Positions 1 through 64,000 of a stretch of 64,000 nucleotides of DNA are shown one piece after another (within the stretch, counting starts at the first letter, position 1; every line of letters starts with the position of its first letter). The stretch is from assembly GCF_000026105.1 (NCBI RefSeq), contig NC_008027.1, forward strand, positions 5,538,501 through 5,602,500, read 5' to 3'. The DNA comes from Pseudomonas entomophila L48. Lineage in GTDB: Bacteria > Pseudomonadota > Gammaproteobacteria > Pseudomonadales > Pseudomonadaceae. The translations under genes were made by a program, and so were the position numbers. The notes under the pieces were generated by a model. The model did no database searches. It saw nothing but the letters and a program-made list of their open reading frames with translations, and was not told the origin of the DNA.

Positions 1-50
1 CCGATCACCTCGAAGGTGATGGCGACGATCAGATAGATCCAGGAACGCAT
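1..50 (-). CDS. SMR family multidrug efflux protein, N-terminal fragment
   Basis: Only the first 16 or so codons are in the window. The reading starts at an ATG (48-50, minus strand) preceded by a good GGAGGG ribosome binding site. The peptide begins MRSWIYLIVAITFEVIG, the typical first transmembrane helix of small multidrug resistance (EmrE/SugE/MdtI-type) proteins, including the membrane glutamate essential for proton/drug exchange. Family members export quaternary ammonium compounds or polyamines across the inner membrane. The rest of the gene lies outside the window, so the subtype cannot be decided. Confidence 0.7.
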   Translation of the reverse strand, partial: MRSWIYLIVAITFEVI

Positions 51-534
51 GGTGCCCTCCCATGGGCGACAGCAGCCGGGCGCACAGTCATCGGCGCCGG
101 AAATAGACGTTTAAGGCTGAAGAGGGAGGGAGGAACTAGAGGTCGCCGGTCCAGTGACGTTCACGGGAAACCAGGCGGGAGGTGGAGAGGAGCTTGAAAG
201 CTTTACTGTTCAACATAATGCACACAAGATTAGCTGAGCTGATCGAATAAGTCAAAACGATAGACTGAGACTAATTATTTATCGCGAGCAGTCGTCCACA
301 AACAGTGAAAACCCCTTAAAGCCTGCTGAAAGCTTCGTAAATTATATTATCCAGCCCAACCCCCACCCCCTGTAGGAGCCAGCTTGCTGGCGAAAGGGCC
401 ATCACCACCACCGCGATTCAAATGCCTCCCCTGCGGCAAAGTGTCACCACAGCCAAAATCCATCAATTAATTATTGTATTACGATAATTATTCAAGAATA
501 ATCCGCCCCGTTCATCACTGTACGGAGGCACCCC
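51..534. other. intergenic region, one REP copy, no gene seen
   Basis: This 484-bp gap separates the SMR gene (leftward) from the DUF2975 gene (rightward), so it must hold divergent promoters. It is AT-rich between about 180 and 350 and again at 465-505. A single REP-type palindrome sits at 372-396. I see no convincing ORF, tRNA or terminator. Confidence 0.6.
372..396. repeat. REP palindrome (single)
   Basis: The sequence begins GTAGGAGCCAGCTTGCTGG and continues CGAAAG. It is the same palindromic unit that recurs in intergenic gaps through the whole window, here as a solitary copy. Confidence 0.85.
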
Positions 535-1113
535 ATGAACAGTAGATCCGTGGCCTATGCGCGTTCGCGCCTACGCACCATTGGCGCATTCGCCGCCTTT
601 CTCGCCTGGACGACCGCCGCGGTAGAGCTGCTCGGCACCCCCATGCTGTGGCTGTTCGACTTCCCCGAAGTACAGGCCGCCTACCTGCAGGGCCACGGCG
701 ACCAGATGCCCCTGCTGCTGGCGCCCAACTACCAGCCCTCGACCCTGTCCATCGGCCTGGTCCTGGTACTGGACATGATCCCCACCAGCATCTCGGCCGT
801 GGCCCTGGGCATGACCGGCCTGTTCTTCCACCGGCTGTCCAAGGGCCAGACCTGGACCAACGCCAACATCAAGCTGCTGTGGTGGGTCGGCCTGCTGTGC
901 ATCGGCATGCCGCTGCTGTGGCCGGTGATCGACACCCTCCAGGGCTTGGCCCTGGCCATCGACCTGCCTGCCGGGGAAAGGAGCTTCAGCGTCTCGATCG
1001 GTGTATCATCGCTGGCTGTCTACGAGATCATGAAAGGCATCCTGCTGTGTGCCTTCTCGCTGCTCATGCGTGACGCCAAGACCATCAGCGATGAACACAA
1101 CTGTTATGTCTAA
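535..1113 (+). CDS. DUF2975 family membrane protein
   Basis: The 192-residue protein starts at an ATG with a CGGAGGC ribosome binding site 8 bases upstream. Four hydrophobic segments are visible, around residues 14-40, 72-98, 112-132 and 150-178, which fits the DUF2975 family of four-helix inner-membrane proteins. These proteins are commonly encoded next to a small YozG-like HTH regulator, and that is the case here: the HTH gene starts 10 bases after this stop codon, so the two form an operon. Function is unknown; the pairing suggests a membrane protein/regulator module. Confidence 0.8.
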   Translation: MNSRSVAYARSRLRTIGAFAAFLAWTTAAVELLGTPMLWLFDFPEVQAAYLQGHGDQMPLLLAPNYQPSTLSIGLVLVLDMIPTSISAVALGMTGLFFHRLSKGQTWTNANIKLLWWVGLLCIGMPLLWPVIDTLQGLALAIDLPAGERSFSVSIGVSSLAVYEIMKGILLCAFSLLMRDAKTISDEHNCYV

Positions 1114-1122
1114 CCGCTCCCT

Positions 1123-1329
1123 ATGCCGATAATCATCCGCCTCGACGTCGTCATGGCCCGGAACAAGATACGTTCCAAGGACCTGGCGGAAATCATCGGC
1201 ATCACGGAAGCGAACCTGTCGCTGCTGAAGAACGGCAAGATCAAGGGTTTCAAGATCGAGACCCTGGAGAAGCTGTGTCGCGCACTGAACTGCCAACCGG
1301 GCGACCTGCTGGAGTTCAGCGACGAATGA
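1123..1329 (+). CDS. YozG-like XRE-family transcriptional regulator
   Basis: The 68-residue protein is essentially one Cro/CI helix-turn-helix domain. Residues about 17-38 (DLAEIIGITEANLSLLKNGK) form the HTH, followed by the family's usual 'LEKLCRALNCQPGDLLE' ending. The start MPIIIRLDVVMARNK matches the usual N-terminus of YozG-like proteins, so I keep it rather than the internal ATG at 1153. It is the downstream partner of the DUF2975 gene and probably autoregulates the pair. Confidence 0.85.
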   Translation: MPIIIRLDVVMARNKIRSKDLAEIIGITEANLSLLKNGKIKGFKIETLEKLCRALNCQPGDLLEFSDE

Positions 1330-1347
1330 TCAAGGACTGCACCCCCC

Positions 1348-1728
1348 ATGGCATTTTCCCGCAAGGGCCTCGCGGCCCTGCTATTGGCCTGCCTGCCGCT
1401 GGCCGGCTGTGGCCCGAGCTACAGCTATAGATATTCGCCACCGCCCAGTGCGCATGGCATGAACTGCATCAACAGCTGCTCCGCGCAGCGCAACCATTGC
1501 CAGCAGATGGCCCGGTTGCAGGAAAACAGCGAACGCGCGCTGTACCAGGCCGAGATGAGGGCCTACCAGTACTGCCAGAACGGCAAGAGCAAGAAGGAAG
1601 CGCGTCACAGTTGCTACCACCCGAGCTATCCCTTCTCGACGGGGAGCAGCTACAGTTGCGGCAACGACTACGACTCCTGCTACATGGCCTGCGGCGGCAC
1701 CATCCAGCGCATTTTGAACAAAGACTGA
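1348..1728 (+). CDS. small cysteine-rich lipoprotein, function unknown
   Basis: The 126-residue protein has a lipoprotein signal peptide ending in LPLAGC (lipobox Cys at residue 21). The mature part is Tyr/Ser/Cys rich, with cysteines spaced as CINSC, HCQQ, YCQN, SCYH, SCGNDYDSCYMAC, which suggests several periplasmic disulfides. It follows the HTH gene by 18 bases and precedes a second lipoprotein gene by 22 bases, so all four genes may be co-transcribed. I do not recognise a named family. Confidence 0.7.
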   Translation: MAFSRKGLAALLLACLPLAGCGPSYSYRYSPPPSAHGMNCINSCSAQRNHCQQMARLQENSERALYQAEMRAYQYCQNGKSKKEARHSCYHPSYPFSTGSSYSCGNDYDSCYMACGGTIQRILNKD

Positions 1729-1750
1729 TCCCGGAACGGACCCGAACCAC

Positions 1751-2002
1751 GTGAAACACGCCAAGCCCTTCGCCCTGCTGACCCTCGCCCTGGCCATGAC
1801 CGGCTGCGCCGGCAACACCGCCAGCAGCAAACCCGCCCCGCTCGACTGGAACATGCCCGGCATGCAGCTCGGCGGCGACCGCGGCCTGCCGCTGCACAAC
1901 GTCGACGGCAGCTGCCGCAAGCGCGGTTGTGACAACAACAAGCTGTTCTTCAACCCAGGCAAGCCTGAGCCGAGCGTCAACACCATCCACCGCGGCTGGT
2001 AG
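1751..2002 (+). CDS. small lipoprotein, function unknown
   Basis: The 83-residue protein has a signal peptide with lipobox MTGC (Cys at residue 19). It starts with GTG, where the reading MKHAKPFALLTLALAMTGC is continuous. The mature part has one Cys pair (DGSCRKRGCDNN) and a conserved-looking 'NTIHRGW' end. It lies 22 bases behind the other lipoprotein gene, which suggests co-expression. No function can be assigned. Confidence 0.65.
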   Translation: MKHAKPFALLTLALAMTGCAGNTASSKPAPLDWNMPGMQLGGDRGLPLHNVDGSCRKRGCDNNKLFFNPGKPEPSVNTIHRGW

Positions 2003-2061
2003 GAAAATTCTCCTTTCGCCTCGGTGACTTAGGGGTTTTGGCGATGAATGCAACGAAGTGG

Positions 2062-2089
2062 TTTACAGCCGCGATTCCATCGCTATAAT
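2062..2089 (+). promoter_or_regulatory. sigma70 promoter of tRNA-Thr
   Basis: A -35 element TTTACA (2062-2067) and a consensus -10 TATAAT (2084-2089) are 16 bases apart. They place the transcript start a few bases before the tRNA 5' end at 2101. Confidence 0.75.
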
Positions 2090-2100
2090 GACGCCCCTGT

Positions 2101-2176
<76 letters not shown>

Positions 2177-2192
2177 TACGTAGTACTCAAGA

Positions 2193-2218
2193 GGCTCACC
2201 GAAAGGTGGGCCTTTTTT
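2193..2218 (+). terminator. rho-independent terminator after tRNA-Thr
   Basis: The stem GGCTCACC / GGTGGGCC (2193-2200, 2205-2212) has a GAAA tetraloop and is followed by six T residues. Confidence 0.85.
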
Positions 2219-2306
2219 GTTTTGTTGCGAATGAAGCTTTGACTTGCCCCGCCCAGGCCGCTACGATTTTTATCGTAAATTTTAGATATTCAGGGCAGGT
2301 CGGCCA

Positions 2307-2630
2307 ATGGCACTTCAATTCCACGAAAGCCCCTTCCACGTTACCCACGATGCGGAAACGGCCAGCAAGATGGCTTTGAAGATGGACCTTTCCATCTTCA
2401 TCACCGACTGCATCAAGAAAATGGGCCTCAAGCAACACGAGGCCGCAGCCAGGCTGAACGTCACCCAGTCCCGGGTATCCGAGCTGGCCAATGGCAAGAT
2501 CGAGAAATTCACGCTGGATGCCATGCTGGACATGCTCGATAAGCTCGGCTTTCGCACCCGCCTTGTACTGGCCTCGAACGATACTGATGCCCTTCCCCAG
2601 ATTGTGATCTCGCAAGCGCCCGGCAGCTAA
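2307..2630 (+). CDS. XRE-family antitoxin (HigA / HTH_37-like)
   Basis: The 107-residue protein has an XRE-type HTH at about residues 45-68 (KQHEAAARLNVTQSRVSELA) followed by 'FTLDAMLDMLDKLGFRTRLVL'. This is the usual ending of antitoxins paired with HigB/Gp49-type RelE-fold toxins. The matching toxin is present but on the opposite strand, tail to tail, with the two stop codons interlocked (CTAA at 2627-2630). Normally such pairs are co-directional, so the antitoxin here cannot repress the toxin through a shared promoter. It lies inside the tRNA-Thr island. Confidence 0.8.
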   Translation: MALQFHESPFHVTHDAETASKMALKMDLSIFITDCIKKMGLKQHEAAARLNVTQSRVSELANGKIEKFTLDAMLDMLDKLGFRTRLVLASNDTDALPQIVISQAPGS

Positions 2631-2977
2631 ACCCTGTACCCCATCTTTCTGAGCTCCAGCTTCAGCTCCTTCAATCGATCCTCAGCGACCTGCATCGCAT
2701 GCCGGTCCGACCTGTTGGTGGTTTTCACGAACGAATGCAGCACAACCACCATGTCTGCATATTTGGCTACGTACACACATCTGAAAGCCGGGCTGCCGTT
2801 GATGATGAGCTCGATTGCCCCCGCCCCCACCGAATCAGTCAGTGACTTGATAGGCCGTACAGGGTCCTGCCCGTACTGAATGCGCCGCAGGTCCTTACCG
2901 AAATCATCCTGGACATCCTGTGGCAGGTCCTTGTACTCACGCTCGGCGGCAGTACTGACAAACGCGAACTTTCTCAA
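2627..2977 (-). CDS. RelE/HigB-like toxin (phage Gp49 type)
   Basis: The 116-residue protein follows the Gp49/HigB pattern: 'LPQDVQDDFGKDLRRIQYGQDP', 'GAIELIINGSPAFRCVYVAKY', 'VVVLHSFVKTTNRSDRHAMQVAEDRLKEL'. Family members are ribosome-dependent mRNA endonucleases, neutralised by an XRE antitoxin. Length is normal for the family. The only plausible start is TTG (2975-2977), exactly at the junction with the vgrG remnant, so the original promoter and start may have been lost. It overlaps the convergent antitoxin gene by 4 bases. Confidence 0.75.
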   Translation of the reverse strand: MRKFAFVSTAAEREYKDLPQDVQDDFGKDLRRIQYGQDPVRPIKSLTDSVGAGAIELIINGSPAFRCVYVAKYADMVVVLHSFVKTTNRSDRHAMQVAEDRLKELKLELRKMGYRV

Positions 2978-2982
2978 ATTGG

Positions 2983-3615
2983 TTGAGCCTGCCCCGGGTA
3001 CCGAAAGGCGACCAGGTCTGGCAGCACAGCGAGGCCTGCCAGCAGCGCGTCGACGCGGAAGGCAACTGGCTGCGCCAGACGGACGGGAAGATCCAGGACA
3101 AGGCGATCGAGCGCGAGGTGGAGTCGCTGGCCAACCGCGAGCAGTTCCAGAGCCACACCAGGAACGTGGACGAACATTCCACCGAGACGGTGGGCGGGGT
3201 GAAGAAGGTCGAAGCCCTGGGCGCGCTGAAGCTGCTGTCCGGCGGATCCGCGAGCCTGGCCGCTGTGGATGACCTGCACTAGGCCACCGGGCGCGACCTC
3301 AACCTGGTGGTGGGGCAGAAGCTCAACGCGACGATTGGCGGTGATGTTCAAGAGCAGATCCTGGGCCTGCGCCGCAGCGTCTCCAACGTCAGTCAGCGAC
3401 TGCAGGCTCCCAAAACCTGGCTGGGGTCGGAAGAGGTCAATGTACTGCAGGTGTTGTGCGATCTGCTCCATCTCGTTGAGCAGATGAACGTACAACTAGC
3501 TGGCCATGTACATGGTGCAAGCCCTACACCTCACAATGCCCAAGCGAACAGTCTGCACGCTGTTCGCGCGAGCAATTTTGCCTCAGTTCTTCAAGGTGTT
3601 ACTGCTCAACCCTAA
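2983..3615 (+). pseudogene. vgrG 3' remnant with internal stop
   Basis: One frame runs through the whole stretch, broken by a TAG at 3280-3282. The upstream part has 'NVDEHSTETVGGVKKVEALG'. The downstream part has 'GRDLNLVVGQKLNATIGGDV' and 'APKTWLGSEEVNVLQVLCDL', then 'LVEQMNVQLAGHVHG'. These are hallmarks of the C-terminal beta-helix and tail of type VI secretion VgrG proteins. No N-terminal gp27/gp5 part is present, so this is a truncated, inactivated relic. It is unrelated in its end sequence to the intact vgrG at 52.5 kb. Confidence 0.75.
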
Positions 3616-3619
3616 TGAC

Positions 3620-4639
3620 TTACACACCCTCAATTCGTTTAAAAATCGCTGAAAACACTCTTTCCCGCTCGGCTCGCTTGGATTTGTCCGAGGTTGATCT
3701 TGATGAAACCTCAGAGAAAATCACCACATCCTCATCACCAGACGAAAAGTCGTTTTGCTTGGCGGAAACAACGAGCTTTGTAAGCTCTTCTTTTAGTTGC
3801 TGCGCGTTGCTGAAATGGCTAAGCCCAGTACTTCGCGTATATTCTAGACAAACTCCAAATAGAGAATGGAAAACCCCTTTTGACTTGAAGTACTGAAGAT
3901 TATCTTTATCCAGTATGTTTTTTATTAAGGAAATACTGCTATTGAACTCACTTTCGCAATCTGACTCCGTAGGGAATTCCTCGTCAAATTCGATATAAGC
4001 AGTTTCCAGCAGGTCTTTTTTATTTGTTATTCCGTACACCTGACGGAGCAGTAGCTCACTGACATATTCAATGTCTAGCATTCTCCTTACGTCGCGAGGT
4101 GTAAAAAGCCCGATACTTTGAAAATAGGGGTTGTCGGCAAGCCTTTCTGAGAGCTGCTTGAAAAGCCCTTTGTATCGCGCATTCCTAAGCTCCTGATCGT
4201 TAAGAACTATATTGTTAGTATTCAGCCTAGTGAATGTGTTACGTATTTCTTCATCATTCGTTTTGCGAAGAAATCTAACTACAACCTTATAATCCCAGAA
4301 CTCTTCTTTTTGAGTTGTCGACAGATCCCTAAAATACTCATTCGACCAGTTGTCGTTGTTTGGCAATCCAAATTCATTATCAATGAATTTAATGATCGAA
4401 GTAATCCGCTGTTGACCATCAACAACTATATGCTGCTGTTTTCCGGACTCTGGATCGGTCGTAATCTGCATGTATATCTCTGGAAAAGGCAGGTCCCCTA
4501 GGATGGTATCCATAAGGAACGACCTTTCTTTTTCCATCCATACTGCACGCCTCTGGAATTTTGGACTGATTTGCAAACTGCCGTCATTCCTTAGGCTGTT
4601 GAACCAAGCTACAGTCTGAAGACTAACATCGTAATCCAT
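3620..4639 (-). CDS. DUF262 domain protein
   Basis: The 339-residue protein starts at an ATG behind a GGGGGA ribosome binding site, 8 bases after the upstream gene's stop. The DUF262 signature DGQQR lies at residues 74-78, followed by the second family motif 'FTRLNTNNIVLNDQELRNA' around residues 135-153. DUF262 is a ParB/Srx-like nucleotide-binding fold found in GmrSD-type and other anti-phage nucleases. Here the usual HNH nuclease (DUF1524) domain is absent; the C-terminal 150 residues are charged and helical with no motif I know. It is the second gene of a two-gene AT-rich operon, probably a defence or toxin-antitoxin type module; this is inference. Confidence 0.8.
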   Translation of the reverse strand: MDYDVSLQTVAWFNSLRNDGSLQISPKFQRRAVWMEKERSFLMDTILGDLPFPEIYMQITTDPESGKQQHIVVDGQQRITSIIKFIDNEFGLPNNDNWSNEYFRDLSTTQKEEFWDYKVVVRFLRKTNDEEIRNTFTRLNTNNIVLNDQELRNARYKGLFKQLSERLADNPYFQSIGLFTPRDVRRMLDIEYVSELLLRQVYGITNKKDLLETAYIEFDEEFPTESDCESEFNSSISLIKNILDKDNLQYFKSKGVFHSLFGVCLEYTRSTGLSHFSNAQQLKEELTKLVVSAKQNDFSSGDEDVVIFSEVSSRSTSDKSKRAERERVFSAIFKRIEGV

Positions 4640-4647
4640 AATTCCCC

Positions 4648-5214
4648 CTATTTATTGGCTAGACGTATGCTACGCACATAGTAGTCGATCGTTTCTGCCA
4701 CATTCCTAAAATACATCATATTGACCTGCTTGTAGCTCACCGCCTTATTGGAGTATTTATCGGTGAGCTTTAAGTGATCGCGTTTTAATTCTGATGTAAG
4801 GGCTGGCACCCACTTGGGGGTTGCGAAGCCTGAGTATACGTTTTCCCCATTGCGCCTTAATGCTGCCTGTGCGGAATGGCCAAGTGAATAGTATTTATCG
4901 CGATGAAAGCGCCTAAGTTCTTCCCAGGTTTTTAGATAGCTATCCGCACAAATTATAGCTATATCTATATCCGATCCCTCATGGAAAACCCTAAAATTCT
5001 TATCCGGATTCAGGCTGAATTTCCAGTTAGCTGATCCAACAATGGAAACTAGGTGGGCATGGGGATGATCTGCTTTTATTGGAGCTTTATAGTCTTCGTA
5101 AGCTTTCTGGGAGTCAAAAGCATGAATTGAGCTTTTATGTATAAGCTCTTCAGCAACGGCGGAGTATGGTTTTGATTTCAGGAAATCTTTGAATTCTGCC
5201 AACTCCATTTGCAC
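4648..5214 (-). CDS. nucleotidyltransferase-fold protein
   Basis: The 188-residue protein may start at the GTG (5212-5214) or at the ATG two codons later. An AAGGAG ribosome binding site precedes both. Residues 57-87 contain a nucleotidyltransferase-like signature: 'SIVGSANW' followed, after an unusually long gap of about 20 residues, by 'GSDIDIAII', which supplies the D-x-D metal ligands. The rest has no obvious partner domain. It is the first gene of an operon with the DUF262 gene. Both have low GC relative to the chromosome, consistent with recent acquisition. Possible roles are NMP/AMP transfer to a target protein or tRNA, or nucleotide second messenger synthesis; none can be proven here. 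Confidence 0.65.
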   Translation of the reverse strand: MQMELAEFKDFLKSKPYSAVAEELIHKSSIHAFDSQKAYEDYKAPIKADHPHAHLVSIVGSANWKFSLNPDKNFRVFHEGSDIDIAIICADSYLKTWEELRRFHRDKYYSLGHSAQAALRRNGENVYSGFATPKWVPALTSELKRDHLKLTDKYSNKAVSYKQVNMMYFRNVAETIDYYVRSIRLANK

Positions 5215-5771
5215 AAATCTCCTTCTGCCAAATCCTAAAACTGTTGTTTTGATAACATCTGAAGATATGCTGCGCGCGTCAAGACAACGGGGAGATAGCT
5301 GCTCTTACTGACGAACGCTCCGGCTTCGCGTAAGCCTGATTCTGCCCGAAGATGGCAGACTCGAGCTCTTGAGAGGAAATCTTACCTTACGGAAAAAAAT
5401 CTGGCTGAAAAATCACTTATCCCCCTCCCGCCGACGCGCTCCGCCTCGGAAAAAATGCAAAGGGGCTGGGCTTTGCTACGGCCGGCCACGGCAGGCGCGG
5501 CGCGGGCCACGGGGGGCCAAGAGGCATTGCACACTGTGCAAAGGAGTGAAGGGCTGTGCAGCGCTGAGCTACTGAGAGTGTCCACAGCGCTCCCGGATAC
5601 CGGCCCCAAATATCCGTGAATAACCAACAAAATCAGCTGATAGCCGGCTTTTATCAATGAACGCTGGGCGATAGAGTGGACTTGTAATCAGTAGGTCCCG
5701 GGGGTCGACTCCTACTGCGGCACCATATTCAAAGCCTTGCTACGCGGGGCTTCTTGTTTCTGGCTTCCAAC
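5215..5771. other. intergenic region with island right end
   Basis: No gene is visible in this gap. It holds the promoter region of the leftward nucleotidyltransferase/DUF262 operon (around 5215-5290), a perfect palindrome TTGCACA-C-TGTGCAA at 5527-5541, and the degenerate tRNA-Thr 3' copy at 5679-5727 that marks the end of the island. Confidence 0.6.
5679..5727 (+). repeat. attR-like partial duplicate of tRNA-Thr 3' half
   Basis: Bases 5679-5702 are identical over 24 bases to the anticodon-arm/variable-loop part of the tRNA-Thr gene (2130-2153). The following bases keep a degraded T arm and end in GGCACCATA like the true tRNA 3' end. No 5' half is present. Such partial tRNA copies are left by integrase-driven insertion into tRNA genes, so the segment 2177-5727 is an island. 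No integrase gene remains. Confidence 0.8.
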
Positions 5772-5987
5772 TCACCCCTCCATCAACGCCTTCTGCAACT
5801 TCCTCACCTCAACCCCACTCAGCTCAAGCGCCACATTCCCCCCCTCCTTCCCCATCCCCCTGATCAACACAATCCCACCCTTGTTGAAATTGCGCTCCTG
5901 AGCCAGCGGATACATCGCAATGATGTGATCGACACTGACCACGTAATGCCGATGGTTGGTGATCTCGAAACTGACGAATCGGCTCAC
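5772..5987 (-). CDS. conserved small protein, function unknown
   Basis: I choose the GTG start at 5985-5987 because an AAGGAG ribosome binding site lies 8 bases upstream and the reading VSRFVSFEITNHRHYVVSVDHIIAMYP looks like a natural N-terminus; longer readings start in non-coding-like sequence. The 71-residue product is a mixed alpha/beta soluble protein ending 'VRKLQKALMEG'. I recognise no family. It lies between the tRNA-Thr island and nirK, on the opposite strand to nirK. Confidence 0.55.
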   Translation of the reverse strand: MSRFVSFEITNHRHYVVSVDHIIAMYPLAQERNFNKGGIVLIRGMGKEGGNVALELSGVEVRKLQKALMEG

Positions 5988-6111
5988 TCCGTGTGCTCCT
6001 TGCAGTGCTGACCAGCGCGCCCCGGTTGCAACCCACGCCATCCAGAGGCGCCCCACAAGCCATAGTAGCCTTCCGCCAGACCTGCGACAGGTTGTCAGCC
6101 CTTTCCACTTC

Positions 6112-6125
6112 TTGTTTTCGCTCAA
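6112..6125 (+). promoter_or_regulatory. possible ANR/DNR (FNR-type) box upstream of nirK
   Basis: TTGTT-TTCG-CTCAA matches the FNR-family consensus TTGAT-N4-ATCAA at 8 of 10 defined positions. It lies 67 bases before the nirK start, a normal place for activation by the oxygen or NO sensors ANR/DNR. This is a pattern match only. Confidence 0.4.
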
Positions 6126-6191
6126 TAAACCTTATGTTTAAAAGGGGTAATCCTGTGTCCGACGGCTTTCGTCGACTTAAGGAGAAGTCCC

Positions 6192-7334
6192 ATGAGTGAG
6201 CAAGACGGATTGGCCCTGACCCGGCGCGGCATCCTGGCGGGCGGTGTGTTACTCGGTGTCGGCGGCACCCTGCTGGGCTCTGGCCTGGCCCAGGCAGCGG
6301 AGCCGGAGGCAAAAGCGTCGCCTGTGGATCTGGCGAAGCTAGAGCGGGTCAGCGTGGAACTGGTCGCACCGCCCCAAGTGCACGCCCACACCCAGCGCGC
6401 ACCCGGTAAGCCACGCATCGTCGAATTCCGCCTGGTCATCGAGGAAAAGGAACTGGCCGTCGACAACAACGGCGCCTTCATCCACGCCATGACCTTCAAC
6501 GGCTCGGTGCCCGGCCCGCTGCTGGTGGTACACGAAGGCGACTACGTCGAGCTCACCCTGGTCAACCCGGCCGGCAACAGCATGATGCACAACATCGACT
6601 TCCACGCCTCCACGGGCGCTCTGGGCGGCGGCGAGCTGACCCATGTGAAGCCCGGCGAACAGGTGAAGCTGCGCTTCAAGGCCGATCGGGCCGGGGTGTT
6701 CGTGTACCACTGTGCGCCCGGTGGGGCAATGATCCCGTGGCATGTGGTGTGCGGCATGAACGGCGCGATCATGGTGCTGCCGCGCGATGGCCTGAAAGAC
6801 CAGGATGGCCGCCCGCTGAAGTACGACAAGGTCTGGTACATCGGCGAGCAGGACTACTACATCCCCCGCGACAAGGACGGCAAGTACAAGCGCTACCCCA
6901 CCCCCATCGCCAGCTTCGCCGACATGCAACCCCTGATGAAGGGGCTGGTGCCGACCCATATCGTGTTCAACGGCAGCGTCGGCGCGCTGACCGGCAAACA
7001 GGCCCTGGCCGCCAAGGTGGGCGAGACGGTGCTGATCGTGCACTCGCAGGCCAACCGCGACACCCGCCCGCACCTGATCGGCGGCCACGGCGACTACGTC
7101 TGGGCCTCCGGCAAGTTCGCCAACCCGCCGCAGCGCAACCTGGAAACCTGGTTCATCCCGGGCGGCGCGGCGGGCGCGGCGCTGTACACCTTCCGCCAGC
7201 CCGGCCTGTACACCTACCTCAATCACAACCTGATCGAAGCGGTGATGCTCGGCGCGGCCGCCCATGTGCAGGTCGAAGGCCAATGGAACGATGACCTGAT
7301 GAGCCAGGTGGAGGCGCCCGGGCCGATCAAGTAG
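6192..7334 (+). CDS. nirK: copper-containing nitrite reductase (NO-forming)
   Basis: The 380-residue protein has a Tat signal ([16 protein letters not shown]) for folded export to the periplasm, then two cupredoxin domains. Copper ligands can be read directly: '[10 protein letters not shown]' and 'GGGELTH' in domain 1, 'YHC' for the type 1 Cys and the adjacent His, '[14 protein letters not shown]' for type 1 His and Met, and '[14 protein letters not shown]' for the type 2 His in domain 2. It reduces nitrite to nitric oxide, taking electrons from azurin or cytochrome c. A GGAG site precedes the ATG. No nor, nos or nar gene is nearby, so it is an orphan denitrification gene here; a DUF3079 gene follows at 78 bases. 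Confidence 0.95.
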
Positions 7335-7412
7335 CGGCGTTGACCCCGATCAAGGCCCTTGGCCATGCGCGGCATAGCCTGAGCGCAGGCATCCACTTCA
7401 TGGAGGGAGACC

Positions 7413-7631
7413 ATGGCCAAGAAATTTCCCGTGAACCCCAGCCACCCCGAACGGATCTGCTGGGGGTGCGACCTGTATTGCCCGGCCAAGGCGCTGGCCT
7501 GTGGCAACGGGGCGGAGCGCACCATGCACCCGGCGGAGCTGTTTGGCGAGGACTGGAACCTGCAAGCAGACCTGCTGGCCTCGCCGCTGCACGACACCTC
7601 TGGCAGCAAACTTGAGCCAGACGGCCGATAA
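7413..7631 (+). CDS. DUF3079 family protein
   Basis: The 72-residue protein starts with a strong GGAGGGAG site 6 bases before ATG. It has the DUF3079 pattern 'HPERICWGCDLYCPAKALACGNGAERTMHPAELFGEDW', with four cysteines (CxxC plus CPA...C) that could bind a metal or cluster. Family function is unknown. Being directly downstream of nirK it may be expressed with it. Confidence 0.85.
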   Translation: MAKKFPVNPSHPERICWGCDLYCPAKALACGNGAERTMHPAELFGEDWNLQADLLASPLHDTSGSKLEPDGR

Positions 7632-7673
7632 CGGCACCATGGCGGTCGCCCTCTTACCCAGCAAGGACCGCTC

Positions 7674-8495
7674 ATGGACTTCTTCAAGAAGCTGTTTGGC
7701 CAGTCGCGCCCAAACACCCGCGAAACTGAACCACAACCCCAGCCGCCAATCGCCGAGCCCGAGCCGGCGATGACCGCCGTCGAAGCCGCCAACCAGGCCG
7801 CGCGCGAGGCGGGCTGCGCCGTGCTCGATCGCCATTGGCAGACGGTCGGCAACGTCGAACAGGATGTGCTGGGCTACGCCATCAGCCCAAGCTTGATGGG
7901 CGGCTCGCACTGGCCATCGACCCGCCAGGCCTACCGAATCGTGCGCCGAGAGCGCAGCATCCTGCTGGCCAGCGATGGCCTGTCTGATCCGTTCGATGAT
8001 GTCGAAGGCGCCGGCAACGGCTTCGAGCTGGAACTGTTCGTCGAATCGGCCGACTTCCCCGAAGCGGTGTACGGCAAGACGGGCGACGTCAGCCCGTTCA
8101 TGGGCAGTTGGGCGTTCGACGTGGTACGCACCGTGGCCGATACCGTGGCCGACGCGGGCGGCATCAATCACCGGCTGGAGCGCTTCGGTGTGCTGTCGTT
8201 CGAGCTACCTGGCGTGAGCGAGTCGCCGTGCATGAAGGGGCAATTGCCCGCGCACTTCGTGACCGAGGATGACTGCCTCGGTGTCCTGGTCGGCGGGCCA
8301 GCGCCCGACTTCAGCACACACCTGGCGGACATGCCGCTATCGCCGGTGACGCTGGTGCCGGTGGTACTGATCACCGCCGCCGAGCTCGACTATGTGCGTA
8401 ACGGCGGCGGCCAGGCGCGGATGGATCTGGTGGAGCGCCTGCAGGCTGCGGGGCATGGGCATGTGAGCAGTTTGCAGCGAGAAAGCGTGATCTGA
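7674..8495 (+). CDS. possible suppressor-of-fused (SUFU)-like domain protein
   Basis: The 273-residue protein has a charged N-terminus (MDFFKKLFGQ) and a Pro/Glu linker to about residue 32. A compact domain follows with 'ILLASDGLSDPFDD' and 'GNGFELELFVESAD', a 'VLSFELPGV' strand, and 'LSPVTLVPVVLITAAELDYVRNGG' near the end. This order resembles bacterial SUFU-like domains, which often act as immunity proteins in polymorphic toxin loci. No toxin gene is adjacent. The assignment is from motif memory and moderately sure at best. Confidence 0.5.
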   Translation: MDFFKKLFGQSRPNTRETEPQPQPPIAEPEPAMTAVEAANQAAREAGCAVLDRHWQTVGNVEQDVLGYAISPSLMGGSHWPSTRQAYRIVRRERSILLASDGLSDPFDDVEGAGNGFELELFVESADFPEAVYGKTGDVSPFMGSWAFDVVRTVADTVADAGGINHRLERFGVLSFELPGVSESPCMKGQLPAHFVTEDDCLGVLVGGPAPDFSTHLADMPLSPVTLVPVVLITAAELDYVRNGGGQARMDLVERLQAAGHGHVSSLQRESVI

Positions 8496-8514
8496 AGGTA
8501 TCGCCCTGCGGCGC

Positions 8515-8922
8515 TTACTTGCCCTGCAGCACCTTGAGCGCCGCTTCGGCCAGGAAACCCGAGCGGCTCTTGTGCTCGGGGTGGTTCTGCACATAGCTGT
8601 CGATGCGGGTGAGCAGGTAGGCCGGCAAGGTGATGTTGAGTTTTTCGGCCTTGCCCAGGTAACGGGTGATGTCGATGTCGATCAGCGCCCAGGTGCATCC
8701 GGCGAACGCCGGGTTGGCGGCATGCTCGCTGACCTTGCCGGCCTTGGGGATCTCCTGCTGGTCCTGGGCGAGCAATTCCAGGTGGCCTTCGATCGCCTCG
8801 CGGGCCATGGCAATGGCATCGTCAAGGTCGTCGCCGGCCGAGAAGCACCCAGGGATGTCCGGCACTTCCACGCCCCAGGCGTGCTGGTCGTCGCCGGGGA
8901 GGATCGCGATAGGGAAAAGCAT
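8515..8922 (-). CDS. hicB: HicB antitoxin
   Basis: The 135-residue protein reads MLFPIAILPGDDQHAWGVEVPDIPGCFSAGDDLDDAIAMAREAI, the degenerate RNase H-like HicB fold. It ends in a ribbon-helix-helix-type DNA-binding tail (LNITLPAYLLTRIDSYVQNHPEHKSRSGFLAEAALKVL). It sits 17 bases downstream of hicA in the same transcript. HicB neutralises HicA and represses the operon, most likely through the palindrome at 9156-9176. Confidence 0.92.
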   Translation of the reverse strand: MLFPIAILPGDDQHAWGVEVPDIPGCFSAGDDLDDAIAMAREAIEGHLELLAQDQQEIPKAGKVSEHAANPAFAGCTWALIDIDITRYLGKAEKLNITLPAYLLTRIDSYVQNHPEHKSRSGFLAEAALKVLQGK

Positions 8923-8939
8923 GGCTGGGGTTCTCCTGC

Positions 8940-9131
8940 TCAACTGGCGTAACCGATCCGCGCCTGGCGCAGGATGCTGGCCGCGGTGGCGGGCAACAGG
9001 TCCTTCTTCGGGTGCGGGATGGTGACCAGTCCGGTCTTGTGGGGGTGCTTGAAGTGGTGGTGGCTGCCTTTCGAACGCACCAGGTACCAACCATCCGCCT
9101 CGATTACTGCAATCATTTCGCGGCTGTTCAT
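8940..9131 (-). CDS. hicA: HicA mRNA interferase toxin
   Basis: The 63-residue protein is a typical HicA double-stranded RNA-binding fold: 'REMIAVIEADGWYLVRSKGSHHHFKHPHK', with the catalytic His in GSHHHF, and 'VTIPHPKKDLLPATAASILRQA'. It cleaves mRNA and is inhibited by HicB encoded just downstream. Promoter and operator are upstream at 9164-9191 and 9156-9176. Confidence 0.93.
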   Translation of the reverse strand: MNSREMIAVIEADGWYLVRSKGSHHHFKHPHKTGLVTIPHPKKDLLPATAASILRQARIGYAS

Positions 9132-9155
9132 GACCCAATCCTTGGGTAAGCCGGA

Positions 9156-9191
9156 CGGTGGTTAGTATAACCACCGAACATGCTTTATCAA
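9156..9191 (-). promoter_or_regulatory. hicAB promoter with palindromic operator
   Basis: On the minus strand a -35 TTGATA (9186-9191) and -10 TATACT (9164-9169) are 16 bases apart. The -10 is inside a perfect inverted repeat CGGTGGTT-N5-AACCACCG (9156-9176), the expected binding site for HicB repression. Confidence 0.75.
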
Positions 9192-9288
9192 CACCATACC
9201 CACCAAAGCGACGAGTGGGCGATCCGAAGGGAATTATGGTGATTGGGCGGTGGGGCGATGGGGGAGAAGTGATGCAGGGGTTTGCACA

Positions 9289-9336
9289 GGGCCCGGCTAT
9301 GCCGGGCATCGCCAGCAAGGCTGGCTCCTACCTGGG
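9289..9336. repeat. REP-like palindromes
   Basis: GGCCCGGCTATGCCGGGC is followed directly by GCCAGCAAGGCTGGCTCCTAC. These are two adjacent imperfect palindromes of the REP type, between hicA and the LysR gene. Confidence 0.7.
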
Positions 9337-9349
9337 TAGCATTGACCCC

Positions 9350-10219
9350 TCAGGTCGCAAGCCCCGCAACCTCCTGCGCCACCCCCAGGAACGCGGCCGG
9401 CAAGCGCGCCTGGCGCCGCTCCTTGAGGCAATACAGGTACTCGTGCATCAGCGGCGCTTCCTCCAGCGCCAGCACCCGCAGCTCCGGGTTATGCGGTACT
9501 TCGTGGCGGGCAATGATGCTGATACCGATATTGCGCAGCACCGCCTCGCGGATCGACTCGCGGCTACCGATTTCCAGCAGCGCCCCCGCTTTCACACCGG
9601 CCTCCTGCATCATCTGCTCGGTGAGTTTGCGGGTGGTGGAGCCCTTCTCGCGCATCAGCAGGCAATGCCCGGCCACCACGTCGATGGACACCGTCTGGCG
9701 GTGGGCCAGCGGATGATTGCGGTGCACCGCCACCACCAGCGGGTCGGTACCCAGCACCCGGCGCACCAGGCGCGCGTCCTCCAGCAGTTGCGAGGAGGCG
9801 GCGATGTCCACCCGGTAGTCCTCGAGCATTTCCAATACTTGCTGGGAATTGCCTATCTCGACCGCCACATCTACCTGGGGCAGGCGTTCGCGGAAGATCT
9901 TCACCAGGTCGAGGATGTAGTACGGCGCGGTGGCGGCGATGCGCAAGCTACCCTGGGCCTGCCCGCTGTTGCGTAGCTCGAACTCGATGTCGGCCTCCTG
10001 CTGCAGCAGGGCCTTGACCATCGGCAGCAGGCGCACGCCCTCCTCGCTCAGCACCAGGCGACGGCCGCCGCGGTAGAACAGCTCCACCGCGTACTGGCTC
10101 TCGAGGTTGCGGATCTGTGTGGTCACCGTGGGCTGGCTGAGCCCGAGCTTCTTCGCCGCCAGGGTGATGCTGCCCAGGCGGGCCACCATGTAGAAGGCTT
10201 TGAGCTCGGCGCTCAGCAT
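9350..10219 (-). CDS. LysR-family transcriptional regulator
   Basis: The 289-residue protein has the N-terminal winged HTH of LysR proteins (residues 1-62: 'FYMVARLGSITLAAKKLGLSQPTVTTQIRNLESQYAVELFYR') and a periplasmic-binding-like effector domain (about 90-285). It lies 12 bases downstream of cadA on the same strand, so it may be read through from cadA. Target genes are not evident; there is no divergent gene on its 5' side. Confidence 0.92.
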   Translation of the reverse strand: MLSAELKAFYMVARLGSITLAAKKLGLSQPTVTTQIRNLESQYAVELFYRGGRRLVLSEEGVRLLPMVKALLQQEADIEFELRNSGQAQGSLRIAATAPYYILDLVKIFRERLPQVDVAVEIGNSQQVLEMLEDYRVDIAASSQLLEDARLVRRVLGTDPLVVAVHRNHPLAHRQTVSIDVVAGHCLLMREKGSTTRKLTEQMMQEAGVKAGALLEIGSRESIREAVLRNIGISIIARHEVPHNPELRVLALEEAPLMHEYLYCLKERRQARLPAAFLGVAQEVAGLAT

Positions 10220-10231
10220 TGTGGATAACCT

Positions 10232-12478
10232 CTATTTGCGTAGCAGGCGCAAGCCGTTGAACACCACCAGCAAGCTCACGCCCATGTCGGCGAACACCGC
10301 CATCCACATGGTGGCCATGCCGGCAAAGGTGATCGCCAGGAAGATCGCCTTGATCCCCAGGGCCAACACGATGTTCTGGGTGAGGATCGCCGCGCTTTGG
10401 CGCGACAGCCTGACGAACGCCGGGATTTTGCGCAAGTCATCGTCCATCAGCGCCACGTCGGCGGTCTCGATGGCCGTGTCGGTACCGGCGGCGGCCATGG
10501 CGAAACCGATCTCGGCACGGGCCAGGGCCGGTGCGTCGTTGATACCGTCACCGACCATACCGACCCGGTGGCCCTCGGCGTACAGGCGCTCGATGGTGGC
10601 GAGCTTATCGGCCGGCAGCAGGTTGCCCTCGGCCCGGTCGATCCCCACCTGGGCAGCAATGGCTTGGGCGGTGTGGGGATTGTCGCCGGTGAGCATGACC
10701 GTCTTGATACCGAGCTCATGCAGTTCGGCGATGGCCTGGCGGCTGCTGTCCTTGACCGTGTCGGCCACGGCGAACAGCGCCAGCGGGCCACTGCGGTCGA
10801 GCAGCAGCACCACGGTCTTGCCCTGACGTTCCAGCTGGTCCAGCTCGGCTTCGAGCTGCGGCGAGCACAGGCCCAGCTCCTCGACCAAGCGATGGTTGCC
10901 CAGGTGGTAGGTTTCCCCGTCGATGTCGCCACGCACGCCGCGCCCGGCCAGGGCGGCGAACTCGGTGACTTCACTCAATGGCAGGCTTTGCGCCTTGGCG
11001 AACAGGGCGATGGCGCCGGACACCGGGTGGTCGGAGCGGGCGGCAAGGCTTGCGGCCAGCGCCTGGGCACGGCCTTCGAACAACGGGTCGAGCACCTTGC
11101 TGTCGGTCTGTACCGGCTTGCCGTGGGTGATGGTGCCGGTCTTGTCCAGGGCCAGGAAGTCCAGCTTGCGCCCGCCTTCCAGGTACACACCACCCTTGAT
11201 CAGGATGCCCTTGCGCGCGGCGGCGGCCAGGCCGCTGACGATGGTCACCGGGGTGGAGATCACCAAGGCGCACGGGCAGGCCACCACCAACAGCACCAGG
11301 GCGCGGTAGATCCAGTCGAACCAGGCGCCGGCCATGAACAGCGGTGGGATGATCGCCACGGCCAGGGCCACGGCGAACACCACCGGGGTGTAGATGCGCG
11401 AGAACTGGTCGACGAAGCGCTGGGTCGGCGCACGGGCGCCCTGGGCTTCCTCGACCGCCTTGATGATGCGCGCCAGGGTCGACTGGCCGGCACCTGCGCT
11501 GACGCGGTACTCCAGCGAGCCTGCCTGGTTGATGGTGCCGGCGAACAGTTTGTCGCCCACGGTTTTCTCTACCGGCAGGCTTTCGCCGGTGATCGGTGCC
11601 TGATCGACACTGGACTGCCCACTAACAACCTCGCCGTCCAGGCCGATGCGCTCACCCGGTCGCACCCGCACAAGGGCGCCCAAAGCCACCTCGCGCACGT
11701 CGACTTCACGCCATTGCCCATCGGCCTCCCGCACGGTCGCCATATCCGGCGCCAGCTGCATCAGGCCGCCGATCGCGTTGCGCGCGCGGTCCAGCGAGCG
11801 GGCTTCGATCAGTTCGGCCACGGTGAACAGCACCATCACCATGGCCGCTTCCGGCCACTGGCCGATCAGCACGGCGCCGGTCACGGCGATGCTCATCAGG
11901 GCGTTGATGTTGAGGTTGCGGTTCTTCAGGGCGATCCAGCCCTTCTTGTAGGTGCCCAGCCCGCAGCCGAGGATGGCCGCCAGGGCCAGCGCCGCCACTA
12001 CCCATTCCGGCGCCTTGCCGGAGAAGTGCACGAGCTCGGCGGCGATCGCGGCTACACCGGACAATGCCAGCGGCCACCAGCGGGTCTTGCTGGCCTGGGG
12101 CACTTCGACGCTGCCGTCGTCCTCGTCCGCCAGCGGCTCGGCCTTCATGCCCAGGCTGTCGATGGCCTGCTCGATCTGGCCGGTGCCGTCGTGGGTGTGG
12201 CGCACGCCCAGCACGCGGTTGATCAGGTTGAACTCCAGTTGCTCGATACCGGCCAGCTTGCCCAGCTTGTCCTGGATCAGCGTCTGCTCGGTCGGGCAGT
12301 CCATGGCCTGGATGCGGAAACGGCTGAGCCGGGCCTGGGCGCTGGCCTTCTCGGTCAGTTGCACCAGGGCCGGCGCGGCATGGGAGCCGCAGCAGCTGTG
12401 GGCATGGGTGTCGTGGCTGTGACCCTTTTCACCATGGTCGTGGTCATGCTTGTGTTCGGGGCTGACTGGCTGGTTCAT
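10232..12478 (-). CDS. cadA: Cd/Zn/Pb-exporting P1B-type ATPase
   Basis: The 748-residue inner-membrane pump begins with a His-rich tail ([25 protein letters not shown]), then an HMA-like domain with 'MDCPTEQ' (about 55-115). Transmembrane helices follow, with an actuator 'TGES', the metal-path motif '[10 protein letters not shown]', phosphorylation site 'DKTGTITHG' and hinge '[11 protein letters not shown]'. It exports divalent cadmium, zinc or lead from the cytosol using ATP. It is divergent from cadR, with a MerR-type operator between them. Confidence 0.95.
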
Positions 12479-12510
12479 GGAATCATCCTTAAAAAGGGCA
12501 CTAGCTCCCT

Positions 12511-12598
12511 ATAGGAGCCGGCTTTGCCAGCGAAAGCGTCCGCCCAGGCAAAGGTGCCGTTTCTGCTGACGCGTTCGCCGGCAAGCCGGCTCCTACAG
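12511..12598. repeat. inverted REP pair (REPIN-like)
   Basis: TAGGAGCCGGCTTTGCCAGCG and, in opposite orientation, CGCCGGCAAGCCGGCTCCTA bracket about 45 bp of unrelated sequence between cadA and its operator. Confidence 0.85.
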
Positions 12599-12620
12599 GG
12601 AGGGTTGTTGCCAAGTGAAC

Positions 12621-12646
12621 ACCCTGTAGCCACTATAGGGTCAAGC
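12621..12646 (-). promoter_or_regulatory. CadR (MerR-type) operator-promoter
   Basis: The inverted repeat ACCCTGTAG-N3-CTATAGGGT (12621-12641) matches in 8 of 9 arm positions. On the minus strand a -35-like TTGACC overlaps its edge, with a 19-base spacer to a weak -10 (TTCACT). The over-long spacer is characteristic of MerR-activated promoters. The direction suits cadA; cadR starts 20 bases on the other side. Confidence 0.7.
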
Positions 12647-12665
12647 CCCTTGCTGGAGATTTGCC

Positions 12666-13109
12666 ATGAAGATCGGAGAACTGGCCAAGGCCACCGACTG
12701 CGCCGTGGAGACCATCCGCTACTACGAACGCGAGCAGCTGCTGCCCGAGCCGGCCCGCAGCGATGGCAACTATCGGCTGTATACCCAGGCCCACGTCGAG
12801 CGGCTGACCTTCATCCGCAACTGTCGCACCCTGGACATGACCCTGGACGAAATCCGCAGCCTGTTGAACCTGCGTGACAGCCCCGAGGCGTCGTGCGGCA
12901 GCGTCAATGCGCTGATCGACGAGCATATCGAGCATGTGCAGGCACGGATCGACGGGTTGGTGGCGCTGCAGGCGCAGCTGGTGGAATTGCGCCAGCAGTG
13001 CAATGCGCAGGGAGCGGAGTGCGCGATTCTGCAGCAGCTGGAGACGAATGGGGCGGTGTCGGTGCCGGAGGTGGAGCACTCACACGTGGGCAGAAGCCAC
13101 GGGCATTGA
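12666..13109 (+). CDS. cadR: CadR, cadmium-responsive MerR-family regulator
   Basis: The 147-residue protein has the MerR HTH (MKIGELAKATDCAVETIRYY), a wing, and a long dimerisation helix. It has cysteines at 77, 112 and 119, the three metal-binding positions known for CadR. A His-rich C-terminal tail (HSHVGRSHGH) adds further metal ligands. A GGAG site precedes the ATG. It activates the divergent cadA promoter on binding Cd(II). Confidence 0.95.
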   Translation: MKIGELAKATDCAVETIRYYEREQLLPEPARSDGNYRLYTQAHVERLTFIRNCRTLDMTLDEIRSLLNLRDSPEASCGSVNALIDEHIEHVQARIDGLVALQAQLVELRQQCNAQGAECAILQQLETNGAVSVPEVEHSHVGRSHGH

Positions 13110-13136
13110 AAATCCTGGGGGCGCTACGTGCCCCTT

Positions 13137-13200
13137 TCGCGACACAAGGCCGCTCCCACAGGTTCTGCAGCGTACCTGTGGGAGCGGCCTTGTGTCGCGA
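13137..13200. repeat. perfect 27-bp inverted repeat (REP type)
   Basis: The arms 13137-13163 and 13174-13200 are fully complementary around a 10-base loop. They contain AAGGCCGCTCCCACAGG, a second REP subtype in this genome. It lies between the ends of convergent cadR and thyA and could act as a bidirectional transcript end. Confidence 0.9.
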
Positions 13201-13232
13201 TGGGCTGCAAGGCAGCCCCGGCAATCTGAAAG

Positions 13233-14204
13233 TTAGACCGCCATCGGCGCCGTCATCGGCGCATGGTGCTCATACCCTTCCAGCGAGAAGTCGCTCGGCT
13301 CGATCTTCTCCAGCCACTCCGGCTCGTACTTGCCGGTCTTGGCGAACGCCGGCACGCGGTCGCTGATCACCAGCTTCGGCGCCGCCAGCGGTTCGCGCTT
13401 CATCTGCTCGTTGAGCATGTCCAGGTGGTTCTCGTACACATGGGCATCGCCGATGAAGTAGGTGAACCAACGCGGGGTGTAGCCGGTCAGGCGGCCGAAC
13501 AGCGACAGCAGAGCCGCGCCTTCGGTGAGGTTGAACGGTGTGCCCAGGCCCAGGTCGTTGGAGCGGATGTAGAGCGTCAGGGAGATTTCCTTGGTCTCGA
13601 CATTCGGGTGGAACTGGTACAGCAAGTGGCACGGCGGCAGGGCCATTTCGTCCAGCTGGGCGCAGTTCCAGCCGTGGAACAGGATACGGCGGCTACCCGG
13701 GTCGTTGGCGATGGTGTCCAGGCACTGGCGCACCTGGTCGATGGCCTTGTACAGGATGACGAACGCCTGGCCGTCCTCCTCATCCTGGGCAATGCGACGG
13801 AAGCCCGCCTTTTCCGCCATCTCGATGGCGGCCGGGTTGCTCAGCGGGATGCGCTTGTAGCCCGGCCACTGGCGCCACTGCACGCCATAGATCTCACCGA
13901 GGTCGTCATGCCCCTGGCGGAACGGGTTGGCCAGCCACTGGGCGTTCTCGTTGGCGTTCTGGTCCCAGACCTTGCAGCCCAGCTCGCGGAATTCGCCGGC
14001 GTTCTTCACGCCACGCAGGAAACCGACCATCTCGCCGATCGCCGACTTGAACGCCAGCTTGCGCGTGGTGATGGCCGGGAAGCCTTTCTGCAGGTCGAAG
14101 CGCAGCATCGCGCCCGGCAGGCTGATGGTGCGGATGCCGGTGCGGTTTTCCTGCAGCGTGCCGTTGTCGATGACGTCACGGACCAGATCTAGATACTGTT
14201 TCAT
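13233..14204 (-). CDS. thyA: thymidylate synthase
   Basis: The 323-residue protein starts [16 protein letters not shown]. It contains the folate/dUMP core '[32 protein letters not shown]' with the catalytic Cys in PPCH, and '[35 protein letters not shown]'. It methylates dUMP to dTMP. It is longer than the E. coli enzyme (264) because of an insertion around residues 105-170, which is normal for Pseudomonas ThyA. It lies downstream of lgt, as in many gamma-proteobacteria. Confidence 0.96.
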
Positions 14205-14252
14205 GGCTTACCTGTAGCAAGAACGGCAGGGGGATCGCCCCTGCCGTGGGAA

Positions 14253-15062
14253 TCAAACGGTGGCCTTGGCCGTCGGTTTGCGGTTGTAGGCCAGCCAGAT
14301 CAGGAAGATGCCGCCGACGATCATCGGCACGCAGAGCAACTGACCCATGGTCAACCAGCCGAAGGCGATGTAGCCCAGCTGGGCGTCGGGTACCCGCACG
14401 AACTCCACGATGAAGCGGAAGATGCCGTAGAACAGCGCGAACATGCCGGAAACGGCCATGGTCGGGCGCGGCTTGCGCGAGTACAGCCAAAGGATGACGA
14501 ATAATGCCACACCTTCGAGGGCGAACTGGTACAGCTGCGACGGGTGACGCGGCAGTTGCGCCGGGTCGCTGAACGGCGGGAACACCATGGCCCAGGGCAC
14601 GTCGGTGGCCTTGCCCCACAATTCGGCGTTGATGAAGTTGCCGATGCGCCCGGCGCCCAGGCCGATCGGCACCAGCGGCGCGACGAAGTCCATCAGCTCG
14701 AAGAACGACTTGTTGTTGCGCTTGCCGAACCACAGCGCCGCCAGCATCACGCCGATGAAGCCGCCGTGGAACGACATGCCGCCCTTCCACACCTCGAAGA
14801 TCAGCGTCGGGTTGGCCAGGTACTGGTGCAGGTCGTAGAACAGCACATAGCCCAGGCGCCCACCGACGATCACCCCCATCGACAACCAGAACACCAGGTC
14901 GGAGAGTTTCTCGCGGCTCCAGGTCGGGTCGAAGCGGTTCAACCGGCGCGAGGCCAGCAGCCAGGCGCCGCCGATGCCGATCAGGTACATCAGGCCGTAC
15001 CAGTGGATTTTCAGTGGCCCGAGGGCCACGGCCACGGGGTCGATCTGCGGGTAAGGCAGCAT
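14253..15062 (-). CDS. lgt: prolipoprotein diacylglyceryl transferase
   Basis: The 269-residue polytopic membrane protein starts [29 protein letters not shown]. It holds the Lgt signature '[24 protein letters not shown]' and the HGGFIG motif with the essential His. It transfers diacylglycerol from phosphatidylglycerol to the lipobox Cys, the first step of lipoprotein maturation. It precedes thyA by 48 bases and follows a TSUP transporter gene by 16, so the three are probably co-transcribed. Confidence 0.96.
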
Positions 15063-15078
15063 TGTCTTTCCTCTAGTT

Positions 15079-15861
15079 TCAGATAAGGAAGCTGAGTCCG
15101 ACGCAGAACAGCAGCGCGGCGAACAGGCGCTTGAGCACGCGCGGCGACAGCTTGTGCGCCAGGCGCGCGCCGAAGCGGGCGAAGAACATGCTGGTCACGG
15201 CAATGCCGACCAGCGCGGGCAGGTAGACGTAACCGACACTGTGGGCCGGCAGGTGATCTTCATGCCACCCCAGCCACATGAAGCTCAGGGCGCTGGCCAG
15301 GGCGATCGGCAGGCCGCAGGCCGACGAGGTGGCCACCGCCTGCTGCATGGGCAGGCTGCGCCAGGTCAGGAAGGGCACGGTGAGCGAACCGCCACCGATG
15401 CCGAAAATGGCCGAGGCCCAGCCGATCACGCCGCCGGCGGCGGTCAGGCCGGGTTTGCCGGGGATGCCACGGCTGGCCTTGGGCTTGAGGTCCAGGGCCA
15501 TCTGCGCGGCGATCACCAGGGCGAACACACCAATGATCTTCTGCAGCATCGGGCCCTGGATCAACGAGGCGGTCTTGGCACCGACCAGTGCGCCGAGCAG
15601 GATGCCCACGGTCATCCAGGCGAAGATCGGCCATTGCACCGCGCCCTTGCGCTGGTGCTCGAGCACAGCGTTGATCGAGGTGAAGACGATGGTCGCCAGC
15701 GACGTGCCGACCGCCAGGTGGGTCAGCACCGAAGGGTCGAAGCCCTGCAGGGTGAAGCTGAACACCAGCACCGGCACGATGATGATGCCGCCACCGACGC
15801 CGAACAGCCCGGCCAGCACACCCGCGCAGGCGCCCAGCAGCAGATAGAGAGCGAATTCCAT
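15079..15861 (-). CDS. TSUP (TauE/SafE) family membrane permease
   Basis: I place the start at the ATG of [32 protein letters not shown] (15859-15861). The 260-residue product is strongly hydrophobic with about eight helices and the duplicated TSUP motif '[15 protein letters not shown]' / '[15 protein letters not shown]'. Family members export sulfite, sulfoacetate or other organic anions; the substrate here is not known. It is the first gene of the likely TSUP-lgt-thyA transcript. Confidence 0.88.
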
Positions 15862-15992
15862 TCGTGGCCCCAGTGGAAAACAATCCGGCATGGTAACGGA
15901 AGCCACGCCCGGCGCTCTAGTGAAGTCTGTGTCAGGTGATGGCTAGCGGCCGGCGGCGCGGGTAGAGTGGCCGAAAACACAGGGGACAACCT

Positions 15993-16739
15993 ATGTGCCT
16001 GATCGTATTCGCCTGGCGGCCAGGGACAGCCCGGCCGCTGATCGTCGCAGCCAACCGCGATGAGTTCCATGCCCGGCCTACCCAGGCCCTGGGCGCCTGG
16101 GAGGATGCACCGGGGGTGTATGCCGGGCGGGACCTGGAGGCCGGCGGGACTTGGCTGGGGGTCGGGCCACGGGGGCGGTTCGCGGCACTGACCAATATTC
16201 GCGACCCGCGCCAGCCGTTGGGGCCGCGCTCACGAGGAGAACTGGTCGCGGCCTATCTGCGGGGTGAACTGGGGGTCGAGGCCTACCTTGATCAGGTGGC
16301 CAGCCGTAGCGGGCAGTATTCCGGCTTCAACCTGCTGGTCGGCGATGGGCAGCAACTGGGTTACCTACATGCTCACGAGGCGGGGCCGCGCCTGCTCTCG
16401 CCCGGTGTATACGGACTGTCGAACGCCGGGCTGGATACGCCCTGGCCGAAGCTGGTGAAAGCGCGTAGCGGGCTGGAGGGATTGCTTGATTCGGACGATC
16501 CACAGCGGCTGCTGGCATTGCTGGCTGATGCACAACCTGCGCCGGACAGCGAATTGCCCGAGACAGGTGTAGGGCTGGCCACCGAGAAGCTGCTGTCGAG
16601 CGTGTTCATCGCCAGCCAGAACTATGGGACGCGGGCGAGCACGGTGTTGATCGTGGATGACCAGGGGCGGCGACGGATGATCGAGCGCAGCTTCGGGCCG
16701 TTTGGTGGGCACCTCGGGGAGGTCAGCCTGGAGGTTTGA
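15993..16739 (+). CDS. NRDE (TANGO2-like) family protein
   Basis: The 248-residue protein opens MCLIVFAWRPGTARPLIVAANRDEFHARPT, with the name-giving NRDE motif at about residues 22-25 and the N-terminal Cys2 expected of this Ntn-hydrolase-like fold. It also has 'TNIRDPRQPLGPRSRGELV' and 'YGLSNAGLDTPWPKLVKAR'. The eukaryotic homologue TANGO2 is linked to heme or lipid handling; the bacterial role is unsettled. It is transcribed divergently from the TSUP gene. Confidence 0.9.
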   Translation: MCLIVFAWRPGTARPLIVAANRDEFHARPTQALGAWEDAPGVYAGRDLEAGGTWLGVGPRGRFAALTNIRDPRQPLGPRSRGELVAAYLRGELGVEAYLDQVASRSGQYSGFNLLVGDGQQLGYLHAHEAGPRLLSPGVYGLSNAGLDTPWPKLVKARSGLEGLLDSDDPQRLLALLADAQPAPDSELPETGVGLATEKLLSSVFIASQNYGTRASTVLIVDDQGRRRMIERSFGPFGGHLGEVSLEV

Positions 16740-16756
16740 GGTGATTTGGTGGGTGG

Positions 16757-16830
16757 TTCGCCGGCAAGCCGGCTCCTACAGGTATAGGCGTAACACCGCA
16801 ACCGTCGTAGGAGCCGGCTTGCCGGCGAAA
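16757..16830. repeat. inverted REP pair
   Basis: TTCGCCGGCAAGCCGGCTCC and its reverse complement, about 30 bp apart, lie between the convergent NRDE and ptsP genes. Confidence 0.9.
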
Positions 16831-16852
16831 GGGCCCTTGCAAACGCTACAAA

Positions 16853-19126
16853 TCAGAGGGTCTTGTTCGGCCCGATCATCCGCGCCAAGCCAAGGTTCTT
16901 CAGCGCCAGCTGCAACGAGCTGTGGATAACCTGCGGGTTGTCATGGCTCATGGCGTCAGCCAACAGCTCCTCGGCCTTGCTCTTGTTGATCTGGCGCAGC
17001 ATCCACTTGACCTTCGGCAGGTTGGTGGCGTTCATCGACAGGCTGTCGAAACCCATGGCCATCAGCAGGATCGCGGCTGCCGGGTCACCGGCCATCTCGC
17101 CGCAGATGCTCACCGGCTTGCCTTCTTCGTGGGCCACGCTGACCACTGTCTGCAACGCCTGCAGCACTGCCGGGTGCAGGTAGTCGTACAGATCGGCGAC
17201 CCGCGGGTTGTTGCGGTCGACCGCCAGCAGGTACTGCGTCAGGTCGTTCGACCCGACCGAGAGGAAGTCCACCTGCCGCGCCAGCTCGCGGGTCTGGTAC
17301 ACGGCGGCAGGGATCTCCACCATCACCCCGACCGGCGGCATCGGCACGTCGGTGCCTTCGTCACGCACCTCGCCCCAGGCGCGGTGGATCAGGTGCTGGG
17401 CTTCTTCCAGCTCGTGGATGCCGGAAATCATCGGCAACAGGATGCGCAGGTTGTTCAGGCCCTCGCTGGCCTTGAGCATGGCGCGGGTCTGGACCAGGAA
17501 GATTTCCGGGTGGTCGAGGGTGACGCGGATGCCGCGCCAGCCCAGGAAGGGGTTTTCTTCCTTGATCGGGAAGTACGACAGCGACTTGTCGCCGCCAATA
17601 TCGAGGCTACGCATGGTCACCGGCAGCGGGTGGAAGGCCTGCAACTGTTCGCGATAGATCGCCAGCTGCTCTTTCTCGCTGGGGAAGCGCTGGTTGATCA
17701 TGAACGGCACTTCGGTACGGTACAGGCCGACCCCCTCGGCGCCACGCTGCTGGGCACGGGCCACATCGGCCAGCAGGCCGGTGTTGACCCACAGCGGCAT
17801 GCGGTGGCCGTCCGGGGTGATGCACGGCAGCTCGCGCAGGGCATCGAGCCCGCGGGCCAGCTGGCGCTCTTCCTCGACCACGTCGCTGTACTGCTTGCGC
17901 AGCACCTCGCCGGGGTTGGTGAACACCTCGCCCTTGTAGCCGTCGACGATCATCTCGATGCCGTCGGCCTTCGAATACGGCAGGTCGACCACGCCCATGA
18001 CGGTGGGGATACCCATCGCCCGGGCGAGGATCGCCACGTGGGAGTTACCCGAGCCGAGTACCGAGACCAGGCCCACCAGCTTGCCTTCCGGCACCTCGCC
18101 AAGCATGGCGGGGGTCAGCTCCTCGCTGACCAGGATGGTGTTGTCTTCATAGACCAGCGACTGTGAACGGGCTTCCTGGAGATACGCCAGCAGGCGCCGG
18201 CCCAGGTCCTTGACGTCCGAGGCGCGCTCGCGCAGGTAGTCGTCGTCCATCAGCTCGAAGCGGTTGACGTGCTCGCCAACCACCTGGCGCAGGGCGCCCT
18301 GGGCCCACTGGCCGGTCTTGATGACCTCGACCACCTCGCCACCAAGGGCGGCGTCCTCGAGCATCATCAGGTACACGTCGAACAACGCGCGCTCTTCGGG
18401 GCGCAACTGGGTGGCGAGCTTGGCCGACAGCTTGCGCATGTCCTCGCGCACGCCTTCGAGGGCGTTGTTGAACAGCTTGAGCTCGTTGTCGATGTCCTCG
18501 ACGGTGCGGTCCGGCACCACTTCCAGGTCGGCGGGCGGCAACATCACCACGGAGCGGCCGACAGCGGCGCCGGGCGAGCCCGGAACCCCAACGAAGCGGG
18601 CCTCCTGGATGCCCTTGCCCTGGCGGCCGAGGCCGCGAATGGAGCCGGTGGCCTCGGCGTGGGCGATAACCCCGGCGAGCTGGGCGCTCATGGTGACCAG
18701 GAAGGCTTCTTCGCCTTCATCGAACTGGCGGCGCTCCTTCTGCTGGATGACCAGTACCCCCACCACGCGACGGTGGTGGATGATGGGGGCACCGAGGAAG
18801 GAGGCGAATTTCTCTTCGCCGGTCTCGGCGAAGTAGCGGTAACGGGGATGGTCGGCGGCGTTCTCGAGGTTCAGCGGCTCCTCGCGGGTACCGACCAGGC
18901 CGACCAGGCCCTCGTTGGGGGCCATGCTGACCTTGCCGATGGAACGCTTGTTCAAGCCCTCCGTCGCCATCAGCACGAAACGGTTGGTTTCCGGGTCGAG
19001 CAAGTAGACCGAGCAGACCTGGCTGCCCATGGCCTCCTTGACGCGCAAGACAATGATACCCAACGCCGTCTTGAGATCTTTGGCGGAGTTCACTTCCTGG
19101 ACGATCTTGCGCAGCGTATTGAGCAT
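16853..19126 (-). CDS. ptsP: phosphoenolpyruvate-protein phosphotransferase, EI-Ntr
   Basis: The 757-residue protein has an N-terminal GAF domain (about 1-150: 'LRKIVQEVNSAKDLKTALGIIVLRVKEAMG'), then the EI phosphotransfer domain. The phospho-His motif is 'GSGNSHVAILARAMGIPTVMG' (about residue 355), and the C-terminal PEP-binding TIM barrel has 'SLDIGGDKSLSYF', 'GWRGIRVTLDHPEIF', 'SVGSNDLTQYLLAVDRNNPRVA'. It starts the nitrogen PTS (PtsP-PtsO-PtsN) that senses glutamine and regulates, rather than transports. It follows rppH by 22 bases, a conserved pair in gamma-proteobacteria. Confidence 0.96.
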   Translation of the reverse strand: MLNTLRKIVQEVNSAKDLKTALGIIVLRVKEAMGSQVCSVYLLDPETNRFVLMATEGLNKRSIGKVSMAPNEGLVGLVGTREEPLNLENAADHPRYRYFAETGEEKFASFLGAPIIHHRRVVGVLVIQQKERRQFDEGEEAFLVTMSAQLAGVIAHAEATGSIRGLGRQGKGIQEARFVGVPGSPGAAVGRSVVMLPPADLEVVPDRTVEDIDNELKLFNNALEGVREDMRKLSAKLATQLRPEERALFDVYLMMLEDAALGGEVVEVIKTGQWAQGALRQVVGEHVNRFELMDDDYLRERASDVKDLGRRLLAYLQEARSQSLVYEDNTILVSEELTPAMLGEVPEGKLVGLVSVLGSGNSHVAILARAMGIPTVMGVVDLPYSKADGIEMIVDGYKGEVFTNPGEVLRKQYSDVVEEERQLARGLDALRELPCITPDGHRMPLWVNTGLLADVARAQQRGAEGVGLYRTEVPFMINQRFPSEKEQLAIYREQLQAFHPLPVTMRSLDIGGDKSLSYFPIKEENPFLGWRGIRVTLDHPEIFLVQTRAMLKASEGLNNLRILLPMISGIHELEEAQHLIHRAWGEVRDEGTDVPMPPVGVMVEIPAAVYQTRELARQVDFLSVGSNDLTQYLLAVDRNNPRVADLYDYLHPAVLQALQTVVSVAHEEGKPVSICGEMAGDPAAAILLMAMGFDSLSMNATNLPKVKWMLRQINKSKAEELLADAMSHDNPQVIHSSLQLALKNLGLARMIGPNKTL

Positions 19127-19148
19127 GGCTCGGGGTCGGACTCCGTCG

Positions 19149-19628
19149 TCAGTCGCGCGTCAGCAGGCGCGGGGCTAGCTCTTTCAGGGCGCGTCGGTAG
19201 ACCTCGCGCTTGAATGTCACCACCTGGCCCAGCGGATACCAGTAGCTGACCCAGCGCCAGCCGTCGAATTCCGGTTTGCCGGTGAGGTCCATGCGTACCC
19301 GTTGCTCATTGCTCACCAGGCGTAGCAGGAACCACTTCTGTTTCTGGCCGATGCACAGCGGCTGGCTGTGGGTGCGCACCAGGCGTTGCGGTAAACGATA
19401 ACGCAACCAGCCGCGGGTGCAGGCAAGAATTTCCACATCGTCGCGTTCAAGGCCAACTTCTTCGTTCAGCTCGCGGTACAGGGCATCTTCCGGCGTCTCG
19501 TCAGGGTTGATGCCACCCTGCGGGAATTGCCAGGCATCCTGGTTGATCCGCCGAGCCCATAGCACCTGCCCGGCATCATTCGTGAGAATGATCCCGACAT
19601 TGGGGCGAAAACCATCCGGGTCGATCAC
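19149..19628 (-). CDS. rppH: RNA pyrophosphohydrolase
   Basis: The start is a GTG (19626-19628) giving [17 protein letters not shown], the universal RppH N-terminus; longer readings are not supported. The 159-residue product has the Nudix box at residues 38-60 ([20 protein letters not shown], then VGL). RppH converts 5'-triphosphate or diphosphate RNA ends to monophosphate, triggering RNase E decay. It is in one operon with ptsP. Confidence 0.95.
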
Positions 19629-19767
19629 GGCAGCAACCTCGCAAACGCATGTCGCGGCATTGTTCCACAAAGCCTGAGCGCGCAGCAACGCGCCCGCCAA
19701 GCTTATGTGCAGCGAGGTGAAAACTCCGTATTCTGCGGAGCTCCCGGAAGCTGATGCGAGACTACCC

Positions 19768-20424
19768 ATGCGCCTGGCGTTATTCGACCTGGACAATACC
19801 CTCCTCGGTGGCGACAGCGACCACGCCTGGGGTGACTACCTGTGCGAACGGGGCATCCTCGACCCGGTCGCGTACAAGGCACGCAACGATGCCTTCTACC
19901 AGGACTACCTCAGCGGCACCCTGGACATGCAGGCCTACCTGGCCTTTTCCATGGAAATCCTCGCCGCCAGCGAGCCCGCGCAGCTGGAGCAGTGGCACCG
20001 CGAGTTCATGCGCGACTGCATCGAGCCGATCATCCTGCCCAAGGCCGAGGCCCTGCTGCGCCAGCATCGCGAGGCCGGCGACCAGCTGGTGATCATTACC
20101 GCCACCAACCGCTTCGTCACCGCGCCCATCGCCCGCCGGCTTGGGGTGCGCACCCTGCTGGCCACTGAATGCGAGACGCAGGACGGGCGCTACACCGGGC
20201 GCAGTACCGATATACCGTGTTTCCGTGAAGGCAAGGTGACGCGGTTGCAGCGCTGGATGCTGGAGAACGGTTTCGATCTCGACGGCAGCTGCTTCTATAG
20301 CGATTCGCTGAACGATGTGCCGTTGCTGGAGGTGGTGGCGCGGCCGGTGGCGGTGGATCCGGACCCGAAACTGCGGGTGGAGGCCGAGCGCAGGGGCTGG
20401 GAGATCATCTCACTGCGCGACTGA
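19768..20424 (+). CDS. HAD-superfamily hydrolase, subfamily IB
   Basis: I use the ATG of [25 protein letters not shown] at 19768. The 218-residue protein has the nucleophile motif DLDNT (Asp7/Asp9), a SerB-like cap, '[18 protein letters not shown]' (motif II) and '[14 protein letters not shown]' (motif III/IV). It resembles the phosphoserine-phosphatase-like HAD-IB proteins usually divergent from rppH in Pseudomonas. The substrate is unknown. Confidence 0.88.
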
Positions 20425-20438
20425 ACCGGACGCGCCCC

Positions 20439-20524
20439 GTAGGAGCCAGCCTTGCTGGCGAAAGGGCCCTCGAGAACCCTGGCAAGGCTGCGCCTTGCAT
20501 CGCCAGCAAGGCTGGCTCCTACAG
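20439..20524. repeat. inverted REP pair
   Basis: GTAGGAGCCAGCCTTGCTGG and the inverted CCAGCAAGGCTGGCTCCTAC lie between the convergent HAD and DUF2269 genes. Confidence 0.9.
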
Positions 20525-20538
20525 GTTCGGCGCTGTTT

Positions 20539-20964
20539 CTAGACGGGCTTGGCGCCCATCAGGCCGGCAATGGACAGGAAACACACCCCGCTGAACACCG
20601 CCAGCGCCAGGGTGAACTTCAGCCCCACCACTTCAGCCTTGCGCAGCCGGTTAAGGCGTACCAGCAACCACCAGACGGCGAAAGCACCGAAGGTGTAGAT
20701 GACGCTGGAGGCCAGCACCCAGGTCTGCCCCAGCGGCCAGCCGACCAGGTGCACCAGCCACCAGCCGGTGAACGGCATGCTCACCAGGCACAGGCCCATC
20801 AGCAGCCAGACGAATACCAGTGGCCGGCGCAGCAGCTTCCCATAGGCGTCGGCATCACCCTTGCGGCGGGCTTGAAGGGTCCAGATTGCCAGGCCCAGGG
20901 CACCCAGCAGCAACAGCGCGGTGGCGAGGATGTGCAGGGTCTTGAGAGTGGTCAGGTGTTCCAT
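20539..20964 (-). CDS. DUF2269 family integral membrane protein
   Basis: The 141-residue protein has four hydrophobic helices (about residues 8-28, 48-70, 78-100, 115-137) and the family opening 'LTTLKTLHILATALLLLGALG'. DUF2269 proteins are small inner-membrane proteins of unknown function. It lies downstream of ilvA on the same strand. Confidence 0.85.
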   Translation of the reverse strand: MEHLTTLKTLHILATALLLLGALGLAIWTLQARRKGDADAYGKLLRRPLVFVWLLMGLCLVSMPFTGWWLVHLVGWPLGQTWVLASSVIYTFGAFAVWWLLVRLNRLRKAEVVGLKFTLALAVFSGVCFLSIAGLMGAKPV

Positions 20965-21039
20965 TTATGGATTGTCCTTCCGCAAGCCGTCCAATCGCGG
21001 GGCAAGCCCGCTCCCGCCGGCTGCCGCACGATACGTGTT

Positions 21040-22554
21040 TCAGCCCAAGAATAGCCGGTAAGCCGGGTTCTCGGTCTCGTCCCAGTACGGGTAGCCGATC
21101 TTGGCCAGCGCCGCCGGCACCAGGTGACGCTCCTCCTCCGGCACCTGCAGCCCCGCCACCACGCGACCATCGGCCGCACCGTGGTTACGATAGTGGAACA
21201 TCGAGATGTTCCAGCGCCCACCCAGCTTGTTGAGGAAGTTGAACAAAGCGCCCGGGCGTTCCGGGAACTCGAAGCGCAGCACCAGCTCGTCGCTGGCCCC
21301 CGCCGAATGGCCGCCGACCATGTGGCGGATATGCAACTTGGCCAGCTCGTTGTCGGTCAGGTCGGTAACCGGGAAGCCCTGCTCGGTCAACTGCTGTACC
21401 AACGCGGCGCGCGGGTCGGTTTCCGGATGGGTCTGCACGCCGACGAAGATGTGTGCTTCGTCCGCCGTGTGCTTGCGGTAGTTGAATTCGGTGATCTGGC
21501 GCTTGCCGATCGCCTCGCAGAAGGCCTTGAAGCTGCCCGGGCGCTCGGGGATGGTCACGGCGATGATCGCCTCGCGCTTCTCGCCCAGTTCGGCACGCTC
21601 GGCCACATGGCGCAGGCGGTCGAAGTTGACGTTGGCGCCCGAGTCGATGGCCACCAGGGTCTGGCCCGTCACACCCTTGAGTTCGACATACTTCTTGATC
21701 CCGGCCACACCCAGTGCGCCGGCAGGCTCGGTGATCGAGCGGGTATCGTCGTAGATATCCTTGATGGCCGCGCAAATCTCGTCGGTGCTGACGGTGATCA
21801 CCTCGTCCACATGGTGGCGGCAGATATCGAAGGTGTGCTGGCCGATCTGCGCCACCGCCACGCCATCGGCGAACAGCCCGACCTGCGGCAGCACCACGCG
21901 CTCGCCCGCGGCCATGGCGGCCTGCAGGCAGTTCGAGTCGTCCGGCTCGACGCCGATCACCTTGATCTCAGGGCGCAGGTACTTCACGTAGGCGGCAATC
22001 CCGGCGATCAACCCGCCGCCACCCACCGGCACGAAGATCGCATCGAGCTGGCCGGGGTGCTGGCGCAGGATCTCCATCGCCACGGTGCCTTGGCCGGCAA
22101 TGGTGTGCGGGTCATCGTAGGGGTGGATGTAGACGAAGCCCTTCTCGTCGACCAGTTTCAGCGAATACGCCAGCGCCTCGGGGAAGGAGTCGCCGTGCAG
22201 CACCACCTTGCCACCCCGCGAACGCACGCCCTCGACCTTGATCTCGGGGGTGGTGCGGGGCATCACGATGGTCGCCTTGATGCCCAGCTCCCGCGCCGCC
22301 AGGGCTACGCCCTGGGCGTGGTTGCCGGCCGAGGCGGTGACCACGCCACGGGCCAGTTCTTCCGCGCTCAGTTGCGCCAGCTTGTTGTAGGCACCGCGGA
22401 TCTTGAACGAGAACACCGGCTGCAGGTCCTCGCGCTTGAGCAGCACCGTGTTGCCCAGGCGCTTGCTCAATTGCCCGGCGCTGTGCAACGGGGTTTCGAC
22501 AGCAACGTCGTAGACGCGCGAGGTGAGGATCTTCTTGACGTACTGTTCGAGCAT
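21040..22554 (-). CDS. ilvA: threonine ammonia-lyase, biosynthetic
   Basis: The 504-residue enzyme has the PLP site '[12 protein letters not shown]' (Lys51), the Ser/Thr dehydratase core with '[14 protein letters not shown]', and two C-terminal ACT-like regulatory domains starting near 330 ('[27 protein letters not shown]' and '[29 protein letters not shown]'). It converts threonine to 2-oxobutyrate for isoleucine synthesis and is allosterically inhibited by isoleucine. It is divergent from rpiA. Confidence 0.96.
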
Positions 22555-22687
22555 CGGAAAGCATCACTGGGCCGCGGGACAAGGCCTGGGAGTCTACCGC
22601 AGCGTCACGTCGGGCAGCCACAGCAAAGCCGCCGGAGCCGTTATACTAGGCAACTTTGAAATCCGCCCTGCCCCTCCCGGAGCCCGC

Positions 22688-23362
22688 ATGACCCAGGACC
22701 AACTCAAACAGGCCGTCGCCCAGGCCGCCGTCGACCTCATCCTGCCCAAGCTGGATGAAAAAAGCGTCGTCGGCGTTGGCACCGGTTCCACCGCCAACTT
22801 CTTCATCGACGCCCTGGCCCAGCACAAGACCGCCTTCGACGGCGCCGTCGCCAGTTCCGAGGCCACCGCCCAGCGTCTGAAGGGCCATGGCATCCCGGTC
22901 TACGAGCTGAACAGCGTCAGCGAGCTGGAGTTCTACGTGGATGGCGCCGACGAGAGCGACGCTCACCTGAACCTGATCAAGGGCGGCGGCGCGGCCCTGA
23001 CCCGCGAGAAGATCGTCGCGGCGGTGGCCAAGACCTTCATCTGCATCGCCGACGCCAGCAAGCTGGTGCCGGTACTGGGTGCCTTCCCGCTGCCGGTCGA
23101 GGTCATCCCCATGGCCCGCAGCCACGTGGCGCGCCAGCTGGTCAAGCTGGGCGGCGACCCGGTCTACCGCGAGGGTGTGGTGACCGACAACGGCAACGTC
23201 ATCCTCGACGTGCACAACCTGCAGATCACCAACCCGGTGGAGCTGGAAAGCCAGATCAACGCCATCGTCGGCGTGGTCACCAACGGCCTGTTCGCGGCAC
23301 GGCCGGCGGATGTGCTGCTGCTGGGCACCGCCGAAGGCGTGAAGACCCTCAAGGCCGAGTAA
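22688..23362 (+). CDS. rpiA: ribose-5-phosphate isomerase A
   Basis: The ATG at 22688 gives a 224-residue protein of normal length with all RpiA motifs: '[15 protein letters not shown]', '[16 protein letters not shown]', 'YVDGADESD' (catalytic Asp), '[14 protein letters not shown]'. It interconverts ribose 5-phosphate and ribulose 5-phosphate in the pentose phosphate pathway. Confidence 0.97.
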
Positions 23363-23380
23363 GCACAACACCCGACCACT

Positions 23381-23463
23381 GTAGGAGCCAGCCTTGCTGG
23401 CGAACCGGCGTCCGACATAGCAGCCGAGGGCGTGCCCGTTCGCCAGCAAGGCTGGCTCCTACA
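23381..23463. repeat. inverted REP pair
   Basis: GTAGGAGCCAGCCTTGCTGG and its inverted copy flank about 40 bp between the convergent rpiA and SdiA-regulated genes. Confidence 0.9.
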
Positions 23464-23466
23464 GCG

Positions 23467-24366
23467 TCATGGCTGCTTGAACACGTAGAACAGGTTCGGC
23501 TCACTGACCAGGTAGATGGTCCCGGCATCGTCCATCGCAATCCCTTCCGCCTGCGGCACCGTCTGCTTCAGCCCCTGCATCCCCTTGCGCAATGACAGGG
23601 TGCTCAACGGCCGCCCCTTCACATCCAGTTCCAGCACCAGCCGCGACTCGTCCGACAGGGCCAGCAGATGCCCGCTGCGCTCGTCGAACTGCAGGCTGGA
23701 CAAGTCCCGCACGAACAACCGCTTGTCGCGCTTGCGGTCCTGCACCACATGCACCGCGTAAGGCTTGTCCGGGTTGTCATGAGGGAAGCCGTGCACCTCG
23801 TAGATCATCATCGGGTCGCGCTCCTTGGCCACGAACAGGCGCTTGCCCGCCGAGTCGTAGGCCAACCCCTCGAAACCCTTGTTGCCATTGAGGCCGATGC
23901 CCAGGGACAGCTGCTCGGCGTCGTTGGCATCGAGGAACAGCGTGTCATCGTCCAACCGCACGCGGATCAGCCGCTGCTGGCGCTCATCGGTGATCACGTA
24001 GCTGTTGGGGCCCACGTATTCCACGGCCTCGGGGTCGCCGAAGCCGGTCAGCGGCACGCGGCGCAGGATACGCCCGTCCAAAGACAGCTCGATGAGCTCG
24101 GAACGGGCATTGGTCACCGTGAACAGGCTCTTGCGGTCCGGGTCGTAGGTCAGGGCCGAAAGATCGTCGTCCAGCCCTTCGATGGGCTGCGCCTCCACCG
24201 CTACCCGATAACGGTCCAGCCCCATGCTCTGCTCGGCGGGCTGCCACCAGGCCCGCAGGTTGAACCAGCCGCGCTCGAACAGGCGGAACTCCTGGGCTGC
24301 CGCACCCAGCACAAGCAAGGCGGCAAGCACGGTTAGAGCAAGGGTGAGGCGATAACGACGGCGCAT
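23467..24366 (-). CDS. SdiA-regulated domain protein, copy 2
   Basis: The 299-residue protein has an N-terminal membrane anchor (about residues 6-26) and a periplasmic beta-propeller-like domain: 'DDLSALTYDPDRKSLFTVTN', 'GFGDPEAVEYVG', 'NKGFEGLAYDSAGKRLFVAKE', 'QAEGIAMDDAGTIYLVSEPNLFYVFK'. It is paralogous along its whole length to the gene just upstream (24457-25383). YjiK/SdiA-regulated proteins have no established biochemical role; the fold resembles calcium-binding or esterase-like propellers. Confidence 0.85.
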   Translation of the reverse strand: MRRRYRLTLALTVLAALLVLGAAAQEFRLFERGWFNLRAWWQPAEQSMGLDRYRVAVEAQPIEGLDDDLSALTYDPDRKSLFTVTNARSELIELSLDGRILRRVPLTGFGDPEAVEYVGPNSYVITDERQQRLIRVRLDDDTLFLDANDAEQLSLGIGLNGNKGFEGLAYDSAGKRLFVAKERDPMMIYEVHGFPHDNPDKPYAVHVVQDRKRDKRLFVRDLSSLQFDERSGHLLALSDESRLVLELDVKGRPLSTLSLRKGMQGLKQTVPQAEGIAMDDAGTIYLVSEPNLFYVFKQP

Positions 24367-24456
24367 GGCGGCAGACTCGGCAAAGGGGACGCGAATCTAA
24401 CCATCAACAACTGAAGCGAAGCTTAATGCCATCATCGGAATATCCCGAAGAGGGCG

Positions 24457-25383
24457 TCATTGCTTCCTGAAACGATAGAACAGGTTGGGTTCGCTGACGA
24501 TGTACAGGTTGCCCTTGTCGTCCATGGCCACGCCTTCGGCGCGCGGGACGGTGTCCTTCAGGCCATTGAAGCCCCCCAGCAGGGTCATGAAGCTGACCTG
24601 TTCACCTTTCTCGTCCAGCTCCAACAGCATGTTCGAGTCCGCCGACAGCACCAGCAGGTGGCCCGTGCGCGGGTCGACACTCAAGGCCGACAGGTTGCGC
24701 AGGTCCAGCTCATCGCTGGGCAGCACCTGCTTGACCCCCGTGAGCGGGCCATGCCCGTCGGTGTTCCAGGTATAAAGCTTCGGCGGGCGCTCCTCGCCGA
24801 TCAGCAGGCGTTGGCGCATCGGGTCCCAGGCCACGGCCTCGAAGCCCTTGTTGCTCTTGACCGACTCGCCCAGGTCGTAGCTCTTGAAGTCGGTGCTGGT
24901 CAGCGAAGCCGTGGTGGCGTCCACTTTCACCAGGGTCAGGTCATGGCGGCGCTCATCGGTGATCGCGATCTGCCCGTCCTCGAGCACGGCGACGCCCTCG
25001 GGATTGTCCCAGCCTTGCAAGGGGATCTTGCGCAGCACATCGCCATCCAGGTTCAGCTCGGCCAGGAACGGGTGCTTGCCCATGACAGCGAACAAGGTGC
25101 GGGTATGCGGGTTGAAGGCCACGTCCGAGGCTTCGTCTTCCTCCATGCCCACCAAGGGCTTGGCGTCTATGTCTGCCACGTAATCTGGCAACCAGATGCT
25201 TTCCTGGCGCTCGGCAGGCGTTTCGAAACGCTCCTTCAGCCACAGCAGGCCACGGTCATCCCAGTGCATGGCCACGACCACGCCATAGCTGATCACTGCC
25301 AGGGCGGCAAAGCCGATCAGCCAGCGCAGCGAGGCACGGCGCTTGGGTGCAGGCGGAAGGGATGCACGGGTGGAGGTGGCCAT
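24457..25383 (-). CDS. SdiA-regulated domain protein, copy 1
   Basis: I start at the ATG of MATSTRASLPPAPKRRASLRWLIGFAALAVISYGVVVAMHWDD; upstream codons do not look coding. The 308-residue product has one N-terminal transmembrane anchor (about 22-42) and a periplasmic propeller with 'VAFNPHTRTLFAVMGKHPFLAELNLDGDVLRKIPL', 'NKGFEAVAWDPMRQRLLIGEERPPKLY' and 'AEGVAMDDKGNLYIVSEPNLFYRF'. It is a tandem duplicate of the following gene, 90 bases away. Confidence 0.85.
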   Translation of the reverse strand: MATSTRASLPPAPKRRASLRWLIGFAALAVISYGVVVAMHWDDRGLLWLKERFETPAERQESIWLPDYVADIDAKPLVGMEEDEASDVAFNPHTRTLFAVMGKHPFLAELNLDGDVLRKIPLQGWDNPEGVAVLEDGQIAITDERRHDLTLVKVDATTASLTSTDFKSYDLGESVKSNKGFEAVAWDPMRQRLLIGEERPPKLYTWNTDGHGPLTGVKQVLPSDELDLRNLSALSVDPRTGHLLVLSADSNMLLELDEKGEQVSFMTLLGGFNGLKDTVPRAEGVAMDDKGNLYIVSEPNLFYRFRKQ

Positions 25384-25536
25384 TGAAGGAAATTCCTGAA
25401 AGCGAGCGGTGAGGTATAGCCCAATGCCGACGAAAATGCGCAGTTCGCGCATTATCCGCATCGATTGTGAAAAAAATGGCAACGACCACCCGCGGTCAGG
25501 GAGACGGCGACGGCTTCCAGCCGCCGCCATGCAAGG

Positions 25537-26202
25537 TCAGAGCACGCGCCCTTCGAAACGGCTCGCGCCCGGAAGTTCCAACACCAGCTCGTCGCCCACG
25601 TTCAGCGGGCCAACCCCGGCCGGGGTGCCGGTGAGGATGACGTCGCCCGGCTGCAGCGAGAAATGCCCGGCGATGTGCTGGATGATCGGCACGATCGGGT
25701 TGAGCATCATCGCGCTGCTGCCGTCCTGGCGCACTTCGCCGTTGATGGTCAGGCGGATACCGATGTCGGCCAGGTCCTCGAAAGTACTGGCCGACACAAA
25801 CGGCGGCAGCACGCAGGCGCCATCGAAGCTCTTGGCCAGCTCCCAAGGCAGGCCCTTTTCCTTCAGTTTCGCCTGCACCTCGCGCAGGGTGAGGTCGAGC
25901 GCCGGGGCATAACCTGAAATGGCGTCGAGCACCTCTTCCTCGGACGGCGCGGTGGACAGCGGCTTGCCCAGCAGCACGGCAATTTCCGCTTCGTAGTGCA
26001 CCGAGCCACGCTCGGTCGGGATCTTGAAGCCGCCTTCCAGGGGCACCACGCAGCTACCGGGTTTGATGAACAGCAGCGGCTCGCTGGGGATGGGGTTGTC
26101 CAGTTCCTTGGCGTGCTCGGCGTAGTTGCGGCCGATGCACACCACCTTGCCCAGGGGGTAATGGATGCGGGTGCCGTCTACGTACTGGTGCTGGTAACTC
26201 AT
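25537..26202 (-). CDS. fumarylacetoacetate hydrolase family protein
   Basis: The 221-residue protein has the FAH/FAHD core: 'KVVCIGRNYAEHAKELDNPIPSEPLLFIKP', 'YEAEIAVLLGKPL' and 'LQPGDVILTGTPAGVGPLNVGDEL', with the acidic metal ligands in EAE and a distal Asp. Members act as acylpyruvate hydrolases or oxaloacetate decarboxylases; the substrate here is undetermined. It follows the hydroxyglutarate dehydrogenase gene by 25 bases on the same strand. Confidence 0.9.
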   Translation of the reverse strand: MSYQHQYVDGTRIHYPLGKVVCIGRNYAEHAKELDNPIPSEPLLFIKPGSCVVPLEGGFKIPTERGSVHYEAEIAVLLGKPLSTAPSEEEVLDAISGYAPALDLTLREVQAKLKEKGLPWELAKSFDGACVLPPFVSASTFEDLADIGIRLTINGEVRQDGSSAMMLNPIVPIIQHIAGHFSLQPGDVILTGTPAGVGPLNVGDELVLELPGASRFEGRVL

Positions 26203-26227
26203 GGCCGACTCCTGTGAATACTGCTTT

Positions 26228-27625
26228 TTATTCGGGAGCGAAGATCTTACCCGGATTCATGATGCCGTTAGGGTCGAACACGGCCTTGATCGCCTTCATG
26301 CAGGCGATTTCATCCGCCGAGCGGCTATAGCCGAGGTAGTCGCGCTTGGTCATGCCCACGCCATGCTCGGCGGAGATCGAGCCGTTGTAGCGCTCGACGA
26401 TCTCGAACACCCACTTGTTGACCTTGGTACAGGAGGCGAAGAAATCGTCCTTGGTCATGTGGTCGGGCTTGAGAATGTTCAGGTGCAGGTTGCCGTCGCC
26501 GATGTGGCCGTACCAGACCACTTCGTAGTCTGGGTAGTGTTCGCCGACGATGGCGTCGATATCGCGCAGGAACGCCGGCACTTTCGACACGGTGACCGAA
26601 ATGTCGTTCTTGTAGGGCGTCCAGTGGGAAATGGTCTCGGACAGGTATTCGCGCAGCTTCCACAGGTTCTTCAGCTGGGTTTCGCTCTGGCTCATCACCC
26701 CGTCCAGCACCCAGCCCTGCTCGACGCAGTGCTCGAAGGTGGCCAGCGCCTCGTTGGCCACCTCCTCGGTGCTGGCCTCGAACTCCAGCAGCGCATAGAA
26801 CGGGCAGCCCGTCTCGAACGGTGCCGGTACATCGCCACGGGCGAGGATCTTGGCCAGGCCCTTGTCGGAGAAGAACTCGAAGGCGGTCAGGTCGAGCTTG
26901 CCCTGGAAGGCGTGCAGCACCGGCATGATCGAGTCGAAGTCCGGCGTGCCCAGCACCATCGCGGTAAGGTTGCGCGGCGCGCGGTCCAGGCGCATGGTCG
27001 CCTCGACCACGAAGCCCAGCGTGCCTTCGGCGCCGATGAACAGCTGGCGCAGATCGTAGCCGGTGGCGTTCTTGATCAGGTCCTTGTTCAGCTCCAGCAA
27101 CTCGCCCTTGCCGGTGACCACTTTCAGCCCGGCCACCCAGTTACGGGTCATGCCGTAGCGAATCACCTTGATCCCGCCGGCATTGGTGCCGATATTGCCG
27201 CCAATCTGGCTGGAGCCGCTGGAAGCGAAATCCACGGGGTAGTACAAGCCCTGGTCTTCGGCGAACTGCTGAAGCTGGCGGGTAATCACGCCTGGCTGGC
27301 AGACCACGGTGCGGTCGAACTCATTGAAACCGAGGATCTGGTTCATAGAGTCGAACGCCACCACCACTTCGCCATGGGCGGCGACCGCGCCTCCCGACAG
27401 CCCGGTACGCCCACCGGACGGCACCAGGGCGACCTTGTGCCGGTTCGCCCAAAGCACGATGGCCTGGACCTGTTCGATGGTTTTGGGGAAGACGATGGCG
27501 CTGGGCGCGGGCGGGTAGTGCTTGGTCCAGTCCTTGCCATATGCCTCGAGCGAGGCGGGATCGGTGAGGACCTTGCCAGGGTCGACCAGGGTCATCAGCT
27601 CATCAATTACCGCAGACTGGGTCAT
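26228..27625 (-). CDS. D-2-hydroxyglutarate dehydrogenase (FAD)
   Basis: The ATG at 27623-27625 (MTQSAVIDELMTLVDPGKVL) gives 465 residues; an ATG at 27649 is also possible. FAD-binding motifs 'VPSGGRTGLSGGAVA' and 'SSGSSQIGGNIGTNAGGIKV' are present, with the C-terminal 'GHIGDGNLHLNI' and 'EHGVGMTKRDYL' of the GlcD/D2HGDH family. In Pseudomonas this enzyme reoxidises the D-2-hydroxyglutarate made by SerA, pulling serine synthesis forward. The divergent serA gene next door supports this substrate over glycolate or D-lactate. Confidence 0.88.
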   Translation of the reverse strand: MTQSAVIDELMTLVDPGKVLTDPASLEAYGKDWTKHYPPAPSAIVFPKTIEQVQAIVLWANRHKVALVPSGGRTGLSGGAVAAHGEVVVAFDSMNQILGFNEFDRTVVCQPGVITRQLQQFAEDQGLYYPVDFASSGSSQIGGNIGTNAGGIKVIRYGMTRNWVAGLKVVTGKGELLELNKDLIKNATGYDLRQLFIGAEGTLGFVVEATMRLDRAPRNLTAMVLGTPDFDSIMPVLHAFQGKLDLTAFEFFSDKGLAKILARGDVPAPFETGCPFYALLEFEASTEEVANEALATFEHCVEQGWVLDGVMSQSETQLKNLWKLREYLSETISHWTPYKNDISVTVSKVPAFLRDIDAIVGEHYPDYEVVWYGHIGDGNLHLNILKPDHMTKDDFFASCTKVNKWVFEIVERYNGSISAEHGVGMTKRDYLGYSRSADEIACMKAIKAVFDPNGIMNPGKIFAPE

Positions 27626-27795
27626 CGCAGGAACTCTCGACTTATTCATAGTCACCCTGAGCACGCTTCACCTGTCGGGATAAGCTCAGATCAGGTCGCG
27701 TATGCTAGCATAGCCCTCCCGCTGTCCGTGCTAAGGCCGACGCCGCGCCGCTTCACCCTCCTCGCCATTTTTCTCCGGGATACAGGTTTAAGCAG

Positions 27796-29025
27796 ATGAG
27801 CAAGACGTCTCTCGACAAGAGCAAGATCAGGTTCCTTCTTCTTGAAGGCGTCCACCAGAATGCGGTGGATATCCTCAAGGCCGCCGGGTACAGCAACATC
27901 GAGTACCTCACCGGTTCGCTGCCGGACGCCGAGCTGAAGGAAAAGATCGCCGATGCCCACTTCATCGGTATCCGCTCGCGCACCCAGCTGACCGAAGAGG
28001 TCTTCGACTGTGCGAAGAAACTGGTCGCGGTCGGCTGCTTCTGCATCGGCACCAACCAGGTCGACCTGAACGCGGCCCGCGAGCGCGGCATCGCGGTGTT
28101 CAACGCACCGTACTCCAACACCCGTTCGGTAGCCGAACTGGTGCTGGCCGAAGCCATCCTGCTGCTGCGCGGCATCCCCGAGAAGAATGCCTCCTGCCAC
28201 CGTGGCGGCTGGATCAAGAGCGCGGCCAACTCCTTCGAGATCCGTGGCAAGAAGCTGGGCATCGTCGGCTACGGCTCGATCGGCACGCAGCTGTCGGTGC
28301 TGGCCGAAGGCCTGGGCATGCAGGTGTACTTCTACGACCCGCTGACCAAGCTGCCGCTGGGCAACGCCACCCAGGTCACCAGCCTGCACGAACTGCTGGG
28401 CCTGGCCGACATCGTCTCGCTGCACGTGCCTGAACTGCCGTCCACCCAGTGGATGATCGGTGAGAAGGAAATCCGCGCGATGAAGAAGGGCGCGATCTTG
28501 ATCAACGCCGCCCGTGGCACCGTGGTCGAGCTGGACCACCTGGCCGCCGCGATCAAGGACAAGCACCTGATCGGCGCCGCCATCGACGTGTTCCCGGTCG
28601 AGCCGCGCTCCAACGACGACGAGTTCGAAAGCCCGCTGCGTGGCCTGGACAACGTGATCCTCACCCCGCACATCGGTGGTTCCACCGCCGAAGCCCAGGC
28701 CAACATTGGCCTGGAAGTGGCCGAGAAGCTGGTCAAGTACAGCGACAACGGTACTTCCGTATCGTCGGTCAACTTCCCGGAAGTGGCCCTGCCGGCCCAC
28801 CCAGGCAAGCACCGCCTGCTGCACATCCACGAAAACATCCCGGGCGTGCTCAGCGAGATCAACAAAGTGTTCGCCGAGAACGGTATCAACATCTCCGGTC
28901 AGTTCCTGCAGACCGACGAGAAAGTCGGTTACGTGGTCATCGACGTGGACGCCGAGTACTCGGACCTGGCCCAGGAGAAACTGCAGCACGTGAAGGGCAC
29001 CATTCGCTCGCGCGTACTGTTCTAA
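27796..29025 (+). CDS. serA: D-3-phosphoglycerate dehydrogenase
   Basis: The 409-residue enzyme has the NAD motif 'GIVGYGSIGTQLSVLAEGLG', catalytic 'INAARGTVVELDHL' and 'LTPHIGGST' (His), and a C-terminal ACT domain ('NIPGVLSEINKVFAENGINISGQFLQTDEKVGYVVIDVDAE'). It makes 3-phosphohydroxypyruvate, the first step of serine synthesis, and SerA enzymes can also reduce 2-oxoglutarate to D-2-hydroxyglutarate. It is followed by a rho-independent terminator. Confidence 0.96.
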   Translation: MSKTSLDKSKIRFLLLEGVHQNAVDILKAAGYSNIEYLTGSLPDAELKEKIADAHFIGIRSRTQLTEEVFDCAKKLVAVGCFCIGTNQVDLNAARERGIAVFNAPYSNTRSVAELVLAEAILLLRGIPEKNASCHRGGWIKSAANSFEIRGKKLGIVGYGSIGTQLSVLAEGLGMQVYFYDPLTKLPLGNATQVTSLHELLGLADIVSLHVPELPSTQWMIGEKEIRAMKKGAILINAARGTVVELDHLAAAIKDKHLIGAAIDVFPVEPRSNDDEFESPLRGLDNVILTPHIGGSTAEAQANIGLEVAEKLVKYSDNGTSVSSVNFPEVALPAHPGKHRLLHIHENIPGVLSEINKVFAENGINISGQFLQTDEKVGYVVIDVDAEYSDLAQEKLQHVKGTIRSRVLF

Positions 29026-29044
29026 GTTTCACGGCGGCATGAAA

Positions 29045-29076
29045 AAGGGAGGCCCTGGTGGCCTCCCTTATTCTTT
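29045..29076 (+). terminator. serA terminator
   Basis: The 10-bp stem AAGGGAGGCC / GGCCTCCCTT (29045-29054, 29060-29069) is followed by a short T-rich run (ATTCTTTG), just after the serA stop. Confidence 0.75.
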
Positions 29077-29099
29077 GTCGCGGTACACCGACGATTCTT

Positions 29100-29184
29100 G
29101 TAGGAGCGGCTTCAGCCGCGATCGCCCGCGAAGCGGGTGCCAAGCGCCGCGGTGTCTATTTCGCGGCTGAAGCCGCTCCTACAG
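29100..29184. repeat. inverted REP pair, third subtype
   Basis: GTAGGAGCGGCTTCAGCCGCGA and the inverted GCGGCTGAAGCCGCTCCTAC lie between convergent serA and the DUF4399 gene. An internal CCCGCGAAGCGGG hairpin is also present. Confidence 0.85.
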
Positions 29185-29192
29185 GTTCTGCG

Positions 29193-29669
29193 TCACTTCA
29201 CATCTACTGTGATCTTCTTCGACTCGACGCTCGGCTTGAACGGCACGTGGTACTGGTCACCCAGCACCAACTGCAGGGTGTGCTTGCCCGGCGTCAGGGT
29301 GATGGTCGCCTCGGTCTGCGCCTTGCCGAAATGCAGCACCTGCGGGCCAGCCGGCAACGGTGCGTTGTTTTCCGGCATCAGGCTGGTCGGCAGCGGCATA
29401 TCAGCTGCCGGCGCCTTGTCGACATCCACCAGCAGGTGGTGATGGCCGGTGTGCGGGGTCTGGTCACCCGCCGGCTTCAGGCCCATGCCCTCGATACCGA
29501 ACTTGACGGTGAAGGTCTTGTCGACCGTGGCACCGTCGGCGGGGGAAACGATGAAGACCTTGGCGCCTTCCGGTGGCTGCTGGCTCTTCAGGGCATCCGC
29601 GGCGCTGGCGAACACCGATGCCCCCATCAAAAGACCGGCGACGACAGCACGCGACATTAGGCTTTTCAT
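29193..29669 (-). CDS. DUF4399 family exported protein
   Basis: The 158-residue protein has a Sec signal peptide (cut after ASA, residue 23) and the DUF4399 pattern 'VFIVSPADGATVDKTFTVKFGIEGMGLKPAG', then 'TGHHHLLVDVD', 'LHFGKAQTEATITLTPGKHTLQLVLGDQYHVPF'. The HHH and nearby His residues may bind metal. It is periplasmic and of unknown function. Confidence 0.85.
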   Translation of the reverse strand: MKSLMSRAVVAGLLMGASVFASAADALKSQQPPEGAKVFIVSPADGATVDKTFTVKFGIEGMGLKPAGDQTPHTGHHHLLVDVDKAPAADMPLPTSLMPENNAPLPAGPQVLHFGKAQTEATITLTPGKHTLQLVLGDQYHVPFKPSVESKKITVDVK

Positions 29670-29896
29670 TCACTTCTCCTGTGATTCACTTCAATTGACC
29701 GCTATCACTTAAACGAAGCACGGCGGTACTTCACCATAGTCCACCCACACTGGAAGAGGTTCAAAAACAGGCGCGGAAATATTTCAGGGCCGCGTCAAAC
29801 ATTGACCGGGCCCTGAGGTCTGAGGCTGCGCTCGACCGTGGCAGGTAATAAGTCCCGGCGAATGGAAATCTTCTGCCGAACAAGAAAGGGGCATTC

Positions 29897-30361
29897 ATGC
29901 GTTTGACCATTGGCGTGCTGCTGGCAGCACTGTTCACTCCATTGGCCCAGGCCGAACTGATCGATGAAATCAACGACCGGGGGGAGTTGCGCATCGCCGT
30001 GCAGAGCGACGCCGCGCCCTATGCCTTCAAGCAGGACGAGCACCTGACGGGTTTCGATATCGAGCTTGGCCAGGCATTGGCCCGGGAACTGGACCTGCGC
30101 GCCGAGTTCATCGAGACGCCGGCCGCGGAAGTACTGGCGGGGGTGGAGAGCGGCAAGTTCGACATCACTGTCGACAAGCCCGATGTGCAAGGCAAACTTG
30201 CACCTGCGCTGAGCGCCAGCCAGCCGTTTGGCGACCAGCACCTGGTGATTCCATTCCAGAAGGACAACCCGGCGTTCGAGAGCGCGGTGAACAATGCCTT
30301 GCAGCGGCTCAAGGACAATGGGCGCCTGACCGAGCTGGAAAAGAAATGGCTCCAGCAGTAG
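29897..30361 (+). CDS. truncated solute-binding-like protein (SBP family 3)
   Basis: The 154-residue protein has a signal peptide (MRLTIGVLLAALFTPLAQA) and the start of a family 3 amino-acid binding protein ('INDRGELRIAVQSDAAPYAFKQDEHLTGFDIELGQALARELDL'). It then jumps directly to the usual C-terminal helix ('PFQKDNPAFESAVNNALQRLKDNGRLTELEKKW'). About 90 residues, the second lobe, are missing compared with the normal 240-270, yet the frame is clean. There is no transporter gene beside it. It may be a reduced sensor or a decayed but still open gene. Confidence 0.75.
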   Translation: MRLTIGVLLAALFTPLAQAELIDEINDRGELRIAVQSDAAPYAFKQDEHLTGFDIELGQALARELDLRAEFIETPAAEVLAGVESGKFDITVDKPDVQGKLAPALSASQPFGDQHLVIPFQKDNPAFESAVNNALQRLKDNGRLTELEKKWLQQ

Positions 30362-30377
30362 CCACGCCACCGATCCC

Positions 30378-30450
30378 GTAGGAGCCAGCTTGCTGGCGAA
30401 CAATTCTCAAGCCGGTGTGCGATCGTTCGCCAGCAAGCTGGCTCCTACAG
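30378..30450. repeat. inverted REP pair
   Basis: GTAGGAGCCAGCTTGCTGGC and the inverted GCCAGCAAGCTGGCTCCTAC lie between two convergent genes. Confidence 0.9.
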
Positions 30451-30945
30451 GTCCGCGTGGTTCAGGGCTTGCTCGGCCTGGTCCAGCTCCAGCTCGCTGA
30501 ACACCAGCACCCCTTCACGACGCAACAAGGCTGCCGTGACCCCTTCCCCCGCCACCTTCACACCCGTGAAGCTGCCGTCATAGGTCAATCGATTACCACA
30601 CGACGGGCTACCGGACTTGAGCACCGCCACCGTGATGCCGTGCCGCCGCACCAGGGCCAGGGCCTGCCTGGCACCTGCGAGAAACGCCTCGCTGACATCC
30701 TCGCCCGCCACCGTCACGACCTGCGCCTGTCCGTCCAGCACGGCACCACCCTGCCCGCCCGGAATCTCCGCTGGCGGGCGCGGCGTCGGCAAGCCACCGG
30801 CCACCTCCGGGCACAATGGCACCACCCGCCCCTCGGCCTGCCAGCGCTGCAACAGGTCGGGATGGCCGCTGGCACGCCCGTCATAACGCACCGGCTGGCC
30901 CAGCAGGCAGGCGCTGACCAGCACCTTAGAACGGATCGTTGCCAC
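30445..30945 (-). CDS. DUF523 family protein
   Basis: The 166-residue protein has the DUF523 pattern 'KVLVSACLLGQPVRYDGRASGH', 'VPLCPEVAGGLPTPRPPAEI', 'AVLKSGSPSCGNRLTYDGSFTG', with conserved Cys residues (ACLL, LCPE, SCG) that could hold a metal or cluster. Its start overlaps the 3' end of the prolyl hydroxylase gene by 20 bases, so the two are translationally coupled. Function is unknown. Confidence 0.88.
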   Translation of the reverse strand: MATIRSKVLVSACLLGQPVRYDGRASGHPDLLQRWQAEGRVVPLCPEVAGGLPTPRPPAEIPGGQGGAVLDGQAQVVTVAGEDVSEAFLAGARQALALVRRHGITVAVLKSGSPSCGNRLTYDGSFTGVKVAGEGVTAALLRREGVLVFSELELDQAEQALNHADL

Positions 30946-31549
30946 GGCGACGGAACCAGCCTGTCAGCGACAGGCGCTCGCGCCCGGCCGGGAGGACTTC
31001 GTGGGGGATGTCGCCCGACAGGAACACCACCAGGGTGCCCGCCAGCGGCGGCACGTCATGCTCGACGTCCCCCTGCAGGAACATGCGCAACTGGCCACCG
31101 TCGTCGGGCTGCCAGCCTTCATTGAGATAGAACACGGCCGAGACGGCACGCCGGTCGTCGTCGCGGAACCGGTCCAGGTGGCGGCGATAGAAGGCGCCCG
31201 GGGGATACAGGGCGAAATGGCACTCGAAATCCTCGAGCCCCAGGTACAACCCTTGGTTGATGGCCTGGCGCAGGCTGTCCATGGCCCCCAGGTACTGGTC
31301 GCAGGCCTCGGAGTCACCCGGGTCGATCCACTGGATCTGGTCGCCGCGAATGGCCTCGCGCACCTCCTGCGCGGCACCGCGCCCGACCCCGGCCGGGTTG
31401 AGTTCGCCTTCGGCGTGGCGACGGCGGCATTCGAGCGCCAGCGCGCGGGCCAGTTCGTCGGACAAGAAGAGCGACTGCTGCGACCAGCCACGGGTGGCCA
31501 GGTCATCGACGATCGCCGACAGCATCGGATGTTCAGGAGGAATGTGCAT
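30926..31549 (-). CDS. 2-oxoglutarate/Fe(II) prolyl 4-hydroxylase of EF-Tu (PPHD-like)
   Basis: The 207-residue protein has a double-stranded beta-helix with the iron triad HxD...H: 'FYRRHLDRFRDDDRR' (His, Asp) and 'SGDIPHEVLPAGRERLSLTGWFRR' (distal His, then the 2-oxoglutarate-binding Arg). Length and motifs fit the P. putida prolyl hydroxylase PPHD, which hydroxylates a switch-I proline of EF-Tu and resembles human HIF prolyl hydroxylases. The assignment rests on motif and genome-context recall. The DUF523 gene overlaps its 3' end. Confidence 0.85.
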   Translation of the reverse strand: MHIPPEHPMLSAIVDDLATRGWSQQSLFLSDELARALALECRRRHAEGELNPAGVGRGAAQEVREAIRGDQIQWIDPGDSEACDQYLGAMDSLRQAINQGLYLGLEDFECHFALYPPGAFYRRHLDRFRDDDRRAVSAVFYLNEGWQPDDGGQLRMFLQGDVEHDVPPLAGTLVVFLSGDIPHEVLPAGRERLSLTGWFRRRGNDPF

Positions 31550-31670
31550 GGCGCATCATAGCCATTCGGCATGCGCTCGCACAGCGCCACTTGGTCGAGA
31601 ACTGCCGTTGGCGTCTCGACAAAGCCCCGCCGGGCCACGGACAATAGCGGCCTGCCGACAGGAGTCCTGA

Positions 31671-32423
31671 ATGCGCCGTTTGTTTTCCCTGCTTCTGCTG
31701 ATGATCTGCACCATGCCTGTCTGGGCAGACAGCCTCGATCAACTGTACAAGGCCGCCGGCTGGCCCGACCAGCGCGCCCATTTCAACGATGCCGTGAGCG
31801 CCGCCCAGCAGCGCTACCGCAACAGCCTGCCGCCTGCGGTCTACCAGGCGCTGGTCAGCAACAGCAACCAGCGCTTCCAGGCCCAGGCCATGGATCGCCG
31901 CGCCCTGGCGCAGCTGCGCACGAACTTGCAGAACCCTGCGCCGGCCCTGAACTTCTTCCAGTCGCCGCTGGGGCGCAAGGTGGTTGCCGCCGAACTGCTG
32001 GCCACGCGCAAAGATCAACTGGCCAAGAATGCCAAGGGCCTGCCCAAGATGCAGGTCAGCGACAACCGCCTGCTGATCGTCGGCCACCTGGCCCAGGCAC
32101 TGCCCGCCCGTGAGGCCGGCGCCGAGGTCAGCCTGGCGATTGCCGGGGTGGCGGCGGACAGCCTCAGCTCGATGATCCCCGGCCTGTTCGGTGGCGGCCA
32201 GGCCCAGAACCTGCTCGACGGCCAGCGCCAGCGCCTGATGAACCAGGTCGGCGAAGACCTGAACAACACCCTGCTGTATGTCTATCGCGACCTGTCGGAC
32301 ACCGAGCTGGAAGAGTTCGCCACCTTCGCCGAGTCGCCGCAAGGCCAGGCCTACTACAAGGCCGCCGTGGCCGCCGTGCGCGCCGCGCTGGCGGTCGGCC
32401 AGAACGCCGCGGACCTGAACTGA
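31671..32423 (+). CDS. DUF2059-like exported protein
   Basis: The 250-residue protein has a signal peptide (MRRLFSLLLLMICTMPVWA) and an all-helical mature part. Its C-terminal motif 'YVYRDLSDTELEEFATFAESPQGQAYYKAAVAAVRAAL' is the DUF2059 signature. DUF2059 proteins are periplasmic and of unknown function. Confidence 0.75.
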   Translation: MRRLFSLLLLMICTMPVWADSLDQLYKAAGWPDQRAHFNDAVSAAQQRYRNSLPPAVYQALVSNSNQRFQAQAMDRRALAQLRTNLQNPAPALNFFQSPLGRKVVAAELLATRKDQLAKNAKGLPKMQVSDNRLLIVGHLAQALPAREAGAEVSLAIAGVAADSLSSMIPGLFGGGQAQNLLDGQRQRLMNQVGEDLNNTLLYVYRDLSDTELEEFATFAESPQGQAYYKAAVAAVRAALAVGQNAADLN

Positions 32424-33359
32424 TCAGCCCAGGCGCTGGCCGATGAAGTCGAAATAGCGCTGGCGGATGCCCGGCAGCTCATTGGCCAGGTGGTGCCGCG
32501 CCTCGGGCAGCATGAGGATCTGCGGCTCGCTGAACTTGGCCTTGAGCACCTTGAGGTTGTAGGGCCAGTCCACGGTACCGTCCGCCTCCCCTTGCACGAT
32601 CAACAGCCGCCGCGTGCTGCGCGGCGCCTCCTCTATACGCCGGACCCATTTCAACAGCGCGCCGACCCAGGCTGTCGGCAAACGGCGCGGTTGCAGCGGG
32701 TCGGCTTCCAGAAACGGCAGGAACGCCGGGTCGTTGGTGTTCTCGCTGAAGCGCCGCTCGATGCCGTTGACGAAGTGGCGCAGCACGCAATAGCTGAGCT
32801 TCGACCAGTGCCAGGCGCGCGGGCGCACCAGCGGCGCCAGCAGGATCACCTCGCCGTCGGCCGGGCTGCGGCCGTCGCAGTGCAGCAGGTGATCGACCAC
32901 GATCGCCCCGCCGGTGCTCTGCCCGCACAGGTGCCACGGGCGTGGCAGGTCGAGCTGGCGCGCCTGTTCGAACAAGGCGCCCAGTGTCTGCTGATAAATG
33001 TCGAAGTCTTCGATGCTGGCCCGCTCTCCGCTGGACAGCCCGTGCCCAGGCAGGTCGCAGCTGATCACCGCATAGTGCTGCCCAAGCGCCCAGTCGATCA
33101 CATGCCGATACAGGCCCATGTGGTCGTAGTAGCCATGCAGCAGGAACAGGGTCGCCACCGGTTGCTCCGGCAACCAGACCTGGCCGACCAGGTCGAACCC
33201 AGCGGCCTGGAAGCGACCAAGCCAACTGGCCACCGGCAGGTCCAGGCCATAGAAGCGCTGGTAGTCACGGCCTTGGGCCGGCAGCGACTGGCGCTCGGTG
33301 AGGGGCGACAGGCTGGCGCGCAGCGAGTCGGGTTGGAAGGCGGCGGGCATCGGGTACAT
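32424..33359 (-). CDS. alpha/beta hydrolase (monoglyceride lipase-like)
   Basis: Several starts are possible (33407, 33359, 33350); I favour MYPMPAAFQPDSLRASLSP at 33359 but the ribosome binding site is weak. The about 311-residue protein has the hydrolase oxyanion motif 'TLFLLHGYYDHMGLYRHVIDW', the nucleophile elbow 'LCGQSTGGAIVVDHLL' (Ser in GQSTGG), an Asp in 'IVQGEADGTVDWPYN' and His in 'LPEARHHLANE'. It resembles lysophospholipase/monoglyceride lipases. Its stop codon touches the convergent DUF2059-like gene. Confidence 0.85.
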   Translation of the reverse strand: MYPMPAAFQPDSLRASLSPLTERQSLPAQGRDYQRFYGLDLPVASWLGRFQAAGFDLVGQVWLPEQPVATLFLLHGYYDHMGLYRHVIDWALGQHYAVISCDLPGHGLSSGERASIEDFDIYQQTLGALFEQARQLDLPRPWHLCGQSTGGAIVVDHLLHCDGRSPADGEVILLAPLVRPRAWHWSKLSYCVLRHFVNGIERRFSENTNDPAFLPFLEADPLQPRRLPTAWVGALLKWVRRIEEAPRSTRRLLIVQGEADGTVDWPYNLKVLKAKFSEPQILMLPEARHHLANELPGIRQRYFDFIGQRLG

Positions 33360-33448
33360 CCACACTGAAGCAAGTATTGATCTGCGATATTCAGGTCTTG
33401 CAGTCATCGTGGCAAGCTTGTGCGGTTATCAGGCGCTGCGAATAGACC

Positions 33449-34015
33449 ATGCCCCGAAGTTTCAAGCCATTGGCCGGTATCACCGCCACCCTGCTCTGCG
33501 CCGTCGCGCTGTGGTGGGCCTACGACAGTTTCCAGAGCCGCTACCTGCGCCCCTTCGACAACCAAGCCACCTTCTTCGACGGCAGCCAGTTGCAATTGCC
33601 GCCCGAGCTGTCCGGCCCCGGCCCTATCCGCGTGGTGCACTTCTGGGACCCGGCCTGCCCATGCAACGTCGGCAACCAGCAGCACCTGGGCGAGCTGGTC
33701 GCGCAGTTCGCCCCACGGGGCGTGAGCTTCCACGTCGTGCAGAAGCCCGGCAGCCACGGCCAGCTTCCCGCCAACCTCACCGCGCTGAAGCCACTGGCCA
33801 GCCTGCCCGGCAGTGAACGACTACCCGCCACGCCCGCCGTGGCAATCTGGGACCGCGAGGGCAACCTGGCTTACTTCGGCCCCTACAGCGAAGGCGCGGT
33901 GTGCAACTCGAGCAACAGCTTCATCGAGCCAATCCTCAAGGCACTGGAGCAAGGGCGCCGGGTACAGGCTTCCAATACCCTTGCGGTGGGCTGCTACTGC
34001 CCCTGGGCCGGCTGA
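33449..34015 (+). CDS. DUF6436 thioredoxin-like membrane-anchored protein
   Basis: The 188-residue protein has one N-terminal transmembrane anchor (residues 8-25) and a thioredoxin-like domain: 'IRVVHFWDPACPCNVGNQQHLGELVAQFAPRGVSFHVV' with a CPCN motif in the active-site position, cis-Pro 'LPATPAVAIWDREGNLAYFGPYSEG'. Its C-terminal tail 'NTLAVGCYCPW' is unusual and adds a second vicinal cysteine pair. It is probably a periplasmic thiol-disulfide protein. Its 3' end overlaps the convergent acetyltransferase gene by 22 bases. Confidence 0.8.
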   Translation: MPRSFKPLAGITATLLCAVALWWAYDSFQSRYLRPFDNQATFFDGSQLQLPPELSGPGPIRVVHFWDPACPCNVGNQQHLGELVAQFAPRGVSFHVVQKPGSHGQLPANLTALKPLASLPGSERLPATPAVAIWDREGNLAYFGPYSEGAVCNSSNSFIEPILKALEQGRRVQASNTLAVGCYCPWAG

Positions 34016-34560
34016 CGCACCCGCGCCGGGTTGCCCACCACCACCGCCCCCGCCGGCACATCGCGGGTCACTACGCTGCCGGCACCGACCACGGCGTTGT
34101 CGCCGATGGTCACGCCGGGCAGGATGATCGCCCCACCGCCAATCCACACGTTGTCGCCGATAGTCACCGGCCGGCCGCTCTCGAGGCCGGTACGGCGAAG
34201 CGCAGGGTCCATCGGGTGGTCGGCGGTGTAGATCTGCACCGCCGGGCCGATCTGGCAGTCGGCGCCAATGCGCACTGGCAGCACATCGAGGATCACACAG
34301 TTGAAGTTCATGAAACTGTTGGCGCCAATGCTGATGTTGTAGCCGTAGTCGCAGTAGAACGGTGGGCGGATCACCGCGCCGTCGCCGACGTGGCCGAAAT
34401 GCTCGAGCAGCAGGCCATGGCGCGCGTCGTTGAGCAGCTCGACGCTGCTGTTGTAGCGGTGCATCCAGTGCTTGTTGGCGATCTGCTCGGCCTGCAGCTC
34501 GGGGCAACCGGCGTGGTAGAGCTCACCGGCCAACATCTTCTGTTTTTCGCTGAGGGACAT
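33994..34560 (-). CDS. maltose/galactoside O-acetyltransferase family protein
   Basis: The 188-residue protein has the Maa N-terminal helix pair ('LSEKQKMLAGELYHAGCPELQAEQIANKHWMHRYN') and a left-handed parallel beta-helix of hexapeptide repeats. Catalytic His lies in 'TADHPMDPALRR', and 'VTIGDNVWIGGGAIILPGVTIGDNAVVGAGSVVTRDVPAGAVVVGNPARV' follows. It transfers acetyl from acetyl-CoA to a sugar hydroxyl; the natural substrate is uncertain. Confidence 0.92.
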   Translation of the reverse strand: MSLSEKQKMLAGELYHAGCPELQAEQIANKHWMHRYNSSVELLNDARHGLLLEHFGHVGDGAVIRPPFYCDYGYNISIGANSFMNFNCVILDVLPVRIGADCQIGPAVQIYTADHPMDPALRRTGLESGRPVTIGDNVWIGGGAIILPGVTIGDNAVVGAGSVVTRDVPAGAVVVGNPARVRQPAQGQ

Positions 34561-34646
34561 GGAAACTCCTTTCAGGGGCTATGCTCAGTTCGCGAATCCG
34601 CCGATGATCGGACCACATTTTTCGCTGGCGTGCACAAGGAGTTTCA

Positions 34647-37013
34647 ATGAAGCGCAGCCTGACCCTGCTGGCGGTGGTGATCGCCGTGGCCGCCGCTGGC
34701 ACCGGTTACTGGTACGTGCAGGGCAAGCAGCCCCAGCGCGAGGGCGAGGTGGCCGTCAGCGGCTTGCAGGCGCCGGTCAGCGCCCGCTACGACGCCCGCG
34801 GCGTGCCGCACTTGCAGGCCCAGAACGAACAGGACCTGTACCGCGCCCTGGGCTACGTGCACGCCCAGGACCGCTTGTTCCAGATGGAGATCATGCGCCG
34901 CCTGGCCCGGGGCGAGCTGGCCGAGGTGCTGGGCGAGAAGCTGGTGCCCACCGACACCCTGTTCCGCAGCCTGCGCATCCGCGACCAGGCCGCGCTGATG
35001 GTGCAGCGCCTGGATCACCAGTCGCCAGCCTGGCAGGCCCTGCAGGCGTACCTGGACGGCGTCAACCAATGGCAGGCGACGCACCCCAAGCCGATGGAGT
35101 TCGACGTGCTCGGCATCCCGAAGCGCCCGTTCACCGCTGAGGACACCCTGAGCATCGCCGGCTACATGGCCTACAGTTTCGCCGCAGCGTTTCGCACGGA
35201 TCCTGCGCTGACCTACATCCGCGATCAGCTCGGCCCCGAGTACCTGAAGATCTTCGACCTCGACTGGAAGCCCGACGGTGCCGTCGCCACCCCGCTGGCC
35301 GCCGCCGACTGGCGCAGCCTCGAGCAACTGGCGCGGCTGAGCCACGAGGCCCTTGGCGATGCCGGCATCCCGCAGTTCGAGGGCAGCAATGCCTGGGCCG
35401 TGGCCGGTAGCCACACCCGCAGCGGCCGCCCGCTGCTGGCCGGCGACCCGCACATCAGCTTCGCCGTGCCGGCGGTGTGGTACGAGGCCGAACTGTCGGC
35501 GCCGGGCTTCAACCTGTATGGCTATTTCCAGGCCCTCAACCCGTTCGCCCTGCTCGGCCACAGCCGCGATTTCGGCTGGAGCCTGACCATGTTCCAGAAC
35601 GACGACGTCGACCTGATCGCCGAGAAGACCAACCCGGCAGATGCAAATCAGGTGATGGTCGATGGGCGCTGGCAAGCACTGGAGAAGACCGAGCAACAGA
35701 TCGCAGTCAAGGGGCAGGCGCCGGTAACCATCACCCTGCGTCGCTCGCCCCATGGCCCGATCGTCAACAGCGTGTTGGGTGATACGGCCGGCCCGGCGCC
35801 GATCGCCATGTGGTGGGCGTTCCTCGAAACCGAGAACCCATTGCTTGAAGGCTTCTACCAGATCAACCGCGCCGACACCCTCGGCAAGATGCGCGAGGCA
35901 GCGGCGAAGGTTCAGGCGCCGGGGCTGAACCTGGTATGGGCCAATGCCCGTGGCGATATCGGCTGGTGGGCGGCGGCGCGCCTGCCGATCCGCCCGGACG
36001 GGGTCAACCCGGCGTTCATCCTCGACGGCAGCAGCGGCCAGGCCGCCAAGCCTGGGTTCTACCCCTTCAGCGTCAACCCGCAACAGGAGAACCCGGCCAG
36101 CGGCTATATCGTCTCAGCCAACTACCAACCACCGGCCTCGATAGCGATACCTGGTTACTACAACCTGGCTGACCGTGGTCGCCAGCTCGATCGCCAGCTG
36201 AACAATCCGGATATCAAGTGGGACATCCAGAACAGCCAGGCCCTGCAGCTCGACACCAGCACCGACTATGGGCCACGCACCCTGGCACCGCTGCTGGGCA
36301 CTCTGCGCGCGGTTGCCAACGGTGACGAAGAGAAAGAGCTGGTGGAACAGCTGGCCGCCTGGCGTGGCGATTACCCGCTGGACTCCACCAGTGCCACGCT
36401 GTTCAACCAGTTCCTCTACGAACTGGCCTTCGCCGCGTTGCACGATGAGTTGGGCGATACCTGGTTCCCGGTGTTGATCAGCACCCGCGCCATCGATGCC
36501 GCCCTGCCGCGCCTGGCCGCCGACGCCAACTCTCCCTGGTGGAACACCCGTGGTGGCAACGAGCGAACTGACCGCGCCGCCATCGTGCGCCAGGCCTGGC
36601 AGCGCAGCCTGAAGCACCTGCGCGAGACGCTCGGCAAGGACCCGGCCAGCTGGCAGTGGGGCAAGGCCCACACCCTCACCCACAACCATCCGCTGGGGCT
36701 GAAGAAGCCGTTGAACCTGCTGTTCAATGTCGGCCCGTTCGCCGCGCCGGGCACCCATGAAGTGCCGAACAACCTTTCGGCGAAGATCGGCCCAGCGCCC
36801 TGGCCGGTCACCTATGGGCCTTCGACCCGCCGGGTGGTCGACTTCGGCGACCCCGGGGCGGCATTGACCATCAACCCGGTCGGGCAGAGTGGCGTGCTGT
36901 TCGACAGCCACTACAAGGACCAGGCCGAGGATTACATCGAAGGGCGCTATCACAAGACGCGGATGGGGGTGATTCCGGCGCAGAGCACCTTGCGCCTGGT
37001 GCCTGGCCCATAA
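34647..37013 (+). CDS. penicillin acylase family protein (AHL acylase-like)
   Basis: The 788-residue precursor has an N-terminal membrane/signal segment (4-24). An alpha chain follows ('VSARYDARGVPHLQAQNEQDLYRALGYVHAQDRLFQMEIMRRLARGELAEVLG'). The autocatalytic site is 'EGSNAW', which makes Ser247 the beta-chain N-terminal nucleophile. After it come 'RPLLAGDPHISFAVPAVWYEAEL' and the usual C-terminal 'GQSGVLFDSHYKDQAEDYIEGRYH'. Family members hydrolyse N-acyl amides, including acyl-homoserine lactones (QuiP/PvdQ). The substrate cannot be told from sequence. It acts in the periplasm. Confidence 0.9.
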   Translation: MKRSLTLLAVVIAVAAAGTGYWYVQGKQPQREGEVAVSGLQAPVSARYDARGVPHLQAQNEQDLYRALGYVHAQDRLFQMEIMRRLARGELAEVLGEKLVPTDTLFRSLRIRDQAALMVQRLDHQSPAWQALQAYLDGVNQWQATHPKPMEFDVLGIPKRPFTAEDTLSIAGYMAYSFAAAFRTDPALTYIRDQLGPEYLKIFDLDWKPDGAVATPLAAADWRSLEQLARLSHEALGDAGIPQFEGSNAWAVAGSHTRSGRPLLAGDPHISFAVPAVWYEAELSAPGFNLYGYFQALNPFALLGHSRDFGWSLTMFQNDDVDLIAEKTNPADANQVMVDGRWQALEKTEQQIAVKGQAPVTITLRRSPHGPIVNSVLGDTAGPAPIAMWWAFLETENPLLEGFYQINRADTLGKMREAAAKVQAPGLNLVWANARGDIGWWAAARLPIRPDGVNPAFILDGSSGQAAKPGFYPFSVNPQQENPASGYIVSANYQPPASIAIPGYYNLADRGRQLDRQLNNPDIKWDIQNSQALQLDTSTDYGPRTLAPLLGTLRAVANGDEEKELVEQLAAWRGDYPLDSTSATLFNQFLYELAFAALHDELGDTWFPVLISTRAIDAALPRLAADANSPWWNTRGGNERTDRAAIVRQAWQRSLKHLRETLGKDPASWQWGKAHTLTHNHPLGLKKPLNLLFNVGPFAAPGTHEVPNNLSAKIGPAPWPVTYGPSTRRVVDFGDPGAALTINPVGQSGVLFDSHYKDQAEDYIEGRYHKTRMGVIPAQSTLRLVPGP

Positions 37014-37017
37014 GCGG

Positions 37018-37073
37018 TTCGCCGGCAAGCCGGCTCCTACAGGGTGAACGTAGGAGCCGGCTTGCCGGCGAAC
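37018..37073. repeat. inverted REP pair
   Basis: TTCGCCGGCAAGCCGGCTCC and its inverted copy are only about 10 bp apart, between the convergent acylase and binding-protein genes. Confidence 0.9.
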
Positions 37074-37088
37074 CGATCCATCAGGCGA

Positions 37089-37961
37089 TCAACCCTGCCA
37101 CTTGCCGCCTTCGACGATCACGCTCTCCGGCTTGGTGTCATCGCTGAGTTCTTTACGCACGTACTGGTCGTACAGCTTGAGCAGGAACTTCTCCTCGCCC
37201 AGCTTGGCCAGCTCGGCGTTCACCCAGTCGCGCAGCTCGGTGTTGCCCTTCTTCACCGCCGGGGCGATCGGCGCCTCTTCACCCAGCAACTGCGGCAATA
37301 CGCGATAGCCCGGGTTCTGCTTGGCCCAGCTGAACAGGATCAGGTTGTCCTGGGCATAGGCCTCGCCGCGGCCGCTGGCCAGGGCGGCCAGGGACTCGGT
37401 GTTCTTCTCGAACTTCAGCAGCTTCCAGTCCGGGTGGTTCTTGGTCAGCCAGATATCGGCGGTGGTGCCAGTGGTGACGATGATGGTCTTGTCGGCCAGG
37501 TCGTCGAGTTTCTGCACCGGGCTGCCGTCGGCGACGATGGCCTGCACCGCCACGCGCAGGTTGGGGTTGGTGAAGTCCACCGCCTCTTTGCGCTCGGGGG
37601 TGACGGTCATGTTGGCGAGGATCAGGTCGACCTTGTCGCTCTGCAGGAACGGAATGCGGCTGGCGGGCTCGACGGCGACGAACTCGACCTTGTTCTCGTC
37701 GCCCAGCAGCTCCTTGGCGAAGCGCCGGCCGATATCGGTGTCAAAGCCGACGTAGCGGCCGCTTTCATCGACGAAACCGAACGGCGGCTTGTCGGTGAAC
37801 ACCCCCACGATCAGCTTGTCGCGGGCCTTGATGGTTTCCAGGTAGCTGGTGGCCGGCGAGGCGGCGGCGGGCTTGGCCGCGTCTTCGGACTTATTGCAGC
37901 CGGCCAGCAGGGCCAGGCCAAGCAGTGGAGCGAGCAGTTTGGCGAACGGTGCGGTCTTCAT
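37089..37961 (-). CDS. amino-acid-type ABC transporter substrate-binding protein
   Basis: The 290-residue protein has a lipoprotein signal peptide (LALLAGC, Cys22) and a complete family 3 binding domain: 'DKLIVGVFTDKPPFGFVDESGRYVGFDTDIGRRFAKELLG', 'SDKVDLILANMTVTPERKEAVDFTNPN', 'KTIIVTTGTTADIWL'. It is the last gene of a four-gene minus-strand operon (permease, permease, ATPase, binding protein), overlapping the ATPase gene by 4 bases. The family moves polar amino acids or cystine; the location beside sulfur genes hints at a sulfur-containing amino acid. Confidence 0.9.
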   Translation of the reverse strand: MKTAPFAKLLAPLLGLALLAGCNKSEDAAKPAAASPATSYLETIKARDKLIVGVFTDKPPFGFVDESGRYVGFDTDIGRRFAKELLGDENKVEFVAVEPASRIPFLQSDKVDLILANMTVTPERKEAVDFTNPNLRVAVQAIVADGSPVQKLDDLADKTIIVTTGTTADIWLTKNHPDWKLLKFEKNTESLAALASGRGEAYAQDNLILFSWAKQNPGYRVLPQLLGEEAPIAPAVKKGNTELRDWVNAELAKLGEEKFLLKLYDQYVRKELSDDTKPESVIVEGGKWQG

Positions 37962-38743
37962 GACAGTTCCTTGTGCAGTGACTTGGGCAGTATCTTGGGC
38001 AGGCTTTCGACGAACGAGAATTTCTCCAGGAACTGCTGCGCGCGTGCGCTCTGCGGTTGGGTGAAGAAGCGCTCGGGGTCATTCTGTTCAAGGATCCTGC
38101 CGGCCTCCATGAACACGATGCGGTCGGCCACCGCGCGGGCGAAGGCCATTTCGTGGGTGACGATGAGCAGGGTCATGCCGTCGCGGGCCAGGCCCTGGAT
38201 CACCTGCAGCACCTCCTTGACCATCTCCGGGTCGAGGGCCGCGGTGACTTCGTCGAACAGCATCACCTGGGGGTTCATGCACAGCGAGCGGACGATGGCG
38301 ATGCGCTGCTGCTGGCCACCGGAAAGCTGCCGGGGGAAGGCGTCGCGCTTGTCCAGCAGCCCGACCCGCGCCAGCAGCGCCTCTGCCTGGGCCTGGGCTT
38401 CGCGGCGCTCGCGCTTCTGCACCTTGAGCGGGCCCAACAGCAGGTTGTCGAGCACACTCATATGGCCGAACAGGTGGTAGCTCTGGAACACCATGCCGAC
38501 CCGTTGGCGCACCTGGCGCCAGTCGGTGCGCGGGTCGAGCAGTTCCTGGCCGTCGAGGCGCAGGCTGCCGCCTTGGGCTTCCTCCAGCCCGTTTAGGCAG
38601 CGCAATAGGGTGCTTTTACCGCAGCCGCTGGGGCCGAGGATCACCACCACTTCACCAGCCTGCACTTGCAGGTCGACATCCTTGAGCACCTGGTGCTCGC
38701 CGAAGAATTTGTTGAAACCCTGGAATTCGATCAATGCGTTCAT
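37958..38743 (-). CDS. amino-acid ABC transporter ATP-binding protein
   Basis: The ATG at 38741-38743 (MNALIEFQGFNKFFGEHQVL) gives 261 residues. Walker A 'GPSGCGKSTLLRCLNG', Q-loop 'GMVFQSYHLFGHMSVLDN', signature 'LSGGQQQRIAIVRSL', Walker B 'VMLFDEVTAALDPEM' and the switch 'VTHEMAFARAV' are all intact. It overlaps the permease gene upstream and the binding-protein gene downstream by 4 bases each. Confidence 0.94.
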   Translation of the reverse strand: MNALIEFQGFNKFFGEHQVLKDVDLQVQAGEVVVILGPSGCGKSTLLRCLNGLEEAQGGSLRLDGQELLDPRTDWRQVRQRVGMVFQSYHLFGHMSVLDNLLLGPLKVQKRERREAQAQAEALLARVGLLDKRDAFPRQLSGGQQQRIAIVRSLCMNPQVMLFDEVTAALDPEMVKEVLQVIQGLARDGMTLLIVTHEMAFARAVADRIVFMEAGRILEQNDPERFFTQPQSARAQQFLEKFSFVESLPKILPKSLHKELS

Positions 38744-39399
38744 GGCTGGGCCCAGCGGCGTTCCAGCACGCGCGAGGCGGCGGAAAGCGGATAGCAGACG
38801 AGGAAGAAGAACAGGAACAACGCGCCGTAGATCAGCACCGATTCGTAGGTGCGCTCGATGATCTGCTGGCCGACCTTGATGACGTCGACCACACCGATCA
38901 GCACCGCCAGCGAGCTGGTCTTGATGATGCGCGTGTAGATATTGATGGTCGGCGGGGTCATGCGCTTGAGTGCCTGGGGTAGCAGCACGTAGCCGTACAG
39001 CTGCCAGCCGCCCAGGCCGATCGACAGCCCGGCCTCGCGCTGCCCGCGGGGTAGCGATTGCAGGGCGCCGCGCACCACCTCGCCCACCTCGCTGGCGCCC
39101 CACAGGCCGAGTACCAATACCGCGCACCAGAAGCTGGGGATGCTCAGGCCGAAGAAGATCGGCAGCCCGAAGAACACCAGGTACAACCAGACCAGCACCG
39201 GAATCGCCCGGAACAGCTCCAGGTATACCTGCAACAGGAGGTTCAGTGCCCGGTTGCCGAGGGTGGTCAGCACGCCGTAGAGCACGCCGCCCAGGGTGGC
39301 GAACAGGATGCCCAAGGCCGAGATCGTCAGGGTCTGTGCCGCGCCTGCAGCCAGTTGCGGCAGCGATACCAGCAACAGATCAATGCCCGAACTGGCCAT
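38740..39399 (-). CDS. amino-acid ABC transporter permease (second)
   Basis: The 219-residue His/Glu/Gln/Arg-type permease has five predicted helices and the EAA loop 'GASEVGEVVRGALQSLPRGQREAGLSIGLGGWQLYGYVLLPQALKRM'. It overlaps the first permease by 20 bases and the ATPase gene by 4. Confidence 0.93.
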   Translation of the reverse strand: MASSGIDLLLVSLPQLAAGAAQTLTISALGILFATLGGVLYGVLTTLGNRALNLLLQVYLELFRAIPVLVWLYLVFFGLPIFFGLSIPSFWCAVLVLGLWGASEVGEVVRGALQSLPRGQREAGLSIGLGGWQLYGYVLLPQALKRMTPPTINIYTRIIKTSSLAVLIGVVDVIKVGQQIIERTYESVLIYGALFLFFFLVCYPLSAASRVLERRWAQP

Positions 39400-40045
39400 G
39401 TTGCAGCCTCCTTTCCAGGTAGCGCAGCAGCAGCGACAGCGGCAGGAAGATCAGCACGCAGAGCAGGGTCAGCACGGCGAGCATCTCGTAGGTCTTGTAG
39501 TACAGGGCGATGTAGTTCTTGGTGGTATAGAGGATCTCCGGCACCGCCACCGCCGAGACCACGGTGGTTTCCTTGAGCAGGAACACGAAGTTGGCGAACA
39601 GCGCCGGCAGGCTGAGGATGCCGGCCTGGGGCAGGATCACATGGCGCAGCAACTGCCCTTCGGACAGGCCGATGGAGCGCCCGGACTCCAGTTGCGCGCG
39701 TGGTACCGCCTCCACGCCGGCGCGCAGTACCTCGGTGAGGTAGGCGCCGCCCATGAAAGTCATGGTGATGATCGCCGCGGTGAAGCCGGACACCTTCAAC
39801 CCCAGGCTCGGCAGGGCGAAGTAGACGAAGAACAGCTGGATCAGCAGCGGCGTGTTGCGGGCAAGTTCCACATAGCCCTGGACCAGGCGGCGCAGGTAGG
39901 GCGTGCAAAATACCAGGATCGTTGCATTGACCAGCGCCACCAGCATCGAGGTGGCGATGGCGATCAGCCCGACCTGCAGGGTCACACCCACGGCCTTGAA
40001 GAACGCGGGCAATGTGCTAAGCATGAAGGCGGTGTCGAAGCTCAT
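39380..40045 (-). CDS. amino-acid ABC transporter permease (first)
   Basis: The ATG at 40043-40045 (MSFDTAFMLSTLPAFFKAVGVTLQVGLIAIATSML) gives 221 residues. The EAA loop is 'GGAYLTEVLRAGVEAVPRAQLESGRSIGLSEGQLLRHVILPQA'. It is the first gene of the operon. A motif shared with other genes of this neighbourhood lies upstream at 40170-40188. Confidence 0.93.
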   Translation of the reverse strand: MSFDTAFMLSTLPAFFKAVGVTLQVGLIAIATSMLVALVNATILVFCTPYLRRLVQGYVELARNTPLLIQLFFVYFALPSLGLKVSGFTAAIITMTFMGGAYLTEVLRAGVEAVPRAQLESGRSIGLSEGQLLRHVILPQAGILSLPALFANFVFLLKETTVVSAVAVPEILYTTKNYIALYYKTYEMLAVLTLLCVLIFLPLSLLLRYLERRLQHGQFGH

Positions 40046-40169
40046 GGAAAGGGCCTCGGCACGGGGGTTTGAAGGTATGGCATGGGGAGGTTCCAGCTCG
40101 GCGCGAGGGTCGCTCGACGTCCTTGTACAGAGTGATGGCGCTGTGCCGGTAAGCACGATAGGCAAACTT

Positions 40170-40188
40170 TAAAGGCATAAGAATGTTT
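40170..40188. promoter_or_regulatory. putative operator shared with neighbouring genes
   Basis: TAAAGGCATAAGAA (40170-40183) differs at one base from TAAAGGAATAAGAA at 43399-43412 upstream of the RBBP9-type hydrolase. The sequence TAAGAATGTTT (40178-40188) recurs exactly at 63205-63215 upstream of oscA. It may be a CysB-type or other sulfur-regulator site; this is inferred from recurrence only. Confidence 0.45.
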
Positions 40189-40337
40189 CTCTAAATACCT
40201 TTATTGCATATCGATATCCCCCTTCGAATTGCTCGGAAATTTCCTTCATTACAAAGGGATCTTTCTGATCAAACCCTTCTCAAAAGAGTTTCAGACTGCG
40301 ACCTGCATGGCCCATCACACCTACAAGGACGATAACG

Positions 40338-40421
40338 ATGAACAGCCCCTGCTCTCCCGCCTCGAATGAACAATTGCTTTGGTTGCTGGCATTGCGCCGG
40401 GCGCTGGCCAGCCAGCGCTGA
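40338..40421 (+). CDS. 27-residue small ORF, possible small protein
   Basis: ATG at 40338 has an AAGGA ribosome binding site 8 bases upstream and encodes 27 residues starting MNSPCSPASNEQLLWLLALR and ending ALASQR. Its middle is a short amphipathic helix (LLWLLALRRAL). The gap between the ABC operon and the metQ-like gene has no other + strand gene, so it is not a leader of a downstream + strand gene. Composition and ribosome site look real but evidence is thin. Confidence 0.4.
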   Translation: MNSPCSPASNEQLLWLLALRRALASQR

Positions 40422-40490
40422 GCCCCACCTGTTGGAGTGGGTTTAGCCACGAAAGAGATACCACGGTGCCTGGCACCCGCTTTGCGGGTG

Positions 40491-40517
40491 TTCGCCGGCA
40501 AGGCCGGCTCCTACGGG
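40491..40517. repeat. REP palindrome (single)
   Basis: TTCGCCGGCAAGGCCGGCTC followed by CTACGGG, next to a short CACCCGC-TTT-GCGGGTG hairpin. Confidence 0.8.
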
Positions 40518-40543
40518 TTTGCGGTTGGGCAGGCCCTGCCAAT

Positions 40544-40574
40544 AAAAAAACCGACGCTATTTGCGTCGGTTTTA
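40544..40574. terminator. bidirectional rho-independent terminator
   Basis: The stem CCGACGC / GCGTCGG (40551-40557, 40563-40569) is flanked by an A run on the left and a T run on the right, so it can end the minus-strand metQ-like transcript and any + strand transcript. Confidence 0.8.
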
Positions 40575-40599
40575 TCGTTGAAGCGTGTCGTGCCGGGTA

Positions 40600-41385
40600 T
40601 CAGAACGCCGGCAATACCGCGCCCTGGTACTTCTTGGCGATGAATGCCTTCACCTCGGGGCTGGTCAGCGCCTTGGCCAGTTTCTGGATGGCCGCGCTGT
40701 CCTTGTTGTCCGGGCGGGCCACCAGGAAGTTCACGTACGGCGAGTCGCTGCCCTCGATCACCAGGGCATCCTTGGCCGGGTTCAGGCCAGCTTCCAGAGC
40801 GTAGTTGGTGTTGATCAGGTCCAGGTCGACCTGGTCCAGCACGCGCGGCAGCATGGCCGATTCCAGTTCGCGGAACTTGAGCTTCTTCGGGTTCTCGGCG
40901 ATGTCTTTCGGGGTGGCCAGGGCGTTCTTCGGATCTTTCAGGGTGATCAGGCCGGCCTTCTGCAGCAGGAGCAGGGCACGGCCGCTGTTGCTGCCTTCGT
41001 TGGGGATGGCGACGGTGGCGCCTTCCTTCAGCTCGGCCAGGCTCTTGACCTTCTTCGAGTAGCCACCAAACGGCTCGACATGCACGCCGATCACGGTTTC
41101 CAGGTGGGTGCCCTTGCCTTCGTTGAAGTTCTTCAGGTACGGCAGGGTCTGGAAGTAGTTGGCGTCCAGGCGCTTCTGGTCGACTTGCACGTTGGGCTGG
41201 ACGTAGTCGGTGAAGACCTTGATTTCCAGGTCCACGCCCTCTTTGGCCAGGGTCGGCTTGATCAGTTCGAGGATTTCGGCGTGCGGCACAGGCGTGGCGG
41301 CGACCACCAGTTTTTCAGCAGCGTTGGCGAAGCCCGTGAACGACAGGGCGGCAGCCAGGGCGGTGGTCAGCAGGGTCTTTTTCAT
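40600..41385 (-). CDS. MetQ/NlpA-family ABC substrate-binding protein
   Basis: The ATG at 41383-41385 (MKKTLLTTALAAALSFTGFANAAEK) gives 261 residues with a standard Sec signal rather than a lipobox. The mature part is a full NlpA/MetQ domain: 'LVVAATPVPHAEILELIKPTLAKEGVDLEIKVFTDYVQPN', 'DANYFQTLPYL', 'VHVEPFGGYSKK', 'AIPNEGSNSGRALLLLQKAGLI'. It binds methionine or a related sulfur compound. No metN/metI gene is adjacent, so it must use a transporter encoded elsewhere. Confidence 0.92.
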   Translation of the reverse strand: MKKTLLTTALAAALSFTGFANAAEKLVVAATPVPHAEILELIKPTLAKEGVDLEIKVFTDYVQPNVQVDQKRLDANYFQTLPYLKNFNEGKGTHLETVIGVHVEPFGGYSKKVKSLAELKEGATVAIPNEGSNSGRALLLLQKAGLITLKDPKNALATPKDIAENPKKLKFRELESAMLPRVLDQVDLDLINTNYALEAGLNPAKDALVIEGSDSPYVNFLVARPDNKDSAAIQKLAKALTSPEVKAFIAKKYQGAVLPAF

Positions 41386-41744
41386 GGTGATCCTTGTTCT
41401 ATAGCTGGGCCATCGCAGATGGCGACGTCGGGTGCCCATCCGTTCGGGTGGGCATGAAACGGACAATACCGATTATTTTTATTCCGTAACAATATCTTTT
41501 GATTAGCTGCTTATTCCGATTAGGCATTGGAGAGTTACAGCGCGTATTAGATCGAGCGCCGCCCGCGCGGCGCATCGCGGATGAATCCGCTCCTACATTC
41601 GTTGCAACGTGCCGCACCTGTGGGGCCTTGGATGCCAGCCTTGTCGCGCCGAACTGGCCCGAAACAAACCTGTGTAGGAGCGGATTCATCCGCGATGCGC
41701 CGCGCGAGCGGCGCTCGATCTCAAAAACACTGCAAGACGGTCGT
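41386..41744. other. intergenic region dominated by a long inverted repeat
   Basis: The first 130 bases hold the metQ-like promoter region with AT-rich sequence and two GGAATAA motifs on the minus strand. The remainder is the 48-bp inverted repeat at 41550-41720. No gene is visible. Confidence 0.6.
41550..41720. repeat. long inverted repeat, copy A
   Basis: The arms 41550-41597 and 41673-41720 (48 bp) match at 47 positions. Each contains GCGGATGAATCCGCTCCTAC next to GAGCGCCGCCCGCGCGGCGC. A near-identical arrangement recurs at 43510-43757. Confidence 0.85.
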
Positions 41745-42692
41745 CTAGAACGCGCCTTCATCCAGCCGCGCCAGGGCTTCACCCAGCAGCCGACGCAGTT
41801 CACCGAGGGTCTGCGCTTCACCGCCACGACGTAGCTGCTCCAACTGCCGCGCCAGGCTGGCCAGGGGGCTGGTGTCCGGTAAGTCGAGGTGCTCCGGGAG
41901 GATTTCATCGCCGTCACTGACCAGCAGTGCAAAGTGGATAACGTTCTCCAGCTCGCGTGTGTTACCTGGCCAGGCATGGGCTTCCAGCGCCTGCTGCGCC
42001 GCCTCGCTGATCAGGGGCACCGAGCGGTCCAGGCGCACGCTGTAGATGCCGACGAAGTACTCGGCCAAGGGCAAGATATCGCCGACTCGGTCGCGCAGCG
42101 CCGGCAGCTCCAACTCACCTTCATGCAGGTAGTGGTACAGCCGCTCATTGAAACGGCCTGCCCGCACCGCCTGGGCCAGGTCGATGCTCGATGCGGCCAC
42201 CAAACGCACATCCACCGCCTGGGCCTGGGTGGCGCCGACACGGGTCACTTCACGGTTCTCCAGCGCCGCCAGCAGCTTGCCCTGGATCGCCAGGGGCAGG
42301 TCGGCGATCTCATCCAGGTACAGCGTGCCGCCGTTGGCCGAACCGAACCAACCGGCCCGGCTGCTGGCGGTACCGCCTTGGGTGCCGGCGCTATAGCCGA
42401 ACAGTTCGGCGTCGGCATAGGTCGGGCTGATGGCCGCGCAGTTGACCGAGACGAACAACCCACCACGATCACTGGCGCGGTGGATCTGCCGGGCCAGCAA
42501 CTCCTTGCCGGTGCCCGTCTCGCCGCGGATCAGCACCGGCAACGGTTGTGGCGCCAGGCGCTCAAGGGCCCGGCGCAGCGCCTGCGAGCGTTCATCGACG
42601 AACACCAGCGCCTTGGCGCGGATGCTCAGCGGGCTCTTGTCCAGCTCGGGGAAGGTCAGCAGCGGCTGGCCGAAAGGGCTGTGAAACGTCAT
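41745..42692 (-). CDS. sigma54-activator-like AAA+ protein lacking GAFTGA
   Basis: The ATG at 42690-42692 (MTFHSPFGQPLLTFPELDKS) gives 315 residues. The AAA+ core is intact: Walker A GETGTGKE (57-64), Walker B 'GGTLYLDEIADLP' (121-133), sensor II 'WPGNTRELEN' (241-250). The sigma54-contacting loop GAFTGA is replaced by GTQGGT (103-108). The C-terminus (270-315) shows no Fis-type HTH. It resembles the SfnR group of sulfur-starvation regulators in layout and location, but direct sigma54 activation is doubtful. It may be a modified activator, a co-regulator, or a non-transcriptional ATPase. Confidence 0.8.
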   Translation of the reverse strand: MTFHSPFGQPLLTFPELDKSPLSIRAKALVFVDERSQALRRALERLAPQPLPVLIRGETGTGKELLARQIHRASDRGGLFVSVNCAAISPTYADAELFGYSAGTQGGTASSRAGWFGSANGGTLYLDEIADLPLAIQGKLLAALENREVTRVGATQAQAVDVRLVAASSIDLAQAVRAGRFNERLYHYLHEGELELPALRDRVGDILPLAEYFVGIYSVRLDRSVPLISEAAQQALEAHAWPGNTRELENVIHFALLVSDGDEILPEHLDLPDTSPLASLARQLEQLRRGGEAQTLGELRRLLGEALARLDEGAF

Positions 42693-42756
42693 GGAATACT
42701 CCCGCCCCGACCGCAAGCGGCCGAGGCTCAAGGCAATGCTGTGGATAAGTGCCGAA

Positions 42757-43338
42757 TCAGGCGCGGCGCAGCGCGCGCTGGTCGATCCGAGCCTGCAGGC
42801 GGTAGAGGTAGGCGAAGCCCTGCTCCCAACGCTCATGGCCGGATTTCACGTTGATATGCCCGGCATTGGTCAGCAACCCCGCCTCGGCCCCCCAGGCACT
42901 CGCCAGGTGCAGTGCACGGGGCACGCTCACTGCCGGGTCGTTGTCGGAGCTGACCACCTGGCTGGGGAACGGCAGCGCCTGCAACGGAATCGGCGCGAAG
43001 TTGCGCAGGGCCGGCGCGCAGGTCGGGCGTTCAACGTCGGCCGGCGCCACCAGCAGCGCGCCACGCACCCGGCGCAGCAGCTCAGGGCTGGCGTGCGCGG
43101 CCCAGTGGGCGACGGTGATGCAGCCCAGGCTGTGGGCGATGAGAATCACCGGCGAGCGTTCGGCGGCAATCGCCTGCTCCAGGGCCTGCACCCAATCGCG
43201 CCGCTGCGGGGTCAGCCAGTCGTGCTGCTCGACCCGGGCGCTGTTGGGCAGGCTGCGCTGCCAGTGACTTTGCCAATGGTTGTCTGGCGATCCTTGCCAG
43301 CCCGGCACAATCAGGTAACGAATCGACTCATTGCGCAT
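42757..43338 (-). CDS. RBBP9/YdeN-family alpha/beta hydrolase
   Basis: The 193-residue protein opens 'YLIVPGWQGSPDNHWQSHWQRSL', the RBBP9 hallmark. The nucleophile elbow is 'LIAHSLGCITVAHWA', and the catalytic Asp and His lie in 'VVSSDNDPAVSVPRA' and 'TNAGHINVKSG'. It is a small serine hydrolase with unknown substrate. It is on the same strand and 64 bases upstream of the AAA+ gene, probably one transcript. The shared 14-mer lies at 43399-43412. Confidence 0.9.
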   Translation of the reverse strand: MRNESIRYLIVPGWQGSPDNHWQSHWQRSLPNSARVEQHDWLTPQRRDWVQALEQAIAAERSPVILIAHSLGCITVAHWAAHASPELLRRVRGALLVAPADVERPTCAPALRNFAPIPLQALPFPSQVVSSDNDPAVSVPRALHLASAWGAEAGLLTNAGHINVKSGHERWEQGFAYLYRLQARIDQRALRRA

Positions 43339-43398
43339 GGGGACGCCTCCAAGGTGTTTGCGTGCTTGGGGGCCAGTATAGGGAGGGGAGATCTAGCG

Positions 43399-43412
43399 TA
43401 AAGGAATAAGAA
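43399..43412. promoter_or_regulatory. putative operator upstream of RBBP9-type hydrolase
   Basis: TAAAGGAATAAGAA lies 61 bases before the hydrolase start, in the same orientation relative to its gene as the near-identical site at 40170-40183. Confidence 0.4.
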
Positions 43413-43509
43413 GCTATTTATTAATAACCAAAAAGCAATGCTTCTCTACGCGCTGGGTGGGTCTTGATGGCGACCAGGTGCCCGTCTGATGATGTGTAGT
43501 GGTGCGTAA

Positions 43510-43757
43510 ATCGAGCGCCGCCCGCGCGGCGCATCGCGGATGAATCCGCTCCTACATCGGTTGCAACGTGGCCATGATCGATAGGCCATGGTTGTCCGCC
43601 TGGTTTGTACGACGCGATTTTTTGCTTGTCGCCACCGCCGCCCCACCTGCCTCAAGCCATGCGCCAAGGCTGGCAACCATGGCCTCCCAGATGCGGCACG
43701 TTGCAACAAATGTAGGAGCGGATTCATCCGCGATGCGCCGCGCGGGCGGCGCTCGAT
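43510..43757. repeat. long inverted repeat, copy B
   Basis: The outer arms of about 48 bp are nearly identical to copy A (41550-41720). Here the match extends inward through GTTGCAACGTG / CACGTTGCAAC. The centre (about 120 bp) differs from copy A, which suggests a mobile palindromic unit rather than a gene duplication. Confidence 0.8.
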
Positions 43758-43978
43758 CTGATAGGCGCTGAACATTCTGTGGCAGGCCCTCTCGCCCACA
43801 ACGCCAATCAAAAATGAACCCCCAGCCCCCCACGAACCACCAAAAAATCAGATTAAACCCCTTCCTTGTAGTCCATTTCCCAAACATACTCCCGCCGCCT
43901 TTTTTCCGTTGCGGCTGCTCAGGGAGCGCTCTAGTCTCGGCGAGTCGTTGCATATCAACGACACAGCTTTGACAGGCT

Positions 43979-44092
43979 GCGACGAAAAATCGTGTACGGC
44001 TCGCCCTCTATGGCGGCTGTGCGTGCGGGCACGCTTGCGTGCGCCGGAATTTTACGATTTTCGCCGGTCTGTCAACCCACGCACAGCTGCCA
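43979..44092 (+). ncRNA. structured leader / candidate RNA element
   Basis: Three nested or adjacent stems are visible. A 15-bp stem, TGGCGGCTGTGCGTG (44011-44025) with CACGCACAGCTGCCA (44078-44092), is fully paired in RNA if one G-U is allowed. Inside it GCACGC-TT-GCGTGC forms a hairpin. Just before it ACGA-AAAA-TCGT forms another, with a partner-like ACGATTTTCG within the loop region. The element ends 49 bases before the DUF6124-like start codon. It could be a cis-regulatory leader or a small RNA. Confidence 0.5.
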
Positions 44093-44141
44093 CCCTCTGT
44101 TTGACAGCAGACAGGTGGCCGCACCGGAAAGGAAAATCGTT

Positions 44142-44384
44142 ATGCTGAAGATCGTCCCCGACCCACCCCACAACCCCCACTCCCTCGAAGACACCCTCAT
44201 CCAGGCCACCGAGTACGCCCTGTGTGCCTTGACCGTGGCCCATCAGGCGGTACTGGCCCAGCCCAGGTCCCCTGCCACGATCCTGATGATGGCGTCGATG
44301 CACGAAGTCGAATCGCTGCGCGTGCTGCTCGAATCGGCGTTGATCCAGGTGCAGATGCCCAAGGCCCCACAGACGCTGCACTAG
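44142..44384 (+). CDS. small DUF6124-like protein
   Basis: ATG at 44142 has an AAAGGA site and encodes 80 residues: 'KIVPDPPHNPHSLEDTLIQATEYALCALTVAHQAVLAQ', then 'ATILMMASMHEVESLRVLLESALIQVQ'. The 'PDPP' opening and helical remainder resemble the DUF6124 proteins common in Pseudomonas, often encoded beside DUF3077 genes as here. Function is unknown. Confidence 0.65.
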   Translation: MLKIVPDPPHNPHSLEDTLIQATEYALCALTVAHQAVLAQPRSPATILMMASMHEVESLRVLLESALIQVQMPKAPQTLH

Positions 44385-44400
44385 CCCGCGCCCGGCCCTG

Positions 44401-44467
44401 TTCGCCGGCAAGCCGGCTCCTACCGGGGGCTGCGTTTCACCTGTAGGAGCCAGCCTTGCTGGCGAAA
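44401..44467. repeat. inverted REP pair
   Basis: TTCGCCGGCAAGCCGGCTCC and the inverted, slightly different GGAGCCAGCCTTGCTGGCGAA lie between the two small DUF genes. Confidence 0.88.
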
Positions 44468-44507
44468 GGGCCCGCCCAGGCCCCGAAAAATCCAGGGAGA
44501 AAAAACA

Positions 44508-44777
44508 ATGACAACAGACGAAACCACCCCCAACACCACCGCAGGTAAAACCAAGTTCTACCAAGGCGAAGGCCAGACCATCCCACTGTTCTGCATCGAA
44601 CCCGGCATCCCCTGCCAGCACGCCCGCGAACAGGCTTCGGAACTGATGGGCTGCGTGCGTGACCTGACCATCACCGGGATCATGGAAGAAAAGCCGCAAC
44701 TGCTCTGGGCCTCGTATTACCTGAGCGCGCTGGCCAAGGCACTGATGGATGACGCCGAGCTGGGAATGACTCACTGA
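44508..44777 (+). CDS. DUF3077 family protein
   Basis: The 89-residue protein has the DUF3077 pattern 'FCIEPGIPCQHAREQASELMGCVRDLTITG' and 'LLWASYYLSALAKALMDDAELGM'. A GGGAGAAA site precedes the ATG. These small helical proteins are abundant in Pseudomonas and have no known role. Confidence 0.85.
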   Translation: MTTDETTPNTTAGKTKFYQGEGQTIPLFCIEPGIPCQHAREQASELMGCVRDLTITGIMEEKPQLLWASYYLSALAKALMDDAELGMTH

Positions 44778-44885
44778 GTGTCGCGGTGCCTGGGGGTGAA
44801 TCACACCTGCTCCCAGGCAATCGCGTCAAACGCCATCAGCCATTTTTTTGCAATCACCTTCACTTTTCTGGAAAATTTAACAGCA

Positions 44886-44946
44886 GAAAGGGGACGAATT
44901 TATTTCCTCCACTATAGAATAGTGAAAATAAACTCGCCCATTTTTG
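44886..44946. repeat. about 60-bp palindromic element (copy 1)
   Basis: Imperfect inverted repeat: GAAAGGGGACGAATTTATTT on the left against AAATAAACTCGCCCATTTTT on the right, around a CACTAT-AGA-ATAGTG core. It lies 18 bases after the stop of the orphan immunity gene. A related element lies at 47468-47530, and its edge resembles the IS terminal repeat. Confidence 0.65.
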
Positions 44947-44964
44947 TGGTGCTTTACTGCAGCC

Positions 44965-45390
44965 TCACTTCTCTACGTAGCGGATAAAATGCTTTAGTAG
45001 AATTTCATCCGCCGACTTGTAGTTCTCACCACCACATTGAAGAAACTCCATAAACCAACTTAATTTTTCTGACATCATCTCTTGATCGTCAGATTCATCA
45101 ATACTAAGCAAGAGCATAGCCAAACGGGCGCTCAGTGCATCTTTACTATGGAAATCTCTAACACCCGCCACGCCTGCAATTTGCCCCCTCCATTCTGCAG
45201 CCAATTCGGTACACTCTAGCTGCACGATTTCACATGAAACATACTTATCAGCTAGGCTCATTGGATCCGGCAACACTTCAGGGAACTTATAGCCGATTGC
45301 CCTGAGGGCTTTGAGCATAAAGCTCCTTAGTAATATATTTGCCTCTCGACCATCTTCAGGCCATACAATCTCACCGTACGCAAAGCTCAT
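44965..45390 (-). CDS. orphan immunity-like protein
   Basis: I start at the ATG (45388-45390, MSFAYGEIVWPEDGREANILL), which overlaps the toxin fragment's TGA as ATGA, the usual toxin-immunity coupling. The 141-residue protein is acidic and helical, AT-rich in coding, and has no family I recognise. It is most likely the immunity partner of the deaminase-like toxin whose last codons precede it. Confidence 0.6.
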   Translation of the reverse strand: MSFAYGEIVWPEDGREANILLRSFMLKALRAIGYKFPEVLPDPMSLADKYVSCEIVQLECTELAAEWRGQIAGVAGVRDFHSKDALSARLAMLLLSIDESDDQEMMSEKLSWFMEFLQCGGENYKSADEILLKHFIRYVEK

Positions 45391-45577
45391 TCCCACTCCA
45401 ATCCTAAATGCTTCATTACATCACGACAGCTTTTGCATGCTGGCTTGTGAGTCCCATGTCCCTTCCCCGACTTTCCGATATTTACGGCCTTGGCCTTACC
45501 ACCTGCAGGGTCGACACCATCTTCTAATGCTTTATCTAAACACACGATTTCGGCACGCCCGCCATGAAAAAAAGGAA
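45387..45577 (-). pseudogene. truncated YwqJ/deaminase-like toxin C-terminus
   Basis: About 63 residues remain before the IS boundary: 'HGGRAEIVCLDKALEDGVDPAGG', 'KAVNIGKSGKGHGTHKPACKSCRDVMKHLGLEWE'. The spaced 'RAE' and 'PACKSC' elements resemble the zinc-binding H/C-A-E and CxxC motifs of deaminase-fold toxins carried on Rhs and similar proteins, though the usual metal His/Cys before AE is Arg here. The IS insertion removed the upstream part. The tail still couples to the immunity gene by ATGA. Confidence 0.55.
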
Positions 45578-47123
45578 AAAAGGGGACAGATTTGAATGGC
45601 ACTTACTTAACATGCTTCGGATGCCCATGTTTCCGGATATCTGCCCTTGCTGATCGACGTGGTTTGGTCAGCAAGGGGTAGGCCTGAGGCCTTCGCTTTA
45701 TCGCCCGAGGCTCGACACGACCAGGCCGGTTGCCTACACGCCTTTGAGCAATCAGCATCAGCAAACTTGCCAACCGATCCTCCCCCTCGCCGTAGCTGCG
45801 CTGTCGTAGCGCCAGCCATAGCTGGAGGCTGTGCTTGAAACTCAGCTCGCGGGGCAAGCAATCGGCCATTAACGCCGATTGTGACATGAGCATTCGGATC
45901 AGGTTGTGTGCCAGCAGATAGACCCACAGCTCCTTGACGGCCATCCCTGGTGTTTTGCAACTCAGTTTTCCCAGTCCCAACGTTGCTTTCAGGTTTCGTA
46001 AATCCAGTTCGACATGCCAGCGCCCTTTGTAGAGCGACCTGAGGGCTGATTTGGGTGTTTGCTTTGGGCATTGCAACGTTGTCACCAGGATCTTGCCACC
46101 GGCCTTCAGCTCTCTCACCGTCAGCCTCTCCGGCGCCTGTTCATACTGCGCCATGCTCATCCAAGGCGGCCTGCATCCAGGCTTTTTCAGCTCGATCAAA
46201 TGGTCTTCCGGTCCGAGACGTTGCCCTAAAGCAAAATCCGTACTGCGCCGTCGCGCTCCGTACTGCTCAAACACCCCATCGACGCCCCTTCGCTGCAGCT
46301 CACACAACAGAAAGTAGGTAGCGTAATACGCATCACCCAACAGAATATCGCCTGTTTTCAGCACATTGAGCATTGACCTGAGCAGGGTCTGTTCATCACC
46401 ACCTTTACCTCTGAAGCGGCCCAAAGCAGCGTCCAGAACGGCACCGCTACATAGACAGACAATGCCAACCATTCGGCAGAGTGGGAAACCCAGGCCGACC
46501 TTCTGCCCCCGTGATTGTGGATATGCAACCTGATTGGCAGCCGTGTCGGGCATCGAAACGGTTGTTCCATCAACAAGACGCACCGGCCGTCCCCTCCAAC
46601 GCCACGACGAGGGGGCTTGATCACTGATCGATGAAGCCGTGTGACGAACCAGGGTTGAGACCATCTCCACCGGTAGGCGCTGCCTGGCTCTGCAGAAGGC
46701 GCCTGTACGAGTGCTGTTGGGCTTCATACCGTTGCAGGATCGCTTGATGGAAAAGTCATTGACCGCCTGCTGGCAGGAGCGATCAGCATTCATTGCTTGA
46801 GCCAGGAACATCGAGAGCGTTTCAGTCGGTGGGAATAGGCGCTCTCGATGTGCTGGCAACAATGACTCGACACGCTTCAGCAGTTCGGGGGCCATCAGGA
46901 GATCGAAAAATGCCTGAGCGTCACTGGTCGAAGCATGGTGGCGGAAGCGCTGCTGTTGATGCTGCAGGATTTGACGTCTACGATCCATTCTGGGCTGCGT
47001 CCTTGGCTTAATGGTGTGTGTTCGCAACTATCACCGTAGACCAAGGCCAGCCCTTCTTCATTTTTTTCCTACAGATCAAAGGGTTGGCTGCTAAGTAAGT
47101 GCCATTCACATCTGTCCCCTTTT
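45578..47123 (-). mobile_element. IS4-family insertion sequence, 1546 bp
   Basis: The ends carry terminal inverted repeats of about 32 bp that differ at one position: AAAAGGGGACAGATTTGAAT at the left, and its counterpart (G for T at one base) at the right, both continuing GGCACTTACTTA. A single full-length DDE transposase gene fills the element. No clear target duplication is visible at the borders. Confidence 0.88.
45603..47027 (-). CDS. IS4-family transposase
   Basis: The 474-residue protein has the DDE catalytic residues in 'VRLVDGTTVSMPDT', 'DILLGDAYYATYFLL' and the IS4 Y-R-E-K signature 'LYKGRWHVELDLRNLKATLG'. An alternative start is MDRRRQILQHQQQR a few codons in. The frame is intact, so the element may be active. 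Confidence 0.9.
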   Translation of the reverse strand: MRTHTIKPRTQPRMDRRRQILQHQQQRFRHHASTSDAQAFFDLLMAPELLKRVESLLPAHRERLFPPTETLSMFLAQAMNADRSCQQAVNDFSIKRSCNGMKPNSTRTGAFCRARQRLPVEMVSTLVRHTASSISDQAPSSWRWRGRPVRLVDGTTVSMPDTAANQVAYPQSRGQKVGLGFPLCRMVGIVCLCSGAVLDAALGRFRGKGGDEQTLLRSMLNVLKTGDILLGDAYYATYFLLCELQRRGVDGVFEQYGARRRSTDFALGQRLGPEDHLIELKKPGCRPPWMSMAQYEQAPERLTVRELKAGGKILVTTLQCPKQTPKSALRSLYKGRWHVELDLRNLKATLGLGKLSCKTPGMAVKELWVYLLAHNLIRMLMSQSALMADCLPRELSFKHSLQLWLALRQRSYGEGEDRLASLLMLIAQRRVGNRPGRVEPRAIKRRPQAYPLLTKPRRSARADIRKHGHPKHVK

Positions 47124-47150
47124 ACTTACCCCCTTTTACTCGCTGACTTT

Positions 47151-47429
47151 CTAGTCACCATAAGCTATTAACACCTCATCTTCCTCAATTGACACACCTA
47201 GAAAGCTCACAAAACTAACAACTTTCTCGTCGCTAATACCTCTCAAAAAAGCCACCAATATCCTTTGATGATCGGGGTAAATTCGCGCTTTACCATACGG
47301 ATCTATATATACTCCCGTCTTCTGCTTGAGCGCCCAGAAGGCAGACTCAAACAATGTGAATTCTCTATCATGAATAATGAAGGAAGGCTTTTCACCCTGA
47401 GCATCAGATAAATATGAAATATCAAGCAT
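47151..47429 (-). CDS. orphan small protein in immunity array
   Basis: The 92-residue acidic protein reads MLDISYLSDAQGEKPSFIIHDREFTLFESAFWALKQKTGVYIDPYGKARIYPDHQRILVAFL and ends in an acidic 'EEDEVLIAYGD' tail. Its gene is AT-rich and lies between the Rhs immunity gene and the IS. Size, composition and position suggest an immunity protein whose toxin was lost; no family is recognised. Confidence 0.5.
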   Translation of the reverse strand: MLDISYLSDAQGEKPSFIIHDREFTLFESAFWALKQKTGVYIDPYGKARIYPDHQRILVAFLRGISDEKVVSFVSFLGVSIEEDEVLIAYGD

Positions 47430-47467
47430 GACTTATCACTCAAACACGCGGCGATTCGCGAAATAGC

Positions 47468-47530
47468 AAAAAAGGAGGGATATTTATTCTCTTTACTTTA
47501 GGCCAGTAAAAATAAATCCGCCCCCTTTTC
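47468..47530. repeat. about 60-bp palindromic element (copy 2)
   Basis: AAAAGGAGGGATATTTATT on the left and AATAAATCCGCCCCCTTTTC on the right form an imperfect palindrome just downstream of the Rhs immunity gene. It matches copy 1 (44886-44946) in design and position. Confidence 0.6.
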
Positions 47531-47537
47531 CCTACAG

Positions 47538-47840
47538 TCAAAAAGGCAAAACCCCTTTCATACTAGAAAACCTCCCCACATCAACATTTTTTAACCTGAA
47601 ATAGTCAAAAGCCTCCTCCACACTTGAAAACTCACTAAGCTCTTCCGTCGCATAATCCTCAAACACATCCATTTTACTTTCAAGAACGCAAAAAAAGTAC
47701 GCAACATACTTTTCACCTTGCTTTTTAATCGCATATTGAAAAAAGTAGCTACCCCCATCTATATCCCGCACTTCGTCATAGCCCCTTACTTTACCTTTCT
47801 CTATAGAGGCAACCAAATTTTCAACTGAAAAACTAGCCAT
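47538..47840 (-). CDS. cognate immunity protein of the Rhs toxin
   Basis: The 100-residue protein (MASFSVENLVASIEKGKVRGYDEVRDIDGGSYFFQYAIKKQGEKYVAYFFCVL...) starts inside the last codons of rhs (8-base overlap). This placement marks the immunity gene of polymorphic toxins. It is AT-rich like the toxin tail. A C-terminal 'FSSVEEAFDYFRLKNVDV' helix pair follows. No named Imm family is recognised with confidence. Confidence 0.7.
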   Translation of the reverse strand: MASFSVENLVASIEKGKVRGYDEVRDIDGGSYFFQYAIKKQGEKYVAYFFCVLESKMDVFEDYATEELSEFSSVEEAFDYFRLKNVDVGRFSSMKGVLPF

Positions 47841-50800
47841 CTATATCAATCCTCACCATTGTCCCGTCAGAGCGTTTAATATTCACATGAGGTAAAGAGC
47901 CATGCCCTGTACCCTTAGGGTCATCATGGCCAAACACACGACCAGTATTAGAATCTATTGGATAGTCTTTCCTATAGCGGACAACACCATCCTTTTTCTT
48001 AAACTGTTCAATTTTATGTTTTTTTCTAATGCCTGCAGCATCTTGCGAACCGATCCCTCTAACTTTCTGAGCATCAGGAAACGCCTCCTGCAGCAGATCA
48101 TGAGCTTCCTTCTTTGACTTAACTGTGACAACCGTTCCTTGAGGCCCCTCTCGCAGAGATTTCACTTTTTTCGGGCATGCTTTCAGCCCAAGCGGATCGA
48201 CCCATGCCAACGGATTAGGCGCATATGTATATAAGTTCAGTCCACCTACATAGCGAATCGGATCTTGCCCGATAAACCGCCCAGCTTTCGGATCATAGTA
48301 CCGATAGCGGTTGTAGTGCAGTCCGTTCTCATGGTCGTGGTACTGCCCCTGGAAGCGAATCGGGTTGCTCAGACCGTGCTGCTTAGCCCAGTCCGAACGC
48401 TCCTCTCGGACCTCGCCCCACGCCTTGTACTGCCCGGTCCAGGCAACGTGGCCCTGCTCATCGGTCAGTTCCATCGGCGTACCGAGATGGTCACACTGGT
48501 ACCAGGCAATCGCCTCGAACGCCTGTGGTTTCACCTCGGTGTGCCACAACGGATCCTGATCGAAGTCGTATTCGCGCTGGCTCCAATCCGGTTGCTTGTG
48601 CAGGCGGATCGGGCTCTTGCGCAGAGCCTGGGCAACCGGCACGAAGCTGCCCGGCTCGTACAGGTAGTGCACGGTGCGGCCGGTGTCGCCTTCATCGCGT
48701 GGTGGTGAGCTTTCCCAGGCCAGGGTGTCGCCATCCCAACCAAACAGGGTGAAGCCACAGCCCAGTTCACGTTGGCGCTTGGCCCGTTGCAGCTGGTTCC
48801 AGCCGGTCCCCGCCTCGGGTCGATCCCAGAAATGCGCCACCGAATGCTTGTGCAGACGCCGGCCCAAGGCATCGTAGCTGTAGTCGACCTTGAGCTTATC
48901 GTCGTTGTAGCTGGCCAGCCGGTCGAACAGGTCCCAGGTGAAATGGGCATGGGAGCCGTTGTGCAGACGATGAATCAGGTTGCCGCGTTCGTCGTAACGG
49001 TAATGGGTACCGGCATACTCGCGCAGCAGGTTGTCCATCAGTTTGTTACGACGCGGATCGGCTTCCAGCGGGCGGTTCAGTTCCTGGGTTTTCTGGTCCA
49101 GCAGGTTGCCGGCCGGGTCGAAAGCGAAGGTTTCCACGCCCAAGCGGCTGGTGGCCTTGAGCAAGCGGCCGACGGGATCATACTGGTACTCCAACGGGCC
49201 ACGACGGCTGTCGTGGATGTTGGTCAGCTGGCCGGCGGCGTCATAGCGGTACTGACGCTTGAGCAGCGTGGATTGACCGTCGTGGCTGCCCAGCAGTTGC
49301 TCCTGCAAGCGCCCGGCCGGGTCCCAGGCCTGGGTCTGCATCAGCTTATTGCCCTGATGGCGCACGACTTCACGGTGCAGGTCATCGCGCTCGTAGGCCA
49401 GCATTTCGTGCTGGTCGAGGGTCATGCCGAGCAGGTGGCCGCTGCCGTAGGTCAGCCAGCTGACCTTGTGGCCATCCGGGCGAATCGTGCTGACCCGCTG
49501 GTTGAGCGCATCGTATTCGTGCTGCCACACCGCAACCATCGGCGTACCCGTGGCCAGGTAGTGCTGGTGCTCACGGGTCAGGTTACCGGCCTCGTCGAAG
49601 AACCATTGCAGCTTGCTGGCGGCGTTGACCGCCTGAACCAGCTGACCATTGCCGTCGTAGGCGAAGGTTTCGCTCTGGCTTTGATCCCCCAGGCGTGCCG
49701 TACGCTCGCGCAATCGGCCCATGCGGTCGAAAGTCAGGTCGATACGACGTTGGCCGACCTGGGTGCTCGCCAATCGACCACTGTACGGGTCGTACTGGTA
49801 GCGGGTGACCAGCCCATCGAAGCCGGTCTCCTGCAGCAGCCGCCCCACCGGGTCATAGAGGAAGTTGGCCTTGCTCTCGTTTTCGTTCTCCAGCCCGATC
49901 AAGCGGCCGAGCTTGTCCCAGCGATAACGCAAGGTGTGTTCGTTGGCATCGACCCGTTCAGCGAGCAAGCCTGCGGCGCTGTACGCCCAGGTGGTGCAGC
50001 GGTCGAGGGCGTCGACGTGGGCCAGCAGGCGACCTTCGGCGTCGTAGTTGAAGCGCTCCTCGGTCTTGTCCGGGTGGGTGACCTTGGCCAGTTGCCCGGC
50101 CTTGTATTCGTAGGCGGTCTTGTTGCCGGCGGCATCGGCGAACTCGGTCAACTGGCCAAAGGCGTTGTACACCCAGCTACTGGTCTTGCCGGAACAGTCG
50201 GTGTATTCGAGCAGTTGCCCGGCATCGTTGTAGGCAACCTTCTTCTCGTTACCGAGCGCGTCCTTGATCGCCTTAACCAACCCGGCCGGGGTGTAGGCGA
50301 ACTCGGTCTTGTTGCCCAGTGGGTCGACGGTCTCGACCAGGTTGCCGCGCTCGTCATAGTCGCGTAGCCACAGCCCGCCTTCGGCGTCGCTGATCTTGGT
50401 CAGTTGGTCCTGATCGTCGTAGGCGTAGTGCTCCACGCTGTGATCCGCGCGGATGTGCTTGAGCAGGTTGCTGCGCTCATCGTAGACGTAGCGGTCCTGG
50501 CTGCCGTCGGGGTGGACGTGGCGGATGACGTTCTTGCGCACGTCACGGAACAGCCATTCTTCCTGACCATCCGGGTACTTGATGCGGTAGGTGTAGCCCT
50601 GCTGGTCGTAGTAGTGCCAGGTTTCCTGGCCGTGGGCGTCGGTGACGTAGGTCAGGCGGATGCGCTCGTCCCATTCCAGACGGGTCTCGTAGCTGCCATC
50701 GTCGGCCCATTCGCGGATGGCCTTGGCGTGTGGACCGCTGCCGTCCCACTCGAGGTTGAAGCCACGGTCGGTACGGTCGGTGTAGCGGGTGATCAGGTGA

Positions 50801-52497
50801 TGCTGGTAGGCGTAGCGCCAGGCCGCACCATGTTCGTCCTGGGCCGCGATCAGGTCGCCCTGGGCGTCGTAGTGATAGGCGCACAGTTGACGCAGCGGCT
50901 TGCCATCGACCACCTGCCACAGGCCTTGGATATGCCCATGGTCATCGAGCAACGTACCCAGTTGCAGGTGCACCTTGGTGGGGTCGTCGTCCTGATAAGT
51001 GTTGATGTCCGACAGCACCGGCCGGTCGTGATGGCGATGCTCGTAGTGCAGCATCGCGCCGGCACCACTACGTAGTTGGATATGGGTCAGGTAGAAGCGG
51101 TCGCCATGACGGGCGTAGGTCTCGCGACGATCCAGGCCCCGCAGCAGCACCAGTTGCTGCTCGGCGGTACGCACCAGGGTGAAATACTCCACCGCATCGT
51201 GGTGCGGCTTGCCCTGCTTGGGCAGTGGGTAGTCATGGCTGCGACCATCGTAGTCGTGGAACACCACGCCTTGGTCGAGCACATCGATGCAGGTGGTGAA
51301 CTCGGTGAGCCAGCGGGCGCCGAGGCTGCCGTCATCCAGCTTGTCCAGGCGCGAGTTGTAGGTCCGCGTCCACTCGACCGGGAACGGGCCGGGCAAGCTG
51401 AAATCGGTATGCGACAGCGTTTCGCTGCCGAGGGCGAAGTTGATCTGGTTGGAGGTGTTGCATGGCACCCCGTTCTTGCAGCAACTCGGCGCGCCGGTGG
51501 CAGGCACTTGTGTGGTAATCGACTCGGTACGTCCTTGAGCCCCCTGCACCTTCGCTTCGGTGACGGTGTTCTGCTTGACCACAGTGTCCTTGCCCTTGGG
51601 GTTGCGGGCATGCCAGATCACGCTGCTGTTGTGCAGGATACGCCGCATGTTCTCGATCGAATGCGGGTTGGCCGCACTGGACAGGCTCAACAGCTTGCCG
51701 CTCATTTGTGGCCCGAGGGTGCGGAATTTTTTGGTGTAACCCAGCACTTCTTCCTGCACCCGGGTGGGCACGGCGTTGCTCATGAGCGTGTTGGCCGCGC
51801 CCTTGCCCATCGCCGAGTAGGCGTTGCTCAGCGCGCCGAAGGCGTTCTCGAAGGCCACCGACGGGTCGGACTTCCAGGTTTCGCTGACCTTCTGCGCCAG
51901 TTGCGCGGCCTTGTCCAGGTCGCCCTTGCTGTCGAGCTTGCCGAGAATGATCGCGTCAATGGCATCGGCAGTGTTGTTGATCAATTGCTCACCGGTCTTG
52001 GCCGCATCGGTGAGGATCGGGGTGAGCTGGCCTTCGGCGTCGGCAAGGAACTTGTCCAGCTCGCCCAGCAGGTCGGCGTTGAGATGGCCGACGATGATCT
52101 CGACCAGTGCGTCGCCGAGGACCTGTTTGCGCTCCTGGCGGGCCAGGGTCAGCATCGGCCGCAGGCCCTTGCGCGCCGCGGCCATGGTCGGCGGCGCGGG
52201 GATCACGCCGATCAGGTTGATGCCCAGGCTCACCCAATCCCACGGGTCGGGTTCCTTGGCACTGGCCAGGTTGACGATATCGCCCACGGCATCCACCAGG
52301 GCAATGATGTTGCCGATTACCGGCAACACCTCGGCGGTGTCCTTGAGCCGCTCCAGGTTGACGTAGCCGCCGCTGATCTCGCGCAGCCAGGCGTCGAACA
52401 CGGCGGCGCCGCGGCTGACGTCGGCCATGCCGATCTGGTCCAGGGGAACGACCGCCGCCTGGGCTGGACGTGGTTTTTCAGAGGTATCGGCGGTCAT
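47833..52497 (-). CDS. Rhs-family T6SS effector with C-terminal toxin
   Basis: The 1554-residue protein has an N-terminal region with hydrophobic stretches (about 57-75 'VLPVIGNIIALVDAVGDIV' and 88-104). The DUF6531 entry follows ('SNQINFALGSETLSHTDFSLPGPFPVEWTRTYNSRLD', from about 348), then many RHS/YD repeats. The core ends at 'YDPKAGRFIGQDPIRYVGGLNLYTYAPNPLAWVDPLGL'. The toxin is the last 116 residues, with 'KSKKEAHDLLQEAFPDAQKVRGIGSQDAAGIRKKHKIEQF' and 'FGHDDPKGTGHGSLPHVNIKRSDGTMVRIDI'. The tail drops sharply in GC. No PAAR motif is seen. It starts in the ATGA overlap with vgrG. Confidence 0.93.
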   Translation of the reverse strand: MTADTSEKPRPAQAAVVPLDQIGMADVSRGAAVFDAWLREISGGYVNLERLKDTAEVLPVIGNIIALVDAVGDIVNLASAKEPDPWDWVSLGINLIGVIPAPPTMAAARKGLRPMLTLARQERKQVLGDALVEIIVGHLNADLLGELDKFLADAEGQLTPILTDAAKTGEQLINNTADAIDAIILGKLDSKGDLDKAAQLAQKVSETWKSDPSVAFENAFGALSNAYSAMGKGAANTLMSNAVPTRVQEEVLGYTKKFRTLGPQMSGKLLSLSSAANPHSIENMRRILHNSSVIWHARNPKGKDTVVKQNTVTEAKVQGAQGRTESITTQVPATGAPSCCKNGVPCNTSNQINFALGSETLSHTDFSLPGPFPVEWTRTYNSRLDKLDDGSLGARWLTEFTTCIDVLDQGVVFHDYDGRSHDYPLPKQGKPHHDAVEYFTLVRTAEQQLVLLRGLDRRETYARHGDRFYLTHIQLRSGAGAMLHYEHRHHDRPVLSDINTYQDDDPTKVHLQLGTLLDDHGHIQGLWQVVDGKPLRQLCAYHYDAQGDLIAAQDEHGAAWRYAYQHHLITRYTDRTDRGFNLEWDGSGPHAKAIREWADDGSYETRLEWDERIRLTYVTDAHGQETWHYYDQQGYTYRIKYPDGQEEWLFRDVRKNVIRHVHPDGSQDRYVYDERSNLLKHIRADHSVEHYAYDDQDQLTKISDAEGGLWLRDYDERGNLVETVDPLGNKTEFAYTPAGLVKAIKDALGNEKKVAYNDAGQLLEYTDCSGKTSSWVYNAFGQLTEFADAAGNKTAYEYKAGQLAKVTHPDKTEERFNYDAEGRLLAHVDALDRCTTWAYSAAGLLAERVDANEHTLRYRWDKLGRLIGLENENESKANFLYDPVGRLLQETGFDGLVTRYQYDPYSGRLASTQVGQRRIDLTFDRMGRLRERTARLGDQSQSETFAYDGNGQLVQAVNAASKLQWFFDEAGNLTREHQHYLATGTPMVAVWQHEYDALNQRVSTIRPDGHKVSWLTYGSGHLLGMTLDQHEMLAYERDDLHREVVRHQGNKLMQTQAWDPAGRLQEQLLGSHDGQSTLLKRQYRYDAAGQLTNIHDSRRGPLEYQYDPVGRLLKATSRLGVETFAFDPAGNLLDQKTQELNRPLEADPRRNKLMDNLLREYAGTHYRYDERGNLIHRLHNGSHAHFTWDLFDRLASYNDDKLKVDYSYDALGRRLHKHSVAHFWDRPEAGTGWNQLQRAKRQRELGCGFTLFGWDGDTLAWESSPPRDEGDTGRTVHYLYEPGSFVPVAQALRKSPIRLHKQPDWSQREYDFDQDPLWHTEVKPQAFEAIAWYQCDHLGTPMELTDEQGHVAWTGQYKAWGEVREERSDWAKQHGLSNPIRFQGQYHDHENGLHYNRYRYYDPKAGRFIGQDPIRYVGGLNLYTYAPNPLAWVDPLGLKACPKKVKSLREGPQGTVVTVKSKKEAHDLLQEAFPDAQKVRGIGSQDAAGIRKKHKIEQFKKKDGVVRYRKDYPIDSNTGRVFGHDDPKGTGHGSLPHVNIKRSDGTMVRIDIDG

Positions 52498-55481
52498 GAC
52501 ATCAGTTCACTTGGCAGAAGATCGGTAGCAGTGCTCAGGCTTGGGGCCCTGAAAGCGGGGAGTTTGGGCATCGCCGGCAGCTTGGGCAGGCTTGGCAGGC
52601 TGGCCATGGCCCCCTGCGCAGCACTGCCCGCCTTGCCGGCGGCGCCCAGGGCGTTGGAGGCGGCCGGCAGCGCCGAGCTGGCGGCACTGGCCAGTTGCGG
52701 TAGGCCGGCGACGCCGCCTTTGAGCGCGCCTTGCACTTGCTGCGCACTCTGCATCGCGCCCTGTCCGGTCTTGAGCAGGTTCATGCCAGTCTTGGCCGCG
52801 TCCATGCCGCTGCCGGCCAACTGCTTGGCCTTGTCGAACAGGCCGCCTTCGCCCTTGGGCAGCGGCAGCTTGTCGACCAACGATTCGAGCTGGGTCGACA
52901 GGCTGTTCGGGTCGGGCGGCTGCACCGGCCACTCGACCTCGCCGATGTAGCTGCTCGGCGCCCACGGGGGCGTCGGGTCGCGGCCGAAGGTGACCCAGGC
53001 CGGCCCGGGCGCGGCGCCGGACACGGCGTTGAAGCCCTGCCCGTCCAGCGAGCCCTTGAGTACCGTGCCCAGGGCGTCGGTGACTTCGTAGTCGCCAGCC
53101 TTGATGCCCTTAGTGTTGGCATACAGGTTGAACAGCTCCAGCGCGCCCTTGCCGGGCTTGGGCGGCTCGGGGAAAGTACCGGCCATGCTCGCCGCGCCGA
53201 TGTGGGCAAACTGCGCGGCGTGGGCGGTGTAGTTGGCGCTGGTAACGTGGGTGATGCCGCTGGCGTTGTAAGTCGTCGCGCTGCCGCCGCCCTGTACCAC
53301 CAGCTCGGTCTTGGCCTTGAGGATGATGCGGTCGGCGTTGGCAGTGATGTCGAGTTTGGCCAGCAGGTTGATGCTGTCCTTGAGAGCGCGGATGTCGATG
53401 TCGCCGGAGGCCGACACGAGTTTCCAGCCCAGGCTCTGCACGAAGAAGCGCATGCCCTGGCTGGCGCTGGCCAGCAGGCGCTTGCCGATCGACATACTGG
53501 TGTGGCCGGTACTGCTCAGGGCCAGGTGGCTGCCGCTGGTGAGGTGGTTCGGGCCGGGGGTGGTCAGGGCGATGCCGGCCGGACTCGATACCACCAGGTG
53601 CGGCTGGGTGAATTCGGCGAACTCGTTTTTTGTGAGGTCACCCGGGCCGCTGCCGAGAATGCCCATGTGCTGCTTGTGCAGGTCCTTGGCCACGGCGTCC
53701 TGGTCGCCGGGCTCCTGGGCCTGCATCTGCTTGGCCAGCTCCGCCAGGCTGTCCTGCTGCTCGCTGGCGGTGGCCAGGCGTTCGGCGGTTTCGGGCAGGT
53801 CCTTGTGGTGCTTGGCTTCGTTGGCGCGGGGCTCGGTGGTGATCAGCAGGCCACCGGCTGCGCGCACGGCGCCGTGGCGGTCGGTGCGCAGTTCGAAGCC
53901 TTCACCGCGGGGGGCGCCGCCGCTCGGGCGTGGGTGGGTCAGGTAACCGAGGTTCAGCGCACTGGCGCCGTGGTCGCTGCGCAGGGCGATGCTGATTTCG
54001 CTGGTGGTGTCGTCGATGCGCAGTTCGTTGCCGCGGCTGCCCTTGTATTCCTTGCTCTTGATCGTGGCCAGGGTTTTCAGGTCGGGCAGCTTGTAGTGCG
54101 GCATGTTCACGCCGTGGTACAGGCAGCCGGTCACCAGAGGCTGGTCGGGGTCACCTTCGAGGAAGCTGACCAGCACTTCCATGCCGACCCTTGGCAATTG
54201 CAGGCCGGCGATGCCCTGCCCGGCCCAGCTGCTGGCCACGCGCATCCACACGCTGGACTTGTCGTCCGAGCGGCCTTCGCGGTCCCAGAAGAACTGCACC
54301 TTGATGCGGCCATATTCGTCGCAGTAGATCTCTTCACCGGCCGGGCCACTGACCACGGCGCGCTGCTCACCCAGCACCTTGGGTTTCGGGTGGTTCAGCG
54401 GCGGGCGGTACGGTTGCTCCCACGGGGTGACCACGAAGAAGTTGCGGTAGCCCTGCTGGAAACCGTCGAAGCGCGGGTCGATGTCGCTGGTGATGGCTTC
54501 TTCCAGGACCTGCGGCTGGCGGCCCTGGTGCTGGATTTCGGTGAGCAGCCAGAGGTCGTTCCAGCTGGCGTTGGGATGGCTGGCCAGGGTCAGGAAATGG
54601 CCACTGGCGAGCAGTGGCTGGTCGCTGTCGCCGCTCGCCTGGCGGTAGTCGCTGCGGTGACGTTCCAGGGCGCGATTGGCCAGGTGCTTGCCACGCGGGC
54701 GATCAAGGAAGCGGCCGGGGTAGTCGTAGTCTTCCAGGGCCGGCTCATCATGGCTGTCGGCCTCGCCTTCGAGCTGGATCAGCGGTTTCTTGAAGTCGTA
54801 GTCGCGGCGGGTGACGCTGCTGGTGCGGGTTTCCAGGCGCAGGGCGAAACGCTTGATCATCGGCGTGTCGGCGACCAACCCGGAGTCGTGCTGGAACTGC
54901 ACCGGGGCCAGTTTCGGGAACACCGTCTGGTCGTCGCCGAACACCAGCTGGTGGCCGTCGGCGCTGTGGCGGAAGTGGTAGTGGATACCCTCTTCTTCGC
55001 ACAAGCGCTGGATGAACTGCAGGTTGGACTCGTCGTACTGCACGCAGTACTCGCGCTGCGGGTACGTCGCGCCCAACTGGAATTGGTAGGCGTTGGCGAG
55101 GATGCCATGCTCCTCGAGCACCTGGGCGATGATCTCCTGCACGGTCTTGTGCTGGAACATGCGCTGGTTGATGCGGTGGGCCAGGTAGGCCAGTTGCGGG
55201 CGTAGCGTGACCTGGTAGCGGGTCAGGCGCTTGCCCGCCTCGCCTTGCGCGGCGCGGTAGATCAGGCCGTGCAGGCCGCGGCCGTCGTCGCCGAGCTGGA
55301 GGAACGCGGGCTTGTGCAGCAGGCTTTCCAGGTCCCGCGAGGGGTGCTCGCTGACCAGTTCCAGGTCGATGGCGTAAGGTTGGCTGATGGCCTCCTTGCC
55401 GTCGAAGGCAAGCACCTGGAAGTCATGCTCCAGGCCGTCGATGTGCAGGCTGAAATGGGTCTGGTTCGCGGCGGCAAACAT
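52494..55481 (-). CDS. vgrG: T6SS spike protein VgrG with long C-terminal tail
   Basis: The 995-residue protein has the gp27/gp5-like base (1-500: 'FSLHIDGLEHDFQVLAFDGKEAISQPYAIDLELVSEHP', 'GLHGLIYRA', 'DEYGRIKVQFFWDREG', 'WAGQGIAGLQLPRVGMEVLVSFLEGDPDQPLVTGCLYHG') and a DUF2345 beta-helix region (about 620-770). The tail (about 845-995) is Ala/Gly/Pro rich and probably helical. It forms the trimeric tip of the T6SS tube. The tail probably docks the Rhs toxin encoded next, which overlaps it by 4 bases. Confidence 0.95.
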   Translation of the reverse strand: MFAAANQTHFSLHIDGLEHDFQVLAFDGKEAISQPYAIDLELVSEHPSRDLESLLHKPAFLQLGDDGRGLHGLIYRAAQGEAGKRLTRYQVTLRPQLAYLAHRINQRMFQHKTVQEIIAQVLEEHGILANAYQFQLGATYPQREYCVQYDESNLQFIQRLCEEEGIHYHFRHSADGHQLVFGDDQTVFPKLAPVQFQHDSGLVADTPMIKRFALRLETRTSSVTRRDYDFKKPLIQLEGEADSHDEPALEDYDYPGRFLDRPRGKHLANRALERHRSDYRQASGDSDQPLLASGHFLTLASHPNASWNDLWLLTEIQHQGRQPQVLEEAITSDIDPRFDGFQQGYRNFFVVTPWEQPYRPPLNHPKPKVLGEQRAVVSGPAGEEIYCDEYGRIKVQFFWDREGRSDDKSSVWMRVASSWAGQGIAGLQLPRVGMEVLVSFLEGDPDQPLVTGCLYHGVNMPHYKLPDLKTLATIKSKEYKGSRGNELRIDDTTSEISIALRSDHGASALNLGYLTHPRPSGGAPRGEGFELRTDRHGAVRAAGGLLITTEPRANEAKHHKDLPETAERLATASEQQDSLAELAKQMQAQEPGDQDAVAKDLHKQHMGILGSGPGDLTKNEFAEFTQPHLVVSSPAGIALTTPGPNHLTSGSHLALSSTGHTSMSIGKRLLASASQGMRFFVQSLGWKLVSASGDIDIRALKDSINLLAKLDITANADRIILKAKTELVVQGGGSATTYNASGITHVTSANYTAHAAQFAHIGAASMAGTFPEPPKPGKGALELFNLYANTKGIKAGDYEVTDALGTVLKGSLDGQGFNAVSGAAPGPAWVTFGRDPTPPWAPSSYIGEVEWPVQPPDPNSLSTQLESLVDKLPLPKGEGGLFDKAKQLAGSGMDAAKTGMNLLKTGQGAMQSAQQVQGALKGGVAGLPQLASAASSALPAASNALGAAGKAGSAAQGAMASLPSLPKLPAMPKLPAFRAPSLSTATDLLPSELMS

Positions 55482-55566
55482 CCCTGTCCCTCTGTTGCGA
55501 AAATTCGATGGTCAAAACGACCGCAGCCCGCGGCGCGAACGCGGCGGGCTACGGTGGAGTCCAGGC

Positions 55567-56085
55567 TTAGCCTGCGACCGGCGCGCGCCAGTCGTCGGAA
55601 CCGGAAGTACCGGACACTTCGTGGGTCCAGGTGATCTTGCGGTAGGTGAAGTGCACGTCTTCCAGGTGGGTGAAGTGGGCGTTGCCCGGGTCCTGGCAGT
55701 TGTGCATGTAGTCCTTGATGTCGACGATGATCGCGTCTTCCAGGACGGTGGTGTAGTAGTGCTCCTGGGTGCCCTGGGCCGAGGTGCGGTACCACTTGAT
55801 CTCGACCTTGGTCATGCGCTCGCCCGAGGTCAGGGCAGCCAGCAGCAGCGGCGAGGCCTTGTCGAAGACCTTGGTGATCTTCACCGGCTTGTGCACGCGC
55901 TGGCCGGTCGGCTGGCCGGACTGCGGGTCACGCGGGATGATCACTTCGTGTTCGAAGCCCTGGACCATGACCTGGTCTTCGTGGCCTTCCTGGTAGGTGT
56001 TGCCCACCGAGTCGGCGGTGAAGGCGCCGGCAGTGATCAGACCTTGTTTTTCGCCGGTGACGGCCATGTAGGCGGGAGTTGCCAT
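55567..56085 (-). CDS. hcp: T6SS tube protein Hcp
   Basis: The 172-residue protein (MATPAYMAVTGEKQGLITAGAFTADSVGNTYQEGHEDQVMVQGFEHEVI) has the Hcp barrel motifs 'HKPVKITKVFDKASPLLLAALTSGERMTKVEIKWYR' and 'VHFTYRKITWTHE'. An AAGGAG site precedes the ATG. It is the first gene of the hcp-vgrG-rhs-immunity unit, 85 bases before vgrG. Confidence 0.95.
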   Translation of the reverse strand: MATPAYMAVTGEKQGLITAGAFTADSVGNTYQEGHEDQVMVQGFEHEVIIPRDPQSGQPTGQRVHKPVKITKVFDKASPLLLAALTSGERMTKVEIKWYRTSAQGTQEHYYTTVLEDAIIVDIKDYMHNCQDPGNAHFTHLEDVHFTYRKITWTHEVSGTSGSDDWRAPVAG

Positions 56086-56254
56086 GTGTTGCTCTCCTTG
56101 CTGGATAAGTGCCTGTTCTGGCAGGAAATTGCCAGTTGGCTAGCAAGAGAGTTATCAAAAGTCGTGCCAGAAAATATTTTCTTAGTACTTTCAATTACTT
56201 AAAAACGTCACGCATTCATTTGGATGCTCTAGAAAGAAAAAACCATCCAAAAGT

Positions 56255-56272
56255 TGCGCAACTTTTTGCGCA
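56255..56272. promoter_or_regulatory. operator copy 1 upstream of hcp
   Basis: TGCGCAA-CTTT-TTGCGCA is a perfect 7-bp-arm inverted repeat, 170 bases before the hcp start. It is the size of a dimeric regulator's site. Confidence 0.6.
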
Positions 56273-56358
56273 GTGGTGGCAAAAAGTTGCGCAGTTGGCT
56301 GTAGGCCTTGCTGCGCATGCTCTACATCAATGTATTCACACACTTATCCACATTCGAG

Positions 56359-56376
56359 TGCGCAACTTCTTGCGCA
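56359..56376. promoter_or_regulatory. operator copy 2 upstream of hcp
   Basis: TGCGCAA-CTTC-TTGCGCA is identical to copy 1 except for one spacer base. Additional TGCGCA cores at 56288-56293 and 56312-56317 lie between the two. Confidence 0.6.
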
Positions 56377-56443
56377 GTTGACCAGAGAGTCAGATTTCCC
56401 AAACAAGGCCAAAACGAGTGATCCGAGGAAGCTGGCCCGGGCA

Positions 56444-56482
56444 TAAAAAAAGGGGCCAACCCCTGCCAAGAGATATGGCCCC
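56444..56482 (-). terminator. terminator of tonB-exbB-exbD operon
   Basis: The stem GGGGCCA / TGGCCCC (56452-56458, 56476-56482) is followed on the minus strand by an eight-base T run. Confidence 0.8.
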
Positions 56483-56525
56483 AACGCACCTGCGAGAATC
56501 GCTTGCCTGAAGAGGGTCTTGCCGG

Positions 56526-56927
<402 letters not shown>

Positions 56928-56928
56928 G

Positions 56929-57651
56929 TCAGGAGGCCTCCTTCACAGGTTGGGTGAAGCCGGTGTGCTGGCGCTGCACCGCGGGGTGTACCAGCACGCG
57001 GAAGGCACTCTTCTGCGCCAGGCTGTAGAAGTCGTGGGCGAAGTCGTCGAGGTCGGCCGCGGTCAGCTTCAGGCGACGGAGGAAGTAGTTGTAGACCAGC
57101 ACCGCCGGCACCGCGACGGCGATACCCACGCCGGTGGCGACCAGCGCCGCACCGATCGGGCCGGCCACGGTTTCCAGGCTGGCCGAGCCTGCCGCGCTGA
57201 TGCCCTTGAGGGCTTCCATGATCCCCCACACGGTGCCGAACAGGCCGATGAACGGCGAGGTGCTGCCGATACTGGCCACCACCGCCAGGCCGGTTTCCAG
57301 CGAGCGGCGCTCGCGGACGATCTGCTGACGCAGGGCGCGCTCGAGGCGGTCCTGGTGGTTGATGGCCTGGCTCAGGTCACTGGCCTGGCCGGGCTCGCCG
57401 ACCGCGATCGCCGCAAAACCCGCCTGGGCGACGCGGGCGGCCGGGCCGGGCAGGTCGTGGGCGGGCTCGGCGGCGGAGTCGAGGCTGGACGCGGCCCAGA
57501 ACTGCTGGTGGAAGCGCTTGTCCTGGTTCTTCAGGCGCACGAACTGCACGACCTTGGCCAGGGCCAGCGCCCAGGTGGCGACGGAGAAGCCGACCAGCAG
57601 CCAGATGACCGCGCTTTCAACGGATTCGAGGGGGGATGCCAACAGGCTCAT
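56929..57651 (-). CDS. exbB: ExbB/TolQ-family proton channel protein
   Basis: The 240-residue protein has the three-helix MotA/TolQ/ExbB topology with 'IGSTSPFIGLFGTVWGIMEALKGIS' and 'GPIGAALVATGVGIAVAVPAVLVYNYFLRRL'. It forms the pentamer around ExbD. It is the middle gene of tonB-exbB-exbD. Confidence 0.93.
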   Translation of the reverse strand: MSLLASPLESVESAVIWLLVGFSVATWALALAKVVQFVRLKNQDKRFHQQFWAASSLDSAAEPAHDLPGPAARVAQAGFAAIAVGEPGQASDLSQAINHQDRLERALRQQIVRERRSLETGLAVVASIGSTSPFIGLFGTVWGIMEALKGISAAGSASLETVAGPIGAALVATGVGIAVAVPAVLVYNYFLRRLKLTAADLDDFAHDFYSLAQKSAFRVLVHPAVQRQHTGFTQPVKEAS

Positions 57652-57681
57652 GATGTAGTCCTTCCTTTGTGCGGTCGCGGG

Positions 57682-58479
57682 TTAACGAAGCTTGAAATCG
57701 ATGGGTACGCTGACCCAGCCCACCTGGGCCACGTCGCCCTGCTTGGCCGGCACGAAGCTCCAGCGCTTCACGGCGGCCAGCGCGGCGGCGTCCAGGGCGT
57801 CACGGCCGCTGCTCTTCTGGAGCTGGATCTGCCCCGGCTTGCCGCTGGGCAGCACCTCGACCCGCAGCAGCACGGTGCCTTCCCAGCCACGGCGCAGGGC
57901 CATCTGCGGGTACTCCGGCGCCGGGTTCTTCAGGTAGGCGGCGTTGGCCGAAGCCGGGGTGACCGGCGCGGGCGCTGGTGGTGCGGGAGCCGGCGCCGGG
58001 GGTGCGGGCGCGGCCACCGGAGTTGGCGGTGGCGCCTCGACCGGCTTGGGCTGCGGCTTGGCCACGGGCTTGGGTGCAGGCTTGGGTTTCGGGACCGGCT
58101 TGGGCGCGGGCTTGGCGGCCAGTTCGTCGACCACCGGTGGTGGTGGTGGCGGCTGGACCACTGGGGCTGGCGGTGGCGGTTCGACCACTGGCGGCGCCGG
58201 GGCGGCGAACTCGATGGTCATGGGCGGAATCTGCGGCGCAACGACCGGCAGCTCGGGCGTGGGCTGATGGCTGACCCAGTACGCCGCGACACCGTGCAGC
58301 ACCAGCACCAGCAGGCCGAGCGCCAGTTTGTCGCGGCGCTTCAGGCCACTGACCGGCGTGCGTTGCAGGCGCAATTGCGCGAGCGGCAGGCGCAGGGTGC
58401 GGCCAAGCTCGACAAGCTCCCCCGGCGCGGGGCGCCAAGGCTGGTCGTAGGCCCGGGCGGCGGTCTGGACATTACCCAT
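57682..58479 (-). CDS. tonB: TonB energy transducer
   Basis: The 265-residue protein has an unusually long cytoplasmic start (about 50 residues) before the transmembrane helix ('LALGLLVLVLHGVAAYWV'). A Pro/Lys/Ala-rich periplasmic spacer (85-175) and the C-terminal TonB domain ('PAPEYPQMALRRGWEGTVLLRVEVLPSGKPGQIQLQKSSGRDALDAAALAAVKRWSFVPA') follow. It passes energy to outer-membrane receptors for siderophores and other ligands. No receptor gene is adjacent. Confidence 0.93.
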   Translation of the reverse strand: MGNVQTAARAYDQPWRPAPGELVELGRTLRLPLAQLRLQRTPVSGLKRRDKLALGLLVLVLHGVAAYWVSHQPTPELPVVAPQIPPMTIEFAAPAPPVVEPPPPAPVVQPPPPPPVVDELAAKPAPKPVPKPKPAPKPVAKPQPKPVEAPPPTPVAAPAPPAPAPAPPAPAPVTPASANAAYLKNPAPEYPQMALRRGWEGTVLLRVEVLPSGKPGQIQLQKSSGRDALDAAALAAVKRWSFVPAKQGDVAQVGWVSVPIDFKLR

Positions 58480-58693
58480 TGCTTGAGGCTCCTGGGGTGT
58501 TGATTCAGGTGTGTGGCTGAATCATCAGCGCCAGATGCTTAGTTCATAAAGTAATGTTTAAAATTAAAGTTATAGCCTTTTGGAATATTTATTTTGAGAG
58601 ATTACCTCTAAGCCCCGGTTTTCATGGGGTGTGGCGATAGGGTGCTTGGTTGATGCCTTGTGGGCATATGAAATATTCGCGTAAGGCATCAGA

Positions 58694-58744
58694 TTGTCGC
58701 GAGGGCTACGCCCTCGATCGCGACGCAAGGCCGCTCCCACAGGG
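58694..58744. repeat. REP-type palindromes
   Basis: A GTCGCGAGGGC-TAC-GCCCTCGATCGCGAC hairpin is followed by AAGGCCGCTCCCACAGG, the subtype also seen at 13137-13200. Confidence 0.75.
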
Positions 58745-58830
58745 GGATTGCGCACCTTGGCCCATGTGTGGGGGCAACTGTCTTCCTTGTGAAAGCTGGC
58801 CCTGCTAGCAATAGATCACAGAGTGCCCCT

Positions 58831-58930
58831 GGCCCGGCCATGCCGGGCATCGCCAGCAAAGCTGGCTCCTACAGGTTTGCAGTGAAGCTCAGGCTTGGCG
58901 CGGTCCATGTGGGAGCGGCCTTGCCGAGGC
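58831..58930. repeat. cluster of REP-type palindromes
   Basis: GGCCCGGCCATGCCGGGC and GCCAGCAAAGCTGGCTCCTAC (as at 9289-9336) are followed by an inverted GTGGGAGCGGCCTTGCCGAGG. Confidence 0.7.
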
Positions 58931-58984
58931 GTCGGACCGGTCGGAAAGGGCTGCGCAGCAGCCCCAGCAATCTTGCAGGCAACA

Positions 58985-59012
58985 AAAAACCCGGGACCAT
59001 GCCCGGGTTTTT
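58985..59012 (-). terminator. rho-independent terminator of cysA (bidirectional form)
   Basis: The stem CCCGGG / CCCGGG is extended by A-T pairs (AAAAA...TTTTT) and lies 17 bases after the cysA stop. Confidence 0.85.
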
Positions 59013-59028
59013 CATCTCAAGCGCCAGC

Positions 59029-60018
59029 TCAAATATCCGCCACCTTCTGCCACACCTTCGGCCGGAAGAACAACGTCTCCCCCCGCGCCAGTCCGGTGAG
59101 GCTGTCGTGATCCTTGACCACCTCGGCCTCGATCAGCTCACTCTGCCCTTCCACCTTCAGGGTCACCCGGGTAGTCGCGCCCAACGGGCGAATATCACGC
59201 ACCTCGGCGGCATGGTGCCCTTCGGTCTCATGGCGCGACAGCGACACTTCGTGCGGACGGAACAGCACGTGGTGCCCTTCGCTCAGCGCCAGGCGGTTGG
59301 AGTCGCCGAGGAAGTGGTAGACGAAGTCGTTGGCCGGCTTCTCGTACACCTCGCCCGGCGAGCCGATCTGTTCGATCACACCCTTGTTCATCACCACGAT
59401 GCGGTCAGCGACTTCCATCGCTTCTTCCTGGTCGTGGGTAACAAACACCGAGGTCAGGTTGATATCCTCGTGCAGGCGCGCCAACCAGCGGCGCAGCTCC
59501 TTGCGCACCTTGGCATCCAGCGCCCCGAACGGCTCGTCGAGCAGCAGCACCTTGGGCTCCACCGCCAGAGCGCGAGCCAGGGCGATACGCTGGCGCTGGC
59601 CACCGGACAGTTGCTCGGGGTAGCGGTCGGACAACCAGTCGAGCTGGACCATGTTCAGCAGCTCATGAACCTTCTCGGCGATCTTGCTCTCGCTCGGGCG
59701 CTCGCCCTTGGGCTTCATGCGCAGGCCGAAGGCGACGTTGTCGAACACGCTCATATGGCGGAACAACGCGTAGTGCTGGAACACGAAACCGACGTTGCGA
59801 TCACGCACGTCGTGGCCGGACACGTCCTCGCCATGGAACACGATGCTGCCGTTATCCGGCGTCTCGAGGCCGGCGATGATGCGCAGCAGGGTGGTCTTGC
59901 CGCAGCCGGACGGGCCCAGCAGCGCCACCAGCTCGCCGCTGTGGATATCCAGGTTGATGTTGTCCAGGGCCTGGAAGCTGTTGAAGCGCTTGCTGACGTT
60001 ACGAACTTCGATCGACAT
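59029..60018 (-). CDS. cysA: sulfate/thiosulfate ABC transporter ATP-binding protein
   Basis: The 329-residue protein has Walker A '[18 protein letters not shown]', signature '[43 protein letters not shown]' (with Walker B), '[19 protein letters not shown]', and the C-terminal TOBE-like domain. '[25 protein letters not shown]' is the typical CysA start. It is the last gene of sbp-cysT-cysW-cysA. Confidence 0.95.
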
Positions 60019-60021
60019 GAA

Positions 60022-60894
60022 TCATTCCTCCGCGGCGCTGTGGCGCAGGCGGTTAATACGGTTCTCGCTCCACTGCTTGAGCAGCAGGATGAAGAGCGCC
60101 AGGATCAGCAGCAGGCTGGCCACGCTGAAGGCCGCGACATGGTTGTACTCGTTGTAGAGGATCTCCACGTGCAGCGGCAAGGTGTTGGTGACGCCACGGA
60201 TATGGCCGGACACCACCGACACCGCGCCGAACTCGCCCATGGCCCGGGCGGTGCACAGCACCACGCCGTAGATCAGGCCCCACTTGATGTTCGGCAGCGT
60301 GACGTGCCAGAACATCTGCCAGCCGTTGGCACCGAGCAGGCGCGCGGCCTCCTCTTCCTGGGTGCCCTGCTCCTGCATCAGCGGGATGAGTTCGCGGGCC
60401 ACGAACGGCACGGTGACGAAGATGGTCGCCAGGACGATGCCCGGCAGGGCGAAGACGATCTGGATATCGTGGTCCTGCAGCCACGGCCCGAACAGGCCCT
60501 GGGCGCCGAACATCAGCACGTAGACCAGGCCGGCGATCACCGGCGACACCGAGAACGGCAGGTCGATCAGGGTGACCAGGATGCTCTTGCCGCGGAAGCT
60601 GTATTTGCTCACGCACCAGGCAGCGGACACCCCGAACACCAGGTTCAGTGGTACCGAGATGGCCACCGCCAGCAGCGTGAGCTTGAGCGCGGACAGCGCA
60701 TCGGGCTCGAAGATCGCTTCGAAGAACGTGCCGAAGCCGTTCTTCAGCGCCTGCGACACCACGATCACCAGCGGCAGCGCCAGGAACAGCGCGAAGACGA
60801 TCCAGGCCAGGGTGATCAGCACGCGGCGCGAAGTGGCGCTGCCACGCCGGGCGGCGTTGGCGGCGGCGGTTGCGCCGAGGGTTTGACTAGACAT
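60022..60894 (-). CDS. cysW: sulfate/thiosulfate ABC transporter permease CysW
   Basis: The 290-residue permease has six helices and the loop '[55 protein letters not shown]', typical of CysW. It is 12 bases after cysT and 3 bases before cysA. Confidence 0.95.
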
Positions 60895-60906
60895 TGCCGG
60901 CCTCCT

Positions 60907-61725
60907 TCAAGGGGTTTCGATGCGCCGCTGCAGCAGGTTGATCAGCAGCAGCAGGATGAAGGAAACCACCAGCATCAGCACGCCGATGGCGGTGGCACCG
61001 GTGTAGTCGTACTGGTCGAGCTTGACCATGATCAGCAGCGGCAGGATCTCGGTCTTCATCGGCATGTTGCCGGCGATGAAGATCACCGAGCCGTACTCGC
61101 CAACACCCCGGGCGAAGGCCAGGGCGAAGCCGGTCAGCCAGGCCGGCAGCAAGGCCGGCGCCAGCACATGGCGGAACACCTGCAAGGGTTTCGCGCCCAG
61201 GCAGGCGGCGGCCTCTTCCACTTCACGGGGGATGTCGGCCAGTACCGGCTGTACCGTGCGCACCACGAACGGCAGGGTGACGAAGGTCAGCGCCAGGGTG
61301 ATGCCCAGCGGCGTGTAGGCGATCTTGAAACCGAGGTCGGTGGCGAACTGGCCGACCCAGCCCGCCGGGGCGTACAGGGCGGTCAGGGCGATACCGGCGA
61401 CGGCGGTGGGCAGGGCGAACGGCAGGTCGATCATCGCGTCGATGACCTTGCGCCCGGGGAAGGTGTAGCGCACCAGCACCCAGGCCAACAGGGTGCCGAT
61501 CACACCATTGATGATGGCGGCGAACAGGGCGGTGCCGAAACTCAGCTTCAGCGCGGCCAGTACCCGCGGTGCGCTGACGATGTTCCAGAACTGCTCCCAG
61601 GTGAGCTGCGCGGCATGGATGAACATGGCGGCCAGCGGTATCAGCACGATCAGGCTGAGGTACACCAAGGTGTAGCCCAGCGTCAGCCCGAAGCCGGGTA
61701 TGACGGGGGAAATGCGACGTGACAT
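60907..61725 (-). CDS. cysT: sulfate/thiosulfate ABC transporter permease CysT (CysU)
   Basis: The 272-residue permease reads 'MSRRISPVIPGFGLTLGYTLVYLSLIVLIPLAAMF' with the loop 'VEEAAACLGAKPLQVFRHVLAPALLPAWLTGFALAFARGVGEYGSVIFIAGNMP'. Start is ATG with a nearby AAAGG site. An inverted REP pair separates it from sbp. Confidence 0.95.
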   Translation of the reverse strand: MSRRISPVIPGFGLTLGYTLVYLSLIVLIPLAAMFIHAAQLTWEQFWNIVSAPRVLAALKLSFGTALFAAIINGVIGTLLAWVLVRYTFPGRKVIDAMIDLPFALPTAVAGIALTALYAPAGWVGQFATDLGFKIAYTPLGITLALTFVTLPFVVRTVQPVLADIPREVEEAAACLGAKPLQVFRHVLAPALLPAWLTGFALAFARGVGEYGSVIFIAGNMPMKTEILPLLIMVKLDQYDYTGATAIGVLMLVVSFILLLLINLLQRRIETP

Positions 61726-61788
61726 AAAGGTCCCTGGTTGAGCGCACGAAGCCCGGGGGTCATCCCGGGCCGGTGCAGGCTGCTGGAG

Positions 61789-61852
61789 TTCGCCGGCAAG
61801 CCGGCTCCTACAGGTATTGCGCGCCCCTCGTAGGAGCCGGCTTGCCGGCGAA
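61789..61852. repeat. inverted REP pair inside the sbp-cysT gap
   Basis: TTCGCCGGCAAGCCGGCTCC and its inverted copy lie between co-directional genes, where a hairpin could stabilise the sbp mRNA 3' end and keep its level above that of the permeases. Confidence 0.9.
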
Positions 61853-61860
61853 CCGCGTAC

Positions 61861-62868
61861 TCACTGTGCCTGATAGATCTGGTCGAACACCCCACCGTCA
61901 TTGAAGAACTTGGGTTGTGCAGTCTTCCAGCCACCGAAGTCCTTGTCGATGGTCACCAGGTCCAGCTTGGGAAACTGCTTGCCGAATTCGGCGGCGACCT
62001 TCTCGTCACGCGGACGGTAGAAGTTCTGCGCGGCGATCTGCTGGCCCGCCGGGCTGTATAGGTGCTTGAGGTATTCCTCGGCGATCTTCTCGTTGCCCTT
62101 CTTCTCGGCGTTCTTGTCGACCACCGCCACCGGTGGTTCGGCCAGGATCGACAGCGAAGGCACGACGATCTCGAACTTGTCGGCGCCGCCGTCTTCCTTG
62201 AGCGCCAGGAAGGCCTCGTTCTCCCAGGCCAGCAGCACATCACCCTGGCCGTTGTTGACGAAGGTGATGGTCGAGCCACGGGCGCCGATATCGAGCACCG
62301 GCACGTGCTTGAACAGCTCCTGCACGTAGGTCTTGGCCTTGTCTTCGCTGCCGCCGCTCTTCAGGCCGTAGGCCCAGGCGGCGAGGAAGTTCCAGCGGGC
62401 GCCGCCGGAGGTCTTCGGGTTGGGGGTGATGACCGAGACGTCCTTCTTGATCAGGTCGCCCCAGTCCTTGATGCCTTTCGGGTTGCCCTTGCGCACCAGG
62501 AACACGATGGTCGAGGTGTACGGGGTGCTGGCCTGTGGCAGGCGCTTCTGCCAATCCTCCGGCAGGCTCTTGCCGAGCTTGGCGACTTCGTCGATGTCAC
62601 CGGCCAGGGCCAGGGTCACCACATCGGCGCGCAGGCCGTCGATCACCGCGCGGGCCTGCTTGCCGGAACCGCCATGGGATTGCTGGATCTTCACCTGGTC
62701 GCCCGGGTGGGCGGCCTGCCAGTGCTTGATGAACTCGGCGTTGTACTGCTGGTACAGCTCGCGGGTCGGGTCATAGGACACGTTCAGCAGTTCGTAGTCC
62801 TTGGCGATCGCGGAACCGGCAAAAACGGCACTGGCCAGGGCGGCAAGCGCATAACGGCGGATGGACAT
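61861..62868 (-). CDS. sbp: periplasmic sulfate-binding protein
   Basis: The ATG at 62866-62868 ([39 protein letters not shown]) gives 335 residues with a Sec signal cut after AIA. Sbp motifs are clear: '[21 protein letters not shown]', '[26 protein letters not shown]', '[19 protein letters not shown]', '[18 protein letters not shown]'. It delivers sulfate to CysTWA. It follows oscA. Confidence 0.95.
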
Positions 62869-62916
62869 GGTGAAGCTCCCGATTGGCATTTTTCTAGTTT
62901 TGTAAGAGATGCGATA

Positions 62917-63099
62917 TCAGCCGGACTTGCCGCCGGGCTGCTGCAGGCGGAACTTCTCCTTGCGTTCGATCTGCACCACCTGGGCGTTGTGCACGGTGAT
63001 CTCCACCGCGCCGAAGCGCAGGTCGCGTAGTGCGCTCTGGATTTCACGCAGAATGGTGGCTTCGTCCTGACCGTCGATGCTGCGCAGAGATGCACTCAT
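62917..63099 (-). CDS. oscA: OscA-like small protein (DUF2292/YezD family)
   Basis: The ATG at 63097-63099 (MSASLRSIDGQDEATILREIQSALRDLRFGAVEITVHNAQVVQIERKEKFRL) gives 60 residues with a good GGAGAACGAG site. It belongs to the YezD/DUF2292 family. In Pseudomonas the oscA gene immediately precedes sbp and is linked to organosulfur use and chromate resistance. Here the order oscA-sbp-cysTWA is preserved. Confidence 0.85.
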   Translation of the reverse strand: MSASLRSIDGQDEATILREIQSALRDLRFGAVEITVHNAQVVQIERKEKFRLQQPGGKSG

Positions 63100-63186
63100 G
63101 CTCGTTCTCCTGTGAGTAAGGGTGCCGGGCAGAGGTTTGAAGGGGATTTGCGCCTGGCGTAAGCGCAATACTAGTGAGGCGCGGAT

Positions 63187-63215
63187 ATTCTTAAAAATAC
63201 TGTTTAAGAATGTTT
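63187..63215 (-). promoter_or_regulatory. dyad operator candidate upstream of oscA
   Basis: ATTCTTA-N11-TAAGAAT (63187-63193, 63205-63211) is a perfect dyad about 90-115 bases before oscA. Its right half with following bases (TAAGAATGTTT) also occurs upstream of the ABC operon at 40178-40188. CysB is the natural candidate regulator but the match is not proven. Confidence 0.5.
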
Positions 63216-63248
63216 ATATAACTGATTTTTCCGGTTACATCTGCCGAT

Positions 63249-63358
63249 GTTCGCCGGCAAGCCGGCTCCTACGGGTAGGAGCGGATTCATCCGCGATGCA
63301 GGCACCGCGGCGCTCGGCACGGGCGGTGCCCGTGATCGCGGATAAATCCGCTCCTACC
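63249..63358. repeat. mixed REP-type palindromes
   Basis: One TTCGCCGGCAAGCCGGCTCC unit is followed by an inverted pair GTAGGAGCGGATTCATCCGCG / CGCGGATAAATCCGCTCCTAC, the subtype that forms the arms of the long repeats at 41.5 and 43.5 kb. Confidence 0.85.
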
Positions 63359-63362
63359 AGGG

Positions 63363-64000
63363 TCAATGCGATTTCGGGGCTTTGTTTTCCGGCTCGCGGA
63401 TCTTGTACCAGGCCACATACAGCGCCGGCAGGAACAACAGCGTCAGCAGCGTTGCACTGATGATGCCGCCGATCATGGCGTAGGCCATCGGCCCCCAGAA
63501 CACCTCCCGGGCAATCGGGATCATGCCCAGGCTCGCCGCCGCCGCCGTCAGCAGGATCGGCCGACGCCGGTGGTTGGTCGCTTCCACCACCGCATCCCAA
63601 GGTGAGTAACCCTGCTCCTCGAACTCATCGATCTGGGTCACCAGGATCACCGAGTTGCGGATGATGATGCCAGCCAGGGCGAGGATCCCGAGAATCGCCA
63701 CGAAGCCCATCGGCGTGCCCGTGGGCACCAGCGCCAGCACCACGCCGATCAGCCCCAGCGGCGCGACGCTGACCACCAGGAACAGCTTCTGCACGCTGTG
63801 CAGCTGGATCATCAGGAAAGTCGCCATCAGGAACAGCATCAGCGGGATCACGGCGGCGATCGGCCCCTGGGCCTTGGCGCTCTCTTCCACCGTACCGCCC
63901 GTGGCCACTTCGTAGCCGACCGGCAGCTTGCTGGCGAAGTCATCGATGCTGGGCTTGAGTTCGGCCACCAGGTCGGTGGGCTGGATATCACCGACCACCG
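63363..64000 (-). CDS. RND efflux transporter permease, C-terminal part
   Basis: The last 211 residues of a large RND protein are present; the gene runs off the window. Helices carry the family motifs 'MLFLMATFLMIQLHSVQKLFLVVSVAPLGLIGVVLALVPTGTPMGFVAILGILALAGIIIRNSVILV' and 'NHRRRPILLTAAAASLGMIPIAREVFWGPMAYAMIGGIISATLLTLLFLPALYVAWYK'. Residue pattern suggests a heavy-metal/HAE-like member exporting drugs or organic compounds. It is not part of the sulfate operon. Confidence 0.92.
   Translation of the reverse strand, partial: VVGDIQPTDLVAELKPSIDDFASKLPVGYEVATGGTVEESAKAQGPIAAVIPLMLFLMATFLMIQLHSVQKLFLVVSVAPLGLIGVVLALVPTGTPMGFVAILGILALAGIIIRNSVILVTQIDEFEEQGYSPWDAVVEATNHRRRPILLTAAAASLGMIPIAREVFWGPMAYAMIGGIISATLLTLLFLPALYVAWYKIREPENKAPKSH

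Follow-up and report, generated by a model that had tools for sequence, protein, structure and literature searches.

Two co-directional genes lie 8 nt apart on the reverse strand near the left end of the window (the whole 64,000-nt stretch of Pseudomonas entomophila L48 DNA that was analysed). The first encodes a protein with nucleotidyltransferase-like motifs (NTase) and the second a stand-alone DUF262 protein. The two genes and the features around them are listed here by position and strand.

2101-2176 (+): tRNA-Thr (TGT), detected by ARAGORN; left boundary of the island
2307-2630 (+): HTH_37 antitoxin-like gene (PF13744, 1.7e-19); same island, not counted in the module
2627-2977 (-): Gp49/RelE-like gene (PF05973, 2.8e-16); same island, not counted in the module
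2983-3615 (+): remnant of a phage baseplate gene (C-terminal part, in-frame stop), facing the DUF262 gene tail-to-tail
3620-4639 (-): stand-alone DUF262 gene (ParB/Srx plus helical domain), 339 aa, directly 3' of the NTase gene
4644-4649 (-): AGGGGG, by sequence a ribosome-binding-site-like element for DUF262; overlaps the NTase stop codon (4648-4650)
4648-5214 (-): NTase-like gene from GTG, 188 aa, transcribed first in the operon
5219-5224 (-): AAGGAG, by sequence a ribosome-binding-site-like element for NTase, 4 nt before the GTG at 5214
5679-5725 (+): att-like partial repeat of the tRNA-Thr 3' end, identical over 24 nt and imperfect beyond; right boundary of the island

The likely start of the NTase is the in-frame ATG at 5208 (186 aa), two codons into the frame given above, and most rows of a 31-row alignment agree with this choice. 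The first-pass annotation had described an AT-rich two-gene operon, and it was correct on both points: both open reading frames are present with the 8-nt spacing, and the GC content of the pair is 0.419 compared to 0.634 in 5703-64000. The same annotation placed the genes in a tRNA island beside a toxin-antitoxin pair, which holds in part. The pair does lie between tRNA-Thr and its partial copy, and the exact repeat of 24 nt exceeds the longest found in 200 single-base shuffles (at most 12 nt), but ARAGORN detected this tRNA as the only one in the whole window. Likewise, the HTH_37 and Gp49-like genes are present, but they are convergent with a 4-nt overlap rather than co-directional, which is odd for a toxin-antitoxin operon.

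The baseplate remnant shares 68-77% identity with the C-terminal portion of longer and uninterrupted open reading frames in Pseudomonas viridiflava (L002) and in two viral contigs (L011 and L012). In all three, the longer baseplate-like frame stands tail-to-tail with an NTase-DUF262 pair. The frame in P. viridiflava was identified as a phage baseplate protein (phrog_4011, 1.8e-136; PF04717, 5.3e-5), and a tRNA-Thr (TGT) lies ~3.3 kb before the pair in this genome. Because three other loci have a longer relative of the remnant next to such a pair, the pair in the window appears to have been carried as cargo by a tailed prophage that has since been reduced to an island at tRNA-Thr. The right flank was used to scan 29 genomes, and no empty site was identified among them; six matched this flank, with long matches, besides that of the window itself, only in genome G013 (75-76% over ~980 bases). 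One contig of another Pseudomonas genome (G008:C5:35079-79790) contains two partial repeats of the tRNA-Thr 3' end in addition to a longer match, which suggests that tRNA-Thr is a repeated insertion site. Farther along the window, one of the 46 genes from position 9353 on matched the PADLOC model RtcR (CARF-AAA-HTH, 1e-75), an RtcR-type regulator.

The DUF262 protein matched PF03235 (5.3e-22) and is the sole match to this model in the 5.89-Mb genome. Two of its features had been read from the sequence beforehand, namely a DGQQR motif at residues 74-78 and the lack of an HNH domain. Both were borne out, as the motif is in place and no Pfam model for HNH or DUF1524 matches the protein. The structural model of the protein aligned to residues 1-421 of the 580-residue BrxU chain and also matched SspE, and the protein ends ahead of the nuclease domain that is found in BrxU and SspE. 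Across 32 NTase-DUF262 pairs (L048, with its split NTase gene, left out), Q29, R30, W34, DGQQR 74-78, Y117, F136, N140, L146, E150, R186, R322, and R325 are invariant (32/32). PHROGs assigned the protein to phrog_2598 (3.5e-33), a family of unknown function. In BrxU and SspE, the DUF262 domain binds and hydrolyzes NTPs and links the sensing of modified DNA to a nuclease. Nuclease-less DUF262 proteins are already known in defence systems (PMC10952713, partial text).

The NTase carries GS at residues 60-61 and SDID at 81-84, which gives the pattern GSX20DXD. The corresponding pattern of the antitoxin MntA is GSX10DXD, with D71 as a third Mg ligand (PMC7641770, partial text). The first-pass annotation had called the gap between the two motifs unusually long, and this spacing proved to be conserved: wherever the pattern was caught (33 of 38 alignment rows), 16-25 residues separate GS from SDxD. 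The catalytic motifs, which were to be checked in relatives, are likewise retained: G and SD.D, with both aspartates, occur in 32/32 pairs and the S of GS in 31/32 (L048 left out). No conserved acidic column was found in the NTase for the third metal ligand of MntA, the candidate strand position being occupied by N, T, R, S, K, or A. No Pfam model passed the threshold for the NTase (Polbeta reached E 0.071), and PHROGs placed it in phrog_32008 (6.8e-9), also a family of unknown function. A structure check of the two folds was clear for the DUF262 protein, through BrxU and SspE, and less so for the NTase: its predicted structure is confident (pLDDT 95), but its best structural matches, MntA/MNT antitoxins, are weak, and Foldseek returned no match with E < 1e-3 in PDB or BFVD. 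PDB was also searched by sequence, using both proteins and each profile, and gave no credible match. By motif and fold, the protein is probably a polymerase-beta-type nucleotidyltransferase, and nucleotide transfer is likely, though not certain, given the strict conservation of GS and DxD.

Co-occurrence of the two families was then assessed in other genomes, where the proposed association was confirmed. In 25 of the 29 distinct loci found through the NTase (window and duplicates left out), the next gene downstream, in the same orientation, encodes DUF262; this count includes L048 and draws on a second query alignment (A3) for which NTases of such pairs were the main source. The four exceptions are an 86-aa NTase fragment (L010) and three remote NTases of the same superfamily (L028-L030). 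With the window and the loci found via DUF262 or the pair included, 33 of 37 distinct loci are paired (42 rows with copies). The NTase-DUF262 gaps range from -104 to +12 nt, where the large overlaps depend on mechanically chosen start codons. Since 25 of the 29 NTase-found loci elsewhere share the gene order, this order is not due to chance. In the reverse direction, an NTase lies upstream in 7 of the 14 distinct loci (18 with copies) from the DUF262 scan of viral contigs; therefore, the NTase implies DUF262 far more than DUF262 implies the NTase. Pairwise distances of the two proteins are correlated in 32 pairs (r = 0.92, shared species history included), and none of 10,000 permutations gave as high a value.

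The three remote NTases come from Pseudomonas genomes G069, G200, and G291 (L028 8283-9029, L029 7986-8705, and L030 8074-8730; E ~1e-11 to 1e-20). Those of L028 and L030 directly follow a small stand-alone peptidoglycan transglycosylase gene (PF00912), and L029 appears alike by eye. The transglycosylase is thus a second, unrelated partner for this type of NTase, seen in these three loci.

The NTase-DUF262 pair is rare, yet its members are spread over Pseudomonadota, a Myxococcota bin (L008), and Bacillota (L009). The NTase profile matched 5 of 398 genomes of the same genus, two of them close (that of the window and one other) and three of the transglycosylase-linked kind, and 2 of 369 genomes in the class (own genome included). 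With a wider profile, matches were found in 6 of 298 genomes of the genus and 3 of 349 of the phylum, the own genome included in each. In E. coli, blastn detected the pair in 3 of 5,426 genomes (69% of the query covered), and in the two of these loci that were inspected (L049 and L050) the pair is inside a prophage; a search of E. coli with the pair of L019 gave no match. The NTase of the window had no tblastn match among plasmid and phage records, and tblastn with a remote NTase matched one plasmid and no phage.

Many copies are associated with mobile DNA. The pair stands beside an integrase gene in L044, near one in L017, and, by eye, beside one in L018, while in L019 it adjoins a repressor-like gene (by eye). 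In L015, it is located between a replication-like gene and a P2-like phage portal gene (by eye), which is presumably the tin/old cargo place of a P2-like phage. On another prophage-like contig (L047 8624-10366), a gene for a KAP-family P-loop NTPase (PF07693, 5.3e-43) was observed downstream of the pair. Phage settings are over-represented among the loci because a virus collection was searched. The several copies in prophages, beside integrase, repressor-like, or structural genes, would suit a pair that serves the phage or prophage itself, through superinfection exclusion, lysogeny control, or counter-defence, instead of usual host defence. We consider this service to the phage quite improbable. 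The pair is also present on plasmids (L032 and L033; a 6.2-kb Cronobacter plasmid and a Pseudoalteromonas plasmid) and on bacterial contigs (L006 and L007) where no phage genes were seen nearby by eye, and superinfection exclusion by cargo genes would in itself count as phage defence.

Genes of DNA modification are also found next to the pair. In L020, L056, and L074, a C5-cytosine methyltransferase gene lies directly upstream (PF00145; 1.1e-53, 7.1e-53, and 8.8e-47, respectively), and the methyltransferase-NTase junctions are a 10-nt overlap and gaps of 15 and 30 nt. The DUF262 proteins of these three loci belong to separate tree branches. L074 has, in addition, a Vsr gene (2.9e-28) that adjoins the methyltransferase. 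A NOV_C gene is upstream of the pair in L076, and Eco57I-type and ResIII genes are near it in L003. In L056 (2793-7397), four co-directional genes encode the C5 methyltransferase, the NTase, a long DUF262 protein (502 aa), and an SRA-HNH protein (PF01844, 6.8e-10; PF02182, 4.6e-5, below the cut-off). This arrangement is possibly a modification-dependent restriction system with all parts together.

These operons, three on separate branches headed by a methyltransferase and one of them followed by the SRA-HNH gene, argue for a restriction-type function, in which an NTase-DUF262 complex would read the methylation state of DNA and attack it. The nuclease would then be ParB/Srx, and the NTase would supply or read nucleotides. 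The BrxU and SspE relatives, which act on modified DNA (PMC10952713, partial text), point in the same direction. Even so, such a function appears improbable. No nuclease domain was found in the DUF262 protein, and only 3 of the 149 neighbour genes scanned (of 158, at 32 pair loci, some of which carry little flanking DNA) have PF00145, compared to 6 with PF00589. With PADLOC, these 149 genes matched 100 models at 1e-8, and the best 25 models had three members each, all methyltransferases; as a control, the 46 window genes from 9353 on, which represent one genome, matched four models with one gene each. This tally of defence genes is rough, and no statistical enrichment is claimed.

DUF262 relatives were also found with other partners. 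In L035, L054, and L055, the reading frame downstream of DUF262 contains a HEPN-type Rx4-6H motif (RNACAH, RFRNFIAH, and RNAVAH, respectively). Pfam found no domain in these partners, and therefore their HEPN assignment rests on the motif. On a plasmid of Asticcacaulis excentricus (L036 3998-6140), the DUF262 gene overlaps an annotated protein kinase gene, and this pair adjoins a recombinase and a Tn3-family transposase. A maximum-likelihood tree was built from the first 330 residues of 40 DUF262 proteins. It unites the HEPN group in one clade (97/89), and both this clade and L036 fall among NTase-coupled lineages. NTase coupling corresponds to three changes on this tree; a single origin is possible, and several branches are long. 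The core residues of DUF262 are the same whatever the partner, except for Q76K in L034.

The first-pass annotation had proposed an anti-phage or toxin-antitoxin module in which one protein controls the other by transferring nucleotides. The contexts described above fit an anti-phage or mobile-element role, whereas the control by nucleotide transfer found no support. One form of such control would be a toxin-antitoxin system like the type VII MNT-HEPN systems: a harmful DUF262 protein, acting for example by DNA nicking or NTP depletion, would be nucleotidylated or capped by the NTase as antitoxin until infection releases it. The weak structural matches of the NTase to MntA/MNT antitoxins are consistent with this idea. 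So is the position of the NTase gene, which comes first, as MNT genes almost always do (PMC3710099, partial text), and DNA nicking has been reported for ParB/Srx proteins, where ATP acts as a negative switch (PMC12839542, partial text). However, HepT has a conserved acceptor tyrosine (PMC7641770, partial text), whereas no Y, S, T, K, H, D, E, or R is kept in at least 30 of 33 NTase-coupled DUF262 proteins and absent from all five coupled to other partners. Position 308 is Y in 31 of 33, but F in the DUF262 protein of the window itself. The quite different partners of DUF262 relatives further weaken such control, as does L048 (7917-9571), where an intact DUF262 frame stands beside an NTase split into two frames; this locus bears on the tolerance of DUF262 alone, but it is a single case that could be a sequencing error. 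Taken together, an antitoxin role of the NTase is rather unlikely.

The pair is probably an unnamed anti-phage module that is often carried on mobile DNA in distant bacteria. As the simplest reading, we tentatively favour, over the NTase as antitoxin, a two-gene antiviral module with the DUF262 protein as sensor and the NTase as an exchangeable effector, although the chance of this is somewhat less than even. Co-occurrence and gene order, the conserved active-site motifs, the predicted folds, the lack of a detectable nuclease domain, the mobile settings, and the partner exchange were observed here; a role in defence against phage, the sensing of NTP and DNA, the activity of the NTase, its target, and the direction of control between the two proteins are inferences. 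The module would be carried by phages, plasmids, and islands. Its DUF262 protein, a BrxU/GmrS-like ParB/Srx NTPase minus the nuclease, would serve as sensor and switch: it would bind NTP and probably recognize DNA that is invading or wrongly modified. Activation would allow it to license the minimal nucleotidyltransferase encoded in the same operon, and this enzyme may then stop the infection by attaching NMP to a protein or RNA of the host or the phage.

The deep pairing, near-obligate from the NTase side, together with the HEPN and kinase versions, suggests one sensor with different effectors, an arrangement that two small genes make directly testable. A broader, more doubtful reading takes the stand-alone DUF262 protein as a shared sensor chassis with an effector slot that is swapped between NTase, HEPN RNase, kinase, and OLD nuclease, where the NTase form would nucleotidylate its target without cutting. 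If so, the loci headed by a C5 methyltransferase would represent restriction-modification without a nuclease. If the NTase is the effector, nucleotidylation would be a way of stopping phage within the DUF262 family; if it is a regulator, MNT-type control would reach beyond HEPN toxins.

The pair had been thought to correspond to no named system, and the comparison upheld this: the NTase has no match among PADLOC models at E up to 1, and the models that resemble the DUF262 protein belong to systems with different partners. The closest of them is NsnA (PDLC03877), which we take to be a component of Menshen; it matched the DUF262 protein over residues 18-336 (4.5e-39). No Nsn model matched the NTase of the window or the two island neighbours scanned, and the NsnB-model matches in this genome lie elsewhere, the nearest ~64 kb away. 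NsnB was also considered as an identity for the NTase and rejected, as the NsnB model has 345 positions and matches all 14 control genomes, whereas the NTase is rare and has no PADLOC match. We found no published description of the pair in a search that covered subscription journals and preprints thinly and used the PADLOC-DB of 2023, so a newer name is possible. The pair was absent from the available parts of PMC12409362, PMC10952713, PMC9519451, PMC8544851, PMC3710099, PMC12839542, PMC7641770, and PMC11586414. PFLU4242 of P. fluorescens, considered as a relative, was rejected because it has DUF1524 and is thus GmrSD-like (PMC8544851, partial text).

PD-T4-2, a proven defence system of DUF262 and HEPN proteins (PMC9519451 and PMC10952713, partial texts), likewise combines a stand-alone DUF262 protein with one partner, and PD-T4-2_A matched the DUF262 protein of the window (2.4e-22). 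Its partner is HEPN, whereas that of the window is an NTase-fold protein encoded upstream. TgvAB and GrwAB of Vibrio cholerae are also two-protein DUF262 defence systems, but there both proteins have DUF262 and one has DUF1524, and the available part of the source mentions no NTase (PMC12409362, partial text). GmrSD, BrxU, and SspE share with the DUF262 protein the ParB/Srx domain with (I/V)DGQQR; they have a DUF1524/HNH nuclease, which the pair in the window lacks, while it has an added NTase gene. The type VII toxin-antitoxin system HepT-MntA has GSX10DXD and a HEPN partner with RX4HXY. In contrast, the NTase described here has GSX20DXD, extra N-terminal helices, and no conserved third acid, and its partner is DUF262. 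Compared with these systems, the pair is a DUF262-centred two-gene system with a new class of partner.
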